From Maricaulis sp. (GTDB lineage: Bacteria; Pseudomonadota; Alphaproteobacteria; Caulobacterales; Maricaulaceae), in NCBI RefSeq assembly GCF_030149235.1, contig NZ_JASBRW010000085.1:29765-93764 (forward strand): a DNA stretch of 64,000 nt, in the 5' to 3' direction. A program made the translations under genes and the position numbers. Positions 1 to 64,000 of this stretch are shown here, one piece after another (position 1 is the first letter of the stretch; each line of letters opens with the position of its first letter). The notes under the pieces are model-generated. The model was not told where the DNA came from and searched no databases. It saw nothing but the letters and a program-made list of their open reading frames with translations.

Positions 1-2
1 TC

Positions 3-557
3 ACCCAGACCTTCTTTGACGGAGCCCGCATCCCGGCCAAGGGGCTGATGGGGCAGGAAGGCCAGGGCTGGACCTTCGCCATGCAATTGCTCGAATACGA
101 GCGCGGTGTGCGCGGCGGTCAGGCTGGTGGCTATATCATCACCGAGCAGAATGCCTTTGATGTCGTGGATCTGGCGCGCCGGGTGAAACGCGGCGGCAGG
201 CCGGCGATCGAGGACCCGGTCCTGAAGGACAAGCTGGTCGATTTCATTATCGAGATCCAGTCCAACGCCCTGTGCCGTCAGCGCCTCGCTGTGCCGCCGC
301 TCAACCAGGAAAAACCGTTTGGCATACCTTTGGCTTCCAAGCTTATGACGACCGAGTTCGCGCGCCGCATCAATGAATTTGCTGTCTCCCTGACAGGGGT
401 AGATGGCGGTTATTATGTCGGTGATCCCAATGCGGTTGATGATGGGCTGTGGACGCGCGCCTATCTCAATGCCTTTTCCGCCACCATTGGCGGCGGCACC
501 TCGCAAATTCAGCGCAATATCGTGGCCGAGCACGCGCTCGGTCTGCCGAAGGGATAG
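3..557 (+). CDS. Acyl-CoA dehydrogenase, C-terminal part (5' end outside window)
   Basis: Frame open from window start (TQTFFDGARIPAKGLMGQEGQGWTFAMQLLEYERG...) to stop at 557; ACAD-type C-terminal helices; followed by a second ACAD gene. Confidence 0.85.
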   Translation, partial: TQTFFDGARIPAKGLMGQEGQGWTFAMQLLEYERGVRGGQAGGYIITEQNAFDVVDLARRVKRGGRPAIEDPVLKDKLVDFIIEIQSNALCRQRLAVPPLNQEKPFGIPLASKLMTTEFARRINEFAVSLTGVDGGYYVGDPNAVDDGLWTRAYLNAFSATIGGGTSQIQRNIVAEHALGLPKG

Positions 558-566
558 GGGGCGATC

Positions 567-1691
567 ATGGAAAAGCTTGGCGAACTCGGATTTTCCGAGG
601 AACAGGGTGATCTGCTTGAAGTCGCGATGAATTTCTGCCGTGGCCGCTCCCCGATCGAGACCGTGCGCGGGCTGCTGACCGATGAACGGGGCTATGACCC
701 TGCGGTTTGGAAAGAGATTGGCGAGATGGGCTGGCTCAGCATCGCCATCCCGGAGAGCTATGGCGGCGTCGGGCTAAGCCTGGCCGAAGTTGTACCGGTG
801 GCCGAGGCCATGGGGCGCTATCTTCTCAACTCCCCCTTCGTGTCGACGACCCTGACCGCGCAGGCCTTGCTGAACGGCGCTACCGAGGATCAGAAACAGG
901 CCTGGTTGCCGCGACTGGCGGCCGGGGAGGCCGCGACACTGGCCGTGCTGGAGGCGGGCGGAGACTGGGACCTGGGCGCGCCGGCCTGTCAGGCCGCACC
1001 GGCCGGCGACGGTGTCGTGCTGTCAGGGCAGAAGCGTTTCGTGGCGGATGCCTCGGACGCGGCCCTGATCATCGTGTCGGTGACGCATGAAGGCGGGCCG
1101 GCGCTCCTCTTGCTGGAGCCCGGTGATTGGCCCGAGGGCGCCTTGCGGCGCGAGACCGTGGTCGATGAAACCCGCCGCAGCTATGAGCTGACCCTAGACG
1201 GCATCACCGTGCCGGCGGCCCGCTTAATGCCGGACGGCCAGGCCGCGGCAACGCTGGCGCATGTCCAGCTGTGCACCAATCTCCTCTCCGCCGCCGATAT
1301 GGCAGGCGCCAATCTGGCCCTGATCGACTACACGCTGGATTACCTGCGCACCCGGACCCAGTTCGGCAAACCCATTGGCGCCTACCAGGCGCTCAAACAC
1401 CCCATGGTCGACGCCTATGTGCTCTATGAGCAGGCCCGCTCGCATGTTTACAGCGCGGCGCATTGCTTTGATCGCCAGGGCGAGGGTGAAGTGGCGACGC
1501 GGATGGCCAAGGTCTCTGCACTTGAGGCCTATAGCCGGGCCGGCGACCGCTCGATCCAGTTCCATGGCGGTTTTGGCTTCACCTATGACTGTGATGCCCA
1601 GCTGCATCGTCGCCGGGCGATCTGGCACGGCGCGCAGAGCGGTGATGAGGCGCATCACAAACGCGTGCTGGCGGAGCTCTTGCTGGGCTAG
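567..1691 (+). CDS. Acyl-CoA dehydrogenase
   Basis: 374 aa ORF 9 bp after the previous stop; ACAD motifs (YGGVGLSLAEVVPVAEAMG, RTQFGKPIGAYQALKHPMVDAYV, IQFHGGFGFTYDCDAQLHRRRA). Confidence 0.9.
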   Translation: MEKLGELGFSEEQGDLLEVAMNFCRGRSPIETVRGLLTDERGYDPAVWKEIGEMGWLSIAIPESYGGVGLSLAEVVPVAEAMGRYLLNSPFVSTTLTAQALLNGATEDQKQAWLPRLAAGEAATLAVLEAGGDWDLGAPACQAAPAGDGVVLSGQKRFVADASDAALIIVSVTHEGGPALLLLEPGDWPEGALRRETVVDETRRSYELTLDGITVPAARLMPDGQAAATLAHVQLCTNLLSAADMAGANLALIDYTLDYLRTRTQFGKPIGAYQALKHPMVDAYVLYEQARSHVYSAAHCFDRQGEGEVATRMAKVSALEAYSRAGDRSIQFHGGFGFTYDCDAQLHRRRAIWHGAQSGDEAHHKRVLAELLLG

Positions 1692-1758
1692 GCTGACCCG
1701 GCTGCAAGGCGATGCAGGCGGCATAGGGAAAGCCAATTTCAACGGCCCGGTTCGCCGG

Positions 1759-3369
1759 TTAGCTCACTTCCGGGGGCTGTTTCTGCGCCATGACATGGCC
1801 AGCGAAACCGGCCCCGGCTTCGGTGTAGATGTTGAACACGGTGGCCGCACCGGCCTGTTCCAGGGCCTCGACCTCGTCCGGGAATTTGGCGATGGCCGCG
1901 ATCGTCCCGGCGAAAGACGCCATTTTGAGCTGGCGGACAACTGCGAGATTGGTCGTCACCTTGGGCATGGCGAGCAGAACCAGGTCGAGCTTGTGGGCCG
2001 CCTGGATCCGGTCCCAGAAATCGGCGTCGCTGGGGTCTCCGTGCAGCACATTGCGCCCCATTTCACATTGATTGCCCGTGGTGATCGGGTCGATGTCGAT
2101 GCCGAGCACGCAATCTCCGTGAATTTCGCGCATCTTGTCATAGGCGCCAGTGCCGACACCGCCCATACCGATAATGGCGATGGTTGCTCCGCGCGTATCG
2201 AGGGATTGATCGTCCGCGACCAAGTCCTCGCGCTGCAGGCCTTTCCAGAAGTCCCGGTGCCGCGTGTAGATGCGGTGGGCGAACATGTTCAGCCCCGCCG
2301 CCATGGCGAAGGACAGCGCCGAGGCAATGGCGATGACGATCAGCCATTGCGTGCTGATCCAGCCATTGCTGACCCCGATCGCCGCAACGATGAGGCCGAA
2401 TTCGCTGTAGGTCGTCAGATTGAGCGAGGCGAGCAGGCCGGTGCGGGCGCGCAGTTTGAAACGCGTCAGGAGGTAGAAGAAAAGAGCCGATTTGAGCAGG
2501 ACGGCGGGAGCCAGCAGGGCGCCGACCGTCAGGGTTTCCAGAGTTGGCTGGCCCGCGAGGCCGATCGACAGAAAGAAGCCCAGAAGGAAAAGGTCCTTGA
2601 AGCTGAGCATGGTCTTGGCCAGCTCGTCAGCCTTGGGGTGGTTGGCGATCAGGATTCCCAGCACGAGAGCCCCGAGATCGCCCTTCATCTCCACCAGTTC
2701 AAACAATTCCGCCCCGCCCATGGCCAGCAGGAAGCCGTAAAGTACAAGCAGCTCGCCATGGCCGACGCGCTCAAGGAGGCGGTGGAGGACAGGGCGCAGC
2801 GGTATCAGCAGCACGATGAAGACAGCCCAGACGGACGGCAGGGCACCCGTCGACACGGCGAGGAAGACGACGGCGGCAATGTCCTGCATGACGAGAATGC
2901 CGATGGCGATCCGGCCGTGCATGGAGGTCATCTCGCCGCGCTCTTCCAGGGCTTTGACGACGAAGACCGTGCTGGAAAAACTGAGCGCAAAGGCGATCAG
3001 GAAGGCTTGCGGCAGATCGAGGTCGGTCAGGAACGGGATGCCGGCCAGGGCTAGCCCGTAAATGACAAAGCCGAAGACCACGACGATGGTCGCCGTGTGC
3101 AAGGTGGTGACACCCCAGACCTGGGGGCGCGCCAGGGTGCGCAGATTGAGCTTCAGCCCGACCGTGAACAAGAGGAGTGTGATGCCCAGGTCAGAGAGCT
3201 TTTCCAGCATCTCCCCGCTGGCAATGCCGTACGCATTGAGCAGGAAACCTGTGGCCAGGAAGCCGACCAGGGGCGGCAGGCCGGCAAAGCGGGCCAGCAG
3301 GCCGAGCACAAAGGCAATGAAAATCCAGACGACATCACCCAGGGCGATCGCGATCCATTGGAAATCCAT
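1759..3369 (-). CDS. Monovalent cation:proton antiporter-2 (KefB/KefC-like) with C-terminal TrkA-N/RCK domain
   Basis: Multi-TM N-terminus (LLARFAGLPPLVGFLATGFLLNAYG) followed by nucleotide-binding motif GMGGVGTGAYDKMREIHGDCVLGID. Confidence 0.9.
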   Translation of the reverse strand: MDFQWIAIALGDVVWIFIAFVLGLLARFAGLPPLVGFLATGFLLNAYGIASGEMLEKLSDLGITLLLFTVGLKLNLRTLARPQVWGVTTLHTATIVVVFGFVIYGLALAGIPFLTDLDLPQAFLIAFALSFSSTVFVVKALEERGEMTSMHGRIAIGILVMQDIAAVVFLAVSTGALPSVWAVFIVLLIPLRPVLHRLLERVGHGELLVLYGFLLAMGGAELFELVEMKGDLGALVLGILIANHPKADELAKTMLSFKDLFLLGFFLSIGLAGQPTLETLTVGALLAPAVLLKSALFFYLLTRFKLRARTGLLASLNLTTYSEFGLIVAAIGVSNGWISTQWLIVIAIASALSFAMAAGLNMFAHRIYTRHRDFWKGLQREDLVADDQSLDTRGATIAIIGMGGVGTGAYDKMREIHGDCVLGIDIDPITTGNQCEMGRNVLHGDPSDADFWDRIQAAHKLDLVLLAMPKVTTNLAVVRQLKMASFAGTIAAIAKFPDEVEALEQAGAATVFNIYTEAGAGFAGHVMAQKQPPEVS

Positions 3370-3600
3370 AGTGGGCCCTTGCAGTTGAGCGAGTCGCGCA
3401 AGCCTAGACTCAGCGTGTGAAACAGGAAACTAGATCGAAGCGCCGCTTGAATGCCATGGCGCGTTATGTCGCTGTATGGCGAGGTAAAATCCAACGGCCT
3501 TGCCATCCGGGGGGCGGGCGACTTAGTTTCCCGGCATCGCTTTTGGAGGCCGCCTATTCTGTTCCGGCCCGGTCCAGAAGCCTTGACGGAGTTCCTGACA

Positions 3601-4430
3601 TGACTGCCCAGACCTCTCAGACGCCTGCCGCCAAAGACCGGAGTGACAAGGTTGTCTTTCTGGATGAGTTCAATGCCCCGTCGCTCGACCGGAGCAAGTG
3701 GAATGTTGAAGGGCCGGCCTTCTGGGTGAACAAGGAAGAGCAGGCCTATATCGACAGTGAGGAGACCATCCGGCTCTTGCCTGCCGGTTCCGTCGAGGGG
3801 GCGACCGGAGGCGTGCTGGAATTGCGCGCGCTGCACCGTGCGGGCTTCAAGACGCCCACCGGGCGCGTGGCGGATTATGTGTCCGGCCGCATCGATACGC
3901 GCGACAAGTTTGATTTCACCCATGGCCGGGCCGCGGCCCGGGTCCGCATGCCGGCGCTGGAAGGTGTATGGCCGGCCTTCTGGCTGCTGGGCAATGGCGA
4001 ATGGCCCGAGACCGGTGAGATCGATATTCTCGAATATGTCGGAGAGAAGGACTGGACTGGCGTCGCCCTGCACGGGCCGGGCTATTCCGGTGATACGCCG
4101 CTGGTGAACAAGTATTTCTTCCCGCCGGAAACCGACGCGACCGATTGGCATGTCTATGCCGTTGAATGGGACGAGGAGAAAGTTCTGTTCACGATTGACG
4201 ACCGGGTCATCTACCGGGTCACGCGGCCCATGGTCGAGGTTTACGGGGAGTGGAAGTTCGACACCCCCAAACACATGATCCTCAATCTCGCGATCGGTGG
4301 GGAATATCCGCGCAAGACCAATGGCATCGACGTGCCAGGCTATGGCCTGCCGCCGGCCGCGGCCGAGCTGATCCAGCGCGAGGGCGTCGGAATCCAGATC
4401 GACTGGGTCAAGGTTACGCAGTCCGGCTGA
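3601..4430 (+). CDS. Glycoside hydrolase family 16 protein, no recognisable signal peptide
   Basis: GH16 catalytic motif GEIDILEYVG; WPAFWLLGNGEWPETG; start set at ATG 3601 (longest ORF begins at 3417). Confidence 0.85.
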
Positions 4431-4497
4431 CCCCGAATTTTGCCCCGTCGCCAGGCTGCGCTAGATAGGCGGGATAAACAAAGCCGGGGAAATCATC

Positions 4498-5544
4498 ATG
4501 CCGAATGTCAGCGCCTACGCGGCCACGTCTGAAACCAGCGCTCTGGCGCCGATGGCCATCGACCGCCGTGACCCGCGGCCGAATGATGTTGCCATCGACA
4601 TCGAGTATTGCGGCGTCTGCCATTCCGACCTGCATGCGGCGCGCAATGACTGGGGCGGCACGACCTACCCCATTGTCCCGGGACACGAGATCATCGGCCG
4701 GGTCCGGACGGTCGGGGCCGAGGTGACCGGATTCAAGCCCGGCGACCGGGTTGGCGTGGGTTGCATGGTCGACAGCTGTAAATCCTGTGCGCCGTGCGAT
4801 CAGGGGCTCGAGCAGTATTGCGAGAACGGCATGACGGGGACCTATGACAAGGTCCTGCCCGACGGGTCTGTGACCTATGGCGGGTATTCGCGCCATATCG
4901 TCGTGCGTGAGGATTTCGTGCTGCGGATTCCCGAGGGCATGGACCCGGCCGCCGCCGCACCGCTGCTCTGTGCCGGCATCACCACCTATTCCCCGCTGCG
5001 CCACTGGAAGGTCGGGCCGGGCCAGAAGGTTGGCATTGTCGGTCTGGGCGGTCTGGGCCATATGGGCGTGAAGATCGCGGCTGCCATGGGCGCCGAGGTG
5101 ACCTTGTTCACGACCTCGCCGGGCAAGGCCGATGATGCCCGCCGGCTCGGCGCCAGCCGCGTCGTGATGTCCAAGGATCGCGCCCAGATGAAGGCGGTTC
5201 GCGGCGAGTTCGACTTCATCCTCAACACCGTCGCGGCGCCGCACAAGCTCGACCCCTATCTCAACGCGCTTACGCTTGAAGGCACGATGGTCATGGTCGG
5301 CCTGCCCGACGAGCCGCACCCGTCACCGGGCATGGCCCCCTTGATCATGAAGCGGCGCTCGCTCGCCGGCTCGCTCATCGGCGGTATCGCGGAAACCCAG
5401 GAAATGCTCGATTTCTGCGCCGAGCACGGCATCGCCTCGGATATCGAGATGATTGCCATGGCCGATATCAACACGGCTTATGAGCGCATGCTGAAAAGCG
5501 ACGTGAAATACCGTTTCGTGATCGACATGGCGACGTTGGCCTAG
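4498..5544 (+). CDS. Zinc-dependent NAD(P)-dependent alcohol dehydrogenase (YahK/CAD-like)
   Basis: CGVCHSDLHAARNDWGGTTYPIVPGHEIIG and C-x2-C zinc motifs; GLGGLGHMGVK Rossmann. Confidence 0.9.
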   Translation: MPNVSAYAATSETSALAPMAIDRRDPRPNDVAIDIEYCGVCHSDLHAARNDWGGTTYPIVPGHEIIGRVRTVGAEVTGFKPGDRVGVGCMVDSCKSCAPCDQGLEQYCENGMTGTYDKVLPDGSVTYGGYSRHIVVREDFVLRIPEGMDPAAAAPLLCAGITTYSPLRHWKVGPGQKVGIVGLGGLGHMGVKIAAAMGAEVTLFTTSPGKADDARRLGASRVVMSKDRAQMKAVRGEFDFILNTVAAPHKLDPYLNALTLEGTMVMVGLPDEPHPSPGMAPLIMKRRSLAGSLIGGIAETQEMLDFCAEHGIASDIEMIAMADINTAYERMLKSDVKYRFVIDMATLA

Positions 5545-5586
5545 GCGCGTCGCAGGCGTTTGAAATCCATACATCGCTGAGGCGTG

Positions 5587-5613
5587 GCCGGGGCCCTGCG
5601 TCGCGGCCCCGGC
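5587..5613. terminator. Hairpin between convergent genes (gccggggcc-N9-ggccccggc)
   Basis: 9-bp perfect GC stem between the stop codons of convergent genes. Confidence 0.6.
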
Positions 5614-5630
5614 GTCTTGTCCGCTTTCCG

Positions 5631-6137
5631 TTATTGCGCGGCCATCTGGTCGAACCAGCCGCGATACATCGGAGCGATGGCCTGGCCGTAATAGAGAAAT
5701 TCCGGAATATCCCGGCGCAGGACGACGTTGTGGTCGGCAAACGCCACGAAACCCGGCGTGTCGTGCGACGGGGTGCCGTATTGTGCGCGCAGGGCGGCGA
5801 GATGGGTGCTTTCTTCTGATGCGTCCGTGAGGATCCAGATGAAGGCGAGGCTGTCGTCGGCAAAGACGAATTCGGCCAGACGTCCGCGTCCGGCATGGTC
5901 AAAGCCCTGGCAGTCGACCTGGGTGTGGCTGTCCTGGGCAATCGGCAGCTCGGCCGGGTCGAGTTGGCGCACTTGGTAGGTCTCGCAAAGCTGGTCGAAC
6001 GTGCCGGTGAGCGCAGCCGGCGATGCACCGAACTCGATGGCGGCCGGCAGGTCGAGCGGGCTGGCGGCGGCTGCCGGGCTTGCGGTCAGGGCCAGGGCGG
6101 TCAGGGCGAGGGCGGAGAAACCGGGGAGGGAAGACAT
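5631..6137 (-). CDS. Secreted hypothetical protein
   Basis: Signal-peptide-like N-terminus MSSLPGFSALALTALALTASPAAAA; start chosen at 6137 (ORF extends to 6164). Confidence 0.65.
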   Translation of the reverse strand: MSSLPGFSALALTALALTASPAAAASPLDLPAAIEFGASPAALTGTFDQLCETYQVRQLDPAELPIAQDSHTQVDCQGFDHAGRGRLAEFVFADDSLAFIWILTDASEESTHLAALRAQYGTPSHDTPGFVAFADHNVVLRRDIPEFLYYGQAIAPMYRGWFDQMAAQ

Positions 6138-6274
6138 TATCGGGTCCTTGTCATGGTTGAACATGACCCCATCGTTACGGCCCCGCTTCGCTCGCGTCGT
6201 CCGGAAGCATGATTGAGGACGACCCGAAACATGTTTCGGGACGCATTTTCCGGTTTTGGGGCTTGGTCGGCCTG

Positions 6275-7453
6275 TCAGGACGCCTGTTTCTTGCGGGTCC
6301 GGTATTGCGACGGTGTCATGTCCAGGCTGGCCTTGAACGCCTTGTTGAAGGTGACACGGTTGGAAAAGCCACTCTCGATCGCGATGCGCTCGAGCGGGAA
6401 ATGCTGGCCCGGGGCATCGATCATGTCGATCGCGTGCTGGACGCGATGAGCATTCACCAGCTTGTAGAAATTCGAACCCATATACTGGTTGATGACCTGC
6501 GATACCGTGTGAGACTTCATGCCGATATTCGCAGCCAGCTTGGTCAGGGTCAGGCGCTCGTCGAGATAGTCCTGGTGTTCGCGAAGCCGGGTCTCGATCA
6601 GCTCGGCGATCTCCTGCGATGCGCTCTCCGGCAGGGCGGAATGCAGGTATTTTATCTTGGCGTCCTGTGCCGCCGGCGCGGTCTGCGGTGTCTCGGCGAG
6701 GGAGCGTTCTTCCGGCGTGAGCAGGAAGTCGGCATCCTGCATGCCGCGATATCCCATGGTCAGGATGATCGCCGCCATGAACAAAAGCCAGGCACTACTC
6801 ACATGCGACAGCGTGCCCACGCCGAACCCCTGCTGGGCCAGGAAGAGCCCCACCCACACCGCTTCCAGCGCCAGGAGCGAGATCGCCAGAAACCGCATCT
6901 GGGCGAGCAGGGTGCGGCTGTCATCGGCCCGCAGCGTGTCGATGCGGGCGGCGTAATTGCCCAGCATTCGCCAGGACAGGATGAGATAGGCGAGCAGGAA
7001 GAGCTTGATCGCCACCAGCTGGACAATGACCCCGGGCGGGAGCGCCTGTGTGGCCGGGCTCAGCACAGCCTCCCACATGGCGATCTTCGCGGCTGCGGGC
7101 TGGAAGACGTGACGGGCGTTATAGATCCAGATTGCAGCCGCCGGCAGCAATTGGACCGCCCAAAGCCAGGCCGGATAGGGCGCATGTCCCGTCATGCGCC
7201 GGACATAGGCGTAGAAGACCGGGCCGAGGATGAGCACCATGCCGGGCAGGAGGTCGAGCAGGTGAGGTGCGCTCGGGTAGAAGCCCGAATGCAGCATGCC
7301 GCCCTCGAACAGCTTGTAGCCCATCAACCCGGTGATCAGGGCGAGCAGCACGCCGGGACCGCGCCCGCGGGTCTTGTTCGCCAGGACCAGGGTGATCATG
7401 AGGGCATGGGTCGCGGCGGCGAAATAGAGCACGCCCAGGAGTGTCTCGTTCAC
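6275..7453 (-). CDS. AraC-family transcriptional regulator with N-terminal multi-TM domain
   Basis: Hydrophobic N-terminal half; C-terminal AraC HTH (LTLTKLAANIGMKSHTVSQVINQYMGSNFYKLVNAHRVQHA...IAIESGFSNRVTFNKAFKASLDMTPSQYRTR). Confidence 0.9.
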   Translation of the reverse strand: MNETLLGVLYFAAATHALMITLVLANKTRGRGPGVLLALITGLMGYKLFEGGMLHSGFYPSAPHLLDLLPGMVLILGPVFYAYVRRMTGHAPYPAWLWAVQLLPAAAIWIYNARHVFQPAAAKIAMWEAVLSPATQALPPGVIVQLVAIKLFLLAYLILSWRMLGNYAARIDTLRADDSRTLLAQMRFLAISLLALEAVWVGLFLAQQGFGVGTLSHVSSAWLLFMAAIILTMGYRGMQDADFLLTPEERSLAETPQTAPAAQDAKIKYLHSALPESASQEIAELIETRLREHQDYLDERLTLTKLAANIGMKSHTVSQVINQYMGSNFYKLVNAHRVQHAIDMIDAPGQHFPLERIAIESGFSNRVTFNKAFKASLDMTPSQYRTRKKQAS

Positions 7454-7662
7454 GGCCTTGATCCCATTGAGTGACGGAGAGCAGTTTGCTCCGCCAGCTT
7501 ACGACAACCCTCACCCCGGCTGTAAAGCTCGGCGGATGTTATCGCCGCGCCGAACCGGGCGCCGGCCCTCAAACGATAAGTTCGATCCAGCTTCTCTTCG
7601 CGCTGCTCATACCATGCAGGATGCGCTACGTGCCGCTCATTGATGTGGAGGATGTTGCAGCC

Positions 7663-8781
7663 ATGATCCGGATTTCGCTTGCCCTCGCCCTGCTTGCTTC
7701 GATCGGCGGGGCAGCCCATGCCGACCAGTACCGGCATCTCATGTTTCGCGAAACGCCCTATGCGGCCTATCGCGGCATTCACCCCATCGATACGCAAACA
7801 GCCTCCGAGGCGGCTCATTACGCCTTCGAACATGATGATCAGGGCCGGGTGAGCCGCATTGTCTACCAGGTCGGAAGCCAGCCGGTCTGGGACAATGGTG
7901 TCTGGGACAGTTTCATCTGGTTCGCACCGGATGTCCGCATCAGCTACGAGCAGGGACGCGAGGTCCACCGCTATTACAATACCCGGGGCGAACGCATCAG
8001 CGCGCATGGCAATGTCTATTCTGCCGTTTACACGCTCGACGCGGATGGCGAACGCACCTCGTTGGCCTTCTTTGGTGCCGAGGGTGAGCCGAGCGAAAGC
8101 GAGTGGGGTGTCCACCGCTATGACTGGCGCCCATCCGATGATGGTCACCTGTTCGAGCGCCGCTATGATCTGAACGGCGATATGATGCCGATGCGGCCCG
8201 AGCTCGAATTCTACGAGATCAAGCTGGAGTATGATGCCGATGGCAAGCTGGCCTTCATGCGCAATTACGGTCTCGACGGCGTGCCCACGAATAATGCATC
8301 AGGCGCCGGGATCGACCGGATTACCTACGACCTCGCGGGCAATTTCATCCGCTGGCAGGTCTATGACCGCGACGGCAATGCCGTAGAGGGCAATCGCCCC
8401 GGCGTGCATCTGGGCGAGCATCTCTACGATGCCCTTGGCAACAAGATCGGTCTGCGCGGTTTTGACCGCCACGGCAATGCACAGGTGTTTTCCTGGGGCA
8501 GCCTGATGACCCGGACCGCCTATGATGCGCGTGGAAATCGCACCGCGTCCTGGACCCTTGCAGCCGATGGTAGTGAACAGCAGCGCGTCGGCTGGACCTA
8601 TTCTGCGGACGGTACACGCGTAGAGACTATTCGCGGCCTCACCCCCGAGGGCGAGATGACCGCGCACCCGGGCCTCGGTGGCGCCGCCATGATCCGATTC
8701 AGTTACGGGGCGGACGGCGAGAGGAGCATAGAGCGCTTCAACGTCGATATGCCTGTCTTCACCCCGGATGCCGACCGCTAG
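7663..8781 (+). CDS. Secreted hypothetical protein with degenerate YD-like repeats
   Basis: Signal peptide MIRISLALALLASIGGAAHA; recurrent RYDLNGD / EYDADGK / TYDLAGN / LYDALGN / AYDARGN units. Confidence 0.7.
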   Translation: MIRISLALALLASIGGAAHADQYRHLMFRETPYAAYRGIHPIDTQTASEAAHYAFEHDDQGRVSRIVYQVGSQPVWDNGVWDSFIWFAPDVRISYEQGREVHRYYNTRGERISAHGNVYSAVYTLDADGERTSLAFFGAEGEPSESEWGVHRYDWRPSDDGHLFERRYDLNGDMMPMRPELEFYEIKLEYDADGKLAFMRNYGLDGVPTNNASGAGIDRITYDLAGNFIRWQVYDRDGNAVEGNRPGVHLGEHLYDALGNKIGLRGFDRHGNAQVFSWGSLMTRTAYDARGNRTASWTLAADGSEQQRVGWTYSADGTRVETIRGLTPEGEMTAHPGLGGAAMIRFSYGADGERSIERFNVDMPVFTPDADR

Positions 8782-8841
8782 AACCGCCCGTTCTTTCCAA
8801 CTCACACCGCGCCGGCTGTGACAGGCGGGCAGGAGAAAATC

Positions 8842-9774
8842 ATGACCATCAAAGCAATCACCCAACGTCTTGCCGCCGCGGCGGCGGGGCTGGCGATGTT
8901 CTTCACGGGCGGCCTGTCCCTCGCCCAGGAGGACATCGCCTCCACCCGCACGCTGACCGATATCGCCTATTTCGAGGGCGCTGGGGCGGACCCGCAGCGG
9001 CATGCGTTGAACCTCGTGCTCCCGGCGGACGGAGCGCCCCGAGCGACCATGTTGTGGATCCATGGGGGTGCCTGGGCCTCCGGCGGGCGTGAGCATGAGA
9101 TGGGGCTGGCACAGGCCCTGGCTGAAGAGGGCATTGCCGTTGCCGTCATGTCCTACCGGCTCAGCCCGGGGCGCTGGATGTCGGAGAATCTGCCCGACAC
9201 AGGCGTGCAGCATCCCGCGCATATCGAAGACGTGGCCCGGGCCTTTGCCTGGCTTTGGGACAATGCCGAGACGTACGGGCTCGACCGGGAGGCGCTGTTT
9301 GTCAGCGGTTTTTCCGCCGGGGGTCATCTGTCTGCCCTGCTGGCAACGGATGAAAGCTATCTTGTGGCGCACGGGCTAACACTGGATGCCATCGCCGGCT
9401 CTATCCCGGTCGCGGGTACGTATGACGTGCCGCACTATTACGGGATGATCCGGGACGGAATGGGTGAAGACGCGGCACGTGACCATGTCATCGGCGTTTT
9501 CGGGCCGCGCGCCGGGCATGAGGCGGCTTCTCCGCTGACCTATCTCAATGCGCTGCAGGCGCCGATGCTGATCCTCTCGGAAGCCCAGACCGGGCTTTAT
9601 ACCGAGCATTTCCAGACCCTGGTCGAGGGGCATGCCGCGGCCGGTCTGATCAGCTATGCGCACTATCCCGACGACACGCACGCCTCGCTCTATTTCAACA
9701 TGATCGATCCGGAGGAGGTTTCACCGGCGCGTGAGGTGATGATCGAGTTCATCGATGGGGTGCTCGCCCGGTAA
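8842..9774 (+). CDS. Secreted alpha/beta hydrolase (carboxylesterase-like)
   Basis: MLWIHGGAW oxyanion motif, SGFSAGGH nucleophile elbow, signal-peptide-like N-terminus; start taken at 8842. Confidence 0.85.
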   Translation: MTIKAITQRLAAAAAGLAMFFTGGLSLAQEDIASTRTLTDIAYFEGAGADPQRHALNLVLPADGAPRATMLWIHGGAWASGGREHEMGLAQALAEEGIAVAVMSYRLSPGRWMSENLPDTGVQHPAHIEDVARAFAWLWDNAETYGLDREALFVSGFSAGGHLSALLATDESYLVAHGLTLDAIAGSIPVAGTYDVPHYYGMIRDGMGEDAARDHVIGVFGPRAGHEAASPLTYLNALQAPMLILSEAQTGLYTEHFQTLVEGHAAAGLISYAHYPDDTHASLYFNMIDPEEVSPAREVMIEFIDGVLAR

Positions 9775-9869
9775 GCTGGAACAACCGCGTTTTCCTTGCA
9801 GGTATGAGAGGCTTGCCGACGGGCGTTCACACTCTAATGTTTCCGGCTTGTCCAGTCGGGAGGAGTGAC

Positions 9870-12287
9870 ATGGCCTTGAAGGCGAAGCTTAGCATCGGGT
9901 CCGCAATGATTGCGTTGACCGCCGGTTTGACCTTGAACGGGGCAGTTCTGGCCCAGGACGCACCGATCGTACAGCCGGGAGCCCCGGGCCAGGATGGCCG
10001 CGAGCTCACCGCTGAGGAAGCGGTGCAGATCGCCGCGAACCGCTATTCCGAGGACGATGTCCGTTTCATGCAGGGCATGATCCTGCACCATTTCCAGGCG
10101 GTGCAGATGTCTGCCCTGGTGCCTGACCGGGCTGACCTTGAGGATGTCCGCGATATCGCCAGCCGCATTGATGCGACCCAGGCCGACGAGATCGAGTTCA
10201 TGCGCGGCTGGCTGATCGAGCGCGGCGAGGATGCCCCGGATCCGCAGAATGATGCGCACGCCATGCATCATGCGCATCATGGTCATCACGACATGGCCGG
10301 TATGGCGACCCCGGCGCAGATGGAAGCGCTCGCAGCCGCCAGCGGTACCGAATTCGATGCCCTCTTCCTCGAGCTGATGATTGCCCACCATGATGGTGCG
10401 GTGGAAATGGTCGACCACTTGCTGCGTCAGCGTGGCTCGGCCTATGACCCGGTCCTGTTCGATTTCGTCAATGATGTGCGGGGCGAGCAGCGGGCGGAAA
10501 TCCGCCGCATGGATGCGCTGCTGTCCGGCCTGTCGGAAGACCCGCGTAACGGCCTTGCTGCCGGTTTCCGCGATGCCGAAGAGGCGATTTCCAACCTGGT
10601 AATGCTGGCGAGCCTGCCCAAGCCGACCGGCTTCTTCGATGCGGAAAACCCGGCCGGTTTGCCACCGGAAATCCCGGCCGAGGCGACCGACGAAGAGGTT
10701 GAGCGCCGCTTCGGCGACCGCTCCCCCTTTCTGAGCTTCTCCAATACCGACATGGCCTTTGCCAATGACCTCATGGTCGCGGGCAATTATCACGGCTTCA
10801 ATGTCTACGACATCGCCGGTGATACGCCGCAGCTGATCAGCTCGGTCGTTTGTCCGGGCGGCCAGGGCGATGTGTCCATCGTCGGCGATCTGCTGATCGT
10901 CTCGGTCCAGGATACACGCGCCCGCGTCGATTGCGGCCGTCAGGGCGTGGAAGAGGAAGTCAGCGAAGAGCGTTTTCGTGGCATCCGGATTTTCGACATT
11001 TCCAACCCGGTGGTTCCGCGCCAGGTTGGTCAGGTCCAGACCTGCCGTGGCTCGCACACCCACTCCGTGGTCACCAGCGATGAAAACACGATCATCGTCT
11101 ATAATTCCGGTACCAGCTCGATCCGTCCGGAAGAAGAACTGGCCGGCTGTGTCGCCGGTCTGCCGGGTGATGATGAAACCGCGCTCTTCTCCATCGATGT
11201 GATCGAGATCCCGGTCGCCAACCCGGCGGCGTCGCGCATCGTCGACAGCCCGCGCGTCTTTGCTGACGACGAGACCGGCCGGATTGCCGGGCTTTGGGCC
11301 GGTGGTGATCATGGCGAGGGTACCCAGTCCACCCGTCGCACAGACCAGTGCCACGACATCACCGTCTTCCCGTCCCTGAACCTGGCGGCCGGTGCGTGCT
11401 CGGGCAATGGCATCATTCTCGACATTTCCGACCCGCGTGCGCCGCAGCGGATTGATGCTGTCGTCGACCAGGGCTTCGCCTACTGGCACTCGGCGACCTT
11501 CAATAATGACGGTACGAAAGTCCTCTTCACCGATGAGTGGGGTGGTGGCGGCCGTCCGCGTTGCCGGGCCCAGGACCCGTCTGACTGGGGCGCCAATGCG
11601 ATCTATGAGATCGACAATGGCCAGCTTGAATTTGCCAGCTATTTCAAGATCCCATCTGCTCAGACCGAGGAAGAGAACTGCGTTGCCCACAATGGGTCCG
11701 TGGTTCCGGTCCCGGGCCGCGATATCTTTGTTCAGTCCTGGTATCAGGGCGGGCTGACGGTGATCGACTTCACCGATGCGGCCAATCCGTACGAGATTGC
11801 CTTCTTTGATCGGGGTCCGATCGATGAGGACGTCATGATCTCCGGTGGCTACTGGTCGTCCTACTGGTATGACGGCCGTATCTACGGCACCGAGATCGCC
11901 CGTGGTCTCGACGTCTTCGAGCTGGCACCGAGCGAGTTCCTGACCGAGAACGAGATCGCTGCCGCGGCGCTGGCCAATCAGGGCGAGGTGTTCAATCCGC
12001 AGCAGCAGACCCAGGTGAGCTGGCCGGATCATCCGGTGGTCGGTATGGCTTATGTCGACCAGCTGGTGCGCGGCGAGGTGATGTCTGCTGATGCTGCCGA
12101 AACCGTATCGTCAGCCTTGGGCCGTGCGGCAGAGCATATCGAGGCGGGTACTACCGACCGTGGCCTGTCTTCCGAACTGCGTCGCCTGTCGCGCAGCCTG
12201 CCGGACGCTGACAATGGTTCTGCACATGCGGCACGAATCGACGCGCTGCGCGATGTGATGTGGGCGGTCGCGGGCGAGGTTCGCTAG
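9870..12287 (+). CDS. DUF305 (CopM-like) domain protein fused to LVIVD-type beta-propeller
   Basis: DUF305 motifs (FMQGMILHHFQAVQMS, LELMIAHHDGAVEMVDHLL) with His/Met-rich linker HAMHHAHHGHHDMAGM; C-terminal repeats (IRIFDISNPVVPRQVGQVQT, IILDISDPRAPQRID, LTVIDFTDAANPYEIAFFD). Confidence 0.85.
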   Translation: MALKAKLSIGSAMIALTAGLTLNGAVLAQDAPIVQPGAPGQDGRELTAEEAVQIAANRYSEDDVRFMQGMILHHFQAVQMSALVPDRADLEDVRDIASRIDATQADEIEFMRGWLIERGEDAPDPQNDAHAMHHAHHGHHDMAGMATPAQMEALAAASGTEFDALFLELMIAHHDGAVEMVDHLLRQRGSAYDPVLFDFVNDVRGEQRAEIRRMDALLSGLSEDPRNGLAAGFRDAEEAISNLVMLASLPKPTGFFDAENPAGLPPEIPAEATDEEVERRFGDRSPFLSFSNTDMAFANDLMVAGNYHGFNVYDIAGDTPQLISSVVCPGGQGDVSIVGDLLIVSVQDTRARVDCGRQGVEEEVSEERFRGIRIFDISNPVVPRQVGQVQTCRGSHTHSVVTSDENTIIVYNSGTSSIRPEEELAGCVAGLPGDDETALFSIDVIEIPVANPAASRIVDSPRVFADDETGRIAGLWAGGDHGEGTQSTRRTDQCHDITVFPSLNLAAGACSGNGIILDISDPRAPQRIDAVVDQGFAYWHSATFNNDGTKVLFTDEWGGGGRPRCRAQDPSDWGANAIYEIDNGQLEFASYFKIPSAQTEEENCVAHNGSVVPVPGRDIFVQSWYQGGLTVIDFTDAANPYEIAFFDRGPIDEDVMISGGYWSSYWYDGRIYGTEIARGLDVFELAPSEFLTENEIAAAALANQGEVFNPQQQTQVSWPDHPVVGMAYVDQLVRGEVMSADAAETVSSALGRAAEHIEAGTTDRGLSSELRRLSRSLPDADNGSAHAARIDALRDVMWAVAGEVR

Positions 12288-12314
12288 ACCCGACCGGCTT
12301 TCATCGAAACGAAG

Positions 12315-12340
12315 AACCGCGGTCCAGACGGGCCGCGGTT
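12315..12340 (+). terminator. Rho-independent-type terminator downstream of DUF305 gene
   Basis: aaccgcgg-N10-ccgcggtt stem followed by tcttctt. Confidence 0.6.
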
Positions 12341-12356
12341 TCTTCTTGCCCGGACA

Positions 12357-12848
12357 TCACTGCGCGGGTCGGCGCCAGAACTGCAGATGGGTGGACAGCT
12401 GGCCGTTGAACAACAGGCTCGCCATCAGGGCGATAGACATCATCTGCAGCATGGCCATCAGGCCGATGCCCCCAAAGGCGTAGATGAACCTATCCAAGCT
12501 GGATTCTGCGAGGCTGAGAGAGTCCGGGTTCAAGCCCAGTATGATCCAGTCGATACGGTCGAGAATGAAGGCGACCCCAAAGGCGGGGATGCAGGCGGCG
12601 GACCGGTTGAACAAGGCCAGCAGTGCGATGCAGTTGAGCACGATATGGCTAAAGAACGCCGCTTCCTGCCAGAAGCTCAGGGTTTCGATCAGCGTCGCCA
12701 GTCCGGTATTCCAATCCGCGGGCCACACACCCAGCCGGATGCCGATATTGGGGACCGCCCAGTAGATCCCGTAGACGATCTCAAGGATCACCAGCATAAT
12801 GCAGAGCCAGTAGAAAAACCGGTTAACGGGCATGCGTTTGGCCCCCAA
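12357..12848 (-). CDS. Small integral membrane hypothetical protein
   Basis: 163 aa ORF with several hydrophobic segments (FFYWLCIMLVILEIVYGIYW, AAFFSHIVLNCIALLALF). Confidence 0.6.
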   Translation of the reverse strand: MGAKRMPVNRFFYWLCIMLVILEIVYGIYWAVPNIGIRLGVWPADWNTGLATLIETLSFWQEAAFFSHIVLNCIALLALFNRSAACIPAFGVAFILDRIDWIILGLNPDSLSLAESSLDRFIYAFGGIGLMAMLQMMSIALMASLLFNGQLSTHLQFWRRPAQ

Positions 12849-13022
12849 ATGCCCGCATGCAAAGCGCGGGTTCAGGCTGAGGCTAGCCGCAAGCGATTGT
12901 TGAAGACTTAACTGCCGGGCCGGCTAGACATCGGCCAATCGCATCGCTGCACTGGCCATGCTAGGACCCTTTTGCGGGCCAGGACTCATTCCTGGCGCCG
13001 GCAGCGGAGTCTCCTTCAAACC

Positions 13023-14168
13023 ATGTCCGTTACCCGTCAGAGCCTGCACGACCTGAACACGCCTTGCCTGCTGCTCGATCGCGCTGTGCTGCGGCGCAAT
13101 CTGCGCCGCATGGCCGAGCAAATCGCAGGCCTGGGCGGGGTGCTGCGGCCGCATGTGAAGACCCATAAATCGCTCGACGTTCAGGCCGAGCTGGAACAGG
13201 CCGGCGCTGTCTCTGGCATCACGGTCTCGACCCTGGCCGAGGCGGAATACTTCTTCGCGGCAGGTCAGCGCGATATTCTCTACGCCGTCGGTATCGCCCC
13301 CAACAAGCTCGATCAGATCGCTGACCTGATGGCCCGCGGGGCCGATATCAAGATCATCCTCGACAGTGTGGAGATGGCGGTCTGTGTGGCCGCGAGGGGC
13401 GCCGAGCTCGGCGTCACCTTCACCACTCTGATCGAGCTGGATGTGGATGGTCACCGTGCCGGCATCGACCCCCGTAGCGATGCCTTGCTGGAGCTGGCGC
13501 AGGCCTGCCAAGTGCCCGGCCTCGCTCTCGGCGGGGTCATGACCCATGCGGGCGGATCCTATAATTGCGCTTCCGTCGAGGCGATCCGAGAGATGGCCGA
13601 TCAGGAGCGCAGCCTGGCCGTACTGGGCGCCGGGCGGTTGCGCGAGGCGGGTCACCCGATCGACATCGTCTCGATCGGATCCACGCCGACCGCCTTTTTC
13701 GCGACCTCCCTGGAGGGCGTCACCGAGGTGCGGGCCGGGGTCTATACCTTCCAGGACCTGGTGATGGCCGGGCTCGGCGTTTGCGGCCATGACGAGATTG
13801 CGATTTCTGTGCTCAGCAGCGTCATCGGCCATCAGCGCGCCAAGGGCTGGACCCTGACCGATGCCGGATGGATGGCGATGTCGCGCGATCGCGGAACCGA
13901 GGGGCAGGCGGTCGATTTTGGTTATGGCGAGGTCTGGGACCTGCAGGGCCAGCCGCTGGGCGGGCTCATCCTCCGCGGCGCCAACCAGGAGCACGGCGTC
14001 ATCAGCCGCGGCGCCCATGCGTCCGGCGAGGCACCTGAATTGGCGGTCGGAGACAAGGTCCGGATCGCCCCCAATCATGCCTGTGCGACCGCGGCCCAGT
14101 TCGATCACTACATGGTCATCGAAGACGGCTATTTGATTGATCAATGGCCGCGCGGCCGGGGCTGGTAG
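13023..14168 (+). CDS. DSD1-family PLP-dependent enzyme (D-threonine aldolase / D-serine dehydratase-like)
   Basis: LNTPCLLLDRAVLRRNLRRMAEQ ... LRPHVKTHKS PLP-lysine motif; C-terminal metal site HGVI...VRIAPNHACAT. Confidence 0.88.
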   Translation: MSVTRQSLHDLNTPCLLLDRAVLRRNLRRMAEQIAGLGGVLRPHVKTHKSLDVQAELEQAGAVSGITVSTLAEAEYFFAAGQRDILYAVGIAPNKLDQIADLMARGADIKIILDSVEMAVCVAARGAELGVTFTTLIELDVDGHRAGIDPRSDALLELAQACQVPGLALGGVMTHAGGSYNCASVEAIREMADQERSLAVLGAGRLREAGHPIDIVSIGSTPTAFFATSLEGVTEVRAGVYTFQDLVMAGLGVCGHDEIAISVLSSVIGHQRAKGWTLTDAGWMAMSRDRGTEGQAVDFGYGEVWDLQGQPLGGLILRGANQEHGVISRGAHASGEAPELAVGDKVRIAPNHACATAAQFDHYMVIEDGYLIDQWPRGRGW

Positions 14169-14212
14169 TCGCTTGCTTGGCGGCAAAGCGGCAATATTCA
14201 TTCGCGGGACAG

Positions 14213-14228
14213 TCTGGTCGCGACCAGA
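14213..14228. promoter_or_regulatory. 16-bp perfect palindrome TCTGGTCGCGACCAGA upstream of gltD
   Basis: Directly seen; about 75 bp upstream of the likely gltD start. Confidence 0.4.
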
Positions 14229-14302
14229 TCATGCAAGGCGCAGCCCCCAATTTGTGCAAATGCGAAATTTATGCTGCACTTGCGGCATATTTCAGCCGGC
14301 GC

Positions 14303-15739
14303 ATGAGGCCTTCCTTGCTAAGATTTACCGATCTGCGACAGACCTATCCCGACAAACGCCCCGCCGCCGAACGGCGCGAGGATTTCCGCGAAATCCGCAA
14401 TCGCTTCGAGCCCGCCGCCGCGGCCGAGCAGTCCTCGCGGTGTTCCCAGTGCGGGGTTCCGTTTTGTCAGTCGGGCTGTCCGCTCGGTAACAATATTCCC
14501 GACTGGCTTGCCCTCGCCGCCGACGGCCATTTGCGCGAGGCCTATGACCTGTCCTCGGCGACCTCGACCATGCCGGAAATCTGCGGCCGTATCTGCCCGC
14601 AAGACCGTCTGTGTGAGGGGGCCTGTGTCATCGAGAAGTCCTCGCACGGGGCGGTAACCATCGGCTCGGTCGAGCAATACATTACCGACACGGCCTGGGA
14701 AGAAGGTTGGGTCGAGCCGATCCAGGTCGCTCCTCCGCGCGGTCAGAGCGTGGGGATTATCGGGTCTGGTCCCGCCGGACTGGCAGCGGCAGAACGTTTG
14801 CGCGAGGCCGGGTTCGATATTGTCGTCTATGAACGCGCGGACCGGGCGGGCGGTCTGCTGATCTATGGCATTCCGGGCTTCAAGCTGGAAAAGCCGGTCG
14901 TGCAATGCCGCATCGAGCGTCTCGAGACCGCTGGAGTCGAATTCCGGCTCGGGGTCGAGGTGGGCCATGATATCACCCTGGAAGAGATCCGGTCGGAGCA
15001 TCACGCCGTGCTGCTCGCAACTGGCGTTTATGTGCCGCGCGAGCTGGACTGCCCCGGGTCCGACAAGGGTGTGATCGGCGCGCTGGATTTCCTGATCCGC
15101 GCCAATCGCGATGATCTCGGCGACGCTCCGGCCGACGACAATGCGCTCAATGCTGAAGGCCGGGATGTCGTTGTCATTGGCGGCGGTGATACCGCCATGG
15201 ACTGCGTCCGCACGGCGGTGCGCCAGGGTGCCGCCTCGGTCAGCTGTCTCTATCGCCGCGACCGCGCCAATATGCCCGGATCGGCTCGCGAGGTGGTCTC
15301 GGCGGAGGAAGAGGGCGTGCAGTTCCACTGGCTCACGGCCCCGCTCGCGATTGAACATGATGCCGAGGGTGCGGTCCGCGCCGTGCGCGGCCAGGGCATG
15401 CGCCTCGGTGCGCCGGGTCTTGGCGGCCGCCGCGCGGTCGAGCCATGCCCGGAAATTATCAAGGAGATCAAGGCCGACATGGTTATTTCCGCCCTTGGCT
15501 TCACACCGGAAGACCTGCCGGGAAAACTGCACTCGGTCGATCTCGCCGTGCGCCGCTCCGGCGAGCTTGAAATCGACCGCGCCACCAAGATGACCAGCCT
15601 GGATGGCGTGTTTGCCGCCGGTGATATTGTCCGCGGTGCCTCGCTCGTAGTCTGGGCCCTGAAAGATGGTCTCGATGCCGCGCAGGCCATCAAGGCCTAT
15701 CTCGATAACCGGCTCGAAGTTCTGGGGGCGGCGGAATGA
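14303..15739 (+). CDS. gltD: Glutamate synthase (NADPH) small subunit
   Basis: CSQCGVPFCQSGCPLGNNIPDW Fe-S motif, GSGPAGLAAAERLREAGF FAD motif, GGGDTAMDCVRTA NADPH motif; start taken at 14303 rather than longest ORF at 14144. Confidence 0.93.
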   Translation: MRPSLLRFTDLRQTYPDKRPAAERREDFREIRNRFEPAAAAEQSSRCSQCGVPFCQSGCPLGNNIPDWLALAADGHLREAYDLSSATSTMPEICGRICPQDRLCEGACVIEKSSHGAVTIGSVEQYITDTAWEEGWVEPIQVAPPRGQSVGIIGSGPAGLAAAERLREAGFDIVVYERADRAGGLLIYGIPGFKLEKPVVQCRIERLETAGVEFRLGVEVGHDITLEEIRSEHHAVLLATGVYVPRELDCPGSDKGVIGALDFLIRANRDDLGDAPADDNALNAEGRDVVVIGGGDTAMDCVRTAVRQGAASVSCLYRRDRANMPGSAREVVSAEEEGVQFHWLTAPLAIEHDAEGAVRAVRGQGMRLGAPGLGGRRAVEPCPEIIKEIKADMVISALGFTPEDLPGKLHSVDLAVRRSGELEIDRATKMTSLDGVFAAGDIVRGASLVVWALKDGLDAAQAIKAYLDNRLEVLGAAE

Positions 15740-18700
15740 GCCGCGGCGCGGGAACGCCCGCTGACTATCTCGCCCGCCGTGACGTGCTCGAACAGGCTGG
15801 TCTTTACCGGCCCGAGGATGATCGCGATGCCTGTGGTGTCGGCCTGGTCGCCGACATCCAGGGACGGGCCCGCCGCGAAATTGTCGAAACCGCGATCGAT
15901 GCCCTCAAATCGGTCTGGCACCGCGGCGCGGTGGATGCCGACGGGCTGACCGGTGACGGGGCGGGGCTCCGGGTCGGCGTGGCCCAGGACTTCTTCAAGT
16001 CCGCTGTGGCGCGCACCGGGCATGAGCCGGAACAGGGCGATGTCATTGTCGGCATGATCTTCATGTCGCGCACCGATTTCAGTGCCCGGGAACGCTCGCG
16101 CGCCATTGTCGAGGCGGAAATCCTGCGCGAGGGCTTTTCCTTCTATGGCTGGCGCCAGCCGCCCATCGATACCAGCGTGCTCGGTGACAAGGCGCGGGCC
16201 ACCCTGCCGGAGATCGAGCAGATCCTGTTCCGCGAACCCGGTGGGCGCGATCCCGAAGCGGTCGAGCGGACGCTCTACGTGGTCCGTCGCCGGATCGAGC
16301 AGCGGGCTCGGGAGGAAGGCCTGCGGGAGCTCTATGTCTGCTCGCTGTCCTCGCGCGACGTGATCTATAAGGGCCTGTTCCGGGCCCAGGATATCGACGC
16401 CTTCTACCAGGATTTGCGCAATCCGGATTTCGTCTCGCCCTTCGCGATTTTTCACCAGCGCTATTCCACCAACACCTTTCCGGAATGGCGCCTGGCACAG
16501 CCTTTCCGCATGCTTGCCCACAATGGCGAGATCAATACGCTGCGCGGCAATTCCAACTGGATGAAGAGCCATGAACGCCTGGTCGAGGACTCGGTGCTGG
16601 CGGGCAATGGCGAGGATATCCTGCCGGTCATCCAGCCCGGCGCCTCGGACAGTGCGGCTCTCGATCAGACCTTTGAATTCCTGGTGCGGACCGGATTGCC
16701 TGCCCCCATGGCCAAGACCATGCTGGTGCCCGAGGCTTGGTCCAAGCGCGAGGATGTCATGCCGGCGGCCTGGCGTGACATGTATGCCTACTGCAATTCG
16801 GTGATGGAGCCCTGGGATGGCCCGGCTGCGATTGCCGCCTTTGATGGTCGCTGGATCGTGGCGGGTCTGGACCGCAATGGTCTGCGCCCGACCCGCTGGG
16901 CCCGCGCCCGCGACGGCATGCTGGTCGCCGGCTCCGAAGCCGGCATGGCGCGGATCGCACCGGAGGATGTGGTCGAGCGCGGCGCGATCACGCCGGGCCG
17001 TTTGATCGCGCTGGATCTGCAGGAAGGTCAGTTCTACCGGGAGACGGAAATCCTCGACCGGTTGAGCGAGCAGCAACCCTATCGGCGCTGGATCGGTGAG
17101 ATCGAGGATATCGAGGACGTCGTTGGTCCCGGCGCCGAGCCGGAGCTGTTCGATGAGCCGGATCGCGTCCGGCGCCAGATCGCCTCGGGCTATAGTTTCG
17201 AGAGCGTGCAGCTGGTCCTCAATGTCATGGCAGACGAGGGCAAGGAAGCCGTCGGGTCGATGGGCGATGACACGCCTTTGGCCGTGCTGTCGGACAGTTA
17301 CCGGCCGTTGTCACACTTCTTTCGGCAGAATTTCTCCCAGGTCACCAACCCCCCGATCGACCCGCTGCGCGAAGGCCGGGTGATGGGGCTGAAGACCCGT
17401 TTCCGCAATCTGGGCAATTTGCTCGGTCCGGCCCAGCAGCGCTCCAGCGTTCTGGTGCTGGACAGCCCGGTTCTGACCAATGGCGCGTTCGGGCGCTGGC
17501 GCGAGCACATCAAGGACGAGGTGCGCGAGATCGATTGCCTGTTCGAGCCGGCCAAGGCGAGCGGGGATGGCCGGGTGCTGGCGGAGGCGATGGATGCGGT
17601 CATTGACCAGGCCATTGAAGCGGTCCGCCATGGAGCCGCTCACCTGATCCTGACCGATCACCGCCAGACCGCGACGCTGGCCGCCCTGCCGATGATCCTT
17701 GTCACCGGTGCCGTTCATGCGCGTCTGACCGAGCAGGGCCTGCGCAATCGCTGCTCGATCAATGTGCGCTCGGCCGAGTGTGCCGACCCGCATTATGCAG
17801 CGGTCCTGATCGGTCTCGGTGCCACGACAATAAACCCCTATCTCGCCTTCGACACCGTTACGGCGCCGGCCAAGGGTGATGAGGACGAGGCCCGTACCCG
17901 CGCCCAATTGCTCAAACAGGCCTTCGATGGCGGGCTTTTGAAAGTCATGTCGAAGATGGGCATTTCGGTGATCTCCTCCTATCGCGGGGGCTGTGACTTC
18001 GAAGTGCTCGGCCTGTCGCGGGCCCTGGTGGAAACCTATCTGCCCGGCGTGGTGAGCCGGATCTCCGGCATGGGCCTGTCCGGTCTGGAAGGCCGCCTGG
18101 TCAATCTGCATCGCGGCGCCTGGCAGCATGAGCGGGCCCGTTTGCCGATCGGGGGCTTCTTCCGTCAGCGCAGCAGCGGCGACCGGCATGCGCTTTCGGC
18201 CCAGTCGATTGACGCCCTGCACAAGGCCGTGCGCGACAATGAACCGTCGGCCTGGGTGCAGTACCGTGAAGCCATTGAGGCCCAGGGGCCAGTGCATCTG
18301 CGTGATCTCATGGCCATGCGCCCGCTGGGCAAGGCGGTCAGCGTTGATGCGGTCGAGTCCATCAATGGAATTCGCCGGCGCTTTGTGACGCCGGGCATGT
18401 CGCTGGGGGCGCTATCGCCGGAGGCCCATGGCGCGCTCAACATCGCCATGAACCGGATCGGGGCCAAGTCCGTGTCCGGTGAGGGAGGCGAGGACCCCAA
18501 GCGCTACACGCCCCTGCCGAGCGGGGAGAACCTTAACTCGGCGGTGAAGCAGATTGCTTCCGGCCGCTTCGGTGTGACGGCGGAATACCTCAATCAGTGC
18601 CGTGAGATCGAGATCAAGATCGCCCAGGGTGCCAAGCCCGGTGAGGGCGGGCAATTGCCCGGTTTCAAGGTTACCGACTTCATTGCGCGCATGCGCCTGT

Positions 18701-20265
18701 CGACGCCGGGCGTCAGCCTGATCTCGCCGCCGCCGCACCACGATATCTACTCCATCGAGGACCTGGCGCAGCTGATCTACGACCTCAAACAGATCAACCC
18801 GATTGCCCGAGTCGGTGTGAAACTGGTCGCTGCGGCCGGGGTCGGTGCCGTCGCTGCCGGTGTCGCCAAGGCGCGCGCCGATGTGATCAATATTTCGGGG
18901 TCGGTCGGGGGCACGGGTGCCGCGGCGCTGAGCTCGATCAAGTTTGCCGGCGGGCCGCTGGAGCTGGGCCTCGCCGAGGCGCACCAGATGCTGTCCCTCA
19001 ACGGGTTGCGCGAGCGCGTCACCCTGCGCGCGGATGGGGGTATCCGCACCGGTCGCGATATCGTCATTGCCGCGATGATCGGGGCCGAGGAATTCGGTAT
19101 CGGCACCACGGCACTTCTGGCGCTCGGCTGTCTGATGGTGCGTCAGTGCCACTCCAATACCTGTCCGGTGGGCGTGTGTACCCAGGATGATGATCTGCGC
19201 GCCCGCTTTGGCGGTGCGCCTGATCATGTGGTCAATCTGATGACCTATCTGGCCCAGGATGTACGCGATATCCTGGCCAGCCTCGGCGCTACCTCGCTTG
19301 AAGACGTGATCGGCCGGGCCGACTTGCTGACCCAGGTCAGCCGCGGATCCTCGACGCTCGATGACCTCGATCTCAGCGCCATCATGGCGCGCGCCGATGC
19401 CGCCGACCGGCCGGCCCGTTCGACCCGGATGCAGCGCAATGACGTGTCGCCGACGCTGGATGACCGCATCCTGGTCGATGCGGCCCCGGCCTTTGACCGC
19501 GGCGAGAAGATGCAACTCGATTACGATGTGCGGAATACCGATCGTGCGATCGGTGCGCGCACTTCCTCCGAGTTCGTTTCTCGCTTCGGCGCGCGCGGGC
19601 CCGGCGAGGACTACCTGACGGTTCGCCTGCGCGGGTCGGCGGGGCAGTCGCTGGGCGCGTTTGCAGCGCGTGGGCTGCGCATCGAGCTGGACGGCGATGC
19701 CAATGACTATGTCGGCAAGGGCCTGTCCGGCGGCAAGCTGGTCGTGCGGCCCTATCGCGGTTCAACGCTGGAAAACCACCACCACGCCATTATCGGTAAT
19801 ACCTGTCTCTACGGGGCCACCTCCGGCTGGCTGTTCGCCGCCGGCCGTGCCGGCCAGCGCTTTGCCGTGCGGAATTCCGGGGCCCAGGCGGTCGTCGAAG
19901 GCTGCGGGGCGAATGGCTGTGAGTACATGACTGGCGGTGTCGTTGTCCTGATCGGCCCGGTCGGCGACAATTTCGCGGCCGGCATGACCGGCGGCGATGT
20001 CCTCGTCTACGACCCGGAGGACCGGCTCGCCGCGCGTCTCAACAGCGAGACGGTAGTGGTCAGCCCGCTCGAGCGTGAAGCCGATGCGCTGTGCCGCTCC
20101 CTGATCATCGAACACCTGGCCCAGACCGGGTCCGCCCAGGCGGACCAGCTGCTGGCCAATTGGGATGTGGTGCGGGCTGACTTCGTCCATGTCCAGGGCC
20201 GCGAAATCGTTGCGCGGCAACGGGCGGTGGACAAGGCCATGCATCGCGAGGCGGAAAACAGCTGA
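15736..20265 (+). CDS. gltB: Glutamate synthase large subunit
   Basis: 1509 aa; N-terminal Cys after propeptide (DACGVGLVADIQG), FMN/Fe-S region CLMVRQCHSNTCPVGVCTQ, C-terminal GXGXG domain; ATGA overlap with gltD. Confidence 0.97.
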   Translation: MSRGAGTPADYLARRDVLEQAGLYRPEDDRDACGVGLVADIQGRARREIVETAIDALKSVWHRGAVDADGLTGDGAGLRVGVAQDFFKSAVARTGHEPEQGDVIVGMIFMSRTDFSARERSRAIVEAEILREGFSFYGWRQPPIDTSVLGDKARATLPEIEQILFREPGGRDPEAVERTLYVVRRRIEQRAREEGLRELYVCSLSSRDVIYKGLFRAQDIDAFYQDLRNPDFVSPFAIFHQRYSTNTFPEWRLAQPFRMLAHNGEINTLRGNSNWMKSHERLVEDSVLAGNGEDILPVIQPGASDSAALDQTFEFLVRTGLPAPMAKTMLVPEAWSKREDVMPAAWRDMYAYCNSVMEPWDGPAAIAAFDGRWIVAGLDRNGLRPTRWARARDGMLVAGSEAGMARIAPEDVVERGAITPGRLIALDLQEGQFYRETEILDRLSEQQPYRRWIGEIEDIEDVVGPGAEPELFDEPDRVRRQIASGYSFESVQLVLNVMADEGKEAVGSMGDDTPLAVLSDSYRPLSHFFRQNFSQVTNPPIDPLREGRVMGLKTRFRNLGNLLGPAQQRSSVLVLDSPVLTNGAFGRWREHIKDEVREIDCLFEPAKASGDGRVLAEAMDAVIDQAIEAVRHGAAHLILTDHRQTATLAALPMILVTGAVHARLTEQGLRNRCSINVRSAECADPHYAAVLIGLGATTINPYLAFDTVTAPAKGDEDEARTRAQLLKQAFDGGLLKVMSKMGISVISSYRGGCDFEVLGLSRALVETYLPGVVSRISGMGLSGLEGRLVNLHRGAWQHERARLPIGGFFRQRSSGDRHALSAQSIDALHKAVRDNEPSAWVQYREAIEAQGPVHLRDLMAMRPLGKAVSVDAVESINGIRRRFVTPGMSLGALSPEAHGALNIAMNRIGAKSVSGEGGEDPKRYTPLPSGENLNSAVKQIASGRFGVTAEYLNQCREIEIKIAQGAKPGEGGQLPGFKVTDFIARMRLSTPGVSLISPPPHHDIYSIEDLAQLIYDLKQINPIARVGVKLVAAAGVGAVAAGVAKARADVINISGSVGGTGAAALSSIKFAGGPLELGLAEAHQMLSLNGLRERVTLRADGGIRTGRDIVIAAMIGAEEFGIGTTALLALGCLMVRQCHSNTCPVGVCTQDDDLRARFGGAPDHVVNLMTYLAQDVRDILASLGATSLEDVIGRADLLTQVSRGSSTLDDLDLSAIMARADAADRPARSTRMQRNDVSPTLDDRILVDAAPAFDRGEKMQLDYDVRNTDRAIGARTSSEFVSRFGARGPGEDYLTVRLRGSAGQSLGAFAARGLRIELDGDANDYVGKGLSGGKLVVRPYRGSTLENHHHAIIGNTCLYGATSGWLFAAGRAGQRFAVRNSGAQAVVEGCGANGCEYMTGGVVVLIGPVGDNFAAGMTGGDVLVYDPEDRLAARLNSETVVVSPLEREADALCRSLIIEHLAQTGSAQADQLLANWDVVRADFVHVQGREIVARQRAVDKAMHREAENS

Positions 20266-20426
20266 CCGGTGCGGTCTCGACTATTGGCCTTTGGCCTCTT
20301 GATTTCGGTGGTGACGCACTAATCCTCTAGCGCGTCATTTCACTTGGCCCTCGACTCGCCTCCATCCGGGCGGCAAGTTGAGCGTCCAAATCAGATCCTC
20401 GCCACTCCCAGACCAGGACAATCAAA

Positions 20427-21599
20427 ATGAATACGCGCACTTATGACGTCGTCGTTTTCGGCGCGACGGGCTTTACCGGCCGTCTCGTCGCTGAATATCT
20501 CGCTGCCGAATACGGCTCAGACGTCCGCTGGGCGATGGCCGGACGCTCGGCCGACAAGCTTGCCGCCGTGCGCGATGAGATCGGGGCTCCGGCCGATACG
20601 CCGCTGGTCGTCGCCGACAGCGCGGACCCCGCCTCGCTCAAGGCAATGGCGGAAGCAACTGCCGCGGTCGTTACCACTGTTGGGCCCTACCAGCTCTATG
20701 GTGAGCCGCTGATCCAGGCTTGCGTCGAGGCCGGCACCGATTATGTCGACCTGTGCGGCGAGCCGGCCTGGATGTATGACATCATCCGCAATTACGACGC
20801 CCCGGCGAAGGCCAGCGGCGCGCGTATCGTCCTGTCCTGCGGTTTCGACTCCATCCCGTTCGACCTCGGCGTCTACTTCCTGCAGCAGCATGCCATTGCC
20901 ACGTCCGGCGCTCCGCTGTCGCGCGTCAAAGGCCGTGTGCGCAAGATGAAGGGCACGTTCTCCGGCGGTACCGCGGCGAGCTTTGCCGAGACCATGGCCC
21001 GTGCAGCCAAGGAGCCGGACGTCATCAACCGTCTGCGCGACCCGTTCAGCCTGGTGCCGGATTTTGATGGCCCGAAACAGCCCTCCGGGATGAAGGTGAT
21101 TTTCGAGGAAGACCTCAATACCTGGTCGGCGCCCTTCATCATGGCCTCGATCAACACCAAGAATGTTCATCGCTCCAACGCCCTCCTGGGCCATCGCTAT
21201 GGCGAGGACTTTGTCTATGACGAGATGTTTGCGACCGGTCCGGGCGAGAATGGCGAGCAGTTCGCCAAACTGATCGCCAACGACAAGTCCATGGCGGAAA
21301 ACCCGCCCAAGCCGGGTGAGGGACCGAGCAAGGAAGAGCGGGAGACTGGTTTCTACGACGCCATGTTCACCGGCGTCACTGAAGACGGGACGCGCCTGAC
21401 CGCCGGCGTCGCCGGCGACAAGGACCCGGGCTATGGCTCGACCTCGAAAATGATCGCCGAGTCGGCCCTGTGCCTGGTCAAGAATGTCGGCCGGGATGAG
21501 ACCCCGGGCGGCGTCTACACCCCGGCTCCGGCCATGGGTGAGGCGCTGATTGGCCGCCTGCAGGAGCATGCCGGCCTGACCTTCCAGATCGAGAGCTGA
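20427..21599 (+). CDS. Saccharopine dehydrogenase-like / trans-acting enoyl reductase family protein
   Basis: VVFGATGFTGRLVAEYLA Rossmann motif; TVGPYQLYGEPLIQACVEAGTDYVDLCGE. Confidence 0.88.
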   Translation: MNTRTYDVVVFGATGFTGRLVAEYLAAEYGSDVRWAMAGRSADKLAAVRDEIGAPADTPLVVADSADPASLKAMAEATAAVVTTVGPYQLYGEPLIQACVEAGTDYVDLCGEPAWMYDIIRNYDAPAKASGARIVLSCGFDSIPFDLGVYFLQQHAIATSGAPLSRVKGRVRKMKGTFSGGTAASFAETMARAAKEPDVINRLRDPFSLVPDFDGPKQPSGMKVIFEEDLNTWSAPFIMASINTKNVHRSNALLGHRYGEDFVYDEMFATGPGENGEQFAKLIANDKSMAENPPKPGEGPSKEERETGFYDAMFTGVTEDGTRLTAGVAGDKDPGYGSTSKMIAESALCLVKNVGRDETPGGVYTPAPAMGEALIGRLQEHAGLTFQIES

Positions 21600-21604
21600 T
21601 CCGC

Positions 21605-22765
21605 ATGGTGGCGCGTATCGACCTGACGCCGGATCTGCGCATCGGGGGTGGGGCCCTGGCGGACCTGCCCGATGTGCTGGCCCGTCTCGGTGCGCGCCGC
21701 CCGCTGATCATCTCTGACCAAATCCTGGCCCAGCTCGGCTATGTCGAGCAGGCCTCGGCCTTGTTGCGTAAAGCCGGGATCGAAGCCGGCCTCTTCCTCG
21801 ACACAGTGCCGGAACCCACGGTCGATTGTGTCGAGGACGGTCTCGCCAGCTTCCGTGACGGGGCATTCGATGCGCTCATTGCGCTCGGTGGCGGTAGTGC
21901 GATCGATACCGCCAAGGCCATGGCGGCGCTGGCGGCGTCTGGCGGCGCGATGCGCGACCTCAAAGTGCCCCACATTATCGGACGCGGTGCCGTGCCGGTT
22001 ATCGCCATCCCGACAACGGCGGGGACGGGTTCGGAAGTGACCCGCGTCACTGTGATCACCGATGCGGCAACCGACGAGAAAATGCTCTGCATGGGCCCCG
22101 GGCTGATGCCGGCCGCCGCGATTGTCGATTATGAGTTGACGATCAGCCTGCCGCCCCGGGCGACGGCCGATACCGGGATTGATGCGCTGACCCACGCCAT
22201 CGAGGCCTATGTCAGCCGCAAGGCCAATGCCTTTTCCGACCAGCAGGCGCTCGGGGCGATGCGCCTGATCGCGCCCAATCTGCGCGCCGCCTATCACGAA
22301 CCGGATAATCGCGCCGCCCGCGAGGCGATGATGGCGGGAGCGACGATGGCCGGAATGGCCTTCTCCAATGCCTCGGTGGCACTGGTGCACGGGATGAGCC
22401 GGCCCATCGGGGCCTTCTTCCATGTCCCGCACGGGCTTTCCAACGCCATGCTGCTGCCGGCCATCACCCGGTGGTCTGTCCCGGCCGCTCGGGAACGCTA
22501 TGCCGAATGCGCGCGGACCATGGCCATTGCAGATGCAGGCCTCGATGATGCCAGCGCCTGCACGCGGCTGATCGATGAGCTCGAAGCGCTTAACGCCGAG
22601 CTCTCCGTGCCGACCCTGTGCGAGTTTGGGGTCGAGGACGCGCGCTTCGAGGCGGTGATCGAGACCATGGCGGAACAGGCGGAAGCCTCGGGTTCACCGG
22701 GCAATAATCCGCGGATTCCGACCCAGGCCGAGATGGTCGCTCTGTACCGCGAAGTCTGGGTCTGA
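21605..22765 (+). CDS. Iron-containing alcohol dehydrogenase
   Basis: ALGGGSAIDTAKAMA, PTTAGTGSEVTRVTVIT and DALTHAIEAYVS motifs; 5 bp after previous stop. Confidence 0.92.
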   Translation: MVARIDLTPDLRIGGGALADLPDVLARLGARRPLIISDQILAQLGYVEQASALLRKAGIEAGLFLDTVPEPTVDCVEDGLASFRDGAFDALIALGGGSAIDTAKAMAALAASGGAMRDLKVPHIIGRGAVPVIAIPTTAGTGSEVTRVTVITDAATDEKMLCMGPGLMPAAAIVDYELTISLPPRATADTGIDALTHAIEAYVSRKANAFSDQQALGAMRLIAPNLRAAYHEPDNRAAREAMMAGATMAGMAFSNASVALVHGMSRPIGAFFHVPHGLSNAMLLPAITRWSVPAARERYAECARTMAIADAGLDDASACTRLIDELEALNAELSVPTLCEFGVEDARFEAVIETMAEQAEASGSPGNNPRIPTQAEMVALYREVWV

Positions 22766-22873
22766 CGCAGACGTCAACGGAAATCTCGTCCGGGCCCTTG
22801 CCAACCCCGCAGGGTGCGCCCTAGCTTCCAGGAGTGAACACTGTTCGCTTTTTGGTTTGGGAGCGTTTTGAGT

Positions 22874-24253
22874 ATGCAACTCGTCAGCGATGTCATCCTT
22901 GAGGATCGTCCTCAGGCCCTGCCGCAGAATGATGCGGTCTATCCCATGCTGGACGAGTTCACATTGTGGGACCCGCAGTCCTGGACGCAGGGACACCCGC
23001 ACGACTTCTTCAAGCGCATGCGCGACGAGGCGCCGGTCATGTGGTCCGGCCCGGCCGACAAGTCGACGGCCGGTTTCTGGTCCGTTTCGCGCTATGAGGA
23101 CATCAAGCAGGCCGAGCTGGCCAATGACGTGTTTTCATCCGAACGCGGCAGCATCAACATGTTCATCAAGCCGCGCAAGGAATGGCGGCCGAAGAAGCTG
23201 ATTCCCGCCGCCTTCAACTCGATCATCAATCTGGACCAGCCGCATCACATGGAGATGCGCATCCAGCAGAAAGACTTCTTCATCCCGCGCTTTGTTGCCG
23301 AGCTGCGTGAGCGGGTGGATGCCAAGATCGACGCCCTGCTCGACGAGATGGAACAACAGGGTCCGGTGGTCGATTTCGTCAAACTCTTTTCCCAAGAAGT
23401 CCCCCTCTTCACCCTGTGTGAAATGCTCGGCATTGACGAGGAGGACCGGCCCAAGGTCATCCAGTGGATGCACTATCTGGAGCTGGCCAACCAGTATTAT
23501 GTGAACCCGTGGACCCTGCTCTCGCGCCGGCCCTGGTTCCCGATCAAATTCTACCACTACGTCAACGAGATGTTCGATTATGGCGAGCGTGTCATGGCGG
23601 ACCGGCGGGCCAATCCGCGGCGTGATCTCCTGACCGCGATTGCCAATACACAGATGGCGGGCAAGCCGCTGCCGCAGGAATATCTCGACGGGTCCTGGCT
23701 GTTGATCATTTTCGCCGGAAATGACACGACCCGCAATTCGCTGTCGGGCACGATCCGCCTGCTGACCGAGTTCCCGGACCAGCGCGAAATGGCGATCGCG
23801 GATCCCAGCCTCATCCCGCGCATGACGCACGAGGCCATCCGCCTGATCTCACCGGTCCAGCATATGCGGCGTACGGCGTTGGACGACACCGAGCTCAATG
23901 GCCAGCGCATCGCCAAGGACGAGAAACTTTTGCTCTGGTATCCGGCGGCTAATCGTGACCCCTCGGTCTTCCCCGATCCTGACCGCTTCGACATGACGCG
24001 GGACAATTTCGACAAGCACCTGGCCTTTGGTCACGGGCCGCACAAATGCTTGGGCCAGCGCATTGCCCAGATGCAGTTACAGTCGGCTCTGACCAAGATC
24101 CTTGAACGCTTCCCGCAGATCAGCTGGACCGGCCGTCAGACCATCGCGCCGAACACGCTGGTGCATGCGATCTCCAGTCTCGAGGTCAATCTGTACGGCG
24201 CGGGCGGCGAGAAGCCGTCCCGGCATGCGGTAAAGCTGCCGGAGCCGGCCTGA
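22874..24253 (+). CDS. Cytochrome P450
   Basis: I-helix FAGNDTTRNS, ExxR (HEAIR), heme loop FGHGPHKCLGQRIAQ; start at 22874 or 22868. Confidence 0.95.
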   Translation: MQLVSDVILEDRPQALPQNDAVYPMLDEFTLWDPQSWTQGHPHDFFKRMRDEAPVMWSGPADKSTAGFWSVSRYEDIKQAELANDVFSSERGSINMFIKPRKEWRPKKLIPAAFNSIINLDQPHHMEMRIQQKDFFIPRFVAELRERVDAKIDALLDEMEQQGPVVDFVKLFSQEVPLFTLCEMLGIDEEDRPKVIQWMHYLELANQYYVNPWTLLSRRPWFPIKFYHYVNEMFDYGERVMADRRANPRRDLLTAIANTQMAGKPLPQEYLDGSWLLIIFAGNDTTRNSLSGTIRLLTEFPDQREMAIADPSLIPRMTHEAIRLISPVQHMRRTALDDTELNGQRIAKDEKLLLWYPAANRDPSVFPDPDRFDMTRDNFDKHLAFGHGPHKCLGQRIAQMQLQSALTKILERFPQISWTGRQTIAPNTLVHAISSLEVNLYGAGGEKPSRHAVKLPEPA

Positions 24254-24256
24254 TAC

Positions 24257-24291
24257 AAAAAACCACCGCCGGAGCGGGAATGCTCCGGCGG
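24257..24291 (-). terminator. Rho-independent terminator of acs
   Basis: ccgccggagc-gggaat-gctccggcgg perfect 10-bp stem (24266-24291), followed on the minus strand by a T run (complement of aaaaaa). Confidence 0.8.
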
Positions 24292-24323
24292 CAGCTTCAG
24301 CGGTCGGGTCGGGGAGGGAACCG

Positions 24324-26297
24324 CTATCTATTGAGCCGGCCTTCGATCAGTTGTTCAACAACGGAAGGGTCGGCCAGCGTTGAGATGTCGCCGAGATTGG
24401 AGAACTCGTCCTCGGCGATCTTGCGCAGGATGCGGCGCATGATCTTGCCGGAGCGCGTCTTGGGCAGGCCGGGCGCAAACTGGAGCAGGTCTGGAGTCGC
24501 GACCGGCCCGATTTCCTGGCGCACATGTTTGCGCAAGTCCTTGGCGGTGGCCTCAGTCGGCTGCAGGCCGGCTTTCAGGGTGACGTAGCAGTAGACGCCT
24601 TGTCCCTTGATATCGTGCGGATAGCCCACGACTGCGGCTTCGGCGACGAGTGGGTGGGAGACCAGTGCGCTCTCGATCTCGGCCGTACCCAGGCGATGAC
24701 CTGAAACGTTGAGCACATCATCCACCCGGCCGGTGATCCACCAATACCCGTCGGCATCGCGGCGGGCGCCATCGCCGGTGAAGTAGAGGCCGCGATAAGT
24801 GGTGAAATAGGTCTCGGCAAAGCGCTTGTGGTCGCCATAGACGGTACGCATCTGGCCGGGCCAGGACCCCAGCAGGACGAGATTGCCCTCGATCGCGCCA
24901 TCATCGGTGAGCATGACGCCATCATTATCAACCAGGGCCGGTTCGATGCCGAACATGGGCTTGGAGGCCGCGCCGGGCTTGAGGTCATGGGCGCCGGGCA
25001 GCGGCGTGATCAGGCAGGCCCCGGTCTCGGTCTGCCACCAAGTATCGACGATCGGGCAACGCTCCTCACCGACAACACGGTAATACCACGACCACGCCTC
25101 CGGATTGATCGGCTCGCCGACACTGCCCAGCAGGCGTAGCGAGGACCGGTCATGCTTGACGACATGCTCGTCGCCCTCGCGCATCAGGGCCCGAATCGCG
25201 GTCGGGGCGGTATAGAGGACATTGACCTGGTGTTTGGCAACGACACGCCAGAACCGGTCGGGGCCCGGATAGGTCGGTACGCCCTCGAACATCAACGTGG
25301 TGACGCCATTGGCGAGCGGTCCGTAGATCAGATAGGTGTGGCCGGTGACCCAACCGATATCGGCGGTACACCAGAACACCTCGCCCGGTTGCACGTCGAA
25401 AATGTAGTCGAAGGTCATGGCGGTCCAGAGCAGGTAGCCGCCCGTGGTGTGCATCACGCCCTTGGGTTTTCCGGTCGAGCCGGAGGTGTAGAGGATGAAG
25501 AGCGGGTCTTCCGCATTCATCGGTTCTGCCGGGCAATTAGCGTCGACCTGCAGGGCCAGCTCGTGGTGCCAGTGATCTCGGCCCTCAGTCCAGCCGATGG
25601 CGCCACCGGTATGGCGGATGCAGAGCACACCATCGACCTGGACCCGGTCCAGGGCCGCATCCACATTGGCTTTCAGTGGCACTGCCTTGCCGCCGCGTAC
25701 GCCTTCATCGGCGGTAACGACGAAACGGGCGCCACAGTCCTCGATCCGTCCGGCGAGAGCGTCAGGGGAGAAACCGCCAAAGACGACTGAATGCACGGCG
25801 CCGATCCGGGCGCAGGCCAGCATGGCGTAGGCCGCTTCGGCGATCATCGGCATGTAGATCATCACCCGGTCGCCCTTCCTGACGCCAATGGCCTTAAGCT
25901 CATTGGCGAAACGGCAGACGTGATTGTGCAGCTGGGCGTAGGTGATGGCGTGGTGGAAGCCGGGATTATCGCCTTCCCAGATAATCGCCACATCATTGGC
26001 GCGCTCCGGCAGGTGCCGGTCGATGCAGTTATGGGCGACGTTGAGAATGCCGTCCTCGAACCAGGAGATTTTCAGCTGGTCCGGGTCCCAGTTGGAATTG
26101 TCCAGCTGGGTCGGGTGTTTGAACCAGTCGAGACGCTCCAGTTCCTCACGCCAGAACGTCTCCGGCTGCTGGATGGATTGCAGGTATTTCGCCGTGTAGC
26201 GCTCCGCGTTGATCTTGCCGCGCTCGGCGTAATCGGGCTTGACCGCCACGCGTTCCGGTGCGGTGTCCGGCTTGTCGAGTAGGGTTTGTCCGTCCAT
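24324..26297 (-). CDS. acs: Acetate--CoA ligase
   Basis: 657 aa; [80 protein letters not shown]. Confidence 0.97.
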
Positions 26298-26333
26298 GTC
26301 GATCTCTCCTTTGCCGATCTCGCGGCGCTGGGG

Positions 26334-27686
26334 TTAGAACGTGTACTTGGTTGAGAAGGTGGCGCGGCTGATCGTGCCCGAGGCACCGCTTTCCAGCTCG
26401 CGTTCGCCGATCAGCAGCTCGGCGCCGGCGGTAATGCCCGGGGCGAGCGTGACCATGTAATTGGCGAAGCCGGAATAGACGCTGGCGGTCGCTGCCGACC
26501 CGCTCAGGGCGACGTCATTGTCGATCTCGAGATGCGAGTAACCGACATTGAAGCGGCGTCCCTCGCCCAGGTCCTGGCGCAGGGCGACCAGCCCGCCAAA
26601 GGACGGGATGGCCTCGATGCCGCCATTTCCGTCCATTACGGCACCATTGGCGGCATTCAGGCCGATATAGCGGCCCATGCCTTCACCGCCGCTGAGCGAG
26701 AAGCGCAAGTCCGAGCCCTCACCCAGATTGATCCGGCCCGATGCCGACAGGCCCCAGCCGAAAGTGGAGTCATCCGTGGCACCGCCCTCATAGGTCAGAT
26801 TGCGCGCCAGTCCGGCGATAGAGAAGCTGCCAAAGTCGCCGGACTGGTTATAGCGAACGACGAGGTCGGGAATGGCGCCATCACCGCCATCAATGCGGGC
26901 ACCGCCGCCAAAGGGCGTGATCGTCGTGTCCGGGTTCTCCAGCGCTACCTGCCAATTGCCGGAGGTGTAGCGCAACTGCGCCTGGCGAACGAAAACCATG
27001 CCGTCAGAGGCGACCAGGAAGCTGGCGCTTTCGGGTATGGCGCCGGTGTTCTGGAAGGTCGACCAGTCCTGGCCCATGCGCCAATTGCCGTATTGCAGCC
27101 AGGCGGCGCGCAGGCGCGGATTATAGGAATTCGAGACCCGCTCATTACCGCCCGGCGAACCCAGGAAGTCGAATTCGAGGCGGCCGCGGATATCGCCATT
27201 GTCGGTCGGGGTGCTCGTGGCAAAGAAGAAGCGAGTGCCTTTGGCGGTGAAGTCATTATCGACCCGGCTGTCGCCAGATCCGCCGATCGGTGTGGCGCCG
27301 GGTATGTAGAAATCTCGGGCGATCGAAGTCGGTGCGAAATCCCCATCGGAGAGCTCGGTGACATGATAATCGGCATCAACGAAACCGCCCATGGTGATGC
27401 GGGTATTGCCCGCCATGAAGCCGGACTCGCCAGCCGATGCCGGTACCGCCGCAGCCGCGGCGACCCGGGCTTCGATCTGTTCGACGCGCTCTACCTGTAC
27501 CGCATCAGTGGCCTGGCCGGCGGCGACCTCCTGGCGCAGCTCCGCAATCATCGCTTCGAGGGCGGCGATACGTGCTTCCAGATCCGGATTGCTGCTGGCC
27601 GCGGCCATGGGCGCAAAGCCGGCCGACAGGGCGAGCACGGCGGTGGTCAGGCCAAGTTTGGTTTTGAGCAAACGCGAATTCAACAT
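26334..27686 (-). CDS. DcaP-like / trimeric outer-membrane porin
   Basis: Signal peptide, N-terminal coiled coil (LEARIAALEAMIAELRQEV), beta-strand-rich body, terminal aromatic F (FSTKYTF). Confidence 0.85.
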   Translation of the reverse strand: MLNSRLLKTKLGLTTAVLALSAGFAPMAAASSNPDLEARIAALEAMIAELRQEVAAGQATDAVQVERVEQIEARVAAAAAVPASAGESGFMAGNTRITMGGFVDADYHVTELSDGDFAPTSIARDFYIPGATPIGGSGDSRVDNDFTAKGTRFFFATSTPTDNGDIRGRLEFDFLGSPGGNERVSNSYNPRLRAAWLQYGNWRMGQDWSTFQNTGAIPESASFLVASDGMVFVRQAQLRYTSGNWQVALENPDTTITPFGGGARIDGGDGAIPDLVVRYNQSGDFGSFSIAGLARNLTYEGGATDDSTFGWGLSASGRINLGEGSDLRFSLSGGEGMGRYIGLNAANGAVMDGNGGIEAIPSFGGLVALRQDLGEGRRFNVGYSHLEIDNDVALSGSAATASVYSGFANYMVTLAPGITAGAELLIGERELESGASGTISRATFSTKYTF

Positions 27687-27780
27687 TGATAGTCCTCCCC
27701 GGACGTTTCTTGCCGGCGGTCTGCCGCTCGTGTCCGTCTGGCCTGGAAGTATCGGAAAAGGGGGAGCGCGCCGGTATTCT

Positions 27781-27826
27781 CCAAAGGTCGTAGAGCGGGC
27801 AAATCGGACTACGACTTTGGGCTAAG
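27781..27826. promoter_or_regulatory. Putative operator of the acetate regulon (inverted CCAAAGGTCGTAG ... CTACGACTTTGG then GCTAAG)
   Basis: Inverted repeat in the divergent porin/regulator intergenic region; core CGACTTTGG[GT]CTAA recurs at 34427-34440 upstream of the DUF4212-actP operon. Confidence 0.5.
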
Positions 27827-27896
27827 AAGACAGGCTTTCGCGCTCGGACTATGATGGGATGCAATCGATCCAAGCCGCTGTTGGAATTCGCCCTGA

Positions 27897-28538
27897 ATGG
27901 CCAAAGAACGCATTCTTCTTGCTGATGATCACCCGCTGGTCCGGGCCGCCCTGCTGGAAGCGGTGCGCCGGCTTGAGGGCGATATCGAACCGGTTGAGGT
28001 CGACAGTCTGGGCGCGGCCAAGGCGGCGATGGCCAAGGGGCCGGTCGATCTGGTTTGTCTCGACCTGCATATGGGCGACAGTTCCGGCTTTATCGGCCTG
28101 ACCGAGCTACGGCGCGATTATCCTGCCATTCCGGTGGTTATCGTGTCGGCCAGTGATGCGCCGGGCATTGCCTATCGCGCGGTCGAGTTTGGTGCCTCGG
28201 GCTTCATCCCCAAGACCGCGGATCTCGACACCATCTGTGCGGCGCTGCAGGCCGTGCGCGAGGGCGAGGTCTGGCTGCCGGCTGATGCCGAGGATGTTGC
28301 CGATGATGAGAGCGTCGATCATGCCGCCTTGCTGGCCACCCTGACGCCGGCCCAGCTCCGCGTCCTCGAAGGGCTTGCCGCCGGCCGGCTCAACAAGCAG
28401 ATCGCCTATGATATGGATATTTCCATCGCCACGGTGAAGGCACACGTCACCGCGATTTTCCGCAAGCTGGGTGTGATCAATCGGACCCAGGCGGTCCTGA
28501 TTGCCCAATCCCTTTTCGTCGAACCGGCCAAGGTCTAG
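27897..28538 (+). CDS. LuxR-family response regulator (CrbR/ErdR-like)
   Basis: REC domain ILLADDHPLVRAALLEA...VCLDLHMGDSSG; LuxR HTH LTPAQLRVLEGLAAGRLNKQIAYDMDISIATVKAHVTAIFRKLGV. Confidence 0.92.
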   Translation: MAKERILLADDHPLVRAALLEAVRRLEGDIEPVEVDSLGAAKAAMAKGPVDLVCLDLHMGDSSGFIGLTELRRDYPAIPVVIVSASDAPGIAYRAVEFGASGFIPKTADLDTICAALQAVREGEVWLPADAEDVADDESVDHAALLATLTPAQLRVLEGLAAGRLNKQIAYDMDISIATVKAHVTAIFRKLGVINRTQAVLIAQSLFVEPAKV

Positions 28539-28548
28539 CGTTCGCAGA

Positions 28549-31500
28549 TCATCCGGCTGATTTCTGGCGCCGCCGGGTCTGCAGGGCGGTCAGGCTCGCG
28601 CGCAGTACGGCCGGCGCTACAGGCTTGGTGATCACGGCCATGCCGAGCCGCGTCGCGGCGGCCTCGACATGGGGACCTTTCTCGGCGGTTGCCAGAAGAG
28701 CCGGCGGATGTGCACCCCAGTCCTCGCACAGCCGTTCAAACACATCCGGACCGGTTTCACCGTCGTCCAGCTGGTAGTCGATAATCGCCAGATCCGGGCC
28801 GCTGTCGGGATAGGCGGTCCGGGCCTCGGCTTCATCCCGGGCGGCGGTGACCTGGCACCCCCATCGCCCGAGCAATTCGGTGAACCCCTCCAGAACGGCC
28901 GGATCATTGTCCAAGCATAGCACTTCGACCCCGCTCAGGTCGCGCGTTCGGGACCGGGAGCGGCGTTTCGGCTTGGGCTCGGCCTGAGGCGCGCAGCGCG
29001 GCATGTCGACCTGGAAGGTCGACCCGCCCTCGGGGCCGTCGAGAATGGTGATGGTATGGCCGAGGCGTTGCACGATGCGGTCGACAATCGCCAGGCCCAG
29101 TCCAAGGCCCCGGTCATCGGCGCGTGTGCCCTGGCCGCGCTCGAACTCCTTGAAGACCTGCCGGCGTGCTTCGGGGGCTATGCCGGGGCCGGTGTCGATG
29201 ACCTGCAGGACAATCGTCGCGCCGTGCCGTCGTGCCCCGATGAGCACACCGCCACTTTGCGTATAGCGGACCGCGTTGGCGATCAGGTTCTGCAGCACGC
29301 TCATCATCAGGCCGCGATCACTTTCGACCCAGAGGCCGCTGGGGACTGTGCGCAAGCTCAGGCCCTTTTCGGCGGCCTTTTCCGCCATAGGGGCCGCGGT
29401 TTCAGCGATCAGGGCGTCGAGCGGGAAGCGGCTGATATCCGGGGTAACACCGCCCGCATCGAGACGGGAAATATCCAGCAGGGCCCGCAGCAGGAGATCG
29501 GCATTCTCGATCGACTGGTCGATGCGCTGGAGAAGGCTTTGCGTGGAGTCGGTTGACGCTTCCAGTTCACTGCCGAGGGCCGAGGTCAGCAAGCGCGCCG
29601 CCGAGAGGGGCTGTAACAGGTCATGACTGGCTGCGGCGAGGAAGCGGGTCTTGGACTGTGTTGCGGCCTCGGCCAGGGCGTTGGCCGCTTCCAAGTCTTC
29701 CACCAGAGAAAGGCGCTTGGCGCTTTCGGCTTCGAGCTCGGCGGTGCGTTCGCGGACCTTGTCTTCCAGCGTGGCATAGGCCTCCATCAGGCCTTCCTCG
29801 GCCACGCGGCGGGCCGTGATGTCCTGGTAGACGCCGAAGAAACCGACCACCTCGCCGGCTTCGATCCGGGGCTGGTAGAGCACTTGCCAGGTCTGGGCTG
29901 CGCCGCCTTGCGTGGTGCGCGAAATATCGAAGACCTGACGCTCACCCTGCAGCGCCGCGGCAATATAAGGCGCGCGCCGGGCATATTCTTCTGCGGAGAG
30001 GTATTCGGCGATGCGATGACCGGTGATGCCGGCCTCCAGCCCGAAATAGTCGAGATAGGCCCGGTTGGCGAAACGCAGGCATTCATCCTGATCGGAGAAG
30101 GAGATTAGTGCGGGCACATGATCCATGTAGAACTGGACCGAGCGCTCGGTTTCCTCCCGGGCCGTCTCTGAGGTCCGGATAATCTCCGAGGTTTCGTCGA
30201 TCAGGGTGACCACGTCACTGGCACTCAAGCCGCCGCCGGGCAGGACCTGGGCGATAAGGATGCGGGCGGCCGGTGCGCCCACGGCCCGGGCGAGGCGGGC
30301 CTCGCACCAGTTGAGGACTTCCCGGGGGACCGGCCCGCCGCTTTCCAGGGGCCGTCCGGCGATGGCTTGCAGATCCGTGACGGCCTGCTGGGCGCCATCG
30401 GCGCCGAGTACGTGTTCAAACAGGGTGCGCAGATCAGTCAGGCGGATGGTCGCGGCCGCTGCTGCCGGGCTGGTCTGGTCCCGGTCGGAAAAGCGCGCGG
30501 CCTGGACCCGGTCGGTCAGGTGGGCCGGGGAGAAGGCCACGGCAATGATGAAGGCAATGGCATTGCAGACCAGGCTGAGCACGGTCGTCCAGGCAAAGGC
30601 ATCGGCCTCGCCCGGTAGGGCGAGAGGGGTGCCGCCATAGGCGGGAAGCAGGACCAGGGTGAACCAGAGCGCGCTACCGGTCACTATGCCGGCGACGGCA
30701 CCAGCCCGGTTCGCCCGTTTCCAGTACAGGCCGAATAGGAGCGCCGGTCCGAGCTGCGCCGCGCCGGCAAAGGCGACAAGGCCGATATCGGCAAGTGCCA
30801 TCTGCCGGTCGAGTCCGAGATGGAAGAGATAGGCGGCCAGCAGCAGGAGTAGGATGGTGGCGCGACGGTAGTTCAGCAGGCGGGAGGCCAGGTTTCGGGG
30901 CCGGTTCTGTACGCCGCGCTGCAACAGGACAGGCGCGGCCACAGCATCAACCAGCATGGTCGACAGGGCCAGGGCGCCGACTGTGATCATGCCGGCAGAG
31001 GCTGAAAAGCCGCCGATAAAAGCAAGGAGGGCGAGACTGTCAGACCCGGCGGCGATCGGCAGGGCAAGGACAAAGGCGTCCGGATTGGTGTCGCCGCTGA
31101 GCATGGTTCCCGCCAGCGCCACGGGCGGGGCGACGAGGGCGACCAGGCCGAGATAGGCTGGGAAAGCCCAGCGAGAGCGCCGAGTGTCGTCCGGCTGCCG
31201 CGCTTCCACGACGAGCATGTGGAATTGCCGCGGCAGACACAGTGCTGCAAAGCCGGCCAGCACAGTCAGCACGACAAAGCGGACACCCAGATCGGGTGCG
31301 GTCAGCGGCGAGGCCGCAAGCGTGGCCTGTTGCTCCATGGCGGGCATGCCCTTCCAGATCGTCCAGGCCAGCACGCCGATCGCGATCATGGCGATCAGCT
31401 TGACGACGGCTTCAAAGGCGACAGCGAGGACGAGGCCGCGATTGCCGCTGGACGTGTCCGGCCGGCGGGCGCCGAACAGGATGGCGAAGGCGGCAAAGGC

Positions 31501-31986
31501 GATGGTGGACAGCAAGGCCCAGTCAATCTCGCGCGCCTCGCTGCCGACCAGGAGTTCGAGGCTGGTAGCGGTCGATTTGAGCTGCAGCGCGACATAGGGC
31601 ACCGAGGCGACGGCCAGAACGATCGCAGCAAGGGAGCCGACGAGGGCGGACTTGCCGAACCGGGCCGCCAGGAAGTCGGCGATCGAGCCGGTATCATGTT
31701 TGCGCCCGAGCCGAACGAGGCGGCGGATTATCGGGTAGCCCAGAAGGAAGAGGAGCGCCGGGCCAAGATAGATGGGCAGATAGTCCCAGCCGTTTCGGGA
31801 GGCTTCGCCAACGGCGCCGTAGAAGGTCCAGCTGGTGCAGTAAACGCCCAGCGACAGGGCCAGCAGCAGACTGCGTAGCCGTGTATTATGATCCAGCCGC
31901 TCCGCGTGGCGATCTCCCCAGGCTGCGAGCAGGAACAGGAAAGCCGTGTACAGGCCGAGCGTTATGGCAACGGCGTTGATCGACAT
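28549..31986 (-). CDS. Hybrid sensor histidine kinase with N-terminal sodium:solute symporter domain (CrbS/MxtR-like)
   Basis: About 13 TM SSF-like N-terminus, PAS, HisKA H-box (FLAAASHDLLQPLSAARL), HATPase (GLGLGLAIVDRIVQRLGH), C-terminal REC (VEVLCLDNDPAVLEGF...AIIDYQLDD). Confidence 0.93.
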   Translation of the reverse strand: MSINAVAITLGLYTAFLFLLAAWGDRHAERLDHNTRLRSLLLALSLGVYCTSWTFYGAVGEASRNGWDYLPIYLGPALLFLLGYPIIRRLVRLGRKHDTGSIADFLAARFGKSALVGSLAAIVLAVASVPYVALQLKSTATSLELLVGSEAREIDWALLSTIAFAAFAILFGARRPDTSSGNRGLVLAVAFEAVVKLIAMIAIGVLAWTIWKGMPAMEQQATLAASPLTAPDLGVRFVVLTVLAGFAALCLPRQFHMLVVEARQPDDTRRSRWAFPAYLGLVALVAPPVALAGTMLSGDTNPDAFVLALPIAAGSDSLALLAFIGGFSASAGMITVGALALSTMLVDAVAAPVLLQRGVQNRPRNLASRLLNYRRATILLLLLAAYLFHLGLDRQMALADIGLVAFAGAAQLGPALLFGLYWKRANRAGAVAGIVTGSALWFTLVLLPAYGGTPLALPGEADAFAWTTVLSLVCNAIAFIIAVAFSPAHLTDRVQAARFSDRDQTSPAAAAATIRLTDLRTLFEHVLGADGAQQAVTDLQAIAGRPLESGGPVPREVLNWCEARLARAVGAPAARILIAQVLPGGGLSASDVVTLIDETSEIIRTSETAREETERSVQFYMDHVPALISFSDQDECLRFANRAYLDYFGLEAGITGHRIAEYLSAEEYARRAPYIAAALQGERQVFDISRTTQGGAAQTWQVLYQPRIEAGEVVGFFGVYQDITARRVAEEGLMEAYATLEDKVRERTAELEAESAKRLSLVEDLEAANALAEAATQSKTRFLAAASHDLLQPLSAARLLTSALGSELEASTDSTQSLLQRIDQSIENADLLLRALLDISRLDAGGVTPDISRFPLDALIAETAAPMAEKAAEKGLSLRTVPSGLWVESDRGLMMSVLQNLIANAVRYTQSGGVLIGARRHGATIVLQVIDTGPGIAPEARRQVFKEFERGQGTRADDRGLGLGLAIVDRIVQRLGHTITILDGPEGGSTFQVDMPRCAPQAEPKPKRRSRSRTRDLSGVEVLCLDNDPAVLEGFTELLGRWGCQVTAARDEAEARTAYPDSGPDLAIIDYQLDDGETGPDVFERLCEDWGAHPPALLATAEKGPHVEAAATRLGMAVITKPVAPAVLRASLTALQTRRRQKSAG

Positions 31987-32056
31987 GCGGCGCAGACCCT
32001 CCCCGGCTAACGCATTGTGATCATTGCGTGGTCTGTTGAAGGGGACAAGAGCAAAG

Positions 32057-32093
32057 CAAACCGGCCCCGGTCACGTGGACCGGGGCCGGTTTG
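32057..32093 (-). terminator. Strong hairpin downstream of actP
   Basis: caaaccggccccggtc-acgtg-gaccggggccggtttg, 16-bp stem directly after the actP stop. Confidence 0.7.
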
Positions 32094-32109
32094 TGTTGCA
32101 GCGGCTCGA

Positions 32110-34029
32110 TTACTCGGCCGGTGCGTTGCCATGCACAGGATGGGCGCGGATGGACGGGATACGAATATCCTCCACCATGTCCTGCACATCCTGCGGCGGT
32201 GTCTTGGTCGCCAGCGCGACGGCGGTAGCCACAGCGAAGCTGAAGAACATGCCGACGGTGCCAAAGCCCTCCGGAGAAATGCCGAGGAACCACTGATCGG
32301 TGGTCCCCATCGGGATGTTCGGCAGGACGCCGATCAGTCCCAGCAGGCCGACCAGGGCCAGACCACCTGCGCTGTACATCAGCGCCGGGGTCGACTTCCC
32401 TTCCTGGCGTGTGCCTAGGAAAAGGATCGCCGCGGCGATGGCCAGGATGACGGCAAGGACGCCGAGCACGACCGAGGAGAAACCGATCTTGAAGTGGACG
32501 ATGTAGGCGCCCGTCATCAACAGGCCGGTCGACATGCCGGCGATAGCGCCTTCCTTGTTCATACGCTTCCAGAAAATGCCCAGGAAGATGACCGGGAAGA
32601 AGCTCGCTGCAGCCAGGCCGAAAGCGAAGGCGACAACCGCGGCCACAAAGCCGGGCGGATAGATGCCGGCCAGGATGGCGATCAGGACTGCTGCCACGGC
32701 CGCGGAGCGAGCGACCAGCAATTCCTGCTTCTCGCTCATACCCGGAACGAGGACTTTCTTGCACAGATCGTGTGACACGGCTGATGAGATCACCATGAGC
32801 AGGCCGGCAGCCGTTGACAATGCTGCTGCGAGGCCGCCAGCGACGACCAGACCAATCACCCAGCCCGGCAGATTGCCGATCTCCGGATTGGCCAGCACGA
32901 AAATGTCGCGATCGAGCGTCGTGACCTCATTGGTCGCCGGGTCGGCGCGATACTGGATACGACCGTCACCATTGTGATCGGTAAAGCCGAGCAGACCCGT
33001 GCGTTCCCAGTTGTAGAACCAGCCGGGTGTGGAGCCTTCCGGCAGGTCAGCGGCCGGAATCTCGCCGCGCGCCGCCTCGACCGAATAGGTGCTTTCATTG
33101 ACCGTATCGATGAAGTTCGAACGGGCGAAAACAGCCACGGCCGGCGCGGTCGTGTAGAGCACGGCGATGAATACCAGGGCCCACCCTGCAGACTTGCGGG
33201 CATCGGACGCCTTGGGAACGGTGAAGAAGCGAATGATGACGTGCGGCAGACCGGCCGTGCCCACCATCAGGGCCAGCGCGATCGCGAAGACATCAAGCTT
33301 GCTCTTCAAACCTTCCGTGTAGGGCTGGAAGCCCAGATCGACGAGGGTCCGGTCGAGATTGAGCAGTAGCGGCGTGCCGTTCTCGGCATTGCCGATAAAG
33401 CCCAGCTGCGGGATCGGCGTGCCGGTGATCTGCAGCGACAGGAAAATCGCCGGAACCATGAAGGCGAAGATCAGCACGCAATACTGCGCCACCTGCGTGT
33501 AGGTGATGCCCTTCATGCCGCCCAGAACTGCATAGAACAGAACGATGATAGCGCCGACAATGACGCCGACCTCGATCGGAACGTGCAGGAAGTTGGAGAA
33601 GGCGATGCCCACGCCGCGCATCTGCCCGGCGATATAGGTGAAGGAAATAAACAGGGCGCAGATCACAGCCACGATACGCGCGGCCTGGCTGTAATAGCGG
33701 TCGCCGACGAAGTCGGGCACGGTGAACTTGCCGAATTTGCGCAGATAGGGTGCCAGCAAGAGCGCCAGCAGGACATAGCCGCCGGTCCAGCCCATCAGGT
33801 AGACCGAGCCGTCATAGCCGGAAAAGGCGATGATGCCGGCCATGGACAGGAATGAGGCAGCGCTCATCCAGTCGGCGGCCGTCGCCATGCCATTGAACAT
33901 CGGCGGAACATCATGGCCCGCCACATAAAACTCATCAGTAGAACCGGCACGCGCCCAGACGGCGATGCCGATGTAGAGACCGAACGTCGCGATAACGAAG
34001 AATGCGGTCCAGAGCAGGGTCGAATCCAT
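32110..34029 (-). CDS. actP: Cation/acetate symporter (SSS family)
   Basis: 639 aa SSF protein (EFYVAGHDVPPMFNGMATAADWMSAASFLSMAGIIAFSGYDG). Confidence 0.9.
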   Translation of the reverse strand: MDSTLLWTAFFVIATFGLYIGIAVWARAGSTDEFYVAGHDVPPMFNGMATAADWMSAASFLSMAGIIAFSGYDGSVYLMGWTGGYVLLALLLAPYLRKFGKFTVPDFVGDRYYSQAARIVAVICALFISFTYIAGQMRGVGIAFSNFLHVPIEVGVIVGAIIVLFYAVLGGMKGITYTQVAQYCVLIFAFMVPAIFLSLQITGTPIPQLGFIGNAENGTPLLLNLDRTLVDLGFQPYTEGLKSKLDVFAIALALMVGTAGLPHVIIRFFTVPKASDARKSAGWALVFIAVLYTTAPAVAVFARSNFIDTVNESTYSVEAARGEIPAADLPEGSTPGWFYNWERTGLLGFTDHNGDGRIQYRADPATNEVTTLDRDIFVLANPEIGNLPGWVIGLVVAGGLAAALSTAAGLLMVISSAVSHDLCKKVLVPGMSEKQELLVARSAAVAAVLIAILAGIYPPGFVAAVVAFAFGLAAASFFPVIFLGIFWKRMNKEGAIAGMSTGLLMTGAYIVHFKIGFSSVVLGVLAVILAIAAAILFLGTRQEGKSTPALMYSAGGLALVGLLGLIGVLPNIPMGTTDQWFLGISPEGFGTVGMFFSFAVATAVALATKTPPQDVQDMVEDIRIPSIRAHPVHGNAPAE

Positions 34030-34038
34030 TTCCGCCTC

Positions 34039-34353
34039 CTAGTCGTTGTCGTCGTCCATTCCGTACTTCTTCTCGATCTGGTGCATCCTGAAGGAGTACA
34101 CGAAGATCAGAGCCACGAAGACGAAGATGGCGCCTTGTTGAGCGAACCAGAAGCCCAGCGGGGCTCCTCCGATTGAGAATTGGTCGAGCCAGTCCCGCGC
34201 GAGAATGCCCGCGCCGAAAGACACCGCGAACCAGATCGAGAGCAGAATGCCCATCAGCGTGAGGTTTTCGCGCCAATAAGCCTTGGTGACATCTTCGGTG
34301 ACGTCGTGATCTTCGGTCTGGTGCGGGGTGTTTGTGTCCATAATGTCCGTCAT
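34039..34353 (-). CDS. DUF4212 small membrane subunit of SSS transporter
   Basis: YWRENLTLMGILLSIWFAVSFGAGILARDWLDQFSIGGAPLGFWFAQQGAIFVFVALIFVY; directly upstream of actP; start at 34353. Confidence 0.88.
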   Translation of the reverse strand: MTDIMDTNTPHQTEDHDVTEDVTKAYWRENLTLMGILLSIWFAVSFGAGILARDWLDQFSIGGAPLGFWFAQQGAIFVFVALIFVYSFRMHQIEKKYGMDDDND

Positions 34354-34420
34354 TGCTTGCCTCCCGCAAAGTGCTGGTTTTCCAGCACCTGGGCAAGATG
34401 ACAGACCGATCGCCCTCCGG

Positions 34421-34440
34421 TTAGAGCGACTTTGGTCTAA
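34421..34440. promoter_or_regulatory. Putative operator TTAGAGCGACTTTGGTCTAA upstream of DUF4212-actP
   Basis: TTAGA-N10-TCTAA symmetry; shares CGACTTTGG[GT]CTAA with the porin-acs upstream region. Confidence 0.5.
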
Positions 34441-34583
34441 CATCGGGTGAGGAAGGCCTGCGACATATCGGGTTTTGCGCTTCCCGGCGTGACGCTTTAT
34501 CCCAATAGGACGGGCAGCGATTCACCGGACTGGAACACCGGGCGGATCGCGGCGGAATGACAACGCCAATTGGATAGGCTTGC

Positions 34584-35594
34584 ATGGCGAACATCTTCGA
34601 CGTTGCCAAACGCGCCGGGGTTTCAATCAAGACCGTGTCACGCGTGATGAACGACCAGAGCGCTGTGCGTGCGGCGACGCGCGAGCGTGTGCTCAAGGCA
34701 ATGAAGGAGCTGGACTATAATCCCAGCCATGCCGCCCGGGAGCTGCGGTCCGGGCGCTCGCGCTCGATCGGCATGCTGTTCGGGGACCCGTCGAGCGGCT
34801 TCCAGTCGCGCTTTCATCATGCCGCGCTGCAGGCCTGTGACGAGGTCGGGTACTTCCTCGCTGCCGGCCTCTTCGATGAGCGCGCCGATGACTGGGACAA
34901 GCAGCTCAGTGCCTTCCTCGCCCGCACCCGGGTGAAGAACATGATCCTGGTGCCGCCTCTGTGCGGGTCGACAGTCTTGCACGACCAGCTCATCGAGCGC
35001 GGCGTGTCCTTTGTCCTTATTTCACCGACCCAGCCGGTCGATGGGGCGCCGTCGATCAGCATGGATGACTTTACCGCAGCGAAGGAAATCACCAGCCACC
35101 TCCTGGAGCTCGGTCATCGCCGTATTGGTCATATTTCGGGCGATGCCGAGCATATCGCGACCAAGCGCCGGCGCGAGGGCTATGAGGCGGCGCTGGCCGG
35201 CGTCTCCGGCGCTGAGATCGATGAAAGCCTGATCCAGCCCGGCGGCTTCAGCTTCGACGAGGCGCTCGATGTAGCGGAGGCCATGTTGTCCCGGCCGGAT
35301 CGTCCGACCGCGATCTTTGCTTCGAATGACGAGATGGCGGCCGCGGTCTATTTTGTCGCCAACCGGCTCGATCTGAGAGTCCCTGAAGACGTCTCAGTGG
35401 TGGGATTCGACGATATTCCCCTGGCAAGAACCATCTGGCCGCCGCTTACAACCGTAGCGCAGCCCTATGAGGCGATGACGCACGAGGCGGTGCGAAAACT
35501 GACCCGGTCCGACGCGACGTCTGGGCCGGATGACGTAACCCTTGGTTACGAATTGAAGATTCGCCAATCCACGGCACCTGCCCCGAAACGCTAA
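34584..35594 (+). CDS. LacI-family transcriptional regulator
   Basis: HTH MANIFDVAKRAGVSIKTVSRVMNDQSAVRAATRERVLKAMKELDYNPSHAARELRSGRS; periplasmic-binding-like core. Confidence 0.95.
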   Translation: MANIFDVAKRAGVSIKTVSRVMNDQSAVRAATRERVLKAMKELDYNPSHAARELRSGRSRSIGMLFGDPSSGFQSRFHHAALQACDEVGYFLAAGLFDERADDWDKQLSAFLARTRVKNMILVPPLCGSTVLHDQLIERGVSFVLISPTQPVDGAPSISMDDFTAAKEITSHLLELGHRRIGHISGDAEHIATKRRREGYEAALAGVSGAEIDESLIQPGGFSFDEALDVAEAMLSRPDRPTAIFASNDEMAAAVYFVANRLDLRVPEDVSVVGFDDIPLARTIWPPLTTVAQPYEAMTHEAVRKLTRSDATSGPDDVTLGYELKIRQSTAPAPKR

Positions 35595-35737
35595 ACGGCG
35601 TTTATTCGTTATCTTCTTGTCTAGACATAATAAAAATCTGACACATTTGTCTTGACAAGGTTGGACAAAAACGAGAGCGTTTACGGTAAGGGCCCATGGA
35701 CCGGAAAACCGGACGGGCATCCGAGGGGAGAAATCTG

Positions 35738-38575
35738 ATGATTTTGCGTGCAATCAAGCAATCCGCCTTGCGTTCCGTTTCGCTCGGCGTTCTGGGTAGC
35801 CTGGCCTTCGCGCCGGCTGTCATCGCGCAGGAAGCGGACAATGAAGCCGGTGCAGAGCGGGAACAGATCACTGTAACCGTCGAGCGCCGCGAAATGTCGC
35901 TTCAGGATGTTGCCGGTACGGCGACGTCCTTCGATGGCGAAGAAATGAAACTTCTGGGCGTTCAGTCCATTGCCGACCTCAATGGCCGTTACCCCGGCCT
36001 GCAGATCGGTAACAACCAAGGTAATATCGAGGTCTTCATCCGCGGTGTTGGTTCGACCAACAATACCGAGCTCGGCGAGCCGGCTGCGGCGACCCACATG
36101 GATGGCATCTATATTCCGCGCCCGAGCGGCTTTGGTTCCGCCTTCTTTGATATTCAGCGCGTCGAGGTAAATGTCGGCCCGCAGGGTACGCTGCGTGGTC
36201 GTAACGCGACCGCCGGTTCCGTTAACGTAATCCCGTGGGGCCCCGGCCTGGGCGTGTTTGACGCCGCGGCTGAAGTCAGCGTCGGCAATTTCGGCGAGTA
36301 TTCGTTCGAGGGCGTGGTCAACGTGCCGGTGACGCAGAACTCTGCCTTCCGCCTGGCCGGCTATGCGCTTGAGCGCGACAGCTATTACGAGAATGCATCG
36401 CCCTGTAGCGGCGACATTGGCGTGTCCGTCCCGACCTGTGAAGCTGAGGGTGTTGGTGTTGCTGAGTCGGCTGAGAACTGGGCCGTTCGCGCCTCCTACA
36501 TGATCGAGCCGACCTCGACTTTCCGTCTCACCCTGACCGGTGACTACATCAATGAAGGTGGTTCCGGTTACACCGGTACAAACTATGCCAACCCGCTGGG
36601 CAATGGTGTGCGTCCGGAAGACATTGACGATCCGCGCCGCGTGATCGGTCGTGGCTTCACGCCGGAACTCGACACGGAGCACTGGGGTTTCAAGGCGCAC
36701 GCCGAGTGGGAAACTGACTGGTTTAACGTTGAATATATCGGCGGTTTCCGTGACCTCGTTTACGATTATCGGGCCGCCACGCCGCTTTCGCCGTTCTATG
36801 ACGGCGTGATCGACAACCTGCGCAACCCGGCCGACGGCAATCTTGACGAAGCCTTCGACAACTTCTCCTTCTTCCAGTCGGTGACCGATTCTGAGTCGAC
36901 CGTCCACGAAGTCCGCTTCTTCGACGAGCTGGACAATGGTTCGGTCTGGAATGCAGGCGTCTTCGTGTTTGAAGAGGACCAGCGCACCTTCCTCGGCACT
37001 ACCGGTGACCGCGGCCTGTTCTTCTCGGGTTTGGAATTCAACCAGCGCACCCAGACAGACGCCTGGGCCGTCTATGCAGACGGTACTTGGGCCGTCAGTG
37101 ATACCGTCCGCCTCACTGCGGGCCTGCGTTACTCGGAAGAAGAAAAGACCCGCACCGGCGTCAACGCCCGCTATGGCTTCGCCATTGGCGGTGCAGGATA
37201 TGTCTGCTGCGGCGGTGTGCGTGTCGGTACCGAAGGCTTCGAGTTCAACGTCTTTGATCGCACCATCATCAACCCGGACACCAACGGGGATGGTAACGTC
37301 ACCGAAGAAGAGACGCTGGCCTTCTACTTCGACGGCGTGCGCACCTTTGGTGCCCGCGACAATGTGGATGACATCTTCGCCAACGGCCCGCTGGTCGGCG
37401 TTGATCTCGGCAATCCGACCCAGATCGCGTCCTACCCGACCTGTGTCGATACGATTGCTGGCGACTTCTTCACCTGCCCGAGCACGACCGATGGTATTCC
37501 GTGGGATAACGCAGCCGACGGTATCTTTACCTACGCCCTGCCTTTCCTCGGCCAGATCGCGCCGCAGAACGGTTTCACTTCCTTCGATTTCATCGACTGG
37601 CGTTTGCGCTTCGAGATGGATATGTCCGATGACCACTTGGTTTATGCATCGGTCAGCACCGGTCACAATGGCGGTGGTTTCAACGACAACCTGCCGTCGG
37701 TCGAGAACGTGACGATCAACCCGGGTACGGGCAGCGCTCCGGTGCCGTTCGACACGTCCGAGCTGGCGCCGACCTTTAACGAGGAAAGCGTCATCGTCTA
37801 TGAAGTCGGCTCCAAGTACGAGTTCGACACACCGAATGGGCGGGGGTATTTTAATGCTTCGGCCTTCTATTATGACTATTCGGACCTGATCCAGAACGTC
37901 CTTCTGTCTGTCGGGCAGATCCTCGATGGTCAGGGTGTTGACCTCGACACGTCTGCGACCCCGGGCTCGCAGCTCGGTACGGTGGTGAACTTCAACTTCA
38001 ACGCCTCCGATGCCGAGATCTACGGTGCGCAGTTCGAGGCCGGTTACGACCTGCCTTACAACATGCAGTGGAAGGGTACGGCTCTGTGGATGCCGGAAGC
38101 CCGCATCCAGAACTCCGAGCTGGTCTCCGACAGCCGCTTCCAGGCTGACGTTGCGCCGGCCCAGGCCATCCCGCAGTCGATCGACGGCTTCCGCCTGCGT
38201 CGTACGCCGGAGTGGAGCATTCAGACCTCTCTGAGCCAGGTTCTGAGCTTCGACCATGGTGATGCGGACTGGATCGTCTCGGTCGGTTACCGTTCCGAGC
38301 AGCACCAGGACCTGTTCAACGGCGTCATCTATCCGGAGTTTGATCTGGTGAATGATGATCCGCTGCGCGTGAATGACCTGGTCGAGGGCTACACCACGAT
38401 TGATGCCGGTGCTGGCTATAACCCGGGCGGGAACGAAAACATCCGCTTCGAGGCTTATGTCCAGAACCTGACGGACGAGCAGCGTGAGCAGGCGATCGTT
38501 ATCACCCAGTTTGATAACACCCGCTTCTTCTCGCGCCCGCGCACCTATGGTGTCCGTTTCCGCGTGCGTCGCTAA
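35738..38575 (+). CDS. TonB-dependent receptor
   Basis: Signal peptide (FAPAVIAQ), plug domain (ISVTVERREMSLQDV-like; IRGVGSTNN), C-terminal YGVRFRVRR-type end; start at 35738. Confidence 0.95.
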   Translation: MILRAIKQSALRSVSLGVLGSLAFAPAVIAQEADNEAGAEREQITVTVERREMSLQDVAGTATSFDGEEMKLLGVQSIADLNGRYPGLQIGNNQGNIEVFIRGVGSTNNTELGEPAAATHMDGIYIPRPSGFGSAFFDIQRVEVNVGPQGTLRGRNATAGSVNVIPWGPGLGVFDAAAEVSVGNFGEYSFEGVVNVPVTQNSAFRLAGYALERDSYYENASPCSGDIGVSVPTCEAEGVGVAESAENWAVRASYMIEPTSTFRLTLTGDYINEGGSGYTGTNYANPLGNGVRPEDIDDPRRVIGRGFTPELDTEHWGFKAHAEWETDWFNVEYIGGFRDLVYDYRAATPLSPFYDGVIDNLRNPADGNLDEAFDNFSFFQSVTDSESTVHEVRFFDELDNGSVWNAGVFVFEEDQRTFLGTTGDRGLFFSGLEFNQRTQTDAWAVYADGTWAVSDTVRLTAGLRYSEEEKTRTGVNARYGFAIGGAGYVCCGGVRVGTEGFEFNVFDRTIINPDTNGDGNVTEEETLAFYFDGVRTFGARDNVDDIFANGPLVGVDLGNPTQIASYPTCVDTIAGDFFTCPSTTDGIPWDNAADGIFTYALPFLGQIAPQNGFTSFDFIDWRLRFEMDMSDDHLVYASVSTGHNGGGFNDNLPSVENVTINPGTGSAPVPFDTSELAPTFNEESVIVYEVGSKYEFDTPNGRGYFNASAFYYDYSDLIQNVLLSVGQILDGQGVDLDTSATPGSQLGTVVNFNFNASDAEIYGAQFEAGYDLPYNMQWKGTALWMPEARIQNSELVSDSRFQADVAPAQAIPQSIDGFRLRRTPEWSIQTSLSQVLSFDHGDADWIVSVGYRSEQHQDLFNGVIYPEFDLVNDDPLRVNDLVEGYTTIDAGAGYNPGGNENIRFEAYVQNLTDEQREQAIVITQFDNTRFFSRPRTYGVRFRVRR

Positions 38576-38588
38576 GGGGGCGTGAGCG

Positions 38589-39584
38589 ATGAGGAGCGGC
38601 GTCATGAGAGTAATGGCTGGGGCAATCGGCGCTATTGCGCTCGTGACGCCGTCCGCAATCGCGGCCTGTGACGGCCAGGGCGGGATCTCAGAAGAGACCT
38701 CCTCCTGGCGTCTGGCCTGGTCGGACGAGTTCGATGGTAACGCCATCGACCCCGAACGCTGGAATCGCGAGGTTGACTGTTGGGGCGGCGGTAATGAAGA
38801 GCGGCAGTGCTACACGCCGTTCGATCAGAACTCCCGTGTCGAAGACGGTTGTCTCGTCATCGAGGCGCGCCTCGGTGAAGCCACGGGGCCGGCCTGGCCT
38901 GCGCATATGCGCGAGGGCATGTCGGAAGAGCAAAGGGCAGAGACCAATACTCAGCCCTTTACCTCGGCCCGTCTGAATACGCGCGGCCATGGCGACTGGC
39001 GCTATGGACGGATCGAGGTCCGTGCCCGCCTGCCTGAAGGTCAGGGCACCTGGCCGGCGATCTGGATGTTGCCGACGGACGAGTATTACGGTCCCTGGGC
39101 CCTGTCCGGCGAAATCGACATCCTCGAAGCCGTCAATCTCGGCGAACGGTGCCGTGAATGCCGCGGTCGCGTCGAGAACCGCATGTTCGGCACCCTCCAC
39201 TTCGGCGGAGCCTGGCCGGAAAACCGCTATATGAACCGTAATACGACGATCCCGACGGGTCCGGATAACGAACAGCAATTCAATGTGTTCGCGATCGAAT
39301 GGACCGAGGGCCGAATCGAGTGGTTCCTCAATGGCGAAAGCTATGGAAGCCTGACGCCGACTAATTGGCGTACCGACAGCGAACTCGCGAATGGCAATCC
39401 GAATGCGCCGTTCGACAAGGAGTTCTTCCTGATCCTCAATCTGGCGATCGGCGGCAATCTCGCTGAAAGCCTGACGCTGGGCGGTGTCCGCCTTGAGGGC
39501 TATCCAAAACAATTCCTGATTGACTGGGTGCGGGTCTATGACTGCCCGCAAGACCTGGAAACGGCGCGCGCCTGCGCCAGCTGA
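38589..39584 (+). CDS. Secreted glycoside hydrolase family 16 (laminarinase-like) protein
   Basis: Signal peptide ending AIAAC; GEIDILEAVN catalytic motif; start could also be 38613. Confidence 0.88.
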   Translation: MRSGVMRVMAGAIGAIALVTPSAIAACDGQGGISEETSSWRLAWSDEFDGNAIDPERWNREVDCWGGGNEERQCYTPFDQNSRVEDGCLVIEARLGEATGPAWPAHMREGMSEEQRAETNTQPFTSARLNTRGHGDWRYGRIEVRARLPEGQGTWPAIWMLPTDEYYGPWALSGEIDILEAVNLGERCRECRGRVENRMFGTLHFGGAWPENRYMNRNTTIPTGPDNEQQFNVFAIEWTEGRIEWFLNGESYGSLTPTNWRTDSELANGNPNAPFDKEFFLILNLAIGGNLAESLTLGGVRLEGYPKQFLIDWVRVYDCPQDLETARACAS

Positions 39585-39626
39585 CGTGTGGCCCCCTAAA
39601 CGGGGCCCACGAGACAGGATTATCCC

Positions 39627-41084
39627 ATGACCGAGACGTCGACACAAACGCGTCCCGAGGACGGTATTTCCTTTGCCCATCGTCTGGCCTACGGGTCAGG
39701 AGCCTTTGCCAACAATCTGCTGGCCGGCTCCATTGTGGGCATGATCGTTCTCTTGAACGAGAACCTCGGTGTAAGCCTGGTGATGCTGGGCGTGATCACG
39801 GCCCTGCCGCGCCTGTTCGATGCGCTGACGGACCCGATCGTTGGCTATATCTCCGATAACTTCAAATCGAAGTGGGGACGGCGCCGGCCCTTCATATTCG
39901 TCGGGGCCATACTCGTCGGGCTGTGCTTCTTCCTGCTCTGGCAATTCCCGGAGGGGCAAGAACCGTCATTTTACGTCTGGTGGTACACTGTCGGCTCGGT
40001 GATCTTCTTCCTGGCCTACACGATCTACGCCACGCCCTGGGTCGCGCTGGGTTATGAGCTGACGCCGGATTACGACCAACGCACCCTGCTCATGGGGACA
40101 CAGAATTTCATCGGCCAGGTCGCCTTCTTTCTGCCGCCCTACATGCTGGTCATTGCCAAGCAGAGCGAATGGTTCGCCAACCCGATCGACGGCGCCCGTG
40201 TGGTGGCGACCGGTGTTGCGATCATCGTCATTATTTGCGGCATCATCCCGGCGATCTTCCTCAAGGAGCGCATGGCTGATATCGCGCACGAGGAAAGCGA
40301 AAAAACCGGCCATGGCCGGGACGTATGGAAGGAGCTGAAAGGATTCTTTGTCAGTATGGGGCAAGCGCTCAGCTTCGTTCCTTTCCTGAAGATCTGCTTT
40401 GTCACCTTCCTGGTGTTCAACGGCTTTATCCTGATCGCGTCCTATGGCTATTTCGTGTTGAGCTATTACGTCTTCTCGGGAGACACGGAGGCTGGTGCCG
40501 AACTCGGTGCTCTCGTGGCGACTGTTGGGTCATTCGCCAACTTTGCCATTGTCGCCTTCGTGACCTGGCTGGCCTCTCGCATCGGCCAGAAGCGCACCTT
40601 CATAATCGCCATCTCGCTCGCAATCCTGGGCTATGCGCTCAAGACCTTTGCCTACAGCCAGGAATTTCCGTGGTTGATCCTGCTTCCGGCCCCGCTGATG
40701 GCTTTCGGTCTCGGCTCCCTGTTCACACTGATGCCGTCCATGATGGCGGATATCGTGGATCAGGATGAGCTGCGAACGGGACAGCGCCGTGAAGGCATGT
40801 TTGCCTCGATCTACTGGTGGGTCGTCAAGCTCGGCCAGACCGTCGCGTCGATGGCCGGCGCCTGGCTACTGGCCAGCACGGGCCTGCAGACCGGCGAGGG
40901 GGCGGTGAACACCGACGCGACCCTGCTTCTGCTCCGCGTCTACGATATCGGTCTGCCCATCCTGCTCTATGCTCTGGCGATCGGCATCATCATGACGCTG
41001 AACGTATCGCGCGAGAAATCCGAGGCTGTGCGGGCAGAGCTTGAAAAGCGCCGGGGCCTTCCCGACGCTGCGCCGGCCGAATAG
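39627..41084 (+). CDS. MFS transporter, GPH (glycoside-pentoside-hexuronide) type
   Basis: DALTDPIVGYISDNFKSKWGRRRPFIFVGAI signature; about 12 TM. Confidence 0.9.
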   Translation: MTETSTQTRPEDGISFAHRLAYGSGAFANNLLAGSIVGMIVLLNENLGVSLVMLGVITALPRLFDALTDPIVGYISDNFKSKWGRRRPFIFVGAILVGLCFFLLWQFPEGQEPSFYVWWYTVGSVIFFLAYTIYATPWVALGYELTPDYDQRTLLMGTQNFIGQVAFFLPPYMLVIAKQSEWFANPIDGARVVATGVAIIVIICGIIPAIFLKERMADIAHEESEKTGHGRDVWKELKGFFVSMGQALSFVPFLKICFVTFLVFNGFILIASYGYFVLSYYVFSGDTEAGAELGALVATVGSFANFAIVAFVTWLASRIGQKRTFIIAISLAILGYALKTFAYSQEFPWLILLPAPLMAFGLGSLFTLMPSMMADIVDQDELRTGQRREGMFASIYWWVVKLGQTVASMAGAWLLASTGLQTGEGAVNTDATLLLLRVYDIGLPILLYALAIGIIMTLNVSREKSEAVRAELEKRRGLPDAAPAE

Positions 41085-41141
41085 AGCCATCGAACACTCC
41101 ACCTGGCGGCTCTGACCGCCAAGAAGAACGGGATAGCCGTC

Positions 41142-43355
41142 ATGGGTAATGCACACGAGATCAAAGCCGCCGGCAATGATAACGGCATCGAAAGCCGCAT
41201 CCGCGATCTGCTCGAGCGGATGACGCTGGAGCAGAAGATCGGCCAGCTCAACCAGGTCCAGGCCTGGGGCGATAATATCGTTGAGAGCCTCGCCCCGGCC
41301 ATCCGCGCCGGCCGTGTCGGCTCGGTGATCAATATTGTTGATCCGAACGTCATCAACGCGCTGCAGCATATCGCCGTGCACGAAAGCGAGCATGGCATTC
41401 CGCTGCTGATCGCCCGCGACGTCATCCATGGCTATCACACGGTTGCCCCTCTACCGATCGGGCAGGCGGCAAGCTGGAATCCGGAGGTCGTTCGCGCCTG
41501 TGCGCGTTTGGCAGCGCAAGAAGCCAGCGCCTTTGGCGTCAATTGGACCTTCGCGCCGATGATCGACATTTCCCGCGATCCGCGCTGGGGCCGTATCGCG
41601 GAAAGCCTGGGTGAAGACCCCTATCTCACCGGCGTCATGGGTGCGGCCATGATCGAGGGCTTCCAGGTCAGCGAGACCGGTGGGGCCGATACGCTGGTGG
41701 CCTGTGCCAAGCATTTCGCGGGTTATGGCGCCTCCGAGGCGGGACGCGATTACAACACGACCAATATCCCCGAGAACGAGCTGCGCAATGTTTACCTGCC
41801 GCCTTTCTTCGCGGCGGTCGAGGCCGGTGTCGGCACCTTCATGACCTCGTTCAGCGATATTGATGGCATTCCGGCGACCGCGAGCGACTTCCTGCTCGAC
41901 CAGGTCCTGCGCAAGGAGTGGTCGTTCGATGGTGCGGTGGTCAGCGACTGGGATTCCATCCACCAGCTCGTGGTGCACGGTTTCAGCGAAAACGATGTCG
42001 AGGCGACCTATGAAGCCGCATCGGCCGGGGTCGAGATCGACATGATTGGCGGTGTCTATGAACGCCACCTGCCGGAGCTGGTGCATCAGGGCCGGATCTC
42101 GATGGACCGGATTGACGCGCTCGTCGGCAATGTGCTTCGGGTCAAGCTGCGCGCCGGTCTGATGGACCGCGACGTCACCCAGCTGCCGCCAGAACCGGCC
42201 CGAATGACGGCGCTGAACCTGGCGCGCCAGGCCGCCCAGCAGAGCCTCGTCCTGCTGCGCAATGAAGGCGGCACACTGCCGCTGAATGCTGAGGCCCTGT
42301 CCTCAATCGCGGTGATTGGTGCGCTGGCCGATGAGCCCGCGGAACAGCTGGGCACCTGGGTGTTTGATGGTGATGCCGAGCGCAGCGTGACGCCGCTGGC
42401 CGCTCTTACCTCCATGCTTGACGGCCAGGTCGCCCTCCATCATGTGCGCGGTCTCGAGACCACCCGCTCCAAGGACACCAGCGGCTTCGATACGGCCCTG
42501 CACGCCGCCGAGCAGTCCGATGCGGTTGTCCTCTTCATCGGCGAGGAAGCCATCCTCTCCGGCGAGGCCCATTGCCGTGCCGACATCACCCTGCCGGGCG
42601 TGCAGGAAGACCTGGTCCGTCACCTGCGCGAGGCCGGCAAGCCGGTGGTCGGTGTCATTCTCGCAGGGCGGCCCTTGGCCCTGGGCGGGATTGTCGACGC
42701 CTTCGATGCGCTGATCTATGCCTGGCATCCCGGCACGATGGGCGGTCCGGCGATAGCCGATACGCTGTTTGGCCGTGTTGCGCCGTCAGGCAAGCTGCCG
42801 GTCAGTTTCCCGACCATGTCCGGCCAGGTGCCGATTTATTACGGCTACAAGCAGACCGGCCGCCCGGCGACGCCGGATACGGTGATCCATATCGATGAGA
42901 TCCCCGCGGCCGCGACCCAGACATCCCTGGGCATGACCACTTTCCATCTCGATGCCGGCTATGAGCCGCTCTTCCCCTTCGGTTACGGGCTCAGCTACAC
43001 GAATTTCGCCTATACCGATCTGGCCCTGGACCGGCACCATATTCGCATGGGTGAAAGCGTGGTGGCCGAGATCACCCTGACCAATACCGGCGAGGTGGCC
43101 GGCACCGAGGTCGTTCAGCTTTATATCCGCGACCGTTTCGCCAGCCTGACCCGGCCGATCCGTGAGCTGAAGCGTTTCGAGCGGGTGACGCTGGAGCCCG
43201 GCGAAAGCCGTCGTGTCCGCTTTGAGCTGCACACGGATGATCTCGCCTTCTTCCGCCGCAACAAGACCTATGGCGCTGAGCCGGGCGCATTCGATCTGTG
43301 GATCGGTGGCGATTCCACCACCGATCTCGGGACCGAATTCCACATCGACGCCTAG
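41142..43355 (+). CDS. Glycoside hydrolase family 3 beta-glucosidase, no signal peptide
   Basis: LLERMTLEQKIGQLNQ; FDGAVVSDWDSI nucleophile region; GH3 C-terminal and fibronectin-III-like domains. Confidence 0.93.
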   Translation: MGNAHEIKAAGNDNGIESRIRDLLERMTLEQKIGQLNQVQAWGDNIVESLAPAIRAGRVGSVINIVDPNVINALQHIAVHESEHGIPLLIARDVIHGYHTVAPLPIGQAASWNPEVVRACARLAAQEASAFGVNWTFAPMIDISRDPRWGRIAESLGEDPYLTGVMGAAMIEGFQVSETGGADTLVACAKHFAGYGASEAGRDYNTTNIPENELRNVYLPPFFAAVEAGVGTFMTSFSDIDGIPATASDFLLDQVLRKEWSFDGAVVSDWDSIHQLVVHGFSENDVEATYEAASAGVEIDMIGGVYERHLPELVHQGRISMDRIDALVGNVLRVKLRAGLMDRDVTQLPPEPARMTALNLARQAAQQSLVLLRNEGGTLPLNAEALSSIAVIGALADEPAEQLGTWVFDGDAERSVTPLAALTSMLDGQVALHHVRGLETTRSKDTSGFDTALHAAEQSDAVVLFIGEEAILSGEAHCRADITLPGVQEDLVRHLREAGKPVVGVILAGRPLALGGIVDAFDALIYAWHPGTMGGPAIADTLFGRVAPSGKLPVSFPTMSGQVPIYYGYKQTGRPATPDTVIHIDEIPAAATQTSLGMTTFHLDAGYEPLFPFGYGLSYTNFAYTDLALDRHHIRMGESVVAEITLTNTGEVAGTEVVQLYIRDRFASLTRPIRELKRFERVTLEPGESRRVRFELHTDDLAFFRRNKTYGAEPGAFDLWIGGDSTTDLGTEFHIDA

Positions 43356-44776
43356 GCTTTTGCCGCTTCCAGCTTGGGGCCGTCCGGCGTGTCGACAATG
43401 ACATAGCCGGCGGCCGCAATGGCCTCCCGCAGACGATCCGCCTCGGCCCAGTCCTTGTCCTTGCGCGCCTGCTGACGCGCTTCCAGCATGGCCTGGACGT
43501 CCTCGCCGGCATCGCTGCCGCTTTCTTCGACGAAAGGCTCCATCAGGCTCAATCCGAACACGCCGTCGAAGGTTTTGACCAGCGACAGCTTCTGAGCGGC
43601 GCTCAAGGTGTCGTCACCAATCGCGGCCTGCAAATGGGTCAGGGCGACCGGAGTGGCGAGATCGTCATAGAGGGCTGATCGGATCAGCGTGTCGTACCGG
43701 GCCGTGGCCTCGTCCGCTGCCGTATCGGCCACCGCATCCGCATCGCCCTGATCGAGCAAGGCGGTCACGGCCAGACGCATGCGCCGGTACTGCGTTGCAG
43801 CCCCATCGAGAACGTCCCACGAGAACTTCATCGCCGTTCGGTAGTGCGCCTTGAGGCAAAGCAGTCGGAAGGCGAGCGGGTCATAGCCGCGATTTTCGAG
43901 CTCGAAGACGGTGAGGAAATCGCCGGACGACTTGGACATCTTGATGTCGTCGAGCAGGCGCAGGAACTCGCTGTGCAGCCAGTATTTGGCAAACGGCGCC
44001 TTGCCCGTCGCGCACTCGCTCTGGCAGATCTCATTGGTATGGTGCACCGGGATATGGTCGATGCCACCGGTGTGGATGTCGAACTGGTCGCCGAGATAAT
44101 GCGCCGACATGGCCGAGCACTCGATATGCCAGCCCGGAAAGCCGACGCCCCAGGGGCTGTCCCACTCCATCTGGCGCTTTTCACCCCGGGAGAATTTCCA
44201 CAGGGCGAAGTCGGTCTTGGAATGCTTGGCCCCCAGATCGACGCGCTCGCCGCCGCGCAGACCTTCCAGGTCTAGCCGCGCCAGCTTGCCGTAATCATCG
44301 ATCTTCGTGGTGTCGAAATACACCGCCTCGTCGGTCTTGTAAGCGAAGCCCTTCTCTTCGAGCTGCTCGATCATGGTGATCTGCTGGGCGATATGATCGG
44401 TCGCGCGGCAGACAATATTCGGTCGCTTGATGTTGAGCTTTTCTGACTGCTCGAAGAAGGAGACGGTGTACCGCTCGGCGATATCCCAGGCGGTGATACC
44501 CTCGCGTGCAGCCCCCACTTCCATCTTGTCATCGCCCTCATCCTCATCCGAGGTGAGGTGGCCGACATCGGTGATATTCATCACATGTTTCACGTTGAGG
44601 CCGGACAGGCGCAGGGTTCGCACCAGGACGTCAGCGGCGACATAGGCGCGCATATTGCCGATATGGGCGTGGTGATAAACGGTCGGTCCACAGGTATAGA
44701 TGCCCGCCTGACCCGCTTCGATCGGATCGAAGACCTCGGTTGCGCGCGACATCGTATTGTAGAGTTTCACTTCCAC
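43352..44776 (-). CDS. cysS: Cysteinyl-tRNA synthetase
   Basis: YTCGPTVYHHAHIGNMRAYVAADVL (HIGH motif), KMSKSSGDFLT (KMSKS). Confidence 0.97.
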   Translation of the reverse strand: MEVKLYNTMSRATEVFDPIEAGQAGIYTCGPTVYHHAHIGNMRAYVAADVLVRTLRLSGLNVKHVMNITDVGHLTSDEDEGDDKMEVGAAREGITAWDIAERYTVSFFEQSEKLNIKRPNIVCRATDHIAQQITMIEQLEEKGFAYKTDEAVYFDTTKIDDYGKLARLDLEGLRGGERVDLGAKHSKTDFALWKFSRGEKRQMEWDSPWGVGFPGWHIECSAMSAHYLGDQFDIHTGGIDHIPVHHTNEICQSECATGKAPFAKYWLHSEFLRLLDDIKMSKSSGDFLTVFELENRGYDPLAFRLLCLKAHYRTAMKFSWDVLDGAATQYRRMRLAVTALLDQGDADAVADTAADEATARYDTLIRSALYDDLATPVALTHLQAAIGDDTLSAAQKLSLVKTFDGVFGLSLMEPFVEESGSDAGEDVQAMLEARQQARKDKDWAEADRLREAIAAAGYVIVDTPDGPKLEAAKA

Positions 44777-44857
44777 TGGACCGGTCCTGTTGGCTGGATG
44801 GGGCTTATAAACAAGCGCGCTTCTCTAGCTTGAACAGGCCGGTGCGGCAACAGGGCC

Positions 44858-45982
44858 CTATCTCTCCTGCCAGTCCGGGTCGCTTTCGCCCAGGGCCGGC
44901 GCCCGACCCGATATTGTGCCCGATCGAGAGAAGCGGATCGGTGAGTTAAGGCCGTCGGGTCCGGCCAGGCCGCGGGCCACGATCTGCGGGTCCCTGAGCG
45001 CGTCCTCGACACTGTTGATCGGGCCAGCCGGGACTGTCGCGGCCTCCAGCGCCTGCAGTAGGTCGTCACGGGTCCAGTGCGCGGTATGCTCCGCGATCAT
45101 GCGACCGAGCCGGTCCCGGTCTTCGATACGGCCGGAATTGCTGGCCCATCCTGGCGCGGCCTTTAGCCCGACCACGCCGCAAAAACGCTCGAACTGTTTG
45201 TCATTGCCGACGGCGAGGATGATCCAGCCATCGCTCACCGGTACAGCTTCATAAGGGGTAATATTGGGGTGGCGATTGCCCATTCGTTTGGGCGTTTTGC
45301 CGGAGGCGAGATAGTTCATGGCCTGGTTGGCCAGAACCCCGGTCATGCAATCGAGCAGCGACATGTCTATATGCTGGCCCAGCCCGCTCTTTTCGCGCTC
45401 GGCCAGGGCGGCCTGGATGGCGATCGTGCTGTAAAGGCCGGTGAAGATATCGGCGAAGGCGACGCCCATTTTCTGCGGCGGACCGTCCGGCTCCCCGGTT
45501 AGGTCCATGATCCCGCTCATCGCCTGGATAATGAAGTCATAGCCGGCGCGATCGGCATAGGGACCGGTCTGGCCGAAGCCGGTAATGGAGCAATAGACTA
45601 GGCGCGGATTAATGGCGGCGAGGCTGTCATAGTCCAGCCCATACTTGGCCAGACCGCCGCGCTTGAAATTCTCGATCACCACGTCAGCGTCGGCCACCAG
45701 GCGGCGGATGGTGTCGCGGCCTGCCTCGGTGCGGAAATCCACCACGGCCGAACGCTTGGAGCGATTGCAGGCGTGGAAATAGGCGGCGCTGGTGGCGCCA
45801 TCCTCGCCCTCGATGAAGGGTGGCCCCCATTTGCGGGTGTCATCGCCCTCCGGACTTTCGATCTTGAGGACGTCGGCGCCGAGATCGGCCAGGGTCTGCC
45901 CGGCCCAGGGGCCAGCCAGAATGCGGGCGAGTTCAAGAACGCGCAGGCCGGCCAGCGGCGCTTGGGATGTGGTATCGCTCAT
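44858..45982 (-). CDS. CaiB/BaiF CoA-transferase family protein
   Basis: PLAGLRVLELARILAGPWAGQTLADLGADVLKIESPEGDDTRKWGPPF. Confidence 0.93.
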   Translation of the reverse strand: MSDTTSQAPLAGLRVLELARILAGPWAGQTLADLGADVLKIESPEGDDTRKWGPPFIEGEDGATSAAYFHACNRSKRSAVVDFRTEAGRDTIRRLVADADVVIENFKRGGLAKYGLDYDSLAAINPRLVYCSITGFGQTGPYADRAGYDFIIQAMSGIMDLTGEPDGPPQKMGVAFADIFTGLYSTIAIQAALAEREKSGLGQHIDMSLLDCMTGVLANQAMNYLASGKTPKRMGNRHPNITPYEAVPVSDGWIILAVGNDKQFERFCGVVGLKAAPGWASNSGRIEDRDRLGRMIAEHTAHWTRDDLLQALEAATVPAGPINSVEDALRDPQIVARGLAGPDGLNSPIRFSRSGTISGRAPALGESDPDWQER

Positions 45983-46102
45983 CCTGCCTGCTTAGCCAGC
46001 CCGGTACCGCCCTGTCGAGAGGGCTCCACCGCGCGGATTGGCCAATTGCGTTGTGAGCAGGCATGCTGGCACAGCTTAACCTCTGGTGCATCCCAATCGG
46101 CT

Positions 46103-46118
46103 ATGTTAGGGCTAACAT
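46103..46118. promoter_or_regulatory. Palindrome ATGTTAG-GG-CTAACAT upstream of zwf
   Basis: Perfect 7-bp arms, 2-nt centre, 42 bp before the zwf ATG. Confidence 0.5.
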
Positions 46119-46160
46119 CAATCGCGCCGCGGGCCGGTGCTACTGTCCAGGAAAGCGTTT

Positions 46161-47636
46161 ATGGCTGAATTACTTCCCGTCGAACCATTCGACATTGTCG
46201 TATTTGGCGCCACCGGCGATCTGGCCCTGCGCAAGCTTGTCCCGGCGCTGTTTCACCGTTGGTGTGACGGGCAGATTCCTGAAGAATCACGCATCATTGC
46301 CGCTTCCCGCGATGCCCTCGACCGCGCCGCCTATCGCGAACTGGCTGCGACGCATGTGCTCGCCGAAGACGCGTCGGAGAACCGCAGGCAGCGCTGGGCC
46401 GAGTTTGCCGAACGCCTGGTCTATCTCTCCGTTGATGCCACGGGCGATGGAGAGGGTTGGAACGAGTTGAGCGAGGCGCTCGATCCCGACGAGAACAAGA
46501 TTCGCCTTTTCTACCTGGCGCTTCCGCCCTCGATCTACGGCCAGGTCTGTGATGCGATTGGCCGGCACGGGCTCAACTCCAAGAATGCCCGCATCATTCT
46601 GGAAAAGCCGATTGGCAAGGATTTCCATTCGGCCCGCCTGATCAATGATCGGGTTGGCAAGGTGTTTCCCGAGAACTCGATCTTCCGCATCGACCATTAT
46701 CTCGGCAAGGAAACCGTCCAGAACCTGTTGATCCTGCGCTTCGCCAACTTCCTGTTTGAACCGATGTGGAATGCCGCCGGTATCGACCATGTCCAGATCA
46801 CCGTGGCCGAGTCCCTCGGAGCCGGGCAGCGGGCAAGCTATTATGATCGCTCCGGCGCCTTGCGCGACATGGTCCAGAACCACTTGCTGCAACTGGTCTG
46901 CCTGGTCGCGATGGAAGCGCCCAATTCTCTCGACGCGGACTCCGTGCGTACCGAGAAGCTGAAAGTTCTCAAGGCTCTGCGGGCGGTGACCTCGGAAACG
47001 GTAAGCCAGGACGTGGTGCGCGGCCAGTACAAGGCCGGTGCCGTCGGGGGAGAGCCGGCCAAGGGCTATGTTGATGAGGTCGGTCACGAAAGCGGTACCG
47101 AAACCTTTGTCGCCATCCGCGCCCATATTGATAACTGGCGCTGGGCCGGAGTGCCTTTCTATCTGCGCACCGGCAAGCGCATGAGCGACCGGCGTTCGGA
47201 AATCATCGTCCAGTTCAAACAGGTGCCGCATGATGTCGTCGGCAGTGCCAGTGGTGTGCCGCAGCCCAACCGTCTGGTAATCCGCCTGCAGCCCGATGAG
47301 GGCGTCAAGCTGATGCTGATGACAAAGGATCCGGGTCCGGGTGGCCTGCGCCTGCGCTATGTGCCGCTCAACCTGTCCTATGCCGAGCATTTCGAGGGCG
47401 GCTACCCGGATGCTTATGAACGCCTGCTGATGGCCGTCGTGCGGGGTAATCTCAGCCTGTTCATGCGTCGCGACGAGGTCGAGGCCTCCTGGCGCTGGAT
47501 CGACCAGATCATCCAGGCCTGGGATCACGGCCCGTCCAAACTGTACGGCTACCAGGCGGGTACAGATGGCCCGACCCAGTCCGATTTTCTGCTCGCACGT
47601 GAAGACCGGGAGTGGTTCGATGCCGTTACACGCTGA
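46161..47636 (+). CDS. zwf: Glucose-6-phosphate 1-dehydrogenase
   Basis: VVFGATGDLALRKLVPALF; RIDHYLGKETVQNLLILRF. Confidence 0.97.
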   Translation: MAELLPVEPFDIVVFGATGDLALRKLVPALFHRWCDGQIPEESRIIAASRDALDRAAYRELAATHVLAEDASENRRQRWAEFAERLVYLSVDATGDGEGWNELSEALDPDENKIRLFYLALPPSIYGQVCDAIGRHGLNSKNARIILEKPIGKDFHSARLINDRVGKVFPENSIFRIDHYLGKETVQNLLILRFANFLFEPMWNAAGIDHVQITVAESLGAGQRASYYDRSGALRDMVQNHLLQLVCLVAMEAPNSLDADSVRTEKLKVLKALRAVTSETVSQDVVRGQYKAGAVGGEPAKGYVDEVGHESGTETFVAIRAHIDNWRWAGVPFYLRTGKRMSDRRSEIIVQFKQVPHDVVGSASGVPQPNRLVIRLQPDEGVKLMLMTKDPGPGGLRLRYVPLNLSYAEHFEGGYPDAYERLLMAVVRGNLSLFMRRDEVEASWRWIDQIIQAWDHGPSKLYGYQAGTDGPTQSDFLLAREDREWFDAVTR

Positions 47637-48345
47637 AACCCCTAGCCTGTTCCGCCATGGCGATCGCGATGCCATGGTCGAAACCCTCGCCGCCAAGATT
47701 GCGGCCCGGCTTGAGGCCGGCATTGCGGCGCGTGGTGCGGCAAGCTTCGCCGTGTCCGGAGGGTCAACACCGGCCCCGCTCTACGAACGCCTGTCCGCAA
47801 TCGAACTGGACTGGAGCAAGGTCACCGTCGTGCTGGTCGATGAGCGCTGGGTTGATCGGGGTAAAGCCGGCTCCAACGCCGATTTCGTCGCCGCTTCCCT
47901 GCTTCAGAACCTGGCTGCCGCCGCCCGTTTCGTGGAGCTCAAGACGGCGGACAGCACGCCCAAGGCCGGGCTCGCCGAACTCGAAAAACGGCTCGCCATC
48001 GTCCCGCAGCCTTTCGATGCGATTGTCCTGGGTATGGGCGGTGATGGTCATACCGCCAGCTGGTTCCCGCATGCGGCGGGATTGAGCGAAGCCCTCGACC
48101 CTGCATCGGGGCCGCTGGCCGCGATCCGGGCCCATCCATCCGACGTCACCGGCCCGTTCCTGGACCGCATGACGCTGACCAAGCCGGCCCTGGACGAGGC
48201 CGGGCTGAGCGTCCTGATGCTGACAGGGCAGGGCAAGCTGGACACGCTCGAGCAGGCGCTCGGGGAGGGTCTGGTTGAAGACATGCCGGTACGCGCCCTG
48301 CTGCGCCCACCGGCGTCGAATTTTGAAATTCACTGGGCCGGCTGA
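47620..48345 (+). CDS. pgl: 6-phosphogluconolactonase
   Basis: [40 protein letters not shown]; overlaps zwf end. Confidence 0.93.
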
Positions 48346-48377
48346 ACCGAGCGCCAGGTCCTGATCAGGAGAGCGAG

Positions 48378-50225
48378 ATGAGTGCATCGCCCCATCATGT
48401 TGTCGCCGAGGTGACGAAACGCATCCAGGAGCGCAGCGCCGACACGCGCCGGCAGTATCTCGACATGATCGAGGCCGCGCGCGGTGAGGGACGTCACCGG
48501 GCCTCCCTGTCCTGCGGAAATCTGGCGCATGGTTTTGCCGCCTGTGGTGGCTCGGACAAGCGTGCCCTGAAGGATGGGGGCTGGGCCAATGTCGGCATTG
48601 TCACCGCCTATAATGACATGCTGTCGGCACACCAGCCCTTCGCCGCCTATCCGCCGATCATCAAGAAGGCGCTGAACGAGGTCGGCGCGGTGGGCCAGGT
48701 TGCCGGGGGTGTGCCGGCCATGTGTGACGGGGTCACCCAGGGTCAGCCAGGCATGGAGCTGTCGCTGTTTTCCCGCGACGTGATCGCGATGTCGACGGCG
48801 GTCGCCCTGTCCCACAACATGTTCGACGCGGCTCTGTGCCTCGGCGTTTGCGACAAGATTGTCCCCGGCCTGATCATCGGTGCGCTGCGCTTTGGCCACC
48901 TGTCGGTGATCTTCGTACCGGCCGGTCCGATGCGGTCCGGGCTTCCCAATCCGGAAAAGGCCCGCGTGCGCCAGCTCTATGCCGAGGGCAAGGTCGGCCG
49001 CGATGCCCTGCTCGATGCCGAAAGCAAGAGCTACCACTCGCCCGGGACCTGTACCTTCTACGGCACGGCCAATTCCAACCAGCTGTTGATGGAAGTCATG
49101 GGTCTGCACATTCCCGGCACGGCCTTCATCAATCCGGATGATCCGATGCGCGAGCATCTCACCCGGGCGGCCGCCCAGCGCGCGGCGGCCCTGGCTGAGG
49201 ACGGGGCGCAGGCGATTGGCGACATTGTCGATGAGAAAGCCATCGTCAACGCCATTATCGGCCTGCACGCGACGGGCGGGTCGACCAACCACACCATCCA
49301 CCTGATTGCCATGGCGCGCGCCGCCGGCATCATTATCGACTGGTCCGATTTCGATGAGCTCGCCAGCGTCACTCCGCTGATGTGCCGCGTCTATCCCAAT
49401 GGCCCGGCTGATGTGAACCATTTCCACGCGGCCGGCGGGCTGGGCTTCATCATCCGCGAATTGCTTGATGCGGGCATTCTGCATGAGGATGTTGAGACCG
49501 TGATGGGGCACGGCCTGCGCGCCTATGCCAGCCAGCCCTTCCTGGATGGCGAGGAGCTGGTGTGGAGGCCGGTGACCGAAATCAGTGCCGATACGGAGAT
49601 CGTCCGCCCCTATGCCAAGCCCTTCTCGCCGGATGGTGGTCTGCGCCTGCTCGACGGGGCGATTGGCCGGGCTGTAATCAAGGTCTCTGCGGTCAAGCCG
49701 GAGCACCGTACCGTGACGGCTCCAGCTGTCGTATTCGACGACCAGGACGACTTCATGGCGGCCTTTAAGGCCGGCGAGCTGGAGCGTGACTTTGTTGCTG
49801 TGCTGCGCTTTCAGGGGCCGCGAGCCAATGGCATGCCTGAGCTGCACAAGCTGACCCCGGCCCTCGGCGCACTGCAGGACAAGGGCTTCAAGGTGGCCCT
49901 GGTCACCGATGGCCGCATGTCCGGCGCGTCCGGCAAGGTGCCTGCGGCCATTCATGTCAGCCCGGAAGCCGCGATGGGCGGCGCCATTGGCAAGGTGCGC
50001 GATGGCGATGTCGTGACCATTTGCGGTCAGACCGGAGTGCTCAGCGTCGAGGGTGTTGACCTGGAAGAGCGCCCGGTCGCGGTGCTGCCGCCGAAACGGA
50101 CCCAGGGCATGGGCCGGGAATTGTTCGCCGGCTTCCGCCAGATTGCGACGGCCGCAGAAGATGGCGCCTTGAGCATCCCGGACCTCGCCGTTGCGGCGAC
50201 AGAAAAGGCCCTGGCAGAGGCATGA
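48378..50225 (+). CDS. edd: Phosphogluconate dehydratase
   Basis: 615 aa IlvD/Edd family; [51 protein letters not shown]. Confidence 0.96.
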
Positions 50226-51196
50226 GTACCGCGCCGTCCTATCTCGTCGCCGATATCGGCGGTACCAATGCCCGTTTCGCCATTGCGCGCGGCAGCGTGC
50301 GGGGGGGATTCGAGCTCGAGCAGATCCGCCGGCTCAAGAATGAGCATTTCGAGAACCTGCGCGATGCGGCTCATGCTTTCCTGGAAAGCTGCACCGGAGC
50401 TCGTCCGGAGCGCGGTTGTTTCGCGGTCGCCGGTCCGGTGGCGCAAAGCACGATCCGCCTGACCAATTCGACCTGGAAATTCAAACCGGAAGAGCTGGCC
50501 AAGGAGTTGCAGCTGGATGCGCTGCTGCCGGTCAATGATTTTGCCGCCCAGGCCCGCGGCGCTCCGCTGATCCCGTCCGACGATCTGGTGACGCTCAATG
50601 CCGGCACTCCGGATCCCGGCGCGCCCTACGCCGTGCTGGGCCCGGGCACCGGGCTCGGTCTGGGGCTCTTGATCCCGCACAACAATAATCTCCTCGTTGT
50701 TCCCACCGAGGGCGGACATGCCGGGTTTGCACCGCGCACCCAGGAAGAAATCGCCGTGGGGCGCTTCATTGCCGACGAGTATGGCTTTGTATCGTGGGAG
50801 CGGTTGCTGTCCGGGCGGGGTCTGGTCAATATTCACCGGGCGATGTGCCATATCGATGGCGAGCCCTGGCCTGGCTACCGGCCGGAGGAAATCACCGCCG
50901 AGGCCCTGGCCTCGGCCGACTCCATGTCGCGCCGGGTCGTCAATCTGTTCTGCGCAGTGCTCGGCGCCTATGCCGGCGATGTCGCGGTCATGGCCGGGGC
51001 CCGCGGTGGTGTCTTCCTCGGTGGCGGGATCTTGCCGAAAATCCGTCCCTTGCTCGAATCCAGCGCCTTCCTGGCGCGTTTCACTCGCCGTGGCCCGATG
51101 ACCCACTATGCCGGTGATATTCCCATTTCGATGATCACATCCGACGCGGCGCCGCTTCTTGGTGCTGCGGCCCTGGCTGAATTTGGAGGCCTGTAA
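50222..51196 (+). CDS. glk: Glucokinase
   Basis: [32 protein letters not shown] overlap with edd. Confidence 0.95.
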
Positions 51197-51825
51197 TGGC
51201 TGTTACAATGCAGACCCTGATCGACGAGGCCTCGGTCATCCCGGTGCTCACGGTTGGCGATATCGCCCATGCGGCACCTCTGGCCGACGCGTTGGCATCC
51301 GGCGGGCTGAAAGTCATCGAAATGACCTGGCGCACCGAGAACGCGCTTGAGGTCATGCAGGCGATGAAAGCGGCCCGGCCGGAGCTGATCATCGGCATGG
51401 GAACGCTGCGCAATGGCGATCAATGCCGTGCCTGCCTGGAGGCCAAGGCCGATTTCCTAGTTTCGCCGGGTCTGACGCCCGTGCTGGCCGCGGCCCTGCG
51501 CGAGGTTGATCTGCCGGTCCTGCCGGGTGTGGCGACGGCCGGTGAAGCCATGCAGGCCGCTGAAATGGGGTTTGAGGTGCTCAAATTCTTTCCGGCAGAG
51601 CAGGCGGGTGGATTGCCGTATCTGAAATCCCTGCACGGCCCCCTGCCGGATTTGCGCTTCTGCCCGACCGGATCGATCTCGGCGGAGAAAGCGCCGGACT
51701 ATCTGGCCCTGCCCAATGTGGTCTGTGTCGGTGGATCTTGGATCGCCAATTCGAAAATGATCGAGGCCGGAGATTGGGACAGGATCGAAGCCAACGCCCG
51801 CAAGGCCCAGTCGATGAAGCCCTAG
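51196..51825 (+). CDS. eda: 2-keto-3-deoxy-6-phosphogluconate aldolase
   Basis: VIPVLTVGDIAHAAPLADALASGGLKVIEMTWRTENALE; KFFPAEQAGG; 1-nt overlap with glk. Confidence 0.96.
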   Translation: MAVTMQTLIDEASVIPVLTVGDIAHAAPLADALASGGLKVIEMTWRTENALEVMQAMKAARPELIIGMGTLRNGDQCRACLEAKADFLVSPGLTPVLAAALREVDLPVLPGVATAGEAMQAAEMGFEVLKFFPAEQAGGLPYLKSLHGPLPDLRFCPTGSISAEKAPDYLALPNVVCVGGSWIANSKMIEAGDWDRIEANARKAQSMKP

Positions 51826-52733
51826 GGCACACGGGCGCCGCGCGCGGCCTCGAGAATTTCATACCAGTCCTGCGCGTCCAGCTGGACCCGACGCATGCCC
51901 TCGATCTGCTGCTGCAGCCTGGTCAGGGACATGGTTCCGAGTACCGGGATAACCGGTCCGGGGATGCGTTTGAGCCAGGCCAGAGCAATACTGGCCATAT
52001 CCGATTGTTCTCGTTCTGCGATCCGGGCCAGCAAGGCATTGAGTGGCCGGTCTTCGCGGAACAGGGCGCCGCCGCCCAGTGGTGACCAGGCGAGGATTGC
52101 GGCCCGGTGCCGGCGCGCCTGTTCAAGCATCCCGCTATCGAGAGCCTGATTGGCTAAGACTGAAATCTCGATTTGCTGCGCGGCGATCGGATGTCTGCAG
52201 GCCCGAGCCAGTTCATCGAACTGATGGATCGAGAAATTGGACACGCCGATCGAACCGATCAGCCCGTCCGAGACCAGGGTTTCAAGCGCCCGTGCGGTTT
52301 CCTCGACCTGCATGAGATAGTCGGGCCGGTGAAGCAGGTAGAGATCAATGTGCTCATGGCCCAGACGCTTCAGCGAGGCCTCGGCTTGGGCGCGGATGAA
52401 GCCTGCATCGGAGCGGTAATGCGCGACGCGGACACCGGGCTGGCCCGGGCTTTCAAAGCGCACGCCGCATTTCGAGATGATCCGCAGGCGCTGGCGCTGC
52501 TGACCGTTTAGCTGGGCGAGGGCTTCACCGTGCAGGGTTTCAACGGCGCCATTGTCATAGATGTCGGCGTGGTCGATCCAGTCGATGCCGAGATCGAGGG
52601 ACGCCGCCAGTCGGGCCGCGAAGCCCTGAGGCGTCCGGCTCTCCTGATTATGCAGGGCCCGCCAGGCCCCCCAGACGGCATCGGTTGCAATACATTCGGT
52701 CATGCCGCCAGAGAGCATGTGAAGAGCCGGCAA
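51822..52733 (-). CDS. Aldo/keto reductase
   Basis: GIDWIDHADIYDNGAVETLHGEAL; HEHIDLYLLHRPDYL; GSIGVSNFS; start 52733 or 52703. Confidence 0.92.
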   Translation of the reverse strand: MPALHMLSGGMTECIATDAVWGAWRALHNQESRTPQGFAARLAASLDLGIDWIDHADIYDNGAVETLHGEALAQLNGQQRQRLRIISKCGVRFESPGQPGVRVAHYRSDAGFIRAQAEASLKRLGHEHIDLYLLHRPDYLMQVEETARALETLVSDGLIGSIGVSNFSIHQFDELARACRHPIAAQQIEISVLANQALDSGMLEQARRHRAAILAWSPLGGGALFREDRPLNALLARIAEREQSDMASIALAWLKRIPGPVIPVLGTMSLTRLQQQIEGMRRVQLDAQDWYEILEAARGARVP

Positions 52734-52746
52734 ACAAGATGCCGGG

Positions 52747-53526
52747 CTAGAGGCGAACCAGGTTGTCCGGGTTGAGGCGCAGTTGCAGCAAATCCTCGAT
52801 GCGATGCACCCGGCCGGTCACCCGCACTGGATCTGCGACATAGCGCAAAATGGGCTGGACCAGGGCCTCGCCCCCGGGATCGGTGAGCATCATGGCCCGG
52901 CTGCGACCCAGCGCGTCGCGGGCATAGAAATAGGGCGGGAGCCCCCCGGCGATGCACAGCATGGCGCAGGCCTTGTGGCTGGCGCCTTCATTGGGCCGCA
53001 TGGCGCCGAACCAGCACTTGCTGTCGAGGATCTCACCATTGATCGTGACCTCGCCGAGATCCTCCTCGGCAAAGCCGGTAAGGCGGGCCGGCAAGGTGTG
53101 GTCGGGCATAATCCAGTCATCGTCATTAGCGACAGCCAACATGACATGACGGCCCCGCTGGATCAGCGAGCCGCGTACAGTGACCCGGTCGCGTGAGATC
53201 CTGGATTCGGCGAGTTTCTCCTGGGCCCCGCACTTGGTGTCGCAGGCCAGCAGTACGGTGCGTAGCGTGCCATCAATTCCCGTGGTCCGCAGCAATGGGT
53301 AGGGAGCCTCGGACAGGTAGCCGGTCAGGCTGACTGGCGTGCCCATATCCCAGCGGCCCAGACCCGCGCCGCCCTGTTTGGCGGCCAGGAAGGCTCCGGT
53401 TCCACCGGCGATTCCGAGCCCCAGGACAGAGAGGCCGAGGAGATAGCGGCGGTCGACTTTCGGCGTGTCGCGATAGCCGACGAAATACTCGCCCTGGTCA
53501 GTGTCGTGGATGAGTTTCCGGCTCAT
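52747..53526 (-). CDS. Membrane-anchored protein with conserved-looking Cys motif, last gene of redox operon
   Basis: Single N-terminal hydrophobic segment (YLLGLSVLGLGIAGGTGAFLAA); CDTKC and SKCWFGAMRPNEGASHKACAMLCIAGGLPPYFY; ATGA overlap with upstream gene. Confidence 0.7.
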   Translation of the reverse strand: MSRKLIHDTDQGEYFVGYRDTPKVDRRYLLGLSVLGLGIAGGTGAFLAAKQGGAGLGRWDMGTPVSLTGYLSEAPYPLLRTTGIDGTLRTVLLACDTKCGAQEKLAESRISRDRVTVRGSLIQRGRHVMLAVANDDDWIMPDHTLPARLTGFAEEDLGEVTINGEILDSKCWFGAMRPNEGASHKACAMLCIAGGLPPYFYARDALGRSRAMMLTDPGGEALVQPILRYVADPVRVTGRVHRIEDLLQLRLNPDNLVRL

Positions 53527-54581
53527 GGCTGGGCCTCCTCGATACGGGCCGGCTCGACATCCGTACCGGCCGGCAGGGCCTTGGTGTTGACGAAGACTAT
53601 GCCATTGCGGATCGCGACCTTGTAAGTCGCGATCTTCTCGTTGAAGGGCGCTGGAGAGCGGCCATCGCGCGGCTTGTATTCATAGCCATGCCAGGGGCAG
53701 ACGACACAGCCATTGACGATGCGGCCTTCGCCGAGCGGGCCGTTCTGGTGTTTGCAGGCATTGGAAATCGCCGAGACCTGCCCGTCATAGCGGAAGACGG
53801 CAATACGTTCGCGGCCCTCGCCGGGGATGATCACGGCGCGGTCATTGGGGATGTCATTCACCGGCCCGGCCTCGACCCAGCCGTCCTCGGCCTTGAACCC
53901 GGAACGCCGGTCCTTCGAGACCTCGCGCCAGCCGGTAATGAGGTGCAGGGCTGTGACCAGTGCGGCTGACCCCATGACCCAGAAGGCATAGGCCGGCGAC
54001 TTCTCATGCTGGACGACGCCGAGGAGAATATGGGCGACGAGCAGGGCGAAGGCGAGATACACGCCCATATGTAGCGCTTTCCAGAACGGAGCGCCGAGAT
54101 TGGCGAGCCAGAAATCATGGCTGGTAGCCGCCATCACGAAGAGGATGAGGAAAGCGGCCAGCCCCAGGCTTTCGAACGGAAAGCCGCCGATACGGTCATA
54201 ATTCGCATTGGTCGTCAGCACCGAGAGCAGGGGGCTGATGTCGGAGAAGCCATGATACCAGACCATCGCCAGTGCGGCATGGATAAGCATCAGGACAAAG
54301 GCCGACACGCCCATATGGCGGCGATTGTACAAGAGCGGTTTGAAGCGCGGCGTGATGCGCGCCATCGGGCCAATGATCAGGATGAAGCTCAGGAGCGAAA
54401 ACCCGGCAAAGCCAAAAGCCCTCATGACCAGTTGGACGGGATGAAAACTCTCGCCCTCTGGCTGGGTCATGCCGGTGACAATGATGAAGCTGGCGATAAA
54501 GGCCAGGATCGCCGCCCACAGGGTCAGAACATAGGAGGTCTTGAAGCCGTTCCAGATGACGGCCTTGTATCCAACCGCCAT
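53523..54581 (-). CDS. Ferric-reductase-like transmembrane protein with C-terminal Rieske [2Fe-2S] domain
   Basis: Multi-TM with His-containing helices (RHMGVSAFVLMLIHAALAM; KALHMGVYLAFALLVAHILLG); Rieske C-x-H...C-x2-H (CKHQNGPLGEGRIVNGCVVCPWHGYEY). Confidence 0.9.
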   Translation of the reverse strand: MAVGYKAVIWNGFKTSYVLTLWAAILAFIASFIIVTGMTQPEGESFHPVQLVMRAFGFAGFSLLSFILIIGPMARITPRFKPLLYNRRHMGVSAFVLMLIHAALAMVWYHGFSDISPLLSVLTTNANYDRIGGFPFESLGLAAFLILFVMAATSHDFWLANLGAPFWKALHMGVYLAFALLVAHILLGVVQHEKSPAYAFWVMGSAALVTALHLITGWREVSKDRRSGFKAEDGWVEAGPVNDIPNDRAVIIPGEGRERIAVFRYDGQVSAISNACKHQNGPLGEGRIVNGCVVCPWHGYEYKPRDGRSPAPFNEKIATYKVAIRNGIVFVNTKALPAGTDVEPARIEEAQP

Positions 54582-54730
54582 CAGCTTGCCTCCTCGATCA
54601 AAGCCGCCGGCAGCGCCGCGTTCTCGGCCGGGTCGGGTTTGTAGGCCAGGGCTGCCCAGCCGGTGATCGCCATTACCGGAAGCAGGATGACCCAGAGCGC
54701 CAGGTGGGCGGTGCGATGCGCGCGTCTCAT
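54581..54730 (-). CDS. 49-aa single-TM small membrane protein
   Basis: MRRAHRTAHLALWVILLPVMAITGWAALAYKPDPAENAALPAALIEEAS; shares one base with the next start (TGATG). Confidence 0.6.
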   Translation of the reverse strand: MRRAHRTAHLALWVILLPVMAITGWAALAYKPDPAENAALPAALIEEAS

Positions 54731-54957
54731 GCGTCTCCTCCCAGCGTCAGGCGCTTGAGCAGGGCGACAAGGAGGATGGGCCATAACGCCGCAACGCCGG
54801 GCGTGATCATAAGCCGGAACTGAAGCGGTGCGGCTTCCGCAGCATTACTGTCAAATCGCTTGATCAGAACCGTCACAAAGGTGAGGGCGAACAGAAGTCC
54901 GATCAGAAAGTAGAGCCCGAGGGCGGTCAGAACTGCCTCCGCCAGTGCCGGATCCAT
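54727..54957 (-). CDS. 76-aa two-TM small membrane protein
   Basis: MDPALAEAVLTALGLYFLIGLLFALTFVTVLIKRFDS...LMITPGVAALWPILLVALLKRLTLGG; ATGA overlap with next gene. Confidence 0.6.
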   Translation of the reverse strand: MDPALAEAVLTALGLYFLIGLLFALTFVTVLIKRFDSNAAEAAPLQFRLMITPGVAALWPILLVALLKRLTLGGDA

Positions 54958-54981
54958 GATTGCGTTCCCCCCTAGTGTGCC

Positions 54982-55014
54982 GCCACGCCCGCTATAGGTC
55001 ACGTTAGGCGTGGC
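54982..55014. promoter_or_regulatory. Inverted repeat gccacgcc-N17-ggcgtggc in the divergent intergenic region
   Basis: 8-bp perfect arms between divergent redox operon and Rieske-ThDP gene. Confidence 0.35.
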
Positions 55015-55154
55015 TGTAGCTCTAAACCACCGAAAACCGGCCGGCATCGAAAATTGTGATCGCGTTTGCTGACGACTTCGCGAGCCAGATGTGATGCTCT
55101 GCCCCGGCCCATCGCGTGTAAAGGCCGCGTACAGTTGAGCACAGGGAGATCAGG

Positions 55155-57140
55155 GTGAACGATACACAAACCGAGCTGGACTGGCACAAGGTGGCCGAGC
55201 TGGACGAGCTGGCCGAGGGGCGCGTCAAATCAGCAACGGCGGGCCGGCATTCGATCGCGCTGGTGCATTTCGATGGCCAGTACGCGGCGATGGACAATCA
55301 CTGTCCGCACCAGGGCGGACCGCTCGGTGAAGGCTCGATCGAAAAAGGTGTCGATGACAAGTGCTGGCTGCGTTGTCCCTGGCATGGCTGGGACTTCGAC
55401 CCGCTCACCGGTGCTCCGCCGGGCGGACATGAGGATGCGGGTCAGACCACCTATCCGGTCGAGGCGCGTGATGACGGCATATATGTCGGCGTCGAGCCCG
55501 AGCCGTCCCACGAGCGCACCGTAACCGATGTGATGGCGGAGACTTTCGTCAACTGGGGCATCAAATCCTGTTTCGGCATGGTCGGGCATTCCAATCTCGG
55601 CCTCGCCGATGCCCTGCGCCTGCGGGAGGAGGCCGGTGAGCTTTCCTATTTCGGGATCCGTCACGAGGGCGCCGCATCTTTCGCCTGCTCCGGCTATGCC
55701 AAATTGTCCGGCCATCCGGCGGCCTGTCTGGCCATTGCCGGTCCAGGCGCCACCAATTTGCTGACCGGTCTTTGGGACGCCAAGGTCGACCGTGCGCCGG
55801 TGCTGGCTTTGACAGGCCAGGTCCAGGTCCAGGTGTTCGGGCCCGGTGCGTTCCAGGATATTGATCTCAAGGCCGCCTTCGATCCGGTCACCCGGTTTTC
55901 ACAGCCGGTGCTCAATTCCTCCAACCATGCCGAGCTTGCCTCGCTGGCGTGCAAGACCGCGATCGTCGAGCGGGATGTAGCCCATCTGATCTTCCCCGAT
56001 GATGTCCAGACCCAGCCCTCCGACCAGGCCGCGGCCGGACCGCTCGGGCGTGTGACCTCGGGTGACATCGCGCCGCCGCAGGAGGAGGTCACAGCCGCCG
56101 CTGACGCGATTGCCCGGGCGAAACGCCCGATGATTATCGTCGGCTATGGCGCGCGGGACGGTATGGACCAGATCACGGCGCTGGCGCGAGAGCTCAACGC
56201 GCCGATCGTTACGACGTTCAAGGCCAAGGGCCAGATCGCGGACAGTGATCCGCTGGCTGCCGGCGTGATCGGCCGGTCCGGTACGCCGATCGCCTCCTGG
56301 TTCATGAATGAGTGTGACCTGATCATTGCGCTGGGGGCGTCCTTCTCAAACCATACGGGGATTGAGCCGAAAAAACCGATCGTTCAGGTCGACTTCGAGC
56401 GCATGCAATTGGGCAAGTTTCACCCTGTGACCTACCCGGTTTGGGGGGAGGTGCGCCGCACGGTCGGTATCATCCGCCATCTCTTGACCAGCCGGGAGCC
56501 GGTGGCGATTGACCAGCGGGCCGAGCTGGCCGAGCGCTGGCGCATCTGGCGCGAGGAAAAACAGCGCCGCCTGGGCGAGAATCGGGGCGAAGGCCTGGCG
56601 GCTGCGGCGGTGTTTGATGCGCTGACGCGCCTGGCGCCGGAAGAGGCGGCCATGGCGGTCGATGTGGGCAATAACACCTATTCCTTCGGCCGCTATTTCG
56701 AGCCCAGCGGGCAGCGGGTGATGATGTCCGGCTATCTCGGCTCGATCGGCTTTTCCTTCCCGGCGGCCATGGGCGCCTGGGCAGCGACGCAGGATTTCGA
56801 GGAGCATCGCCACCGCAAGGTTATCTCGATCTCCGGCGATGGCGGGTTCGGCCAATACGCCATGGAATTCACCACGGCGGTGAAATACGGCATGAACATC
56901 ACCCACATCCTGTTGAACAATTCCCAACTCGGCAAAATCACCAAGGAACAGCGTGCCGGTAACTGGCCGGTCTGGCAGACCAGCCTGGTCAATCCGACCT
57001 TCGCTGGCTTCGCCCGCGCCTGCGGCGGTTATGGCCGTACGGTGAAAAGCCTGGATGACCTGGATGCGGCCATGACCGAAGCCCTGGCCCACGACGGACC
57101 CGCGCTGCTCGAGATCATGACCGATGCCGAACTGGTGTGA
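55155..57140 (+). CDS. N-terminal Rieske domain fused to ThDP-dependent (pyruvate oxidase / acetolactate synthase-like) enzyme
   Basis: GTG start; Rieske motif CPHQGGPLGEGS...CWLRCPWHGWDF; ThDP enzyme: RHEGAASFACSGYAKLSG, GPGATNLLTGLWDA, ISGDGGFGQYAMEFTTAVKYGMNITHILLNN. Confidence 0.93.
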   Translation: MNDTQTELDWHKVAELDELAEGRVKSATAGRHSIALVHFDGQYAAMDNHCPHQGGPLGEGSIEKGVDDKCWLRCPWHGWDFDPLTGAPPGGHEDAGQTTYPVEARDDGIYVGVEPEPSHERTVTDVMAETFVNWGIKSCFGMVGHSNLGLADALRLREEAGELSYFGIRHEGAASFACSGYAKLSGHPAACLAIAGPGATNLLTGLWDAKVDRAPVLALTGQVQVQVFGPGAFQDIDLKAAFDPVTRFSQPVLNSSNHAELASLACKTAIVERDVAHLIFPDDVQTQPSDQAAAGPLGRVTSGDIAPPQEEVTAAADAIARAKRPMIIVGYGARDGMDQITALARELNAPIVTTFKAKGQIADSDPLAAGVIGRSGTPIASWFMNECDLIIALGASFSNHTGIEPKKPIVQVDFERMQLGKFHPVTYPVWGEVRRTVGIIRHLLTSREPVAIDQRAELAERWRIWREEKQRRLGENRGEGLAAAAVFDALTRLAPEEAAMAVDVGNNTYSFGRYFEPSGQRVMMSGYLGSIGFSFPAAMGAWAATQDFEEHRHRKVISISGDGGFGQYAMEFTTAVKYGMNITHILLNNSQLGKITKEQRAGNWPVWQTSLVNPTFAGFARACGGYGRTVKSLDDLDAAMTEALAHDGPALLEIMTDAELV

Positions 57141-57261
57141 GCACAGGCGGGTTGTGTCGATTGTTGCCATTTGAGAAACAAAGCCTGTCCGCACGCATGG
57201 TTTGTTTCTTGCGGAGCCGGTCTTATCTCTGGCTGGACACAGTCATCGAGGGAGACACGTC

Positions 57262-57573
57262 ATGTCCGATATTACGTTCACGCTTGAGGAATCCGGTTCC
57301 AAGGGTCGCTATGTCGCGCATATTGCCGGCCAGGACGATGTCGGTGAGATGACCTATTCGCGGCTGAGCGCGTCGCGCATCATCGTCGACCATACCGGCG
57401 TGCCGGTAAGCCTGAAGGGTCAGGGTGTCGGCTCGGCCCTGGCACGCCATGTCGTCGCCGAAGCCCGGGACAAGGGCTTCACCATCGTGCCGCTCTGCCC
57501 CTTCCTCAAGGCCCAGGCCGACCGTCACCCGGATTGGGCCGATGTGATCGAGGGGCTGAAGGCGAAGGCCTGA
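57262..57573 (+). CDS. GNAT-like small N-acetyltransferase (YjdJ/Gcn5-related type)
   Basis: GVPVSLKGQGVGSALARHVVAEARDKGFTIVPLCPFLKAQADRHPDW; start at 57262. Confidence 0.88.
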   Translation: MSDITFTLEESGSKGRYVAHIAGQDDVGEMTYSRLSASRIIVDHTGVPVSLKGQGVGSALARHVVAEARDKGFTIVPLCPFLKAQADRHPDWADVIEGLKAKA

Positions 57574-58359
57574 TCAGGTTTTGCGCTTGAAGTCCGGCGT
57601 GCGCTTGTCGAGGAAGGCACGAAAGCCTTCCTTGAAATCGGCGCTGTTGAAAGCGTCGAGGAACCATTGCCGGGTGACGGGATCCTCATCGGTCTGTCCG
57701 GCCTCGAGCCGGGTCAGCATGGCCTTGGTGATGCGTGCAGTGGCGCTGGAGCGCGTCTCCAGCAGAGCCACGTAGTCGCTGACGGTCGCGGCCAGCTGGT
57801 CGGGTTCCAGCAAGCGGTCGATCAGGCCGATCTGCAGGGCCTCTTCGGCGCTGACATGCCGCCCGGTGAAAAGGAGGTCCTTGGCCGTTGAGAGGCCGAC
57901 CGCTTCGGCCAGGCGCTTGGTGTCATTGAACGGATAGGCCAGGCCCATCTTGGCCGGGGTGATGCCGAAGCGGCTACCCGCGGCGGCAAAGCGAAGATCG
58001 CAGGCGATCGCCAGACCGCATCCGCCGCCAATGCACACGCCCTCGATGGCGGCGAGGGTCGGTTTTGGGAAGTCCGCCAGGGCGTTCAGCCCGTCGGCAA
58101 TGCCGTTGGAATAGGTCTCGGCCCGCTCGAGCGTGGCGTAAGCCGTTTCAAACTCACCAATATCCGCGCCGGAGGCGAAGCTCCCCCCAGTCCCGCGCAC
58201 GACCAGCAGGCGCAGGTCCTCATCCTCGGCCAGCGGGGCGAGGAGTTCGGGAATGGCCAGCCACATCGCCTCGGTCAGCGCATTGTGGCGCCGGGGTCGA
58301 TTGAGGATGAGATCGGCCCGCGGTCCGTCTCGCTCGATGCGGATATCGGCTGTGCTCAC
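57574..58359 (-). CDS. Enoyl-CoA hydratase/isomerase family protein
   Basis: LNRPRRHNALTEAMW; GTGGSFASGADIGEFE; IEGVCIGGGCGLAIACDLRFA. Confidence 0.92.
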   Translation of the reverse strand: MSTADIRIERDGPRADLILNRPRRHNALTEAMWLAIPELLAPLAEDEDLRLLVVRGTGGSFASGADIGEFETAYATLERAETYSNGIADGLNALADFPKPTLAAIEGVCIGGGCGLAIACDLRFAAAGSRFGITPAKMGLAYPFNDTKRLAEAVGLSTAKDLLFTGRHVSAEEALQIGLIDRLLEPDQLAATVSDYVALLETRSSATARITKAMLTRLEAGQTDEDPVTRQWFLDAFNSADFKEGFRAFLDKRTPDFKRKT

Positions 58360-58760
58360 GAGGGCTTGGCCATGGAGCGAAGGACCAGGTCGCGCAGGGT
58401 CACAAAGCCGGCGACCTTGCCATCCTGCAGCACCAGCGCCCGGGTCAGGCGGAAACGGGTCAGCAGGCGGACGGCGTATTTGACATTCATGGCGATGTCG
58501 ACGCTCAGCACCGGTTTCGACATGATCTCGTAAACGCTGACACGCTCGGGCGAACGGTCCTTGCCGATGACCTGTTCGGCGACGTCATGGACGGCGAGGA
58601 TGCCGTATTCGTCGGACTCATCGCGTTTGTCGACGACCAGCGAGCTGACATTCTTTTCCCGCATGAGATCAACGGCTTGGTCGACAGTCGCCAGGCCGTC
58701 AATGGCGATGGGCGAGGGGGTCATTACCTCGCGCACCTGAACATAATCGGTTCCGGTCAT
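58356..58760 (-). CDS. CBS-domain pair protein
   Basis: VREVMTPSPIAIDGLATVDQAVDLMREKNVSSLVVDKRDE; second CBS with IMSKPVLSVDIAMNVKYAVRLL; ATGA overlaps on both sides. Confidence 0.9.
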   Translation of the reverse strand: MTGTDYVQVREVMTPSPIAIDGLATVDQAVDLMREKNVSSLVVDKRDESDEYGILAVHDVAEQVIGKDRSPERVSVYEIMSKPVLSVDIAMNVKYAVRLLTRFRLTRALVLQDGKVAGFVTLRDLVLRSMAKPS

Positions 58761-59107
58761 ATCTTGTCTTCGATCTCTCGTTTGATTTCAGGCAGCTGGC
58801 TGGACAGGCCGACAGCATCCTCGATATCGATCTGGAAGGCGACCCCTGTCCCTGCCTCATCATCAAATTGTCCCGCCTCGCCAATGGCTTCGAGGATGGA
58901 ACGGCTCATATGCGCTTCGACCAGGAAGAGGGCAACATCGCGCTGTCCTTCCAGGGTCAGGCCGAAGAATGTCTTGGGCGGGTTGAGGCCTTCACCGCGG
59001 GCCGCGGTGATGACGGTACACCCGGTGGCGCCGGCCTTGCGTCCGGCTTCGGTGACCTCGTCAGTCTTCTCGTCGGTCACCAGGGCGATAATCAGCTTGA
59101 ACTTCAT
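58757..59107 (-). CDS. PII-like (GlnB-superfamily) protein
   Basis: MKFKLIIALVTDEKTDEVTEAGRKAGATGCTVITAARGEG...; start nested in the end of the upstream DUF1538 gene. Confidence 0.8.
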   Translation of the reverse strand: MKFKLIIALVTDEKTDEVTEAGRKAGATGCTVITAARGEGLNPPKTFFGLTLEGQRDVALFLVEAHMSRSILEAIGEAGQFDDEAGTGVAFQIDIEDAVGLSSQLPEIKREIEDKI

Positions 59108-60023
59108 GCTCGCCTTCCTCCTTCAACTGGGCCACCTCCGCCGCCATTTCCGGCGCGGTTTCGGTGGAGTTCATGTCTGCCTCGTGCGCAGTTTGCGGGG
59201 CCTGCGCGGGCTGCTGCTGTGGCCCCATCGTGGCCAGCGCGTCTGTTGTGCGTTTTTTCTGCCAGGCGGCCCACGCCGCTGACCCCTGGGCGTAGCCCAT
59301 CACCGTGATCATCGGGAACAGGCTCGCCAGGGCGATCAGTCCGAAGCCGTCGATCAACGGACTGCGTCCCGGAACAGTCGAGGCCAGGCCGAGGCCGAGG
59401 GCGGTGACCAGCGGAACCGTCACGGTCGAGGTCGTCACCCCGCCTGAGTCATAGGCCAGTGGCACGATTTCCTTGGGGGCGAACATGGTCTGCACCACGA
59501 CCAGGACATAGCCGACCATCATGTAAAGATGCAGCGGCGTACCGGTGACAATCCGGAAAGCGCCGAGGGCGATCGACAGGGCGACGCCGACGGCCACGGC
59601 GATGCGTAGCGGCCAGGACGAGATGGCTCCGCCGGATGCTTCGTCGGCCTTCAGGGATACGGCGATCAGCGAAGGTTCGGCGATTGTGGTGGAGAAGCCG
59701 ATGGCGAAGGCGAAGAGATAGATCCAGTAATAGCGGGTCCACTCGATCGTTTCCGGCTGACCTTCCGCGCCGTAGATAAAGGCCGGATCGGTCAATTGCC
59801 GGGCCATGGTTTCGCCGAGTGGGAAAAGCGCTTCCTGCAGGCCGACCAGGAAGAGGGCGAGGCCGGCGATCACATAGACGAAGCCGATCAGCACCTGTTT
59901 CAGGTGCGGCACGCGCTGGCGCAGGACGACGACCTGGAAAAACCCGAGCACCAGCGCGATCGGCGCCACATCGCGCAGCGTCGTCACCAGGGTGGTGAGG
60001 GTCTGGATCAGCGCATCGAGCAT
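59061..60023 (-). CDS. DUF1538 membrane protein (second copy)
   Basis: Multi-[52 protein letters not shown]. Confidence 0.88.
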   Translation of the reverse strand: MLDALIQTLTTLVTTLRDVAPIALVLGFFQVVVLRQRVPHLKQVLIGFVYVIAGLALFLVGLQEALFPLGETMARQLTDPAFIYGAEGQPETIEWTRYYWIYLFAFAIGFSTTIAEPSLIAVSLKADEASGGAISSWPLRIAVAVGVALSIALGAFRIVTGTPLHLYMMVGYVLVVVQTMFAPKEIVPLAYDSGGVTTSTVTVPLVTALGLGLASTVPGRSPLIDGFGLIALASLFPMITVMGYAQGSAAWAAWQKKRTTDALATMGPQQQPAQAPQTAHEADMNSTETAPEMAAEVAQLKEEGEHEVQADYRPGDRRED

Positions 60024-60752
60024 CTACACCACCATGCCGTAAAGCAGGACGAAGAGGATGGGGGTGAGACTGGCAAAGGCGATCAGACCGAAGCCGTCGA
60101 TCAGAGGATTGCGACCCTTGATCACGGTCGACAGGCCGATGCCCAGGGCGGTGACCAGCGGGACGGTGATGGTGGAGGTCGTCACGCCACCGCTGTCATA
60201 GGCGATACCGATGATCTCGCGCGGGGCAAACTGGGTCAGCAGCACGATCAGTATATAGCCGCCAATGATCAGGAACTGGATCGGCCAGCCCTTGAGGATG
60301 CGGATCACCCCAAGCACCAGAGCGGCGCCGACCGAGACGGCGACGGTGTAGCGCAGGCCCAGCGCGTAGGAGGCCTGGTCGGCTTCGGCCAATGCGCCTT
60401 CCGCCGCCTTGACGCTGGCGGCTTCCGCAGCGACGGCGATCAGGGCCGGCTCGGCCACGGTTGTGCCGAAGCCGAGGGCAAAGGCGAAGGCCATCAGCCA
60501 CCAGACATTGCCCTTGCGGGCGAAGGCCCCGGCCATGCTTTCACCGATCGGAAACAGGCCGATCTCGAGGCCGCGGATGAACAGCGCCAGCCCCATGAGG
60601 ACTGCGAGCAGCCCGAAAATGATCCGGGGCAGATCCGGGAAGGGCTGTTGCAGGACGGCAATCTGGAAAAACGCCACGACCAGGATGATCGGCGCCAGAT
60701 CACGCAGGCTGTCGAGCAGCAAGCGTCCATAGGCAATAAGGGAAGGCGGCAT
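60024..60752 (-). CDS. DUF1538 membrane protein (first copy)
   Basis: Multi-[52 protein letters not shown]; stop abuts start of the second copy (TAGATG). Confidence 0.88.
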
Positions 60753-60843
60753 CTACCTGCTTGAAAAGTATAGCGTTAATCGAACGCCAAAACCTTACTT
60801 TTTAAACGGGTAGAAGGCTATTGGATATTCCGTCGCAGGGGTG

Positions 60844-61674
60844 TCAGCCCAGCGCGCGAGCATGATGGGCGATGTGATCATCGATGAAGCTGGCGATGAA
60901 ATAATATGAGTGATCATAGCCCGGCTGGCGGCGCAGGGTCAGTGCCTGCCCGGCCTCCCGGCAGGCCGCCTGGAACAGTTCCGGCTTGAGCTGTTCGGCG
61001 AGAAACGCGTCCGCCTCGCCCTGGTCGATCAGGATATGGGCGGCGCTGGGAGAGGTCCGAACCAGTTCGCTTGCGTCGTATTGCGCCCAACTGGCCTGAT
61101 CCGCGCCGAGATAGGCGGTGAAGGCCTTTTCGCCCCAGGGCACCTGGCTCGGGGCGACGATGGGCGAGAAAGCCGAGACCGAGCGATAGGTCTGCGGATG
61201 CTTCAGATGCAAGGTCAAAGCGCCGTGTCCGCCCATGGAGTGACCGAAAATGCCCTGGCGCGACATGTCGGCCGGGAAATTCGCGGCGATCAGGGCCGGC
61301 AATTCCCCGGTGATATAGCGATCCATCTGGAAATGCGGCGCCCAGGGCGTCTGCGTCGCGGTCAGGTAGAAGCCGGCGCCCTGGCCGAGATCATAGGCCG
61401 CGTCATCGGCGACACCCTCACCGCGCGGGCTGGTGTCCGGGGCGATGACCATGACGCCGTGCTCGCTGGCCGCGCGCTGCAGCCCGGACTTCTCCATCAC
61501 ATTGGACCAGTTGCAGGTCAGGCCGGAGAGATACCAGAGCACCGGCACCGGGCCCGACTTCGCCTGGGGCGGGGTGAAGACGGCAAAGCGCATCGGCACA
61601 CCACAAACCGCGCTGTCATGGTCGAACACGGCCAGCTCGCCGCCGAAGGAGGTCCATTGGTTGACGCGTTGCAT
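60844..61674 (-). CDS. fghA: S-formylglutathione hydrolase
   Basis: PVLWYLSGLTCNWSNVMEKSG; GIFGHSMGGHGAL nucleophile elbow; start at 61674. Confidence 0.95.
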   Translation of the reverse strand: MQRVNQWTSFGGELAVFDHDSAVCGVPMRFAVFTPPQAKSGPVPVLWYLSGLTCNWSNVMEKSGLQRAASEHGVMVIAPDTSPRGEGVADDAAYDLGQGAGFYLTATQTPWAPHFQMDRYITGELPALIAANFPADMSRQGIFGHSMGGHGALTLHLKHPQTYRSVSAFSPIVAPSQVPWGEKAFTAYLGADQASWAQYDASELVRTSPSAAHILIDQGEADAFLAEQLKPELFQAACREAGQALTLRRQPGYDHSYYFIASFIDDHIAHHARALG

Positions 61675-61679
61675 CTTGA

Positions 61680-62306
61680 TCAAGTCTCCGATGTCTTCGT
61701 TGCCTTCTCTAGCACCAGCCAGATCCATGTCACCCCGGCGCCCGCATCGCCAGGTTTGATACTGTCCCGCTCTCCACGCCAGATCAGGTTCAGACCGTGT
61801 TCGGCGGCCTGAGCCCGGCTTTCATCCGGATCGGTCGGATAGGCCGGGCGGTCCGGGTGGGCGGGCCCGGAACGCAGGGACAGGCAGAGGCGGCCGCCGG
61901 GGGCGGTGAGGCGGGCAAGGGCCTGCATGCCTTGAGGCCGGTCAGCCGGGGCGAGGTGCTGCCAGACCGCGTTGCACAGAACGAGATCAAAGCGGCCCGC
62001 ATGCGCGCCGAGCCGGGTCAGAGCCGGGAGTTGGTCGTCGATCCATTGAATGGCGCGGGTCCTGTGAAGGTGCTGACCGGCCTGTCTCAATTGCGACGGC
62101 TCGACCGCGGTCACTTCGTAACCGCGCTGCGCCAGCCAGGCCGCATCACGGCCCGTGCCGGCCCCGATATCGATGGCGCGCGCCGGAGCAGGCGGCCAGT
62201 GGTCGAGGGCCTCGCCATAGACGAGCTCGGTGCTGACGCCTTCATAAAGCGCCGTAAGCTCGTCGGCCGCGCGGCCGTAATTGGTGATGATGTCGCTGGG
62301 GCGCAT
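61680..62306 (-). CDS. Class I SAM-dependent methyltransferase
   Basis: AIDIGAGTGRDAAWLAQRGYEVTAVEPS. Confidence 0.9.
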   Translation of the reverse strand: MRPSDIITNYGRAADELTALYEGVSTELVYGEALDHWPPAPARAIDIGAGTGRDAAWLAQRGYEVTAVEPSQLRQAGQHLHRTRAIQWIDDQLPALTRLGAHAGRFDLVLCNAVWQHLAPADRPQGMQALARLTAPGGRLCLSLRSGPAHPDRPAYPTDPDESRAQAAEHGLNLIWRGERDSIKPGDAGAGVTWIWLVLEKATKTSET

Positions 62307-62332
62307 GCGATCCTGTCCTCACGGGCCTTGGT

Positions 62333-62447
62333 CCTCCCCTGCATGGCGGGGGAGGTGTCGAACGAAGTGAGACGGAGGGGGTGCGTCTGTTCTACTCACC
62401 CCCATCCCCTCGCGGGGCTCGGGACTTCCCCCGCCTGGCGGGGGAAG
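62333..62447. repeat. Intergenic multi-hairpin palindromic repeat
   Basis: Three hairpins: cctcccc/ggggagg (62333-62355), gggggtg/caccccc (62377-62403), cttcccccgc-ctg-gcgggggaag (62425-62447). Confidence 0.7.
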
Positions 62448-62460
62448 ACGATCCGTAGTG

Positions 62461-62910
62461 CTACAGCCCCTTCTTCACCTTCTGGATCAGCGCTTCCAGC
62501 CCGTTGAGAAAGGCCGACCGGTCCTTTTGCGAGAAGGGTTTCGCGCCCGAGGTGATCACCCCGGTCTCGCGCAGATCGGTCATCAGATTGCGCGTCGCCA
62601 CGGCTGAGCCGATCGTGTCCGGGGTGAAGGCCTTGCCGCGGGGATCAATGGCGCGGGCGCCGGCCTTGAGGCAGCGATCGGCGAGCGGGATGTCGGCGGT
62701 GACACAGATATCGCCCGGCCCGATACGCTCGGCGATCCAGTCATCAGCGGCGTCCAGCTTGCCCTCGACGATGACCAGCTTGGCCCATTGCGAGCGCGGC
62801 CGCATCAACCCGCCATCACAGACCAGCAGGATCTCCGAGCGGTGCCGCTCCCCGACCCGGATCACCTCGTCTTTGACGGGGCAGGCATCTGCGTCGACAT
62901 AGAGGATCAT
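62461..62910 (-). CDS. YaiI/YqxD (UPF0178) family protein
   Basis: [39 protein letters not shown]. Confidence 0.93.
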
Positions 62911-63338
62911 GGGGCGGGCACTTCTGGTTCGATATCGGCCAGGTCGATCGTCTCGAGGCCGAGTCGGTCATGGGCCAGTGAGAGCAGACGCTTGTCTGCG
63001 GAAAGGATTGGACGGGATTGCTGTCGCGCTAGGGCCAGGTATTGGCAGTCATAAACCGGATGATCGAGATCAACGGCCATGTCGATCGCGTCAGCGACAA
63101 GGTCCGTGGATGAATGGAGCACAGTGAGAGCTGGCAGCTTGGAAAGGGCCTCACGGCAATCGGCAACGCTCACATCGCCGCGCCGCGCATATTTCCAGAG
63201 CCCGTTCGCGACCTCCGACAGGATCAGTGACGGCGCGGAGCAGGTGTATTCTCTGCCCGCGCGAAGCGCTTGCGGTGTCAGAATGTCGTCGATGAACCAT
63301 TTTACCGCGACGCTCGCATCGAGAATGCAGGAACTCAT
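62907..63338 (-). CDS. PIN-domain toxin (VapC/FitB type)
   Basis: [42 protein letters not shown]. Confidence 0.88.
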
Positions 63339-63562
63339 CGGTCACGGTCTTCGCGGATCAGTTTCGTGGCGTCGCGCCAGGCTGGTCTCGACCGCTCGCG
63401 CATGCCTTTGGCAAACTCGAAAAAGGACTGCTTGTCATCCCGCGCCCGTTCGGCCAGCACGTCGCGCAGGAACTGTTCCAGCGACTTGCCCTCTCTCGTC
63501 GCCATCCGCTTCAAGTCCGCCAGAACGCTGTCGTCGAGATTACGGATAATCACCTGGCCCAT
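63335..63562 (-). CDS. RHH antitoxin (FitA/VapB type)
   Basis: MGQVIIRNLDDSVLADLKRMATREGKSLEQFLRDVLAERA; ATGA overlap with the toxin gene. Confidence 0.88.
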   Translation of the reverse strand: MGQVIIRNLDDSVLADLKRMATREGKSLEQFLRDVLAERARDDKQSFFEFAKGMRERSRPAWRDATKLIREDRDR

Positions 63563-63572
63563 TTCAGCCTCC

Positions 63573-63593
63573 TGATATCAGGGCGATATCATA
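63573..63593 (-). promoter_or_regulatory. Putative autoregulatory operator/-10 of the TA operon (two GATATCA sites 11 bp apart; TATGAT on minus strand)
   Basis: tgatatca at 63573-63580, gatatca at 63585-63591; minus-strand TATGAT at 63588-63593. Confidence 0.45.
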
Positions 63594-63624
63594 GCGCGAT
63601 CATTGGTTGGTAGCCAGGCGCAAT

Positions 63625-63849
63625 TTATCCCGAATTTACTAGCACACCGGCCTCCCAGCTCACCCGCCCTTTCCAGTTCTCCATCAAGCACGCGATGTGG
63701 GCGAAGAGCTGTTGATAGCGTGCTTCTTCGAGGTCGCTGCTCCAGTCAGACAGATTGGTCGCGGTCAGCACAACTGATTGGGCTTCACCCTCTGCGCCAA
63801 TCGATTTTTTGCAGAAGCAGCACTCGAACCCGGTAAAACTCGGTCTCAT
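63625..63849 (-). CDS. Small hypothetical protein with CxxC zinc-knuckle-like motif
   Basis: MRPSFTGFECCFCKKSIGAEGE...LFAHIACLMENWKGRVSWEAGVLVNSG; lies just after frmA. Confidence 0.55.
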   Translation of the reverse strand: MRPSFTGFECCFCKKSIGAEGEAQSVVLTATNLSDWSSDLEEARYQQLFAHIACLMENWKGRVSWEAGVLVNSG

Positions 63850-63850
63850 C

Positions 63851-64000
63851 CTAAAACTCCACCACGCTCCGGATGCTCTTGCCCGCATGCATGAGATCGA
63901 AGGCCGTATTGATCTCTTCCAGCGGCATGGTGTGGGTGATCAGGTCGTCGATATTGATGCGGCCGTCCATATACATGTCGACGATCCTGGGCACGTCGGT
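63851..64000 (-). CDS. frmA: S-(hydroxymethyl)glutathione dehydrogenase / class III ADH, C-terminal end (partial)
   Basis: Minus-strand translation TDVPRIVDMYMDGRINIDDLITHTMPLEEINTAFDLMHAGKSIRSVVEF*. Confidence 0.85.
   Translation of the reverse strand, partial: TDVPRIVDMYMDGRINIDDLITHTMPLEEINTAFDLMHAGKSIRSVVEF

Follow-up and report, generated by a model that had tools for sequence, protein, structure and literature searches.

The locus described here lies in a 64,000-nucleotide stretch of contig NZ_JASBRW010000085.1 of the marine bacterium Maricaulis sp. (the window), and consists of a gene on the plus strand, RTP, and a divergent four-gene cassette, P5-P4-FRER-P2, whose members overlap by 4, 1, and 4 nt, in that order. 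The features are as follows:

55155..57140, plus strand: RTP, Rieske-ThDP fusion enzyme, 661 aa, GTG start
55182..55418, plus strand: Rieske [2Fe-2S] domain of RTP, residues 10-88, ligands C50/H52 and C74/H77 (Pfam PF00355, 8e-17)
55518..55871, plus strand: TPP_enzyme_N of RTP (Pfam), residues 122-239, with catalytic Glu171 in RHEGA and invariant His145 in GHSN
56088..56465, plus strand: TPP_enzyme_M (FAD-type) of RTP (Pfam), residues 312-437; fold match to FAD-containing PoxB
56661..57116, plus strand: TPP_enzyme_C of RTP (Pfam), residues 503-654, with the GDG...NN ThDP motif and Lys594
54727..54957, minus strand: P5, first gene of the cassette, 76 aa, two predicted TM segments; homologues beside FRER in other genomes
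54581..54730, minus strand: P4, 49 aa, one TM segment; homologues beside FRER in other genomes
53523..54581, minus strand: FRER, ferric-reductase/MsrQ-like putative heme protein, 352 aa, six TM segments (Pfam Ferric_reduct 1e-13, residues 56-182)
53622..53879, minus strand: C-terminal Rieske domain of FRER, residues 235-320 (Pfam Rieske 3e-14)
52747..53526, minus strand: P2, membrane-anchored, 259 aa, one TM segment, two predicted OB-like barrels, no Pfam family
52933..53025, minus strand: conserved P2 motif D168..C171..H184..C187..C191..PP198 (from alignment)

Third-position GC is high in RTP, P2, FRER, P4, and P5, and all are conserved in the Maricaulis relative L021 (93, 82, 88, 83, and 68% identical, respectively), so these five ORFs are real genes. 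A sequence-only reading of this DNA had proposed a complete Rieske domain joined to a complete pyruvate-oxidase-type ThDP enzyme, and had given the four divergent genes with their membrane segments, their 1-4 nt overlaps, and the sizes of P5 and P4; all of this is borne out. Pfam places Rieske (PF00355, 61 bits; cut-off 20) and TPP_enzyme_N, _M, and _C (each below 1e-28) on a single RTP polypeptide. The four Rieske ligands are invariant in 33 aligned sequences, and CxH...CxxH is present in 81 of the 82 full-length relatives collected, so the fusion is not an assembly artefact; the remaining one is a second ThDP gene, without a Rieske domain, and the ligands are thus kept in 81/81 fusions. A chance origin is likewise excluded by the presence of the same architecture in hundreds of relatives. 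No sigma-70-like promoter was seen in the intergenic gap.

RTP is a conserved family and no local accident. Full-length relatives number 333 in 84,980 species genomes, copies 54-60% identical lie on haloarchaeal and mycobacterial plasmids, and the enzyme is present in hundreds of bacteria and salt-loving archaea, usually alongside other Rieske-tagged enzymes. A search of phages returned only ThDP genes that are about 30% identical, all of them Rieske-less. The family is currently annotated merely as "thiamine pyrophosphate-binding protein."

FRER has the features of FRE/MsrQ membrane heme proteins, namely a Ferric_reduct domain, six TM segments, and histidines at positions 89/101/171/184 that make up the two His pairs typical of NOX/FRE proteins; it scores 48 bits against the MsrQ model, under the cut-off of 130. 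Its own Rieske domain, which the earlier reading had also recognized, is predicted from hydropathy to be cytoplasmic, and the motif CxH-x16-CxxH is present in 36/36 sequences. The P2 motif reads SKCWFGAMRPNEG..HKACAMLC, and D168, C171, G174, M176, P178, H184, C187, A188, and C191 are invariant in 25 sequences. The AlphaFold model of P2 has a pLDDT of 85.5 and only weak matches to OB/SSB folds; none of the searches by Pfam, PDB sequence, or Foldseek turned up a firm relative, so that it is OB-like at most.

Among 50 RTP loci with full flanks, the FRER operon is near RTP in 28, and this adjacency is kept in at least four gene orders. In a sample of 289 genomes, all from the class of the window genome, RTP is present in 14, FRER in 15, and both in seven, which is beyond chance (Fisher p=6e-7, or 6e-6 without the window genome, relatedness being ignored in both values); the two are found together though unlinked in G048, G162, G144, and G229. 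The expected conservation of the neighborhood thus holds in part, but FRER is missing from the whole genome in 18 of the 20 RTP genomes sampled that have no copy near RTP, and FRER cassettes without RTP occur in 8 of the 15 FRER genomes, beside varied genes. The cassette also adjoins a Rieske-FMN_red fusion at L117 and a Rieske-less ThDP enzyme in Rhizobium. An obligatory five-gene system is rejected, since FRER is often missing and the close relative L022 has RTP alone. The cassettes without RTP, the weak MsrQ match, and the clustering of FRER adjacency on the RTP tree (where 3-5 changes suffice) would suit an independent MsrPQ-like system (from quinol via heme to a periplasmic P2) whose place beside RTP is due to inherited gene order alone. 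The co-occurrence of unlinked copies and the variety of gene orders argue against it, and such independence seems unlikely.

The commonest partner of RTP is a second Rieske fusion, RGLT (Rieske plus a glutamate-synthase-type FMN enzyme), at 38/50 loci. Their co-occurrence in the 289 genomes, unlinked cases included, has a Fisher p=9e-10 (kinship ignored); Rieske-RGLT is on three of 72,556 plasmids, all three of which carry RTP, and in archaea the two share the same plasmids. The window genome, and with it the window, has no RGLT. Neither FRER nor RGLT is therefore obligatory for RTP, given the 18/20 genomes without FRER, the window genome without RGLT, and L022 without both.

CPA-type cation/proton antiporters are beside RTP at 30/50 loci, often together with RGLT, with distantly related ones near it in haloarchaea and Mycobacteroides; several loci carry an ECF sigma factor and a zinc anti-sigma protein, and mercuric-reductase-like, DsrE, peroxiredoxin, and pirin genes lie near the haloarchaeal copies. 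All these neighbors could mark a defense island against reactive dicarbonyls or oxidants, with RTP detoxifying a 2-oxoaldehyde or dione and the linked antiporter and potassium proteins setting the pH and K+ level of the cytoplasm, by analogy with the Kef systems of E. coli. Antiporters are common genes, however, and the window's own cluster has none; this explanation appears improbable.

The POX-like nature of RTP, already suggested by the earlier reading, is upheld: POX families score highest, although under their cut-offs (NCBIfam PRK08611, 361 bits with a cut-off of 742; PRK09124, 283 bits with a cut-off of 792), and the nearest fold is the C-terminally truncated PoxB 3eya (TM 0.92), with truncated C. 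glutamicum PQO also among the closest. RTP has the PoxB/POX architecture of TPP_enzyme_N/M/C, catalytic Glu, and GDG..NN but lacks the C-terminal membrane-binding segment; it aligns to PoxB 3-528 and stops four residues on, where that segment would start. Plain pyruvate is doubtful as the substrate because His145 and Lys594 are invariant. AHAS binds FAD without redox use, and RTP has SGYLGSIGF where AHAS has the similar SGGLGTMGF. The GHSN motif with His145 aligns with GHGN of IolD and with catalytic position 28 of PDC, which is His28 in cyclohexane-1,2-dione hydrolase (CDH; PMC3534367; PMC12247030); the IolD model itself gives RTP only 150.8 bits (cut-off 715). RTP might then be a non-oxidative ThDP enzyme (a 1,2-dicarbonyl hydrolase, lyase, or carboligase, like IolD, CDH, or AHAS) with a structural FAD and a Rieske domain that, as a sensor, switches the enzyme in response to its redox state or to oxidative damage, a role that the ECF/anti-sigma pairs would also fit. 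Such a sensor does not predict the recurrence of Rieske domains on RTP, RGLT, FRER, and Rieske-FMN_red, and the best-scoring families and nearest folds are redox POX/PQO enzymes; this alternative is credible but rather unlikely.

In PoxB the C-terminal tail docks to the membrane and electrons pass from FAD to quinone. The reading tentatively preferred here, at somewhat less than an even chance, is that RTP is a flavo-ThDP oxidoreductase in which the fused Rieske domain replaces this tail as the electron exit and feeds Rieske-tagged partners. RTP would be a soluble enzyme from the pyruvate-oxidase lineage that depends on flavin and ThDP for the oxidative cleavage of a 2-oxo acid or 1,2-dicarbonyl compound. 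Its N-terminal [2Fe-2S] cluster would draw single electrons from the flavin and exchange them with further proteins that bear a Rieske tag; the partner would be RGLT (FMN/[3Fe-4S]) in many genomes. In the window genome the electrons would pass to the cytoplasmic Rieske of FRER, then through two b-hemes at putative bis-His sites to quinone or periplasmic P2. The analysis itself establishes the domain architecture, the conservation of the cofactor ligands and of the neighborhood, the fold, and the statistics of co-occurrence; the FAD content of RTP, the direction of flow, the Rieske-to-Rieske transfer, and the substrate are inferred. More speculatively, and with a distinctly lower probability, there may be a modular Rieske-wired redox network in Bacteria and Archaea, in which unrelated cytosolic flavoenzymes (ThDP/FAD RTP, FMN/[3Fe-4S] RGLT, and the Rieske-FMN reductase) carry a plug-in Rieske through which they trade single electrons among themselves and, in genomes that have it, with the heme-b/Rieske membrane relay P5-P4-FRER-P2. 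The oxidation of 2-oxo acids or dicarbonyls would then be tied straight to amination or to the membrane, with neither NAD(P)H nor a soluble ferredoxin in between.

Oxygen, quinone, ferredoxin, and lipoate are the electron acceptors of the ThDP oxidases known so far; if true, a Rieske cluster built into the enzyme would give electrons a new way out of the ThDP-flavin site. The RTP family is found in widespread marine bacteria and in haloarchaea, and because it is accompanied by another Rieske-fused flavoenzyme and by a heme/Rieske membrane protein, electron wiring by domain tagging can be put to the test in it. The open-access literature on Rieske domains fused with pyruvate oxidase, acetolactate synthase, glutamate synthase, MsrQ, or ferric reductase yielded nothing on these fusions and no biochemistry of RTP, in agreement with the earlier view of the locus as a candidate undescribed system.

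Compared with known systems, RTP residues 121-657 share the ThDP-FAD fold, catalytic Glu, and GDG..NN motif of the E. coli PoxB/pyruvate:quinone oxidoreductase family (3EYA, 9EV6), but RTP is only 25% identical to PoxB, scores under the family cut-offs, has the added N-terminal Rieske domain and no membrane tail, and carries Lys594 in place of Phe465 and His145 in place of Asp. With CDH and IolD it has in common the His at ThDP position 28 (and with IolD the GHxN motif), whereas its overall sequence is nearer POX and it has a Rieske domain. The Rieske-type ferredoxins of ring-hydroxylating dioxygenases have the same CxH...CxxH [2Fe-2S] electron-shuttle domain, but here it is fused to ThDP, GltS, or FRE modules; an aromatic-ring dioxygenase ferredoxin is rejected, as the additional Rieske gene near RTP is RGLT and no oxygenase is nearby. 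FRER resembles MsrQ and the ferric reductases (FRE/NOX) in its six TM helices and two His pairs, with P2 as its periplasm-anchored partner, and differs from them in its C-terminal Rieske and in the additional small TM proteins P4 and P5; membership in MsrPQ is rejected, since P2, with no Pfam family and a predicted OB-like fold, is no molybdopterin MsrP. Finally, the RGLT core, like the CDGSH-glutamate synthase fusions (PMC5859297), bears an N-terminal His-ligated [2Fe-2S] domain, which is Rieske in RGLT and CDGSH in the Vibrio version, whose core is 65% identical.

Five genes make up the locus: that of RTP, a Rieske domain fused to a pyruvate-oxidase-type ThDP enzyme, and those of the divergent membrane cassette P5-P4-FRER-P2.

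55155-57140, plus strand: RTP, 661 codons, Rieske domain followed in frame by ThDP-enzyme domains
minus strand: P5, 76 aa
minus strand: P4, 49 aa
minus strand: FRER, 352 aa, ferric-reductase-like protein with a C-terminal Rieske domain
minus strand: P2, 259 aa, no known family

Conserved counterparts of all five occur in another, related Maricaulis genome. Pfam matches, all far above cut-offs, place the RTP Rieske domain at residues 10-88 and the three ThDP-enzyme domains at 122-654. RTP has 333 relatives among the 84,980 species genomes scanned. The 80 that were retrieved share 66-93% identity with it, nearly all of them along the full length; their hosts are alpha-, gamma- and betaproteobacteria, together with some MAGs that bear the labels of other phyla. 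Plasmid-borne copies are present in four haloarchaea (full length, 59-60% identical) and in Mycobacteroides abscessus (54%). The Rieske motif is CxH-x21-CxxH in 80 copies, with a 16-residue spacer in one, and the four Rieske ligands, catalytic Glu171, His145 and Lys594 are kept in 33 of 33 aligned sequences, the archaeal and mycobacterial ones among them. The individual domains are already known; no description of their combination was found in the open-access literature searched.

The cassette genes overlap successively by 4, 1 and 4 nt. FRER has six predicted TM helices, with loop charges that would place both termini in the cytoplasm, and its His89/101 and His171/184 match the His pairs of two-heme FRE/NOX proteins. 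In P2 a single TM helix is followed by two barrels, OB-like in the predicted fold, and there is an invariant Cys/His motif. Cassettes lacking RTP also occur, adjoined by other genes. In one, P5-P4-FRER is immediately followed by a fusion of a Rieske domain with an NADPH-dependent FMN reductase (L117:6257-7381), and on Rhizobium plasmids (L130:3057-9868, L131) a Rieske-less AHAS-like ThDP enzyme is divergent from the cassette, with genes for a CaiB-type CoA transferase and an OpgC-like protein also present.

Among 50 RTP loci with full 8-kb flanks, the commonest neighbor (38 loci) is RGLT, a Rieske-Glu_synthase fusion of ~538 aa with CX5CX4C, followed by a CPA-type antiporter (30), FRER (28), a DUF5996-like protein (17) and an ECF sigma factor (8). 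RTP and the FRER cassette are divergent in Maricaulis and Parvularculaceae; the order is NHE-RGLT-RTP-P5-P4-FRER-P2 (co-directional) in Roseibium, RGLT-P5P4-FRER-P2-RTP in Roseicyclus and RTP-DUF5996-FRER-P2-DUF1622-NHE in a gammaproteobacterium. FRER adjacency needs five changes on the RTP tree, three of them forced, and is thus largely a single alphaproteobacterial inheritance with losses. In several genomes a small TM protein (L063:10004-10687, L099:10871-11551) adjoins RTP; it has no Pfam match, and its TGTGFTT stretch resembles, by eye, a K+ transporter pore loop. In the window, a minus-strand run at 58356-60023 (CBS-domain, P-II-like and DUF1538 membrane proteins) is apparently a regulated transporter operon.

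Across 289 genomes of the class, RTP occurs in 14, FRER in 15 and full-length RGLT in 8, and each pair is common to 7 genomes (Fisher, relatedness ignored: RTP-FRER 6e-7, RTP-RGLT 9e-10, RGLT-FRER 2e-9); the co-occurring genes are unlinked in G048, G162, G144 and G229. Where RGLT is not near RTP, its Rieske form lies elsewhere in 5 of 15 genomes; where FRER is not nearby, it is found anywhere in only 2 of 20. Rieske-RGLT is carried by 3 of 72,556 plasmids, and RTP by all three. RGLT is thus the steadier partner of RTP, and FRER an optional module. The window genome has FRER and lacks RGLT; the window itself encodes, at 15736-20265, a glutamate synthase large subunit of the ordinary kind and of full length, so the absent RGLT is not the cell's sole glutamate synthase. 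RGLT from haloarchaea shows 60% identity and retains its Rieske domain; on haloarchaeal megaplasmids (L125, L126, L128, L133) RTP and Rieske-RGLT lie amid MerA-like reductase, DsrE, TauE and rhodanese genes, a setting that suggests sulfur or thiol stress. Fusion of CDGSH to glutamate synthase has been recorded before (PMC5859297), and Vibrio has a CDGSH form of the RGLT core. In the example on a Vibrio sp. THAF190c plasmid (L132:7689-9236; 65% identical to that core), CDGSH motifs replace the Rieske domain, so that by sequence the same FMN core appears to have exchanged one His-ligated [2Fe-2S] module for a different one.

The likeliest role of RTP is to oxidise, at ThDP/FAD, a dicarbonyl or 2-oxo acid, and its Rieske domain would be the exit for electrons toward Rieske-tagged partners; in the window genome, FRER would relay them via two hemes to quinone or P2. 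Domain architecture, ligands, fold and gene association are observed in the data; the presence of FAD, the direction in which electrons move, the substrate and transfer between Rieske domains are inferred. RTP belongs with the pyruvate-oxidase kind but falls outside PoxB proper: its best NCBIfam models are pyruvate oxidases, with scores far below their cut-offs. Its AlphaFold model (pLDDT 85.7, pTM 0.85) is closest in fold to C-terminally truncated PoxB (TM 0.92), with C. glutamicum PQO, also truncated, coming next. FAD binding is likely from this kinship. Pyruvate-oxidase-like ThDP genes in short unannotated "Listeria phage" records and one Staphylococcus one (OR848349.1, OR846819.1, OR848350.1, OR844999.1) are possibly bacterial DNA within phage entries. 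The alignment to PoxB stops at PoxB residue 528 and RTP ends four residues later; it therefore lacks the PoxB-type membrane-binding tail. The main rival reading is a non-oxidative dicarbonyl-cleaving enzyme whose Rieske domain senses redox. Cyclohexane-1,2-dione hydrolase has His28 (PMC3534367, PMC12247030), by alignment probably the same position as RTP His145 and PDC Asp28, where the hydrolase IolD has GHGN. PoxB has Phe465 in place of Lys594; this lysine and His145, both invariant, distinguish the RTP active site.
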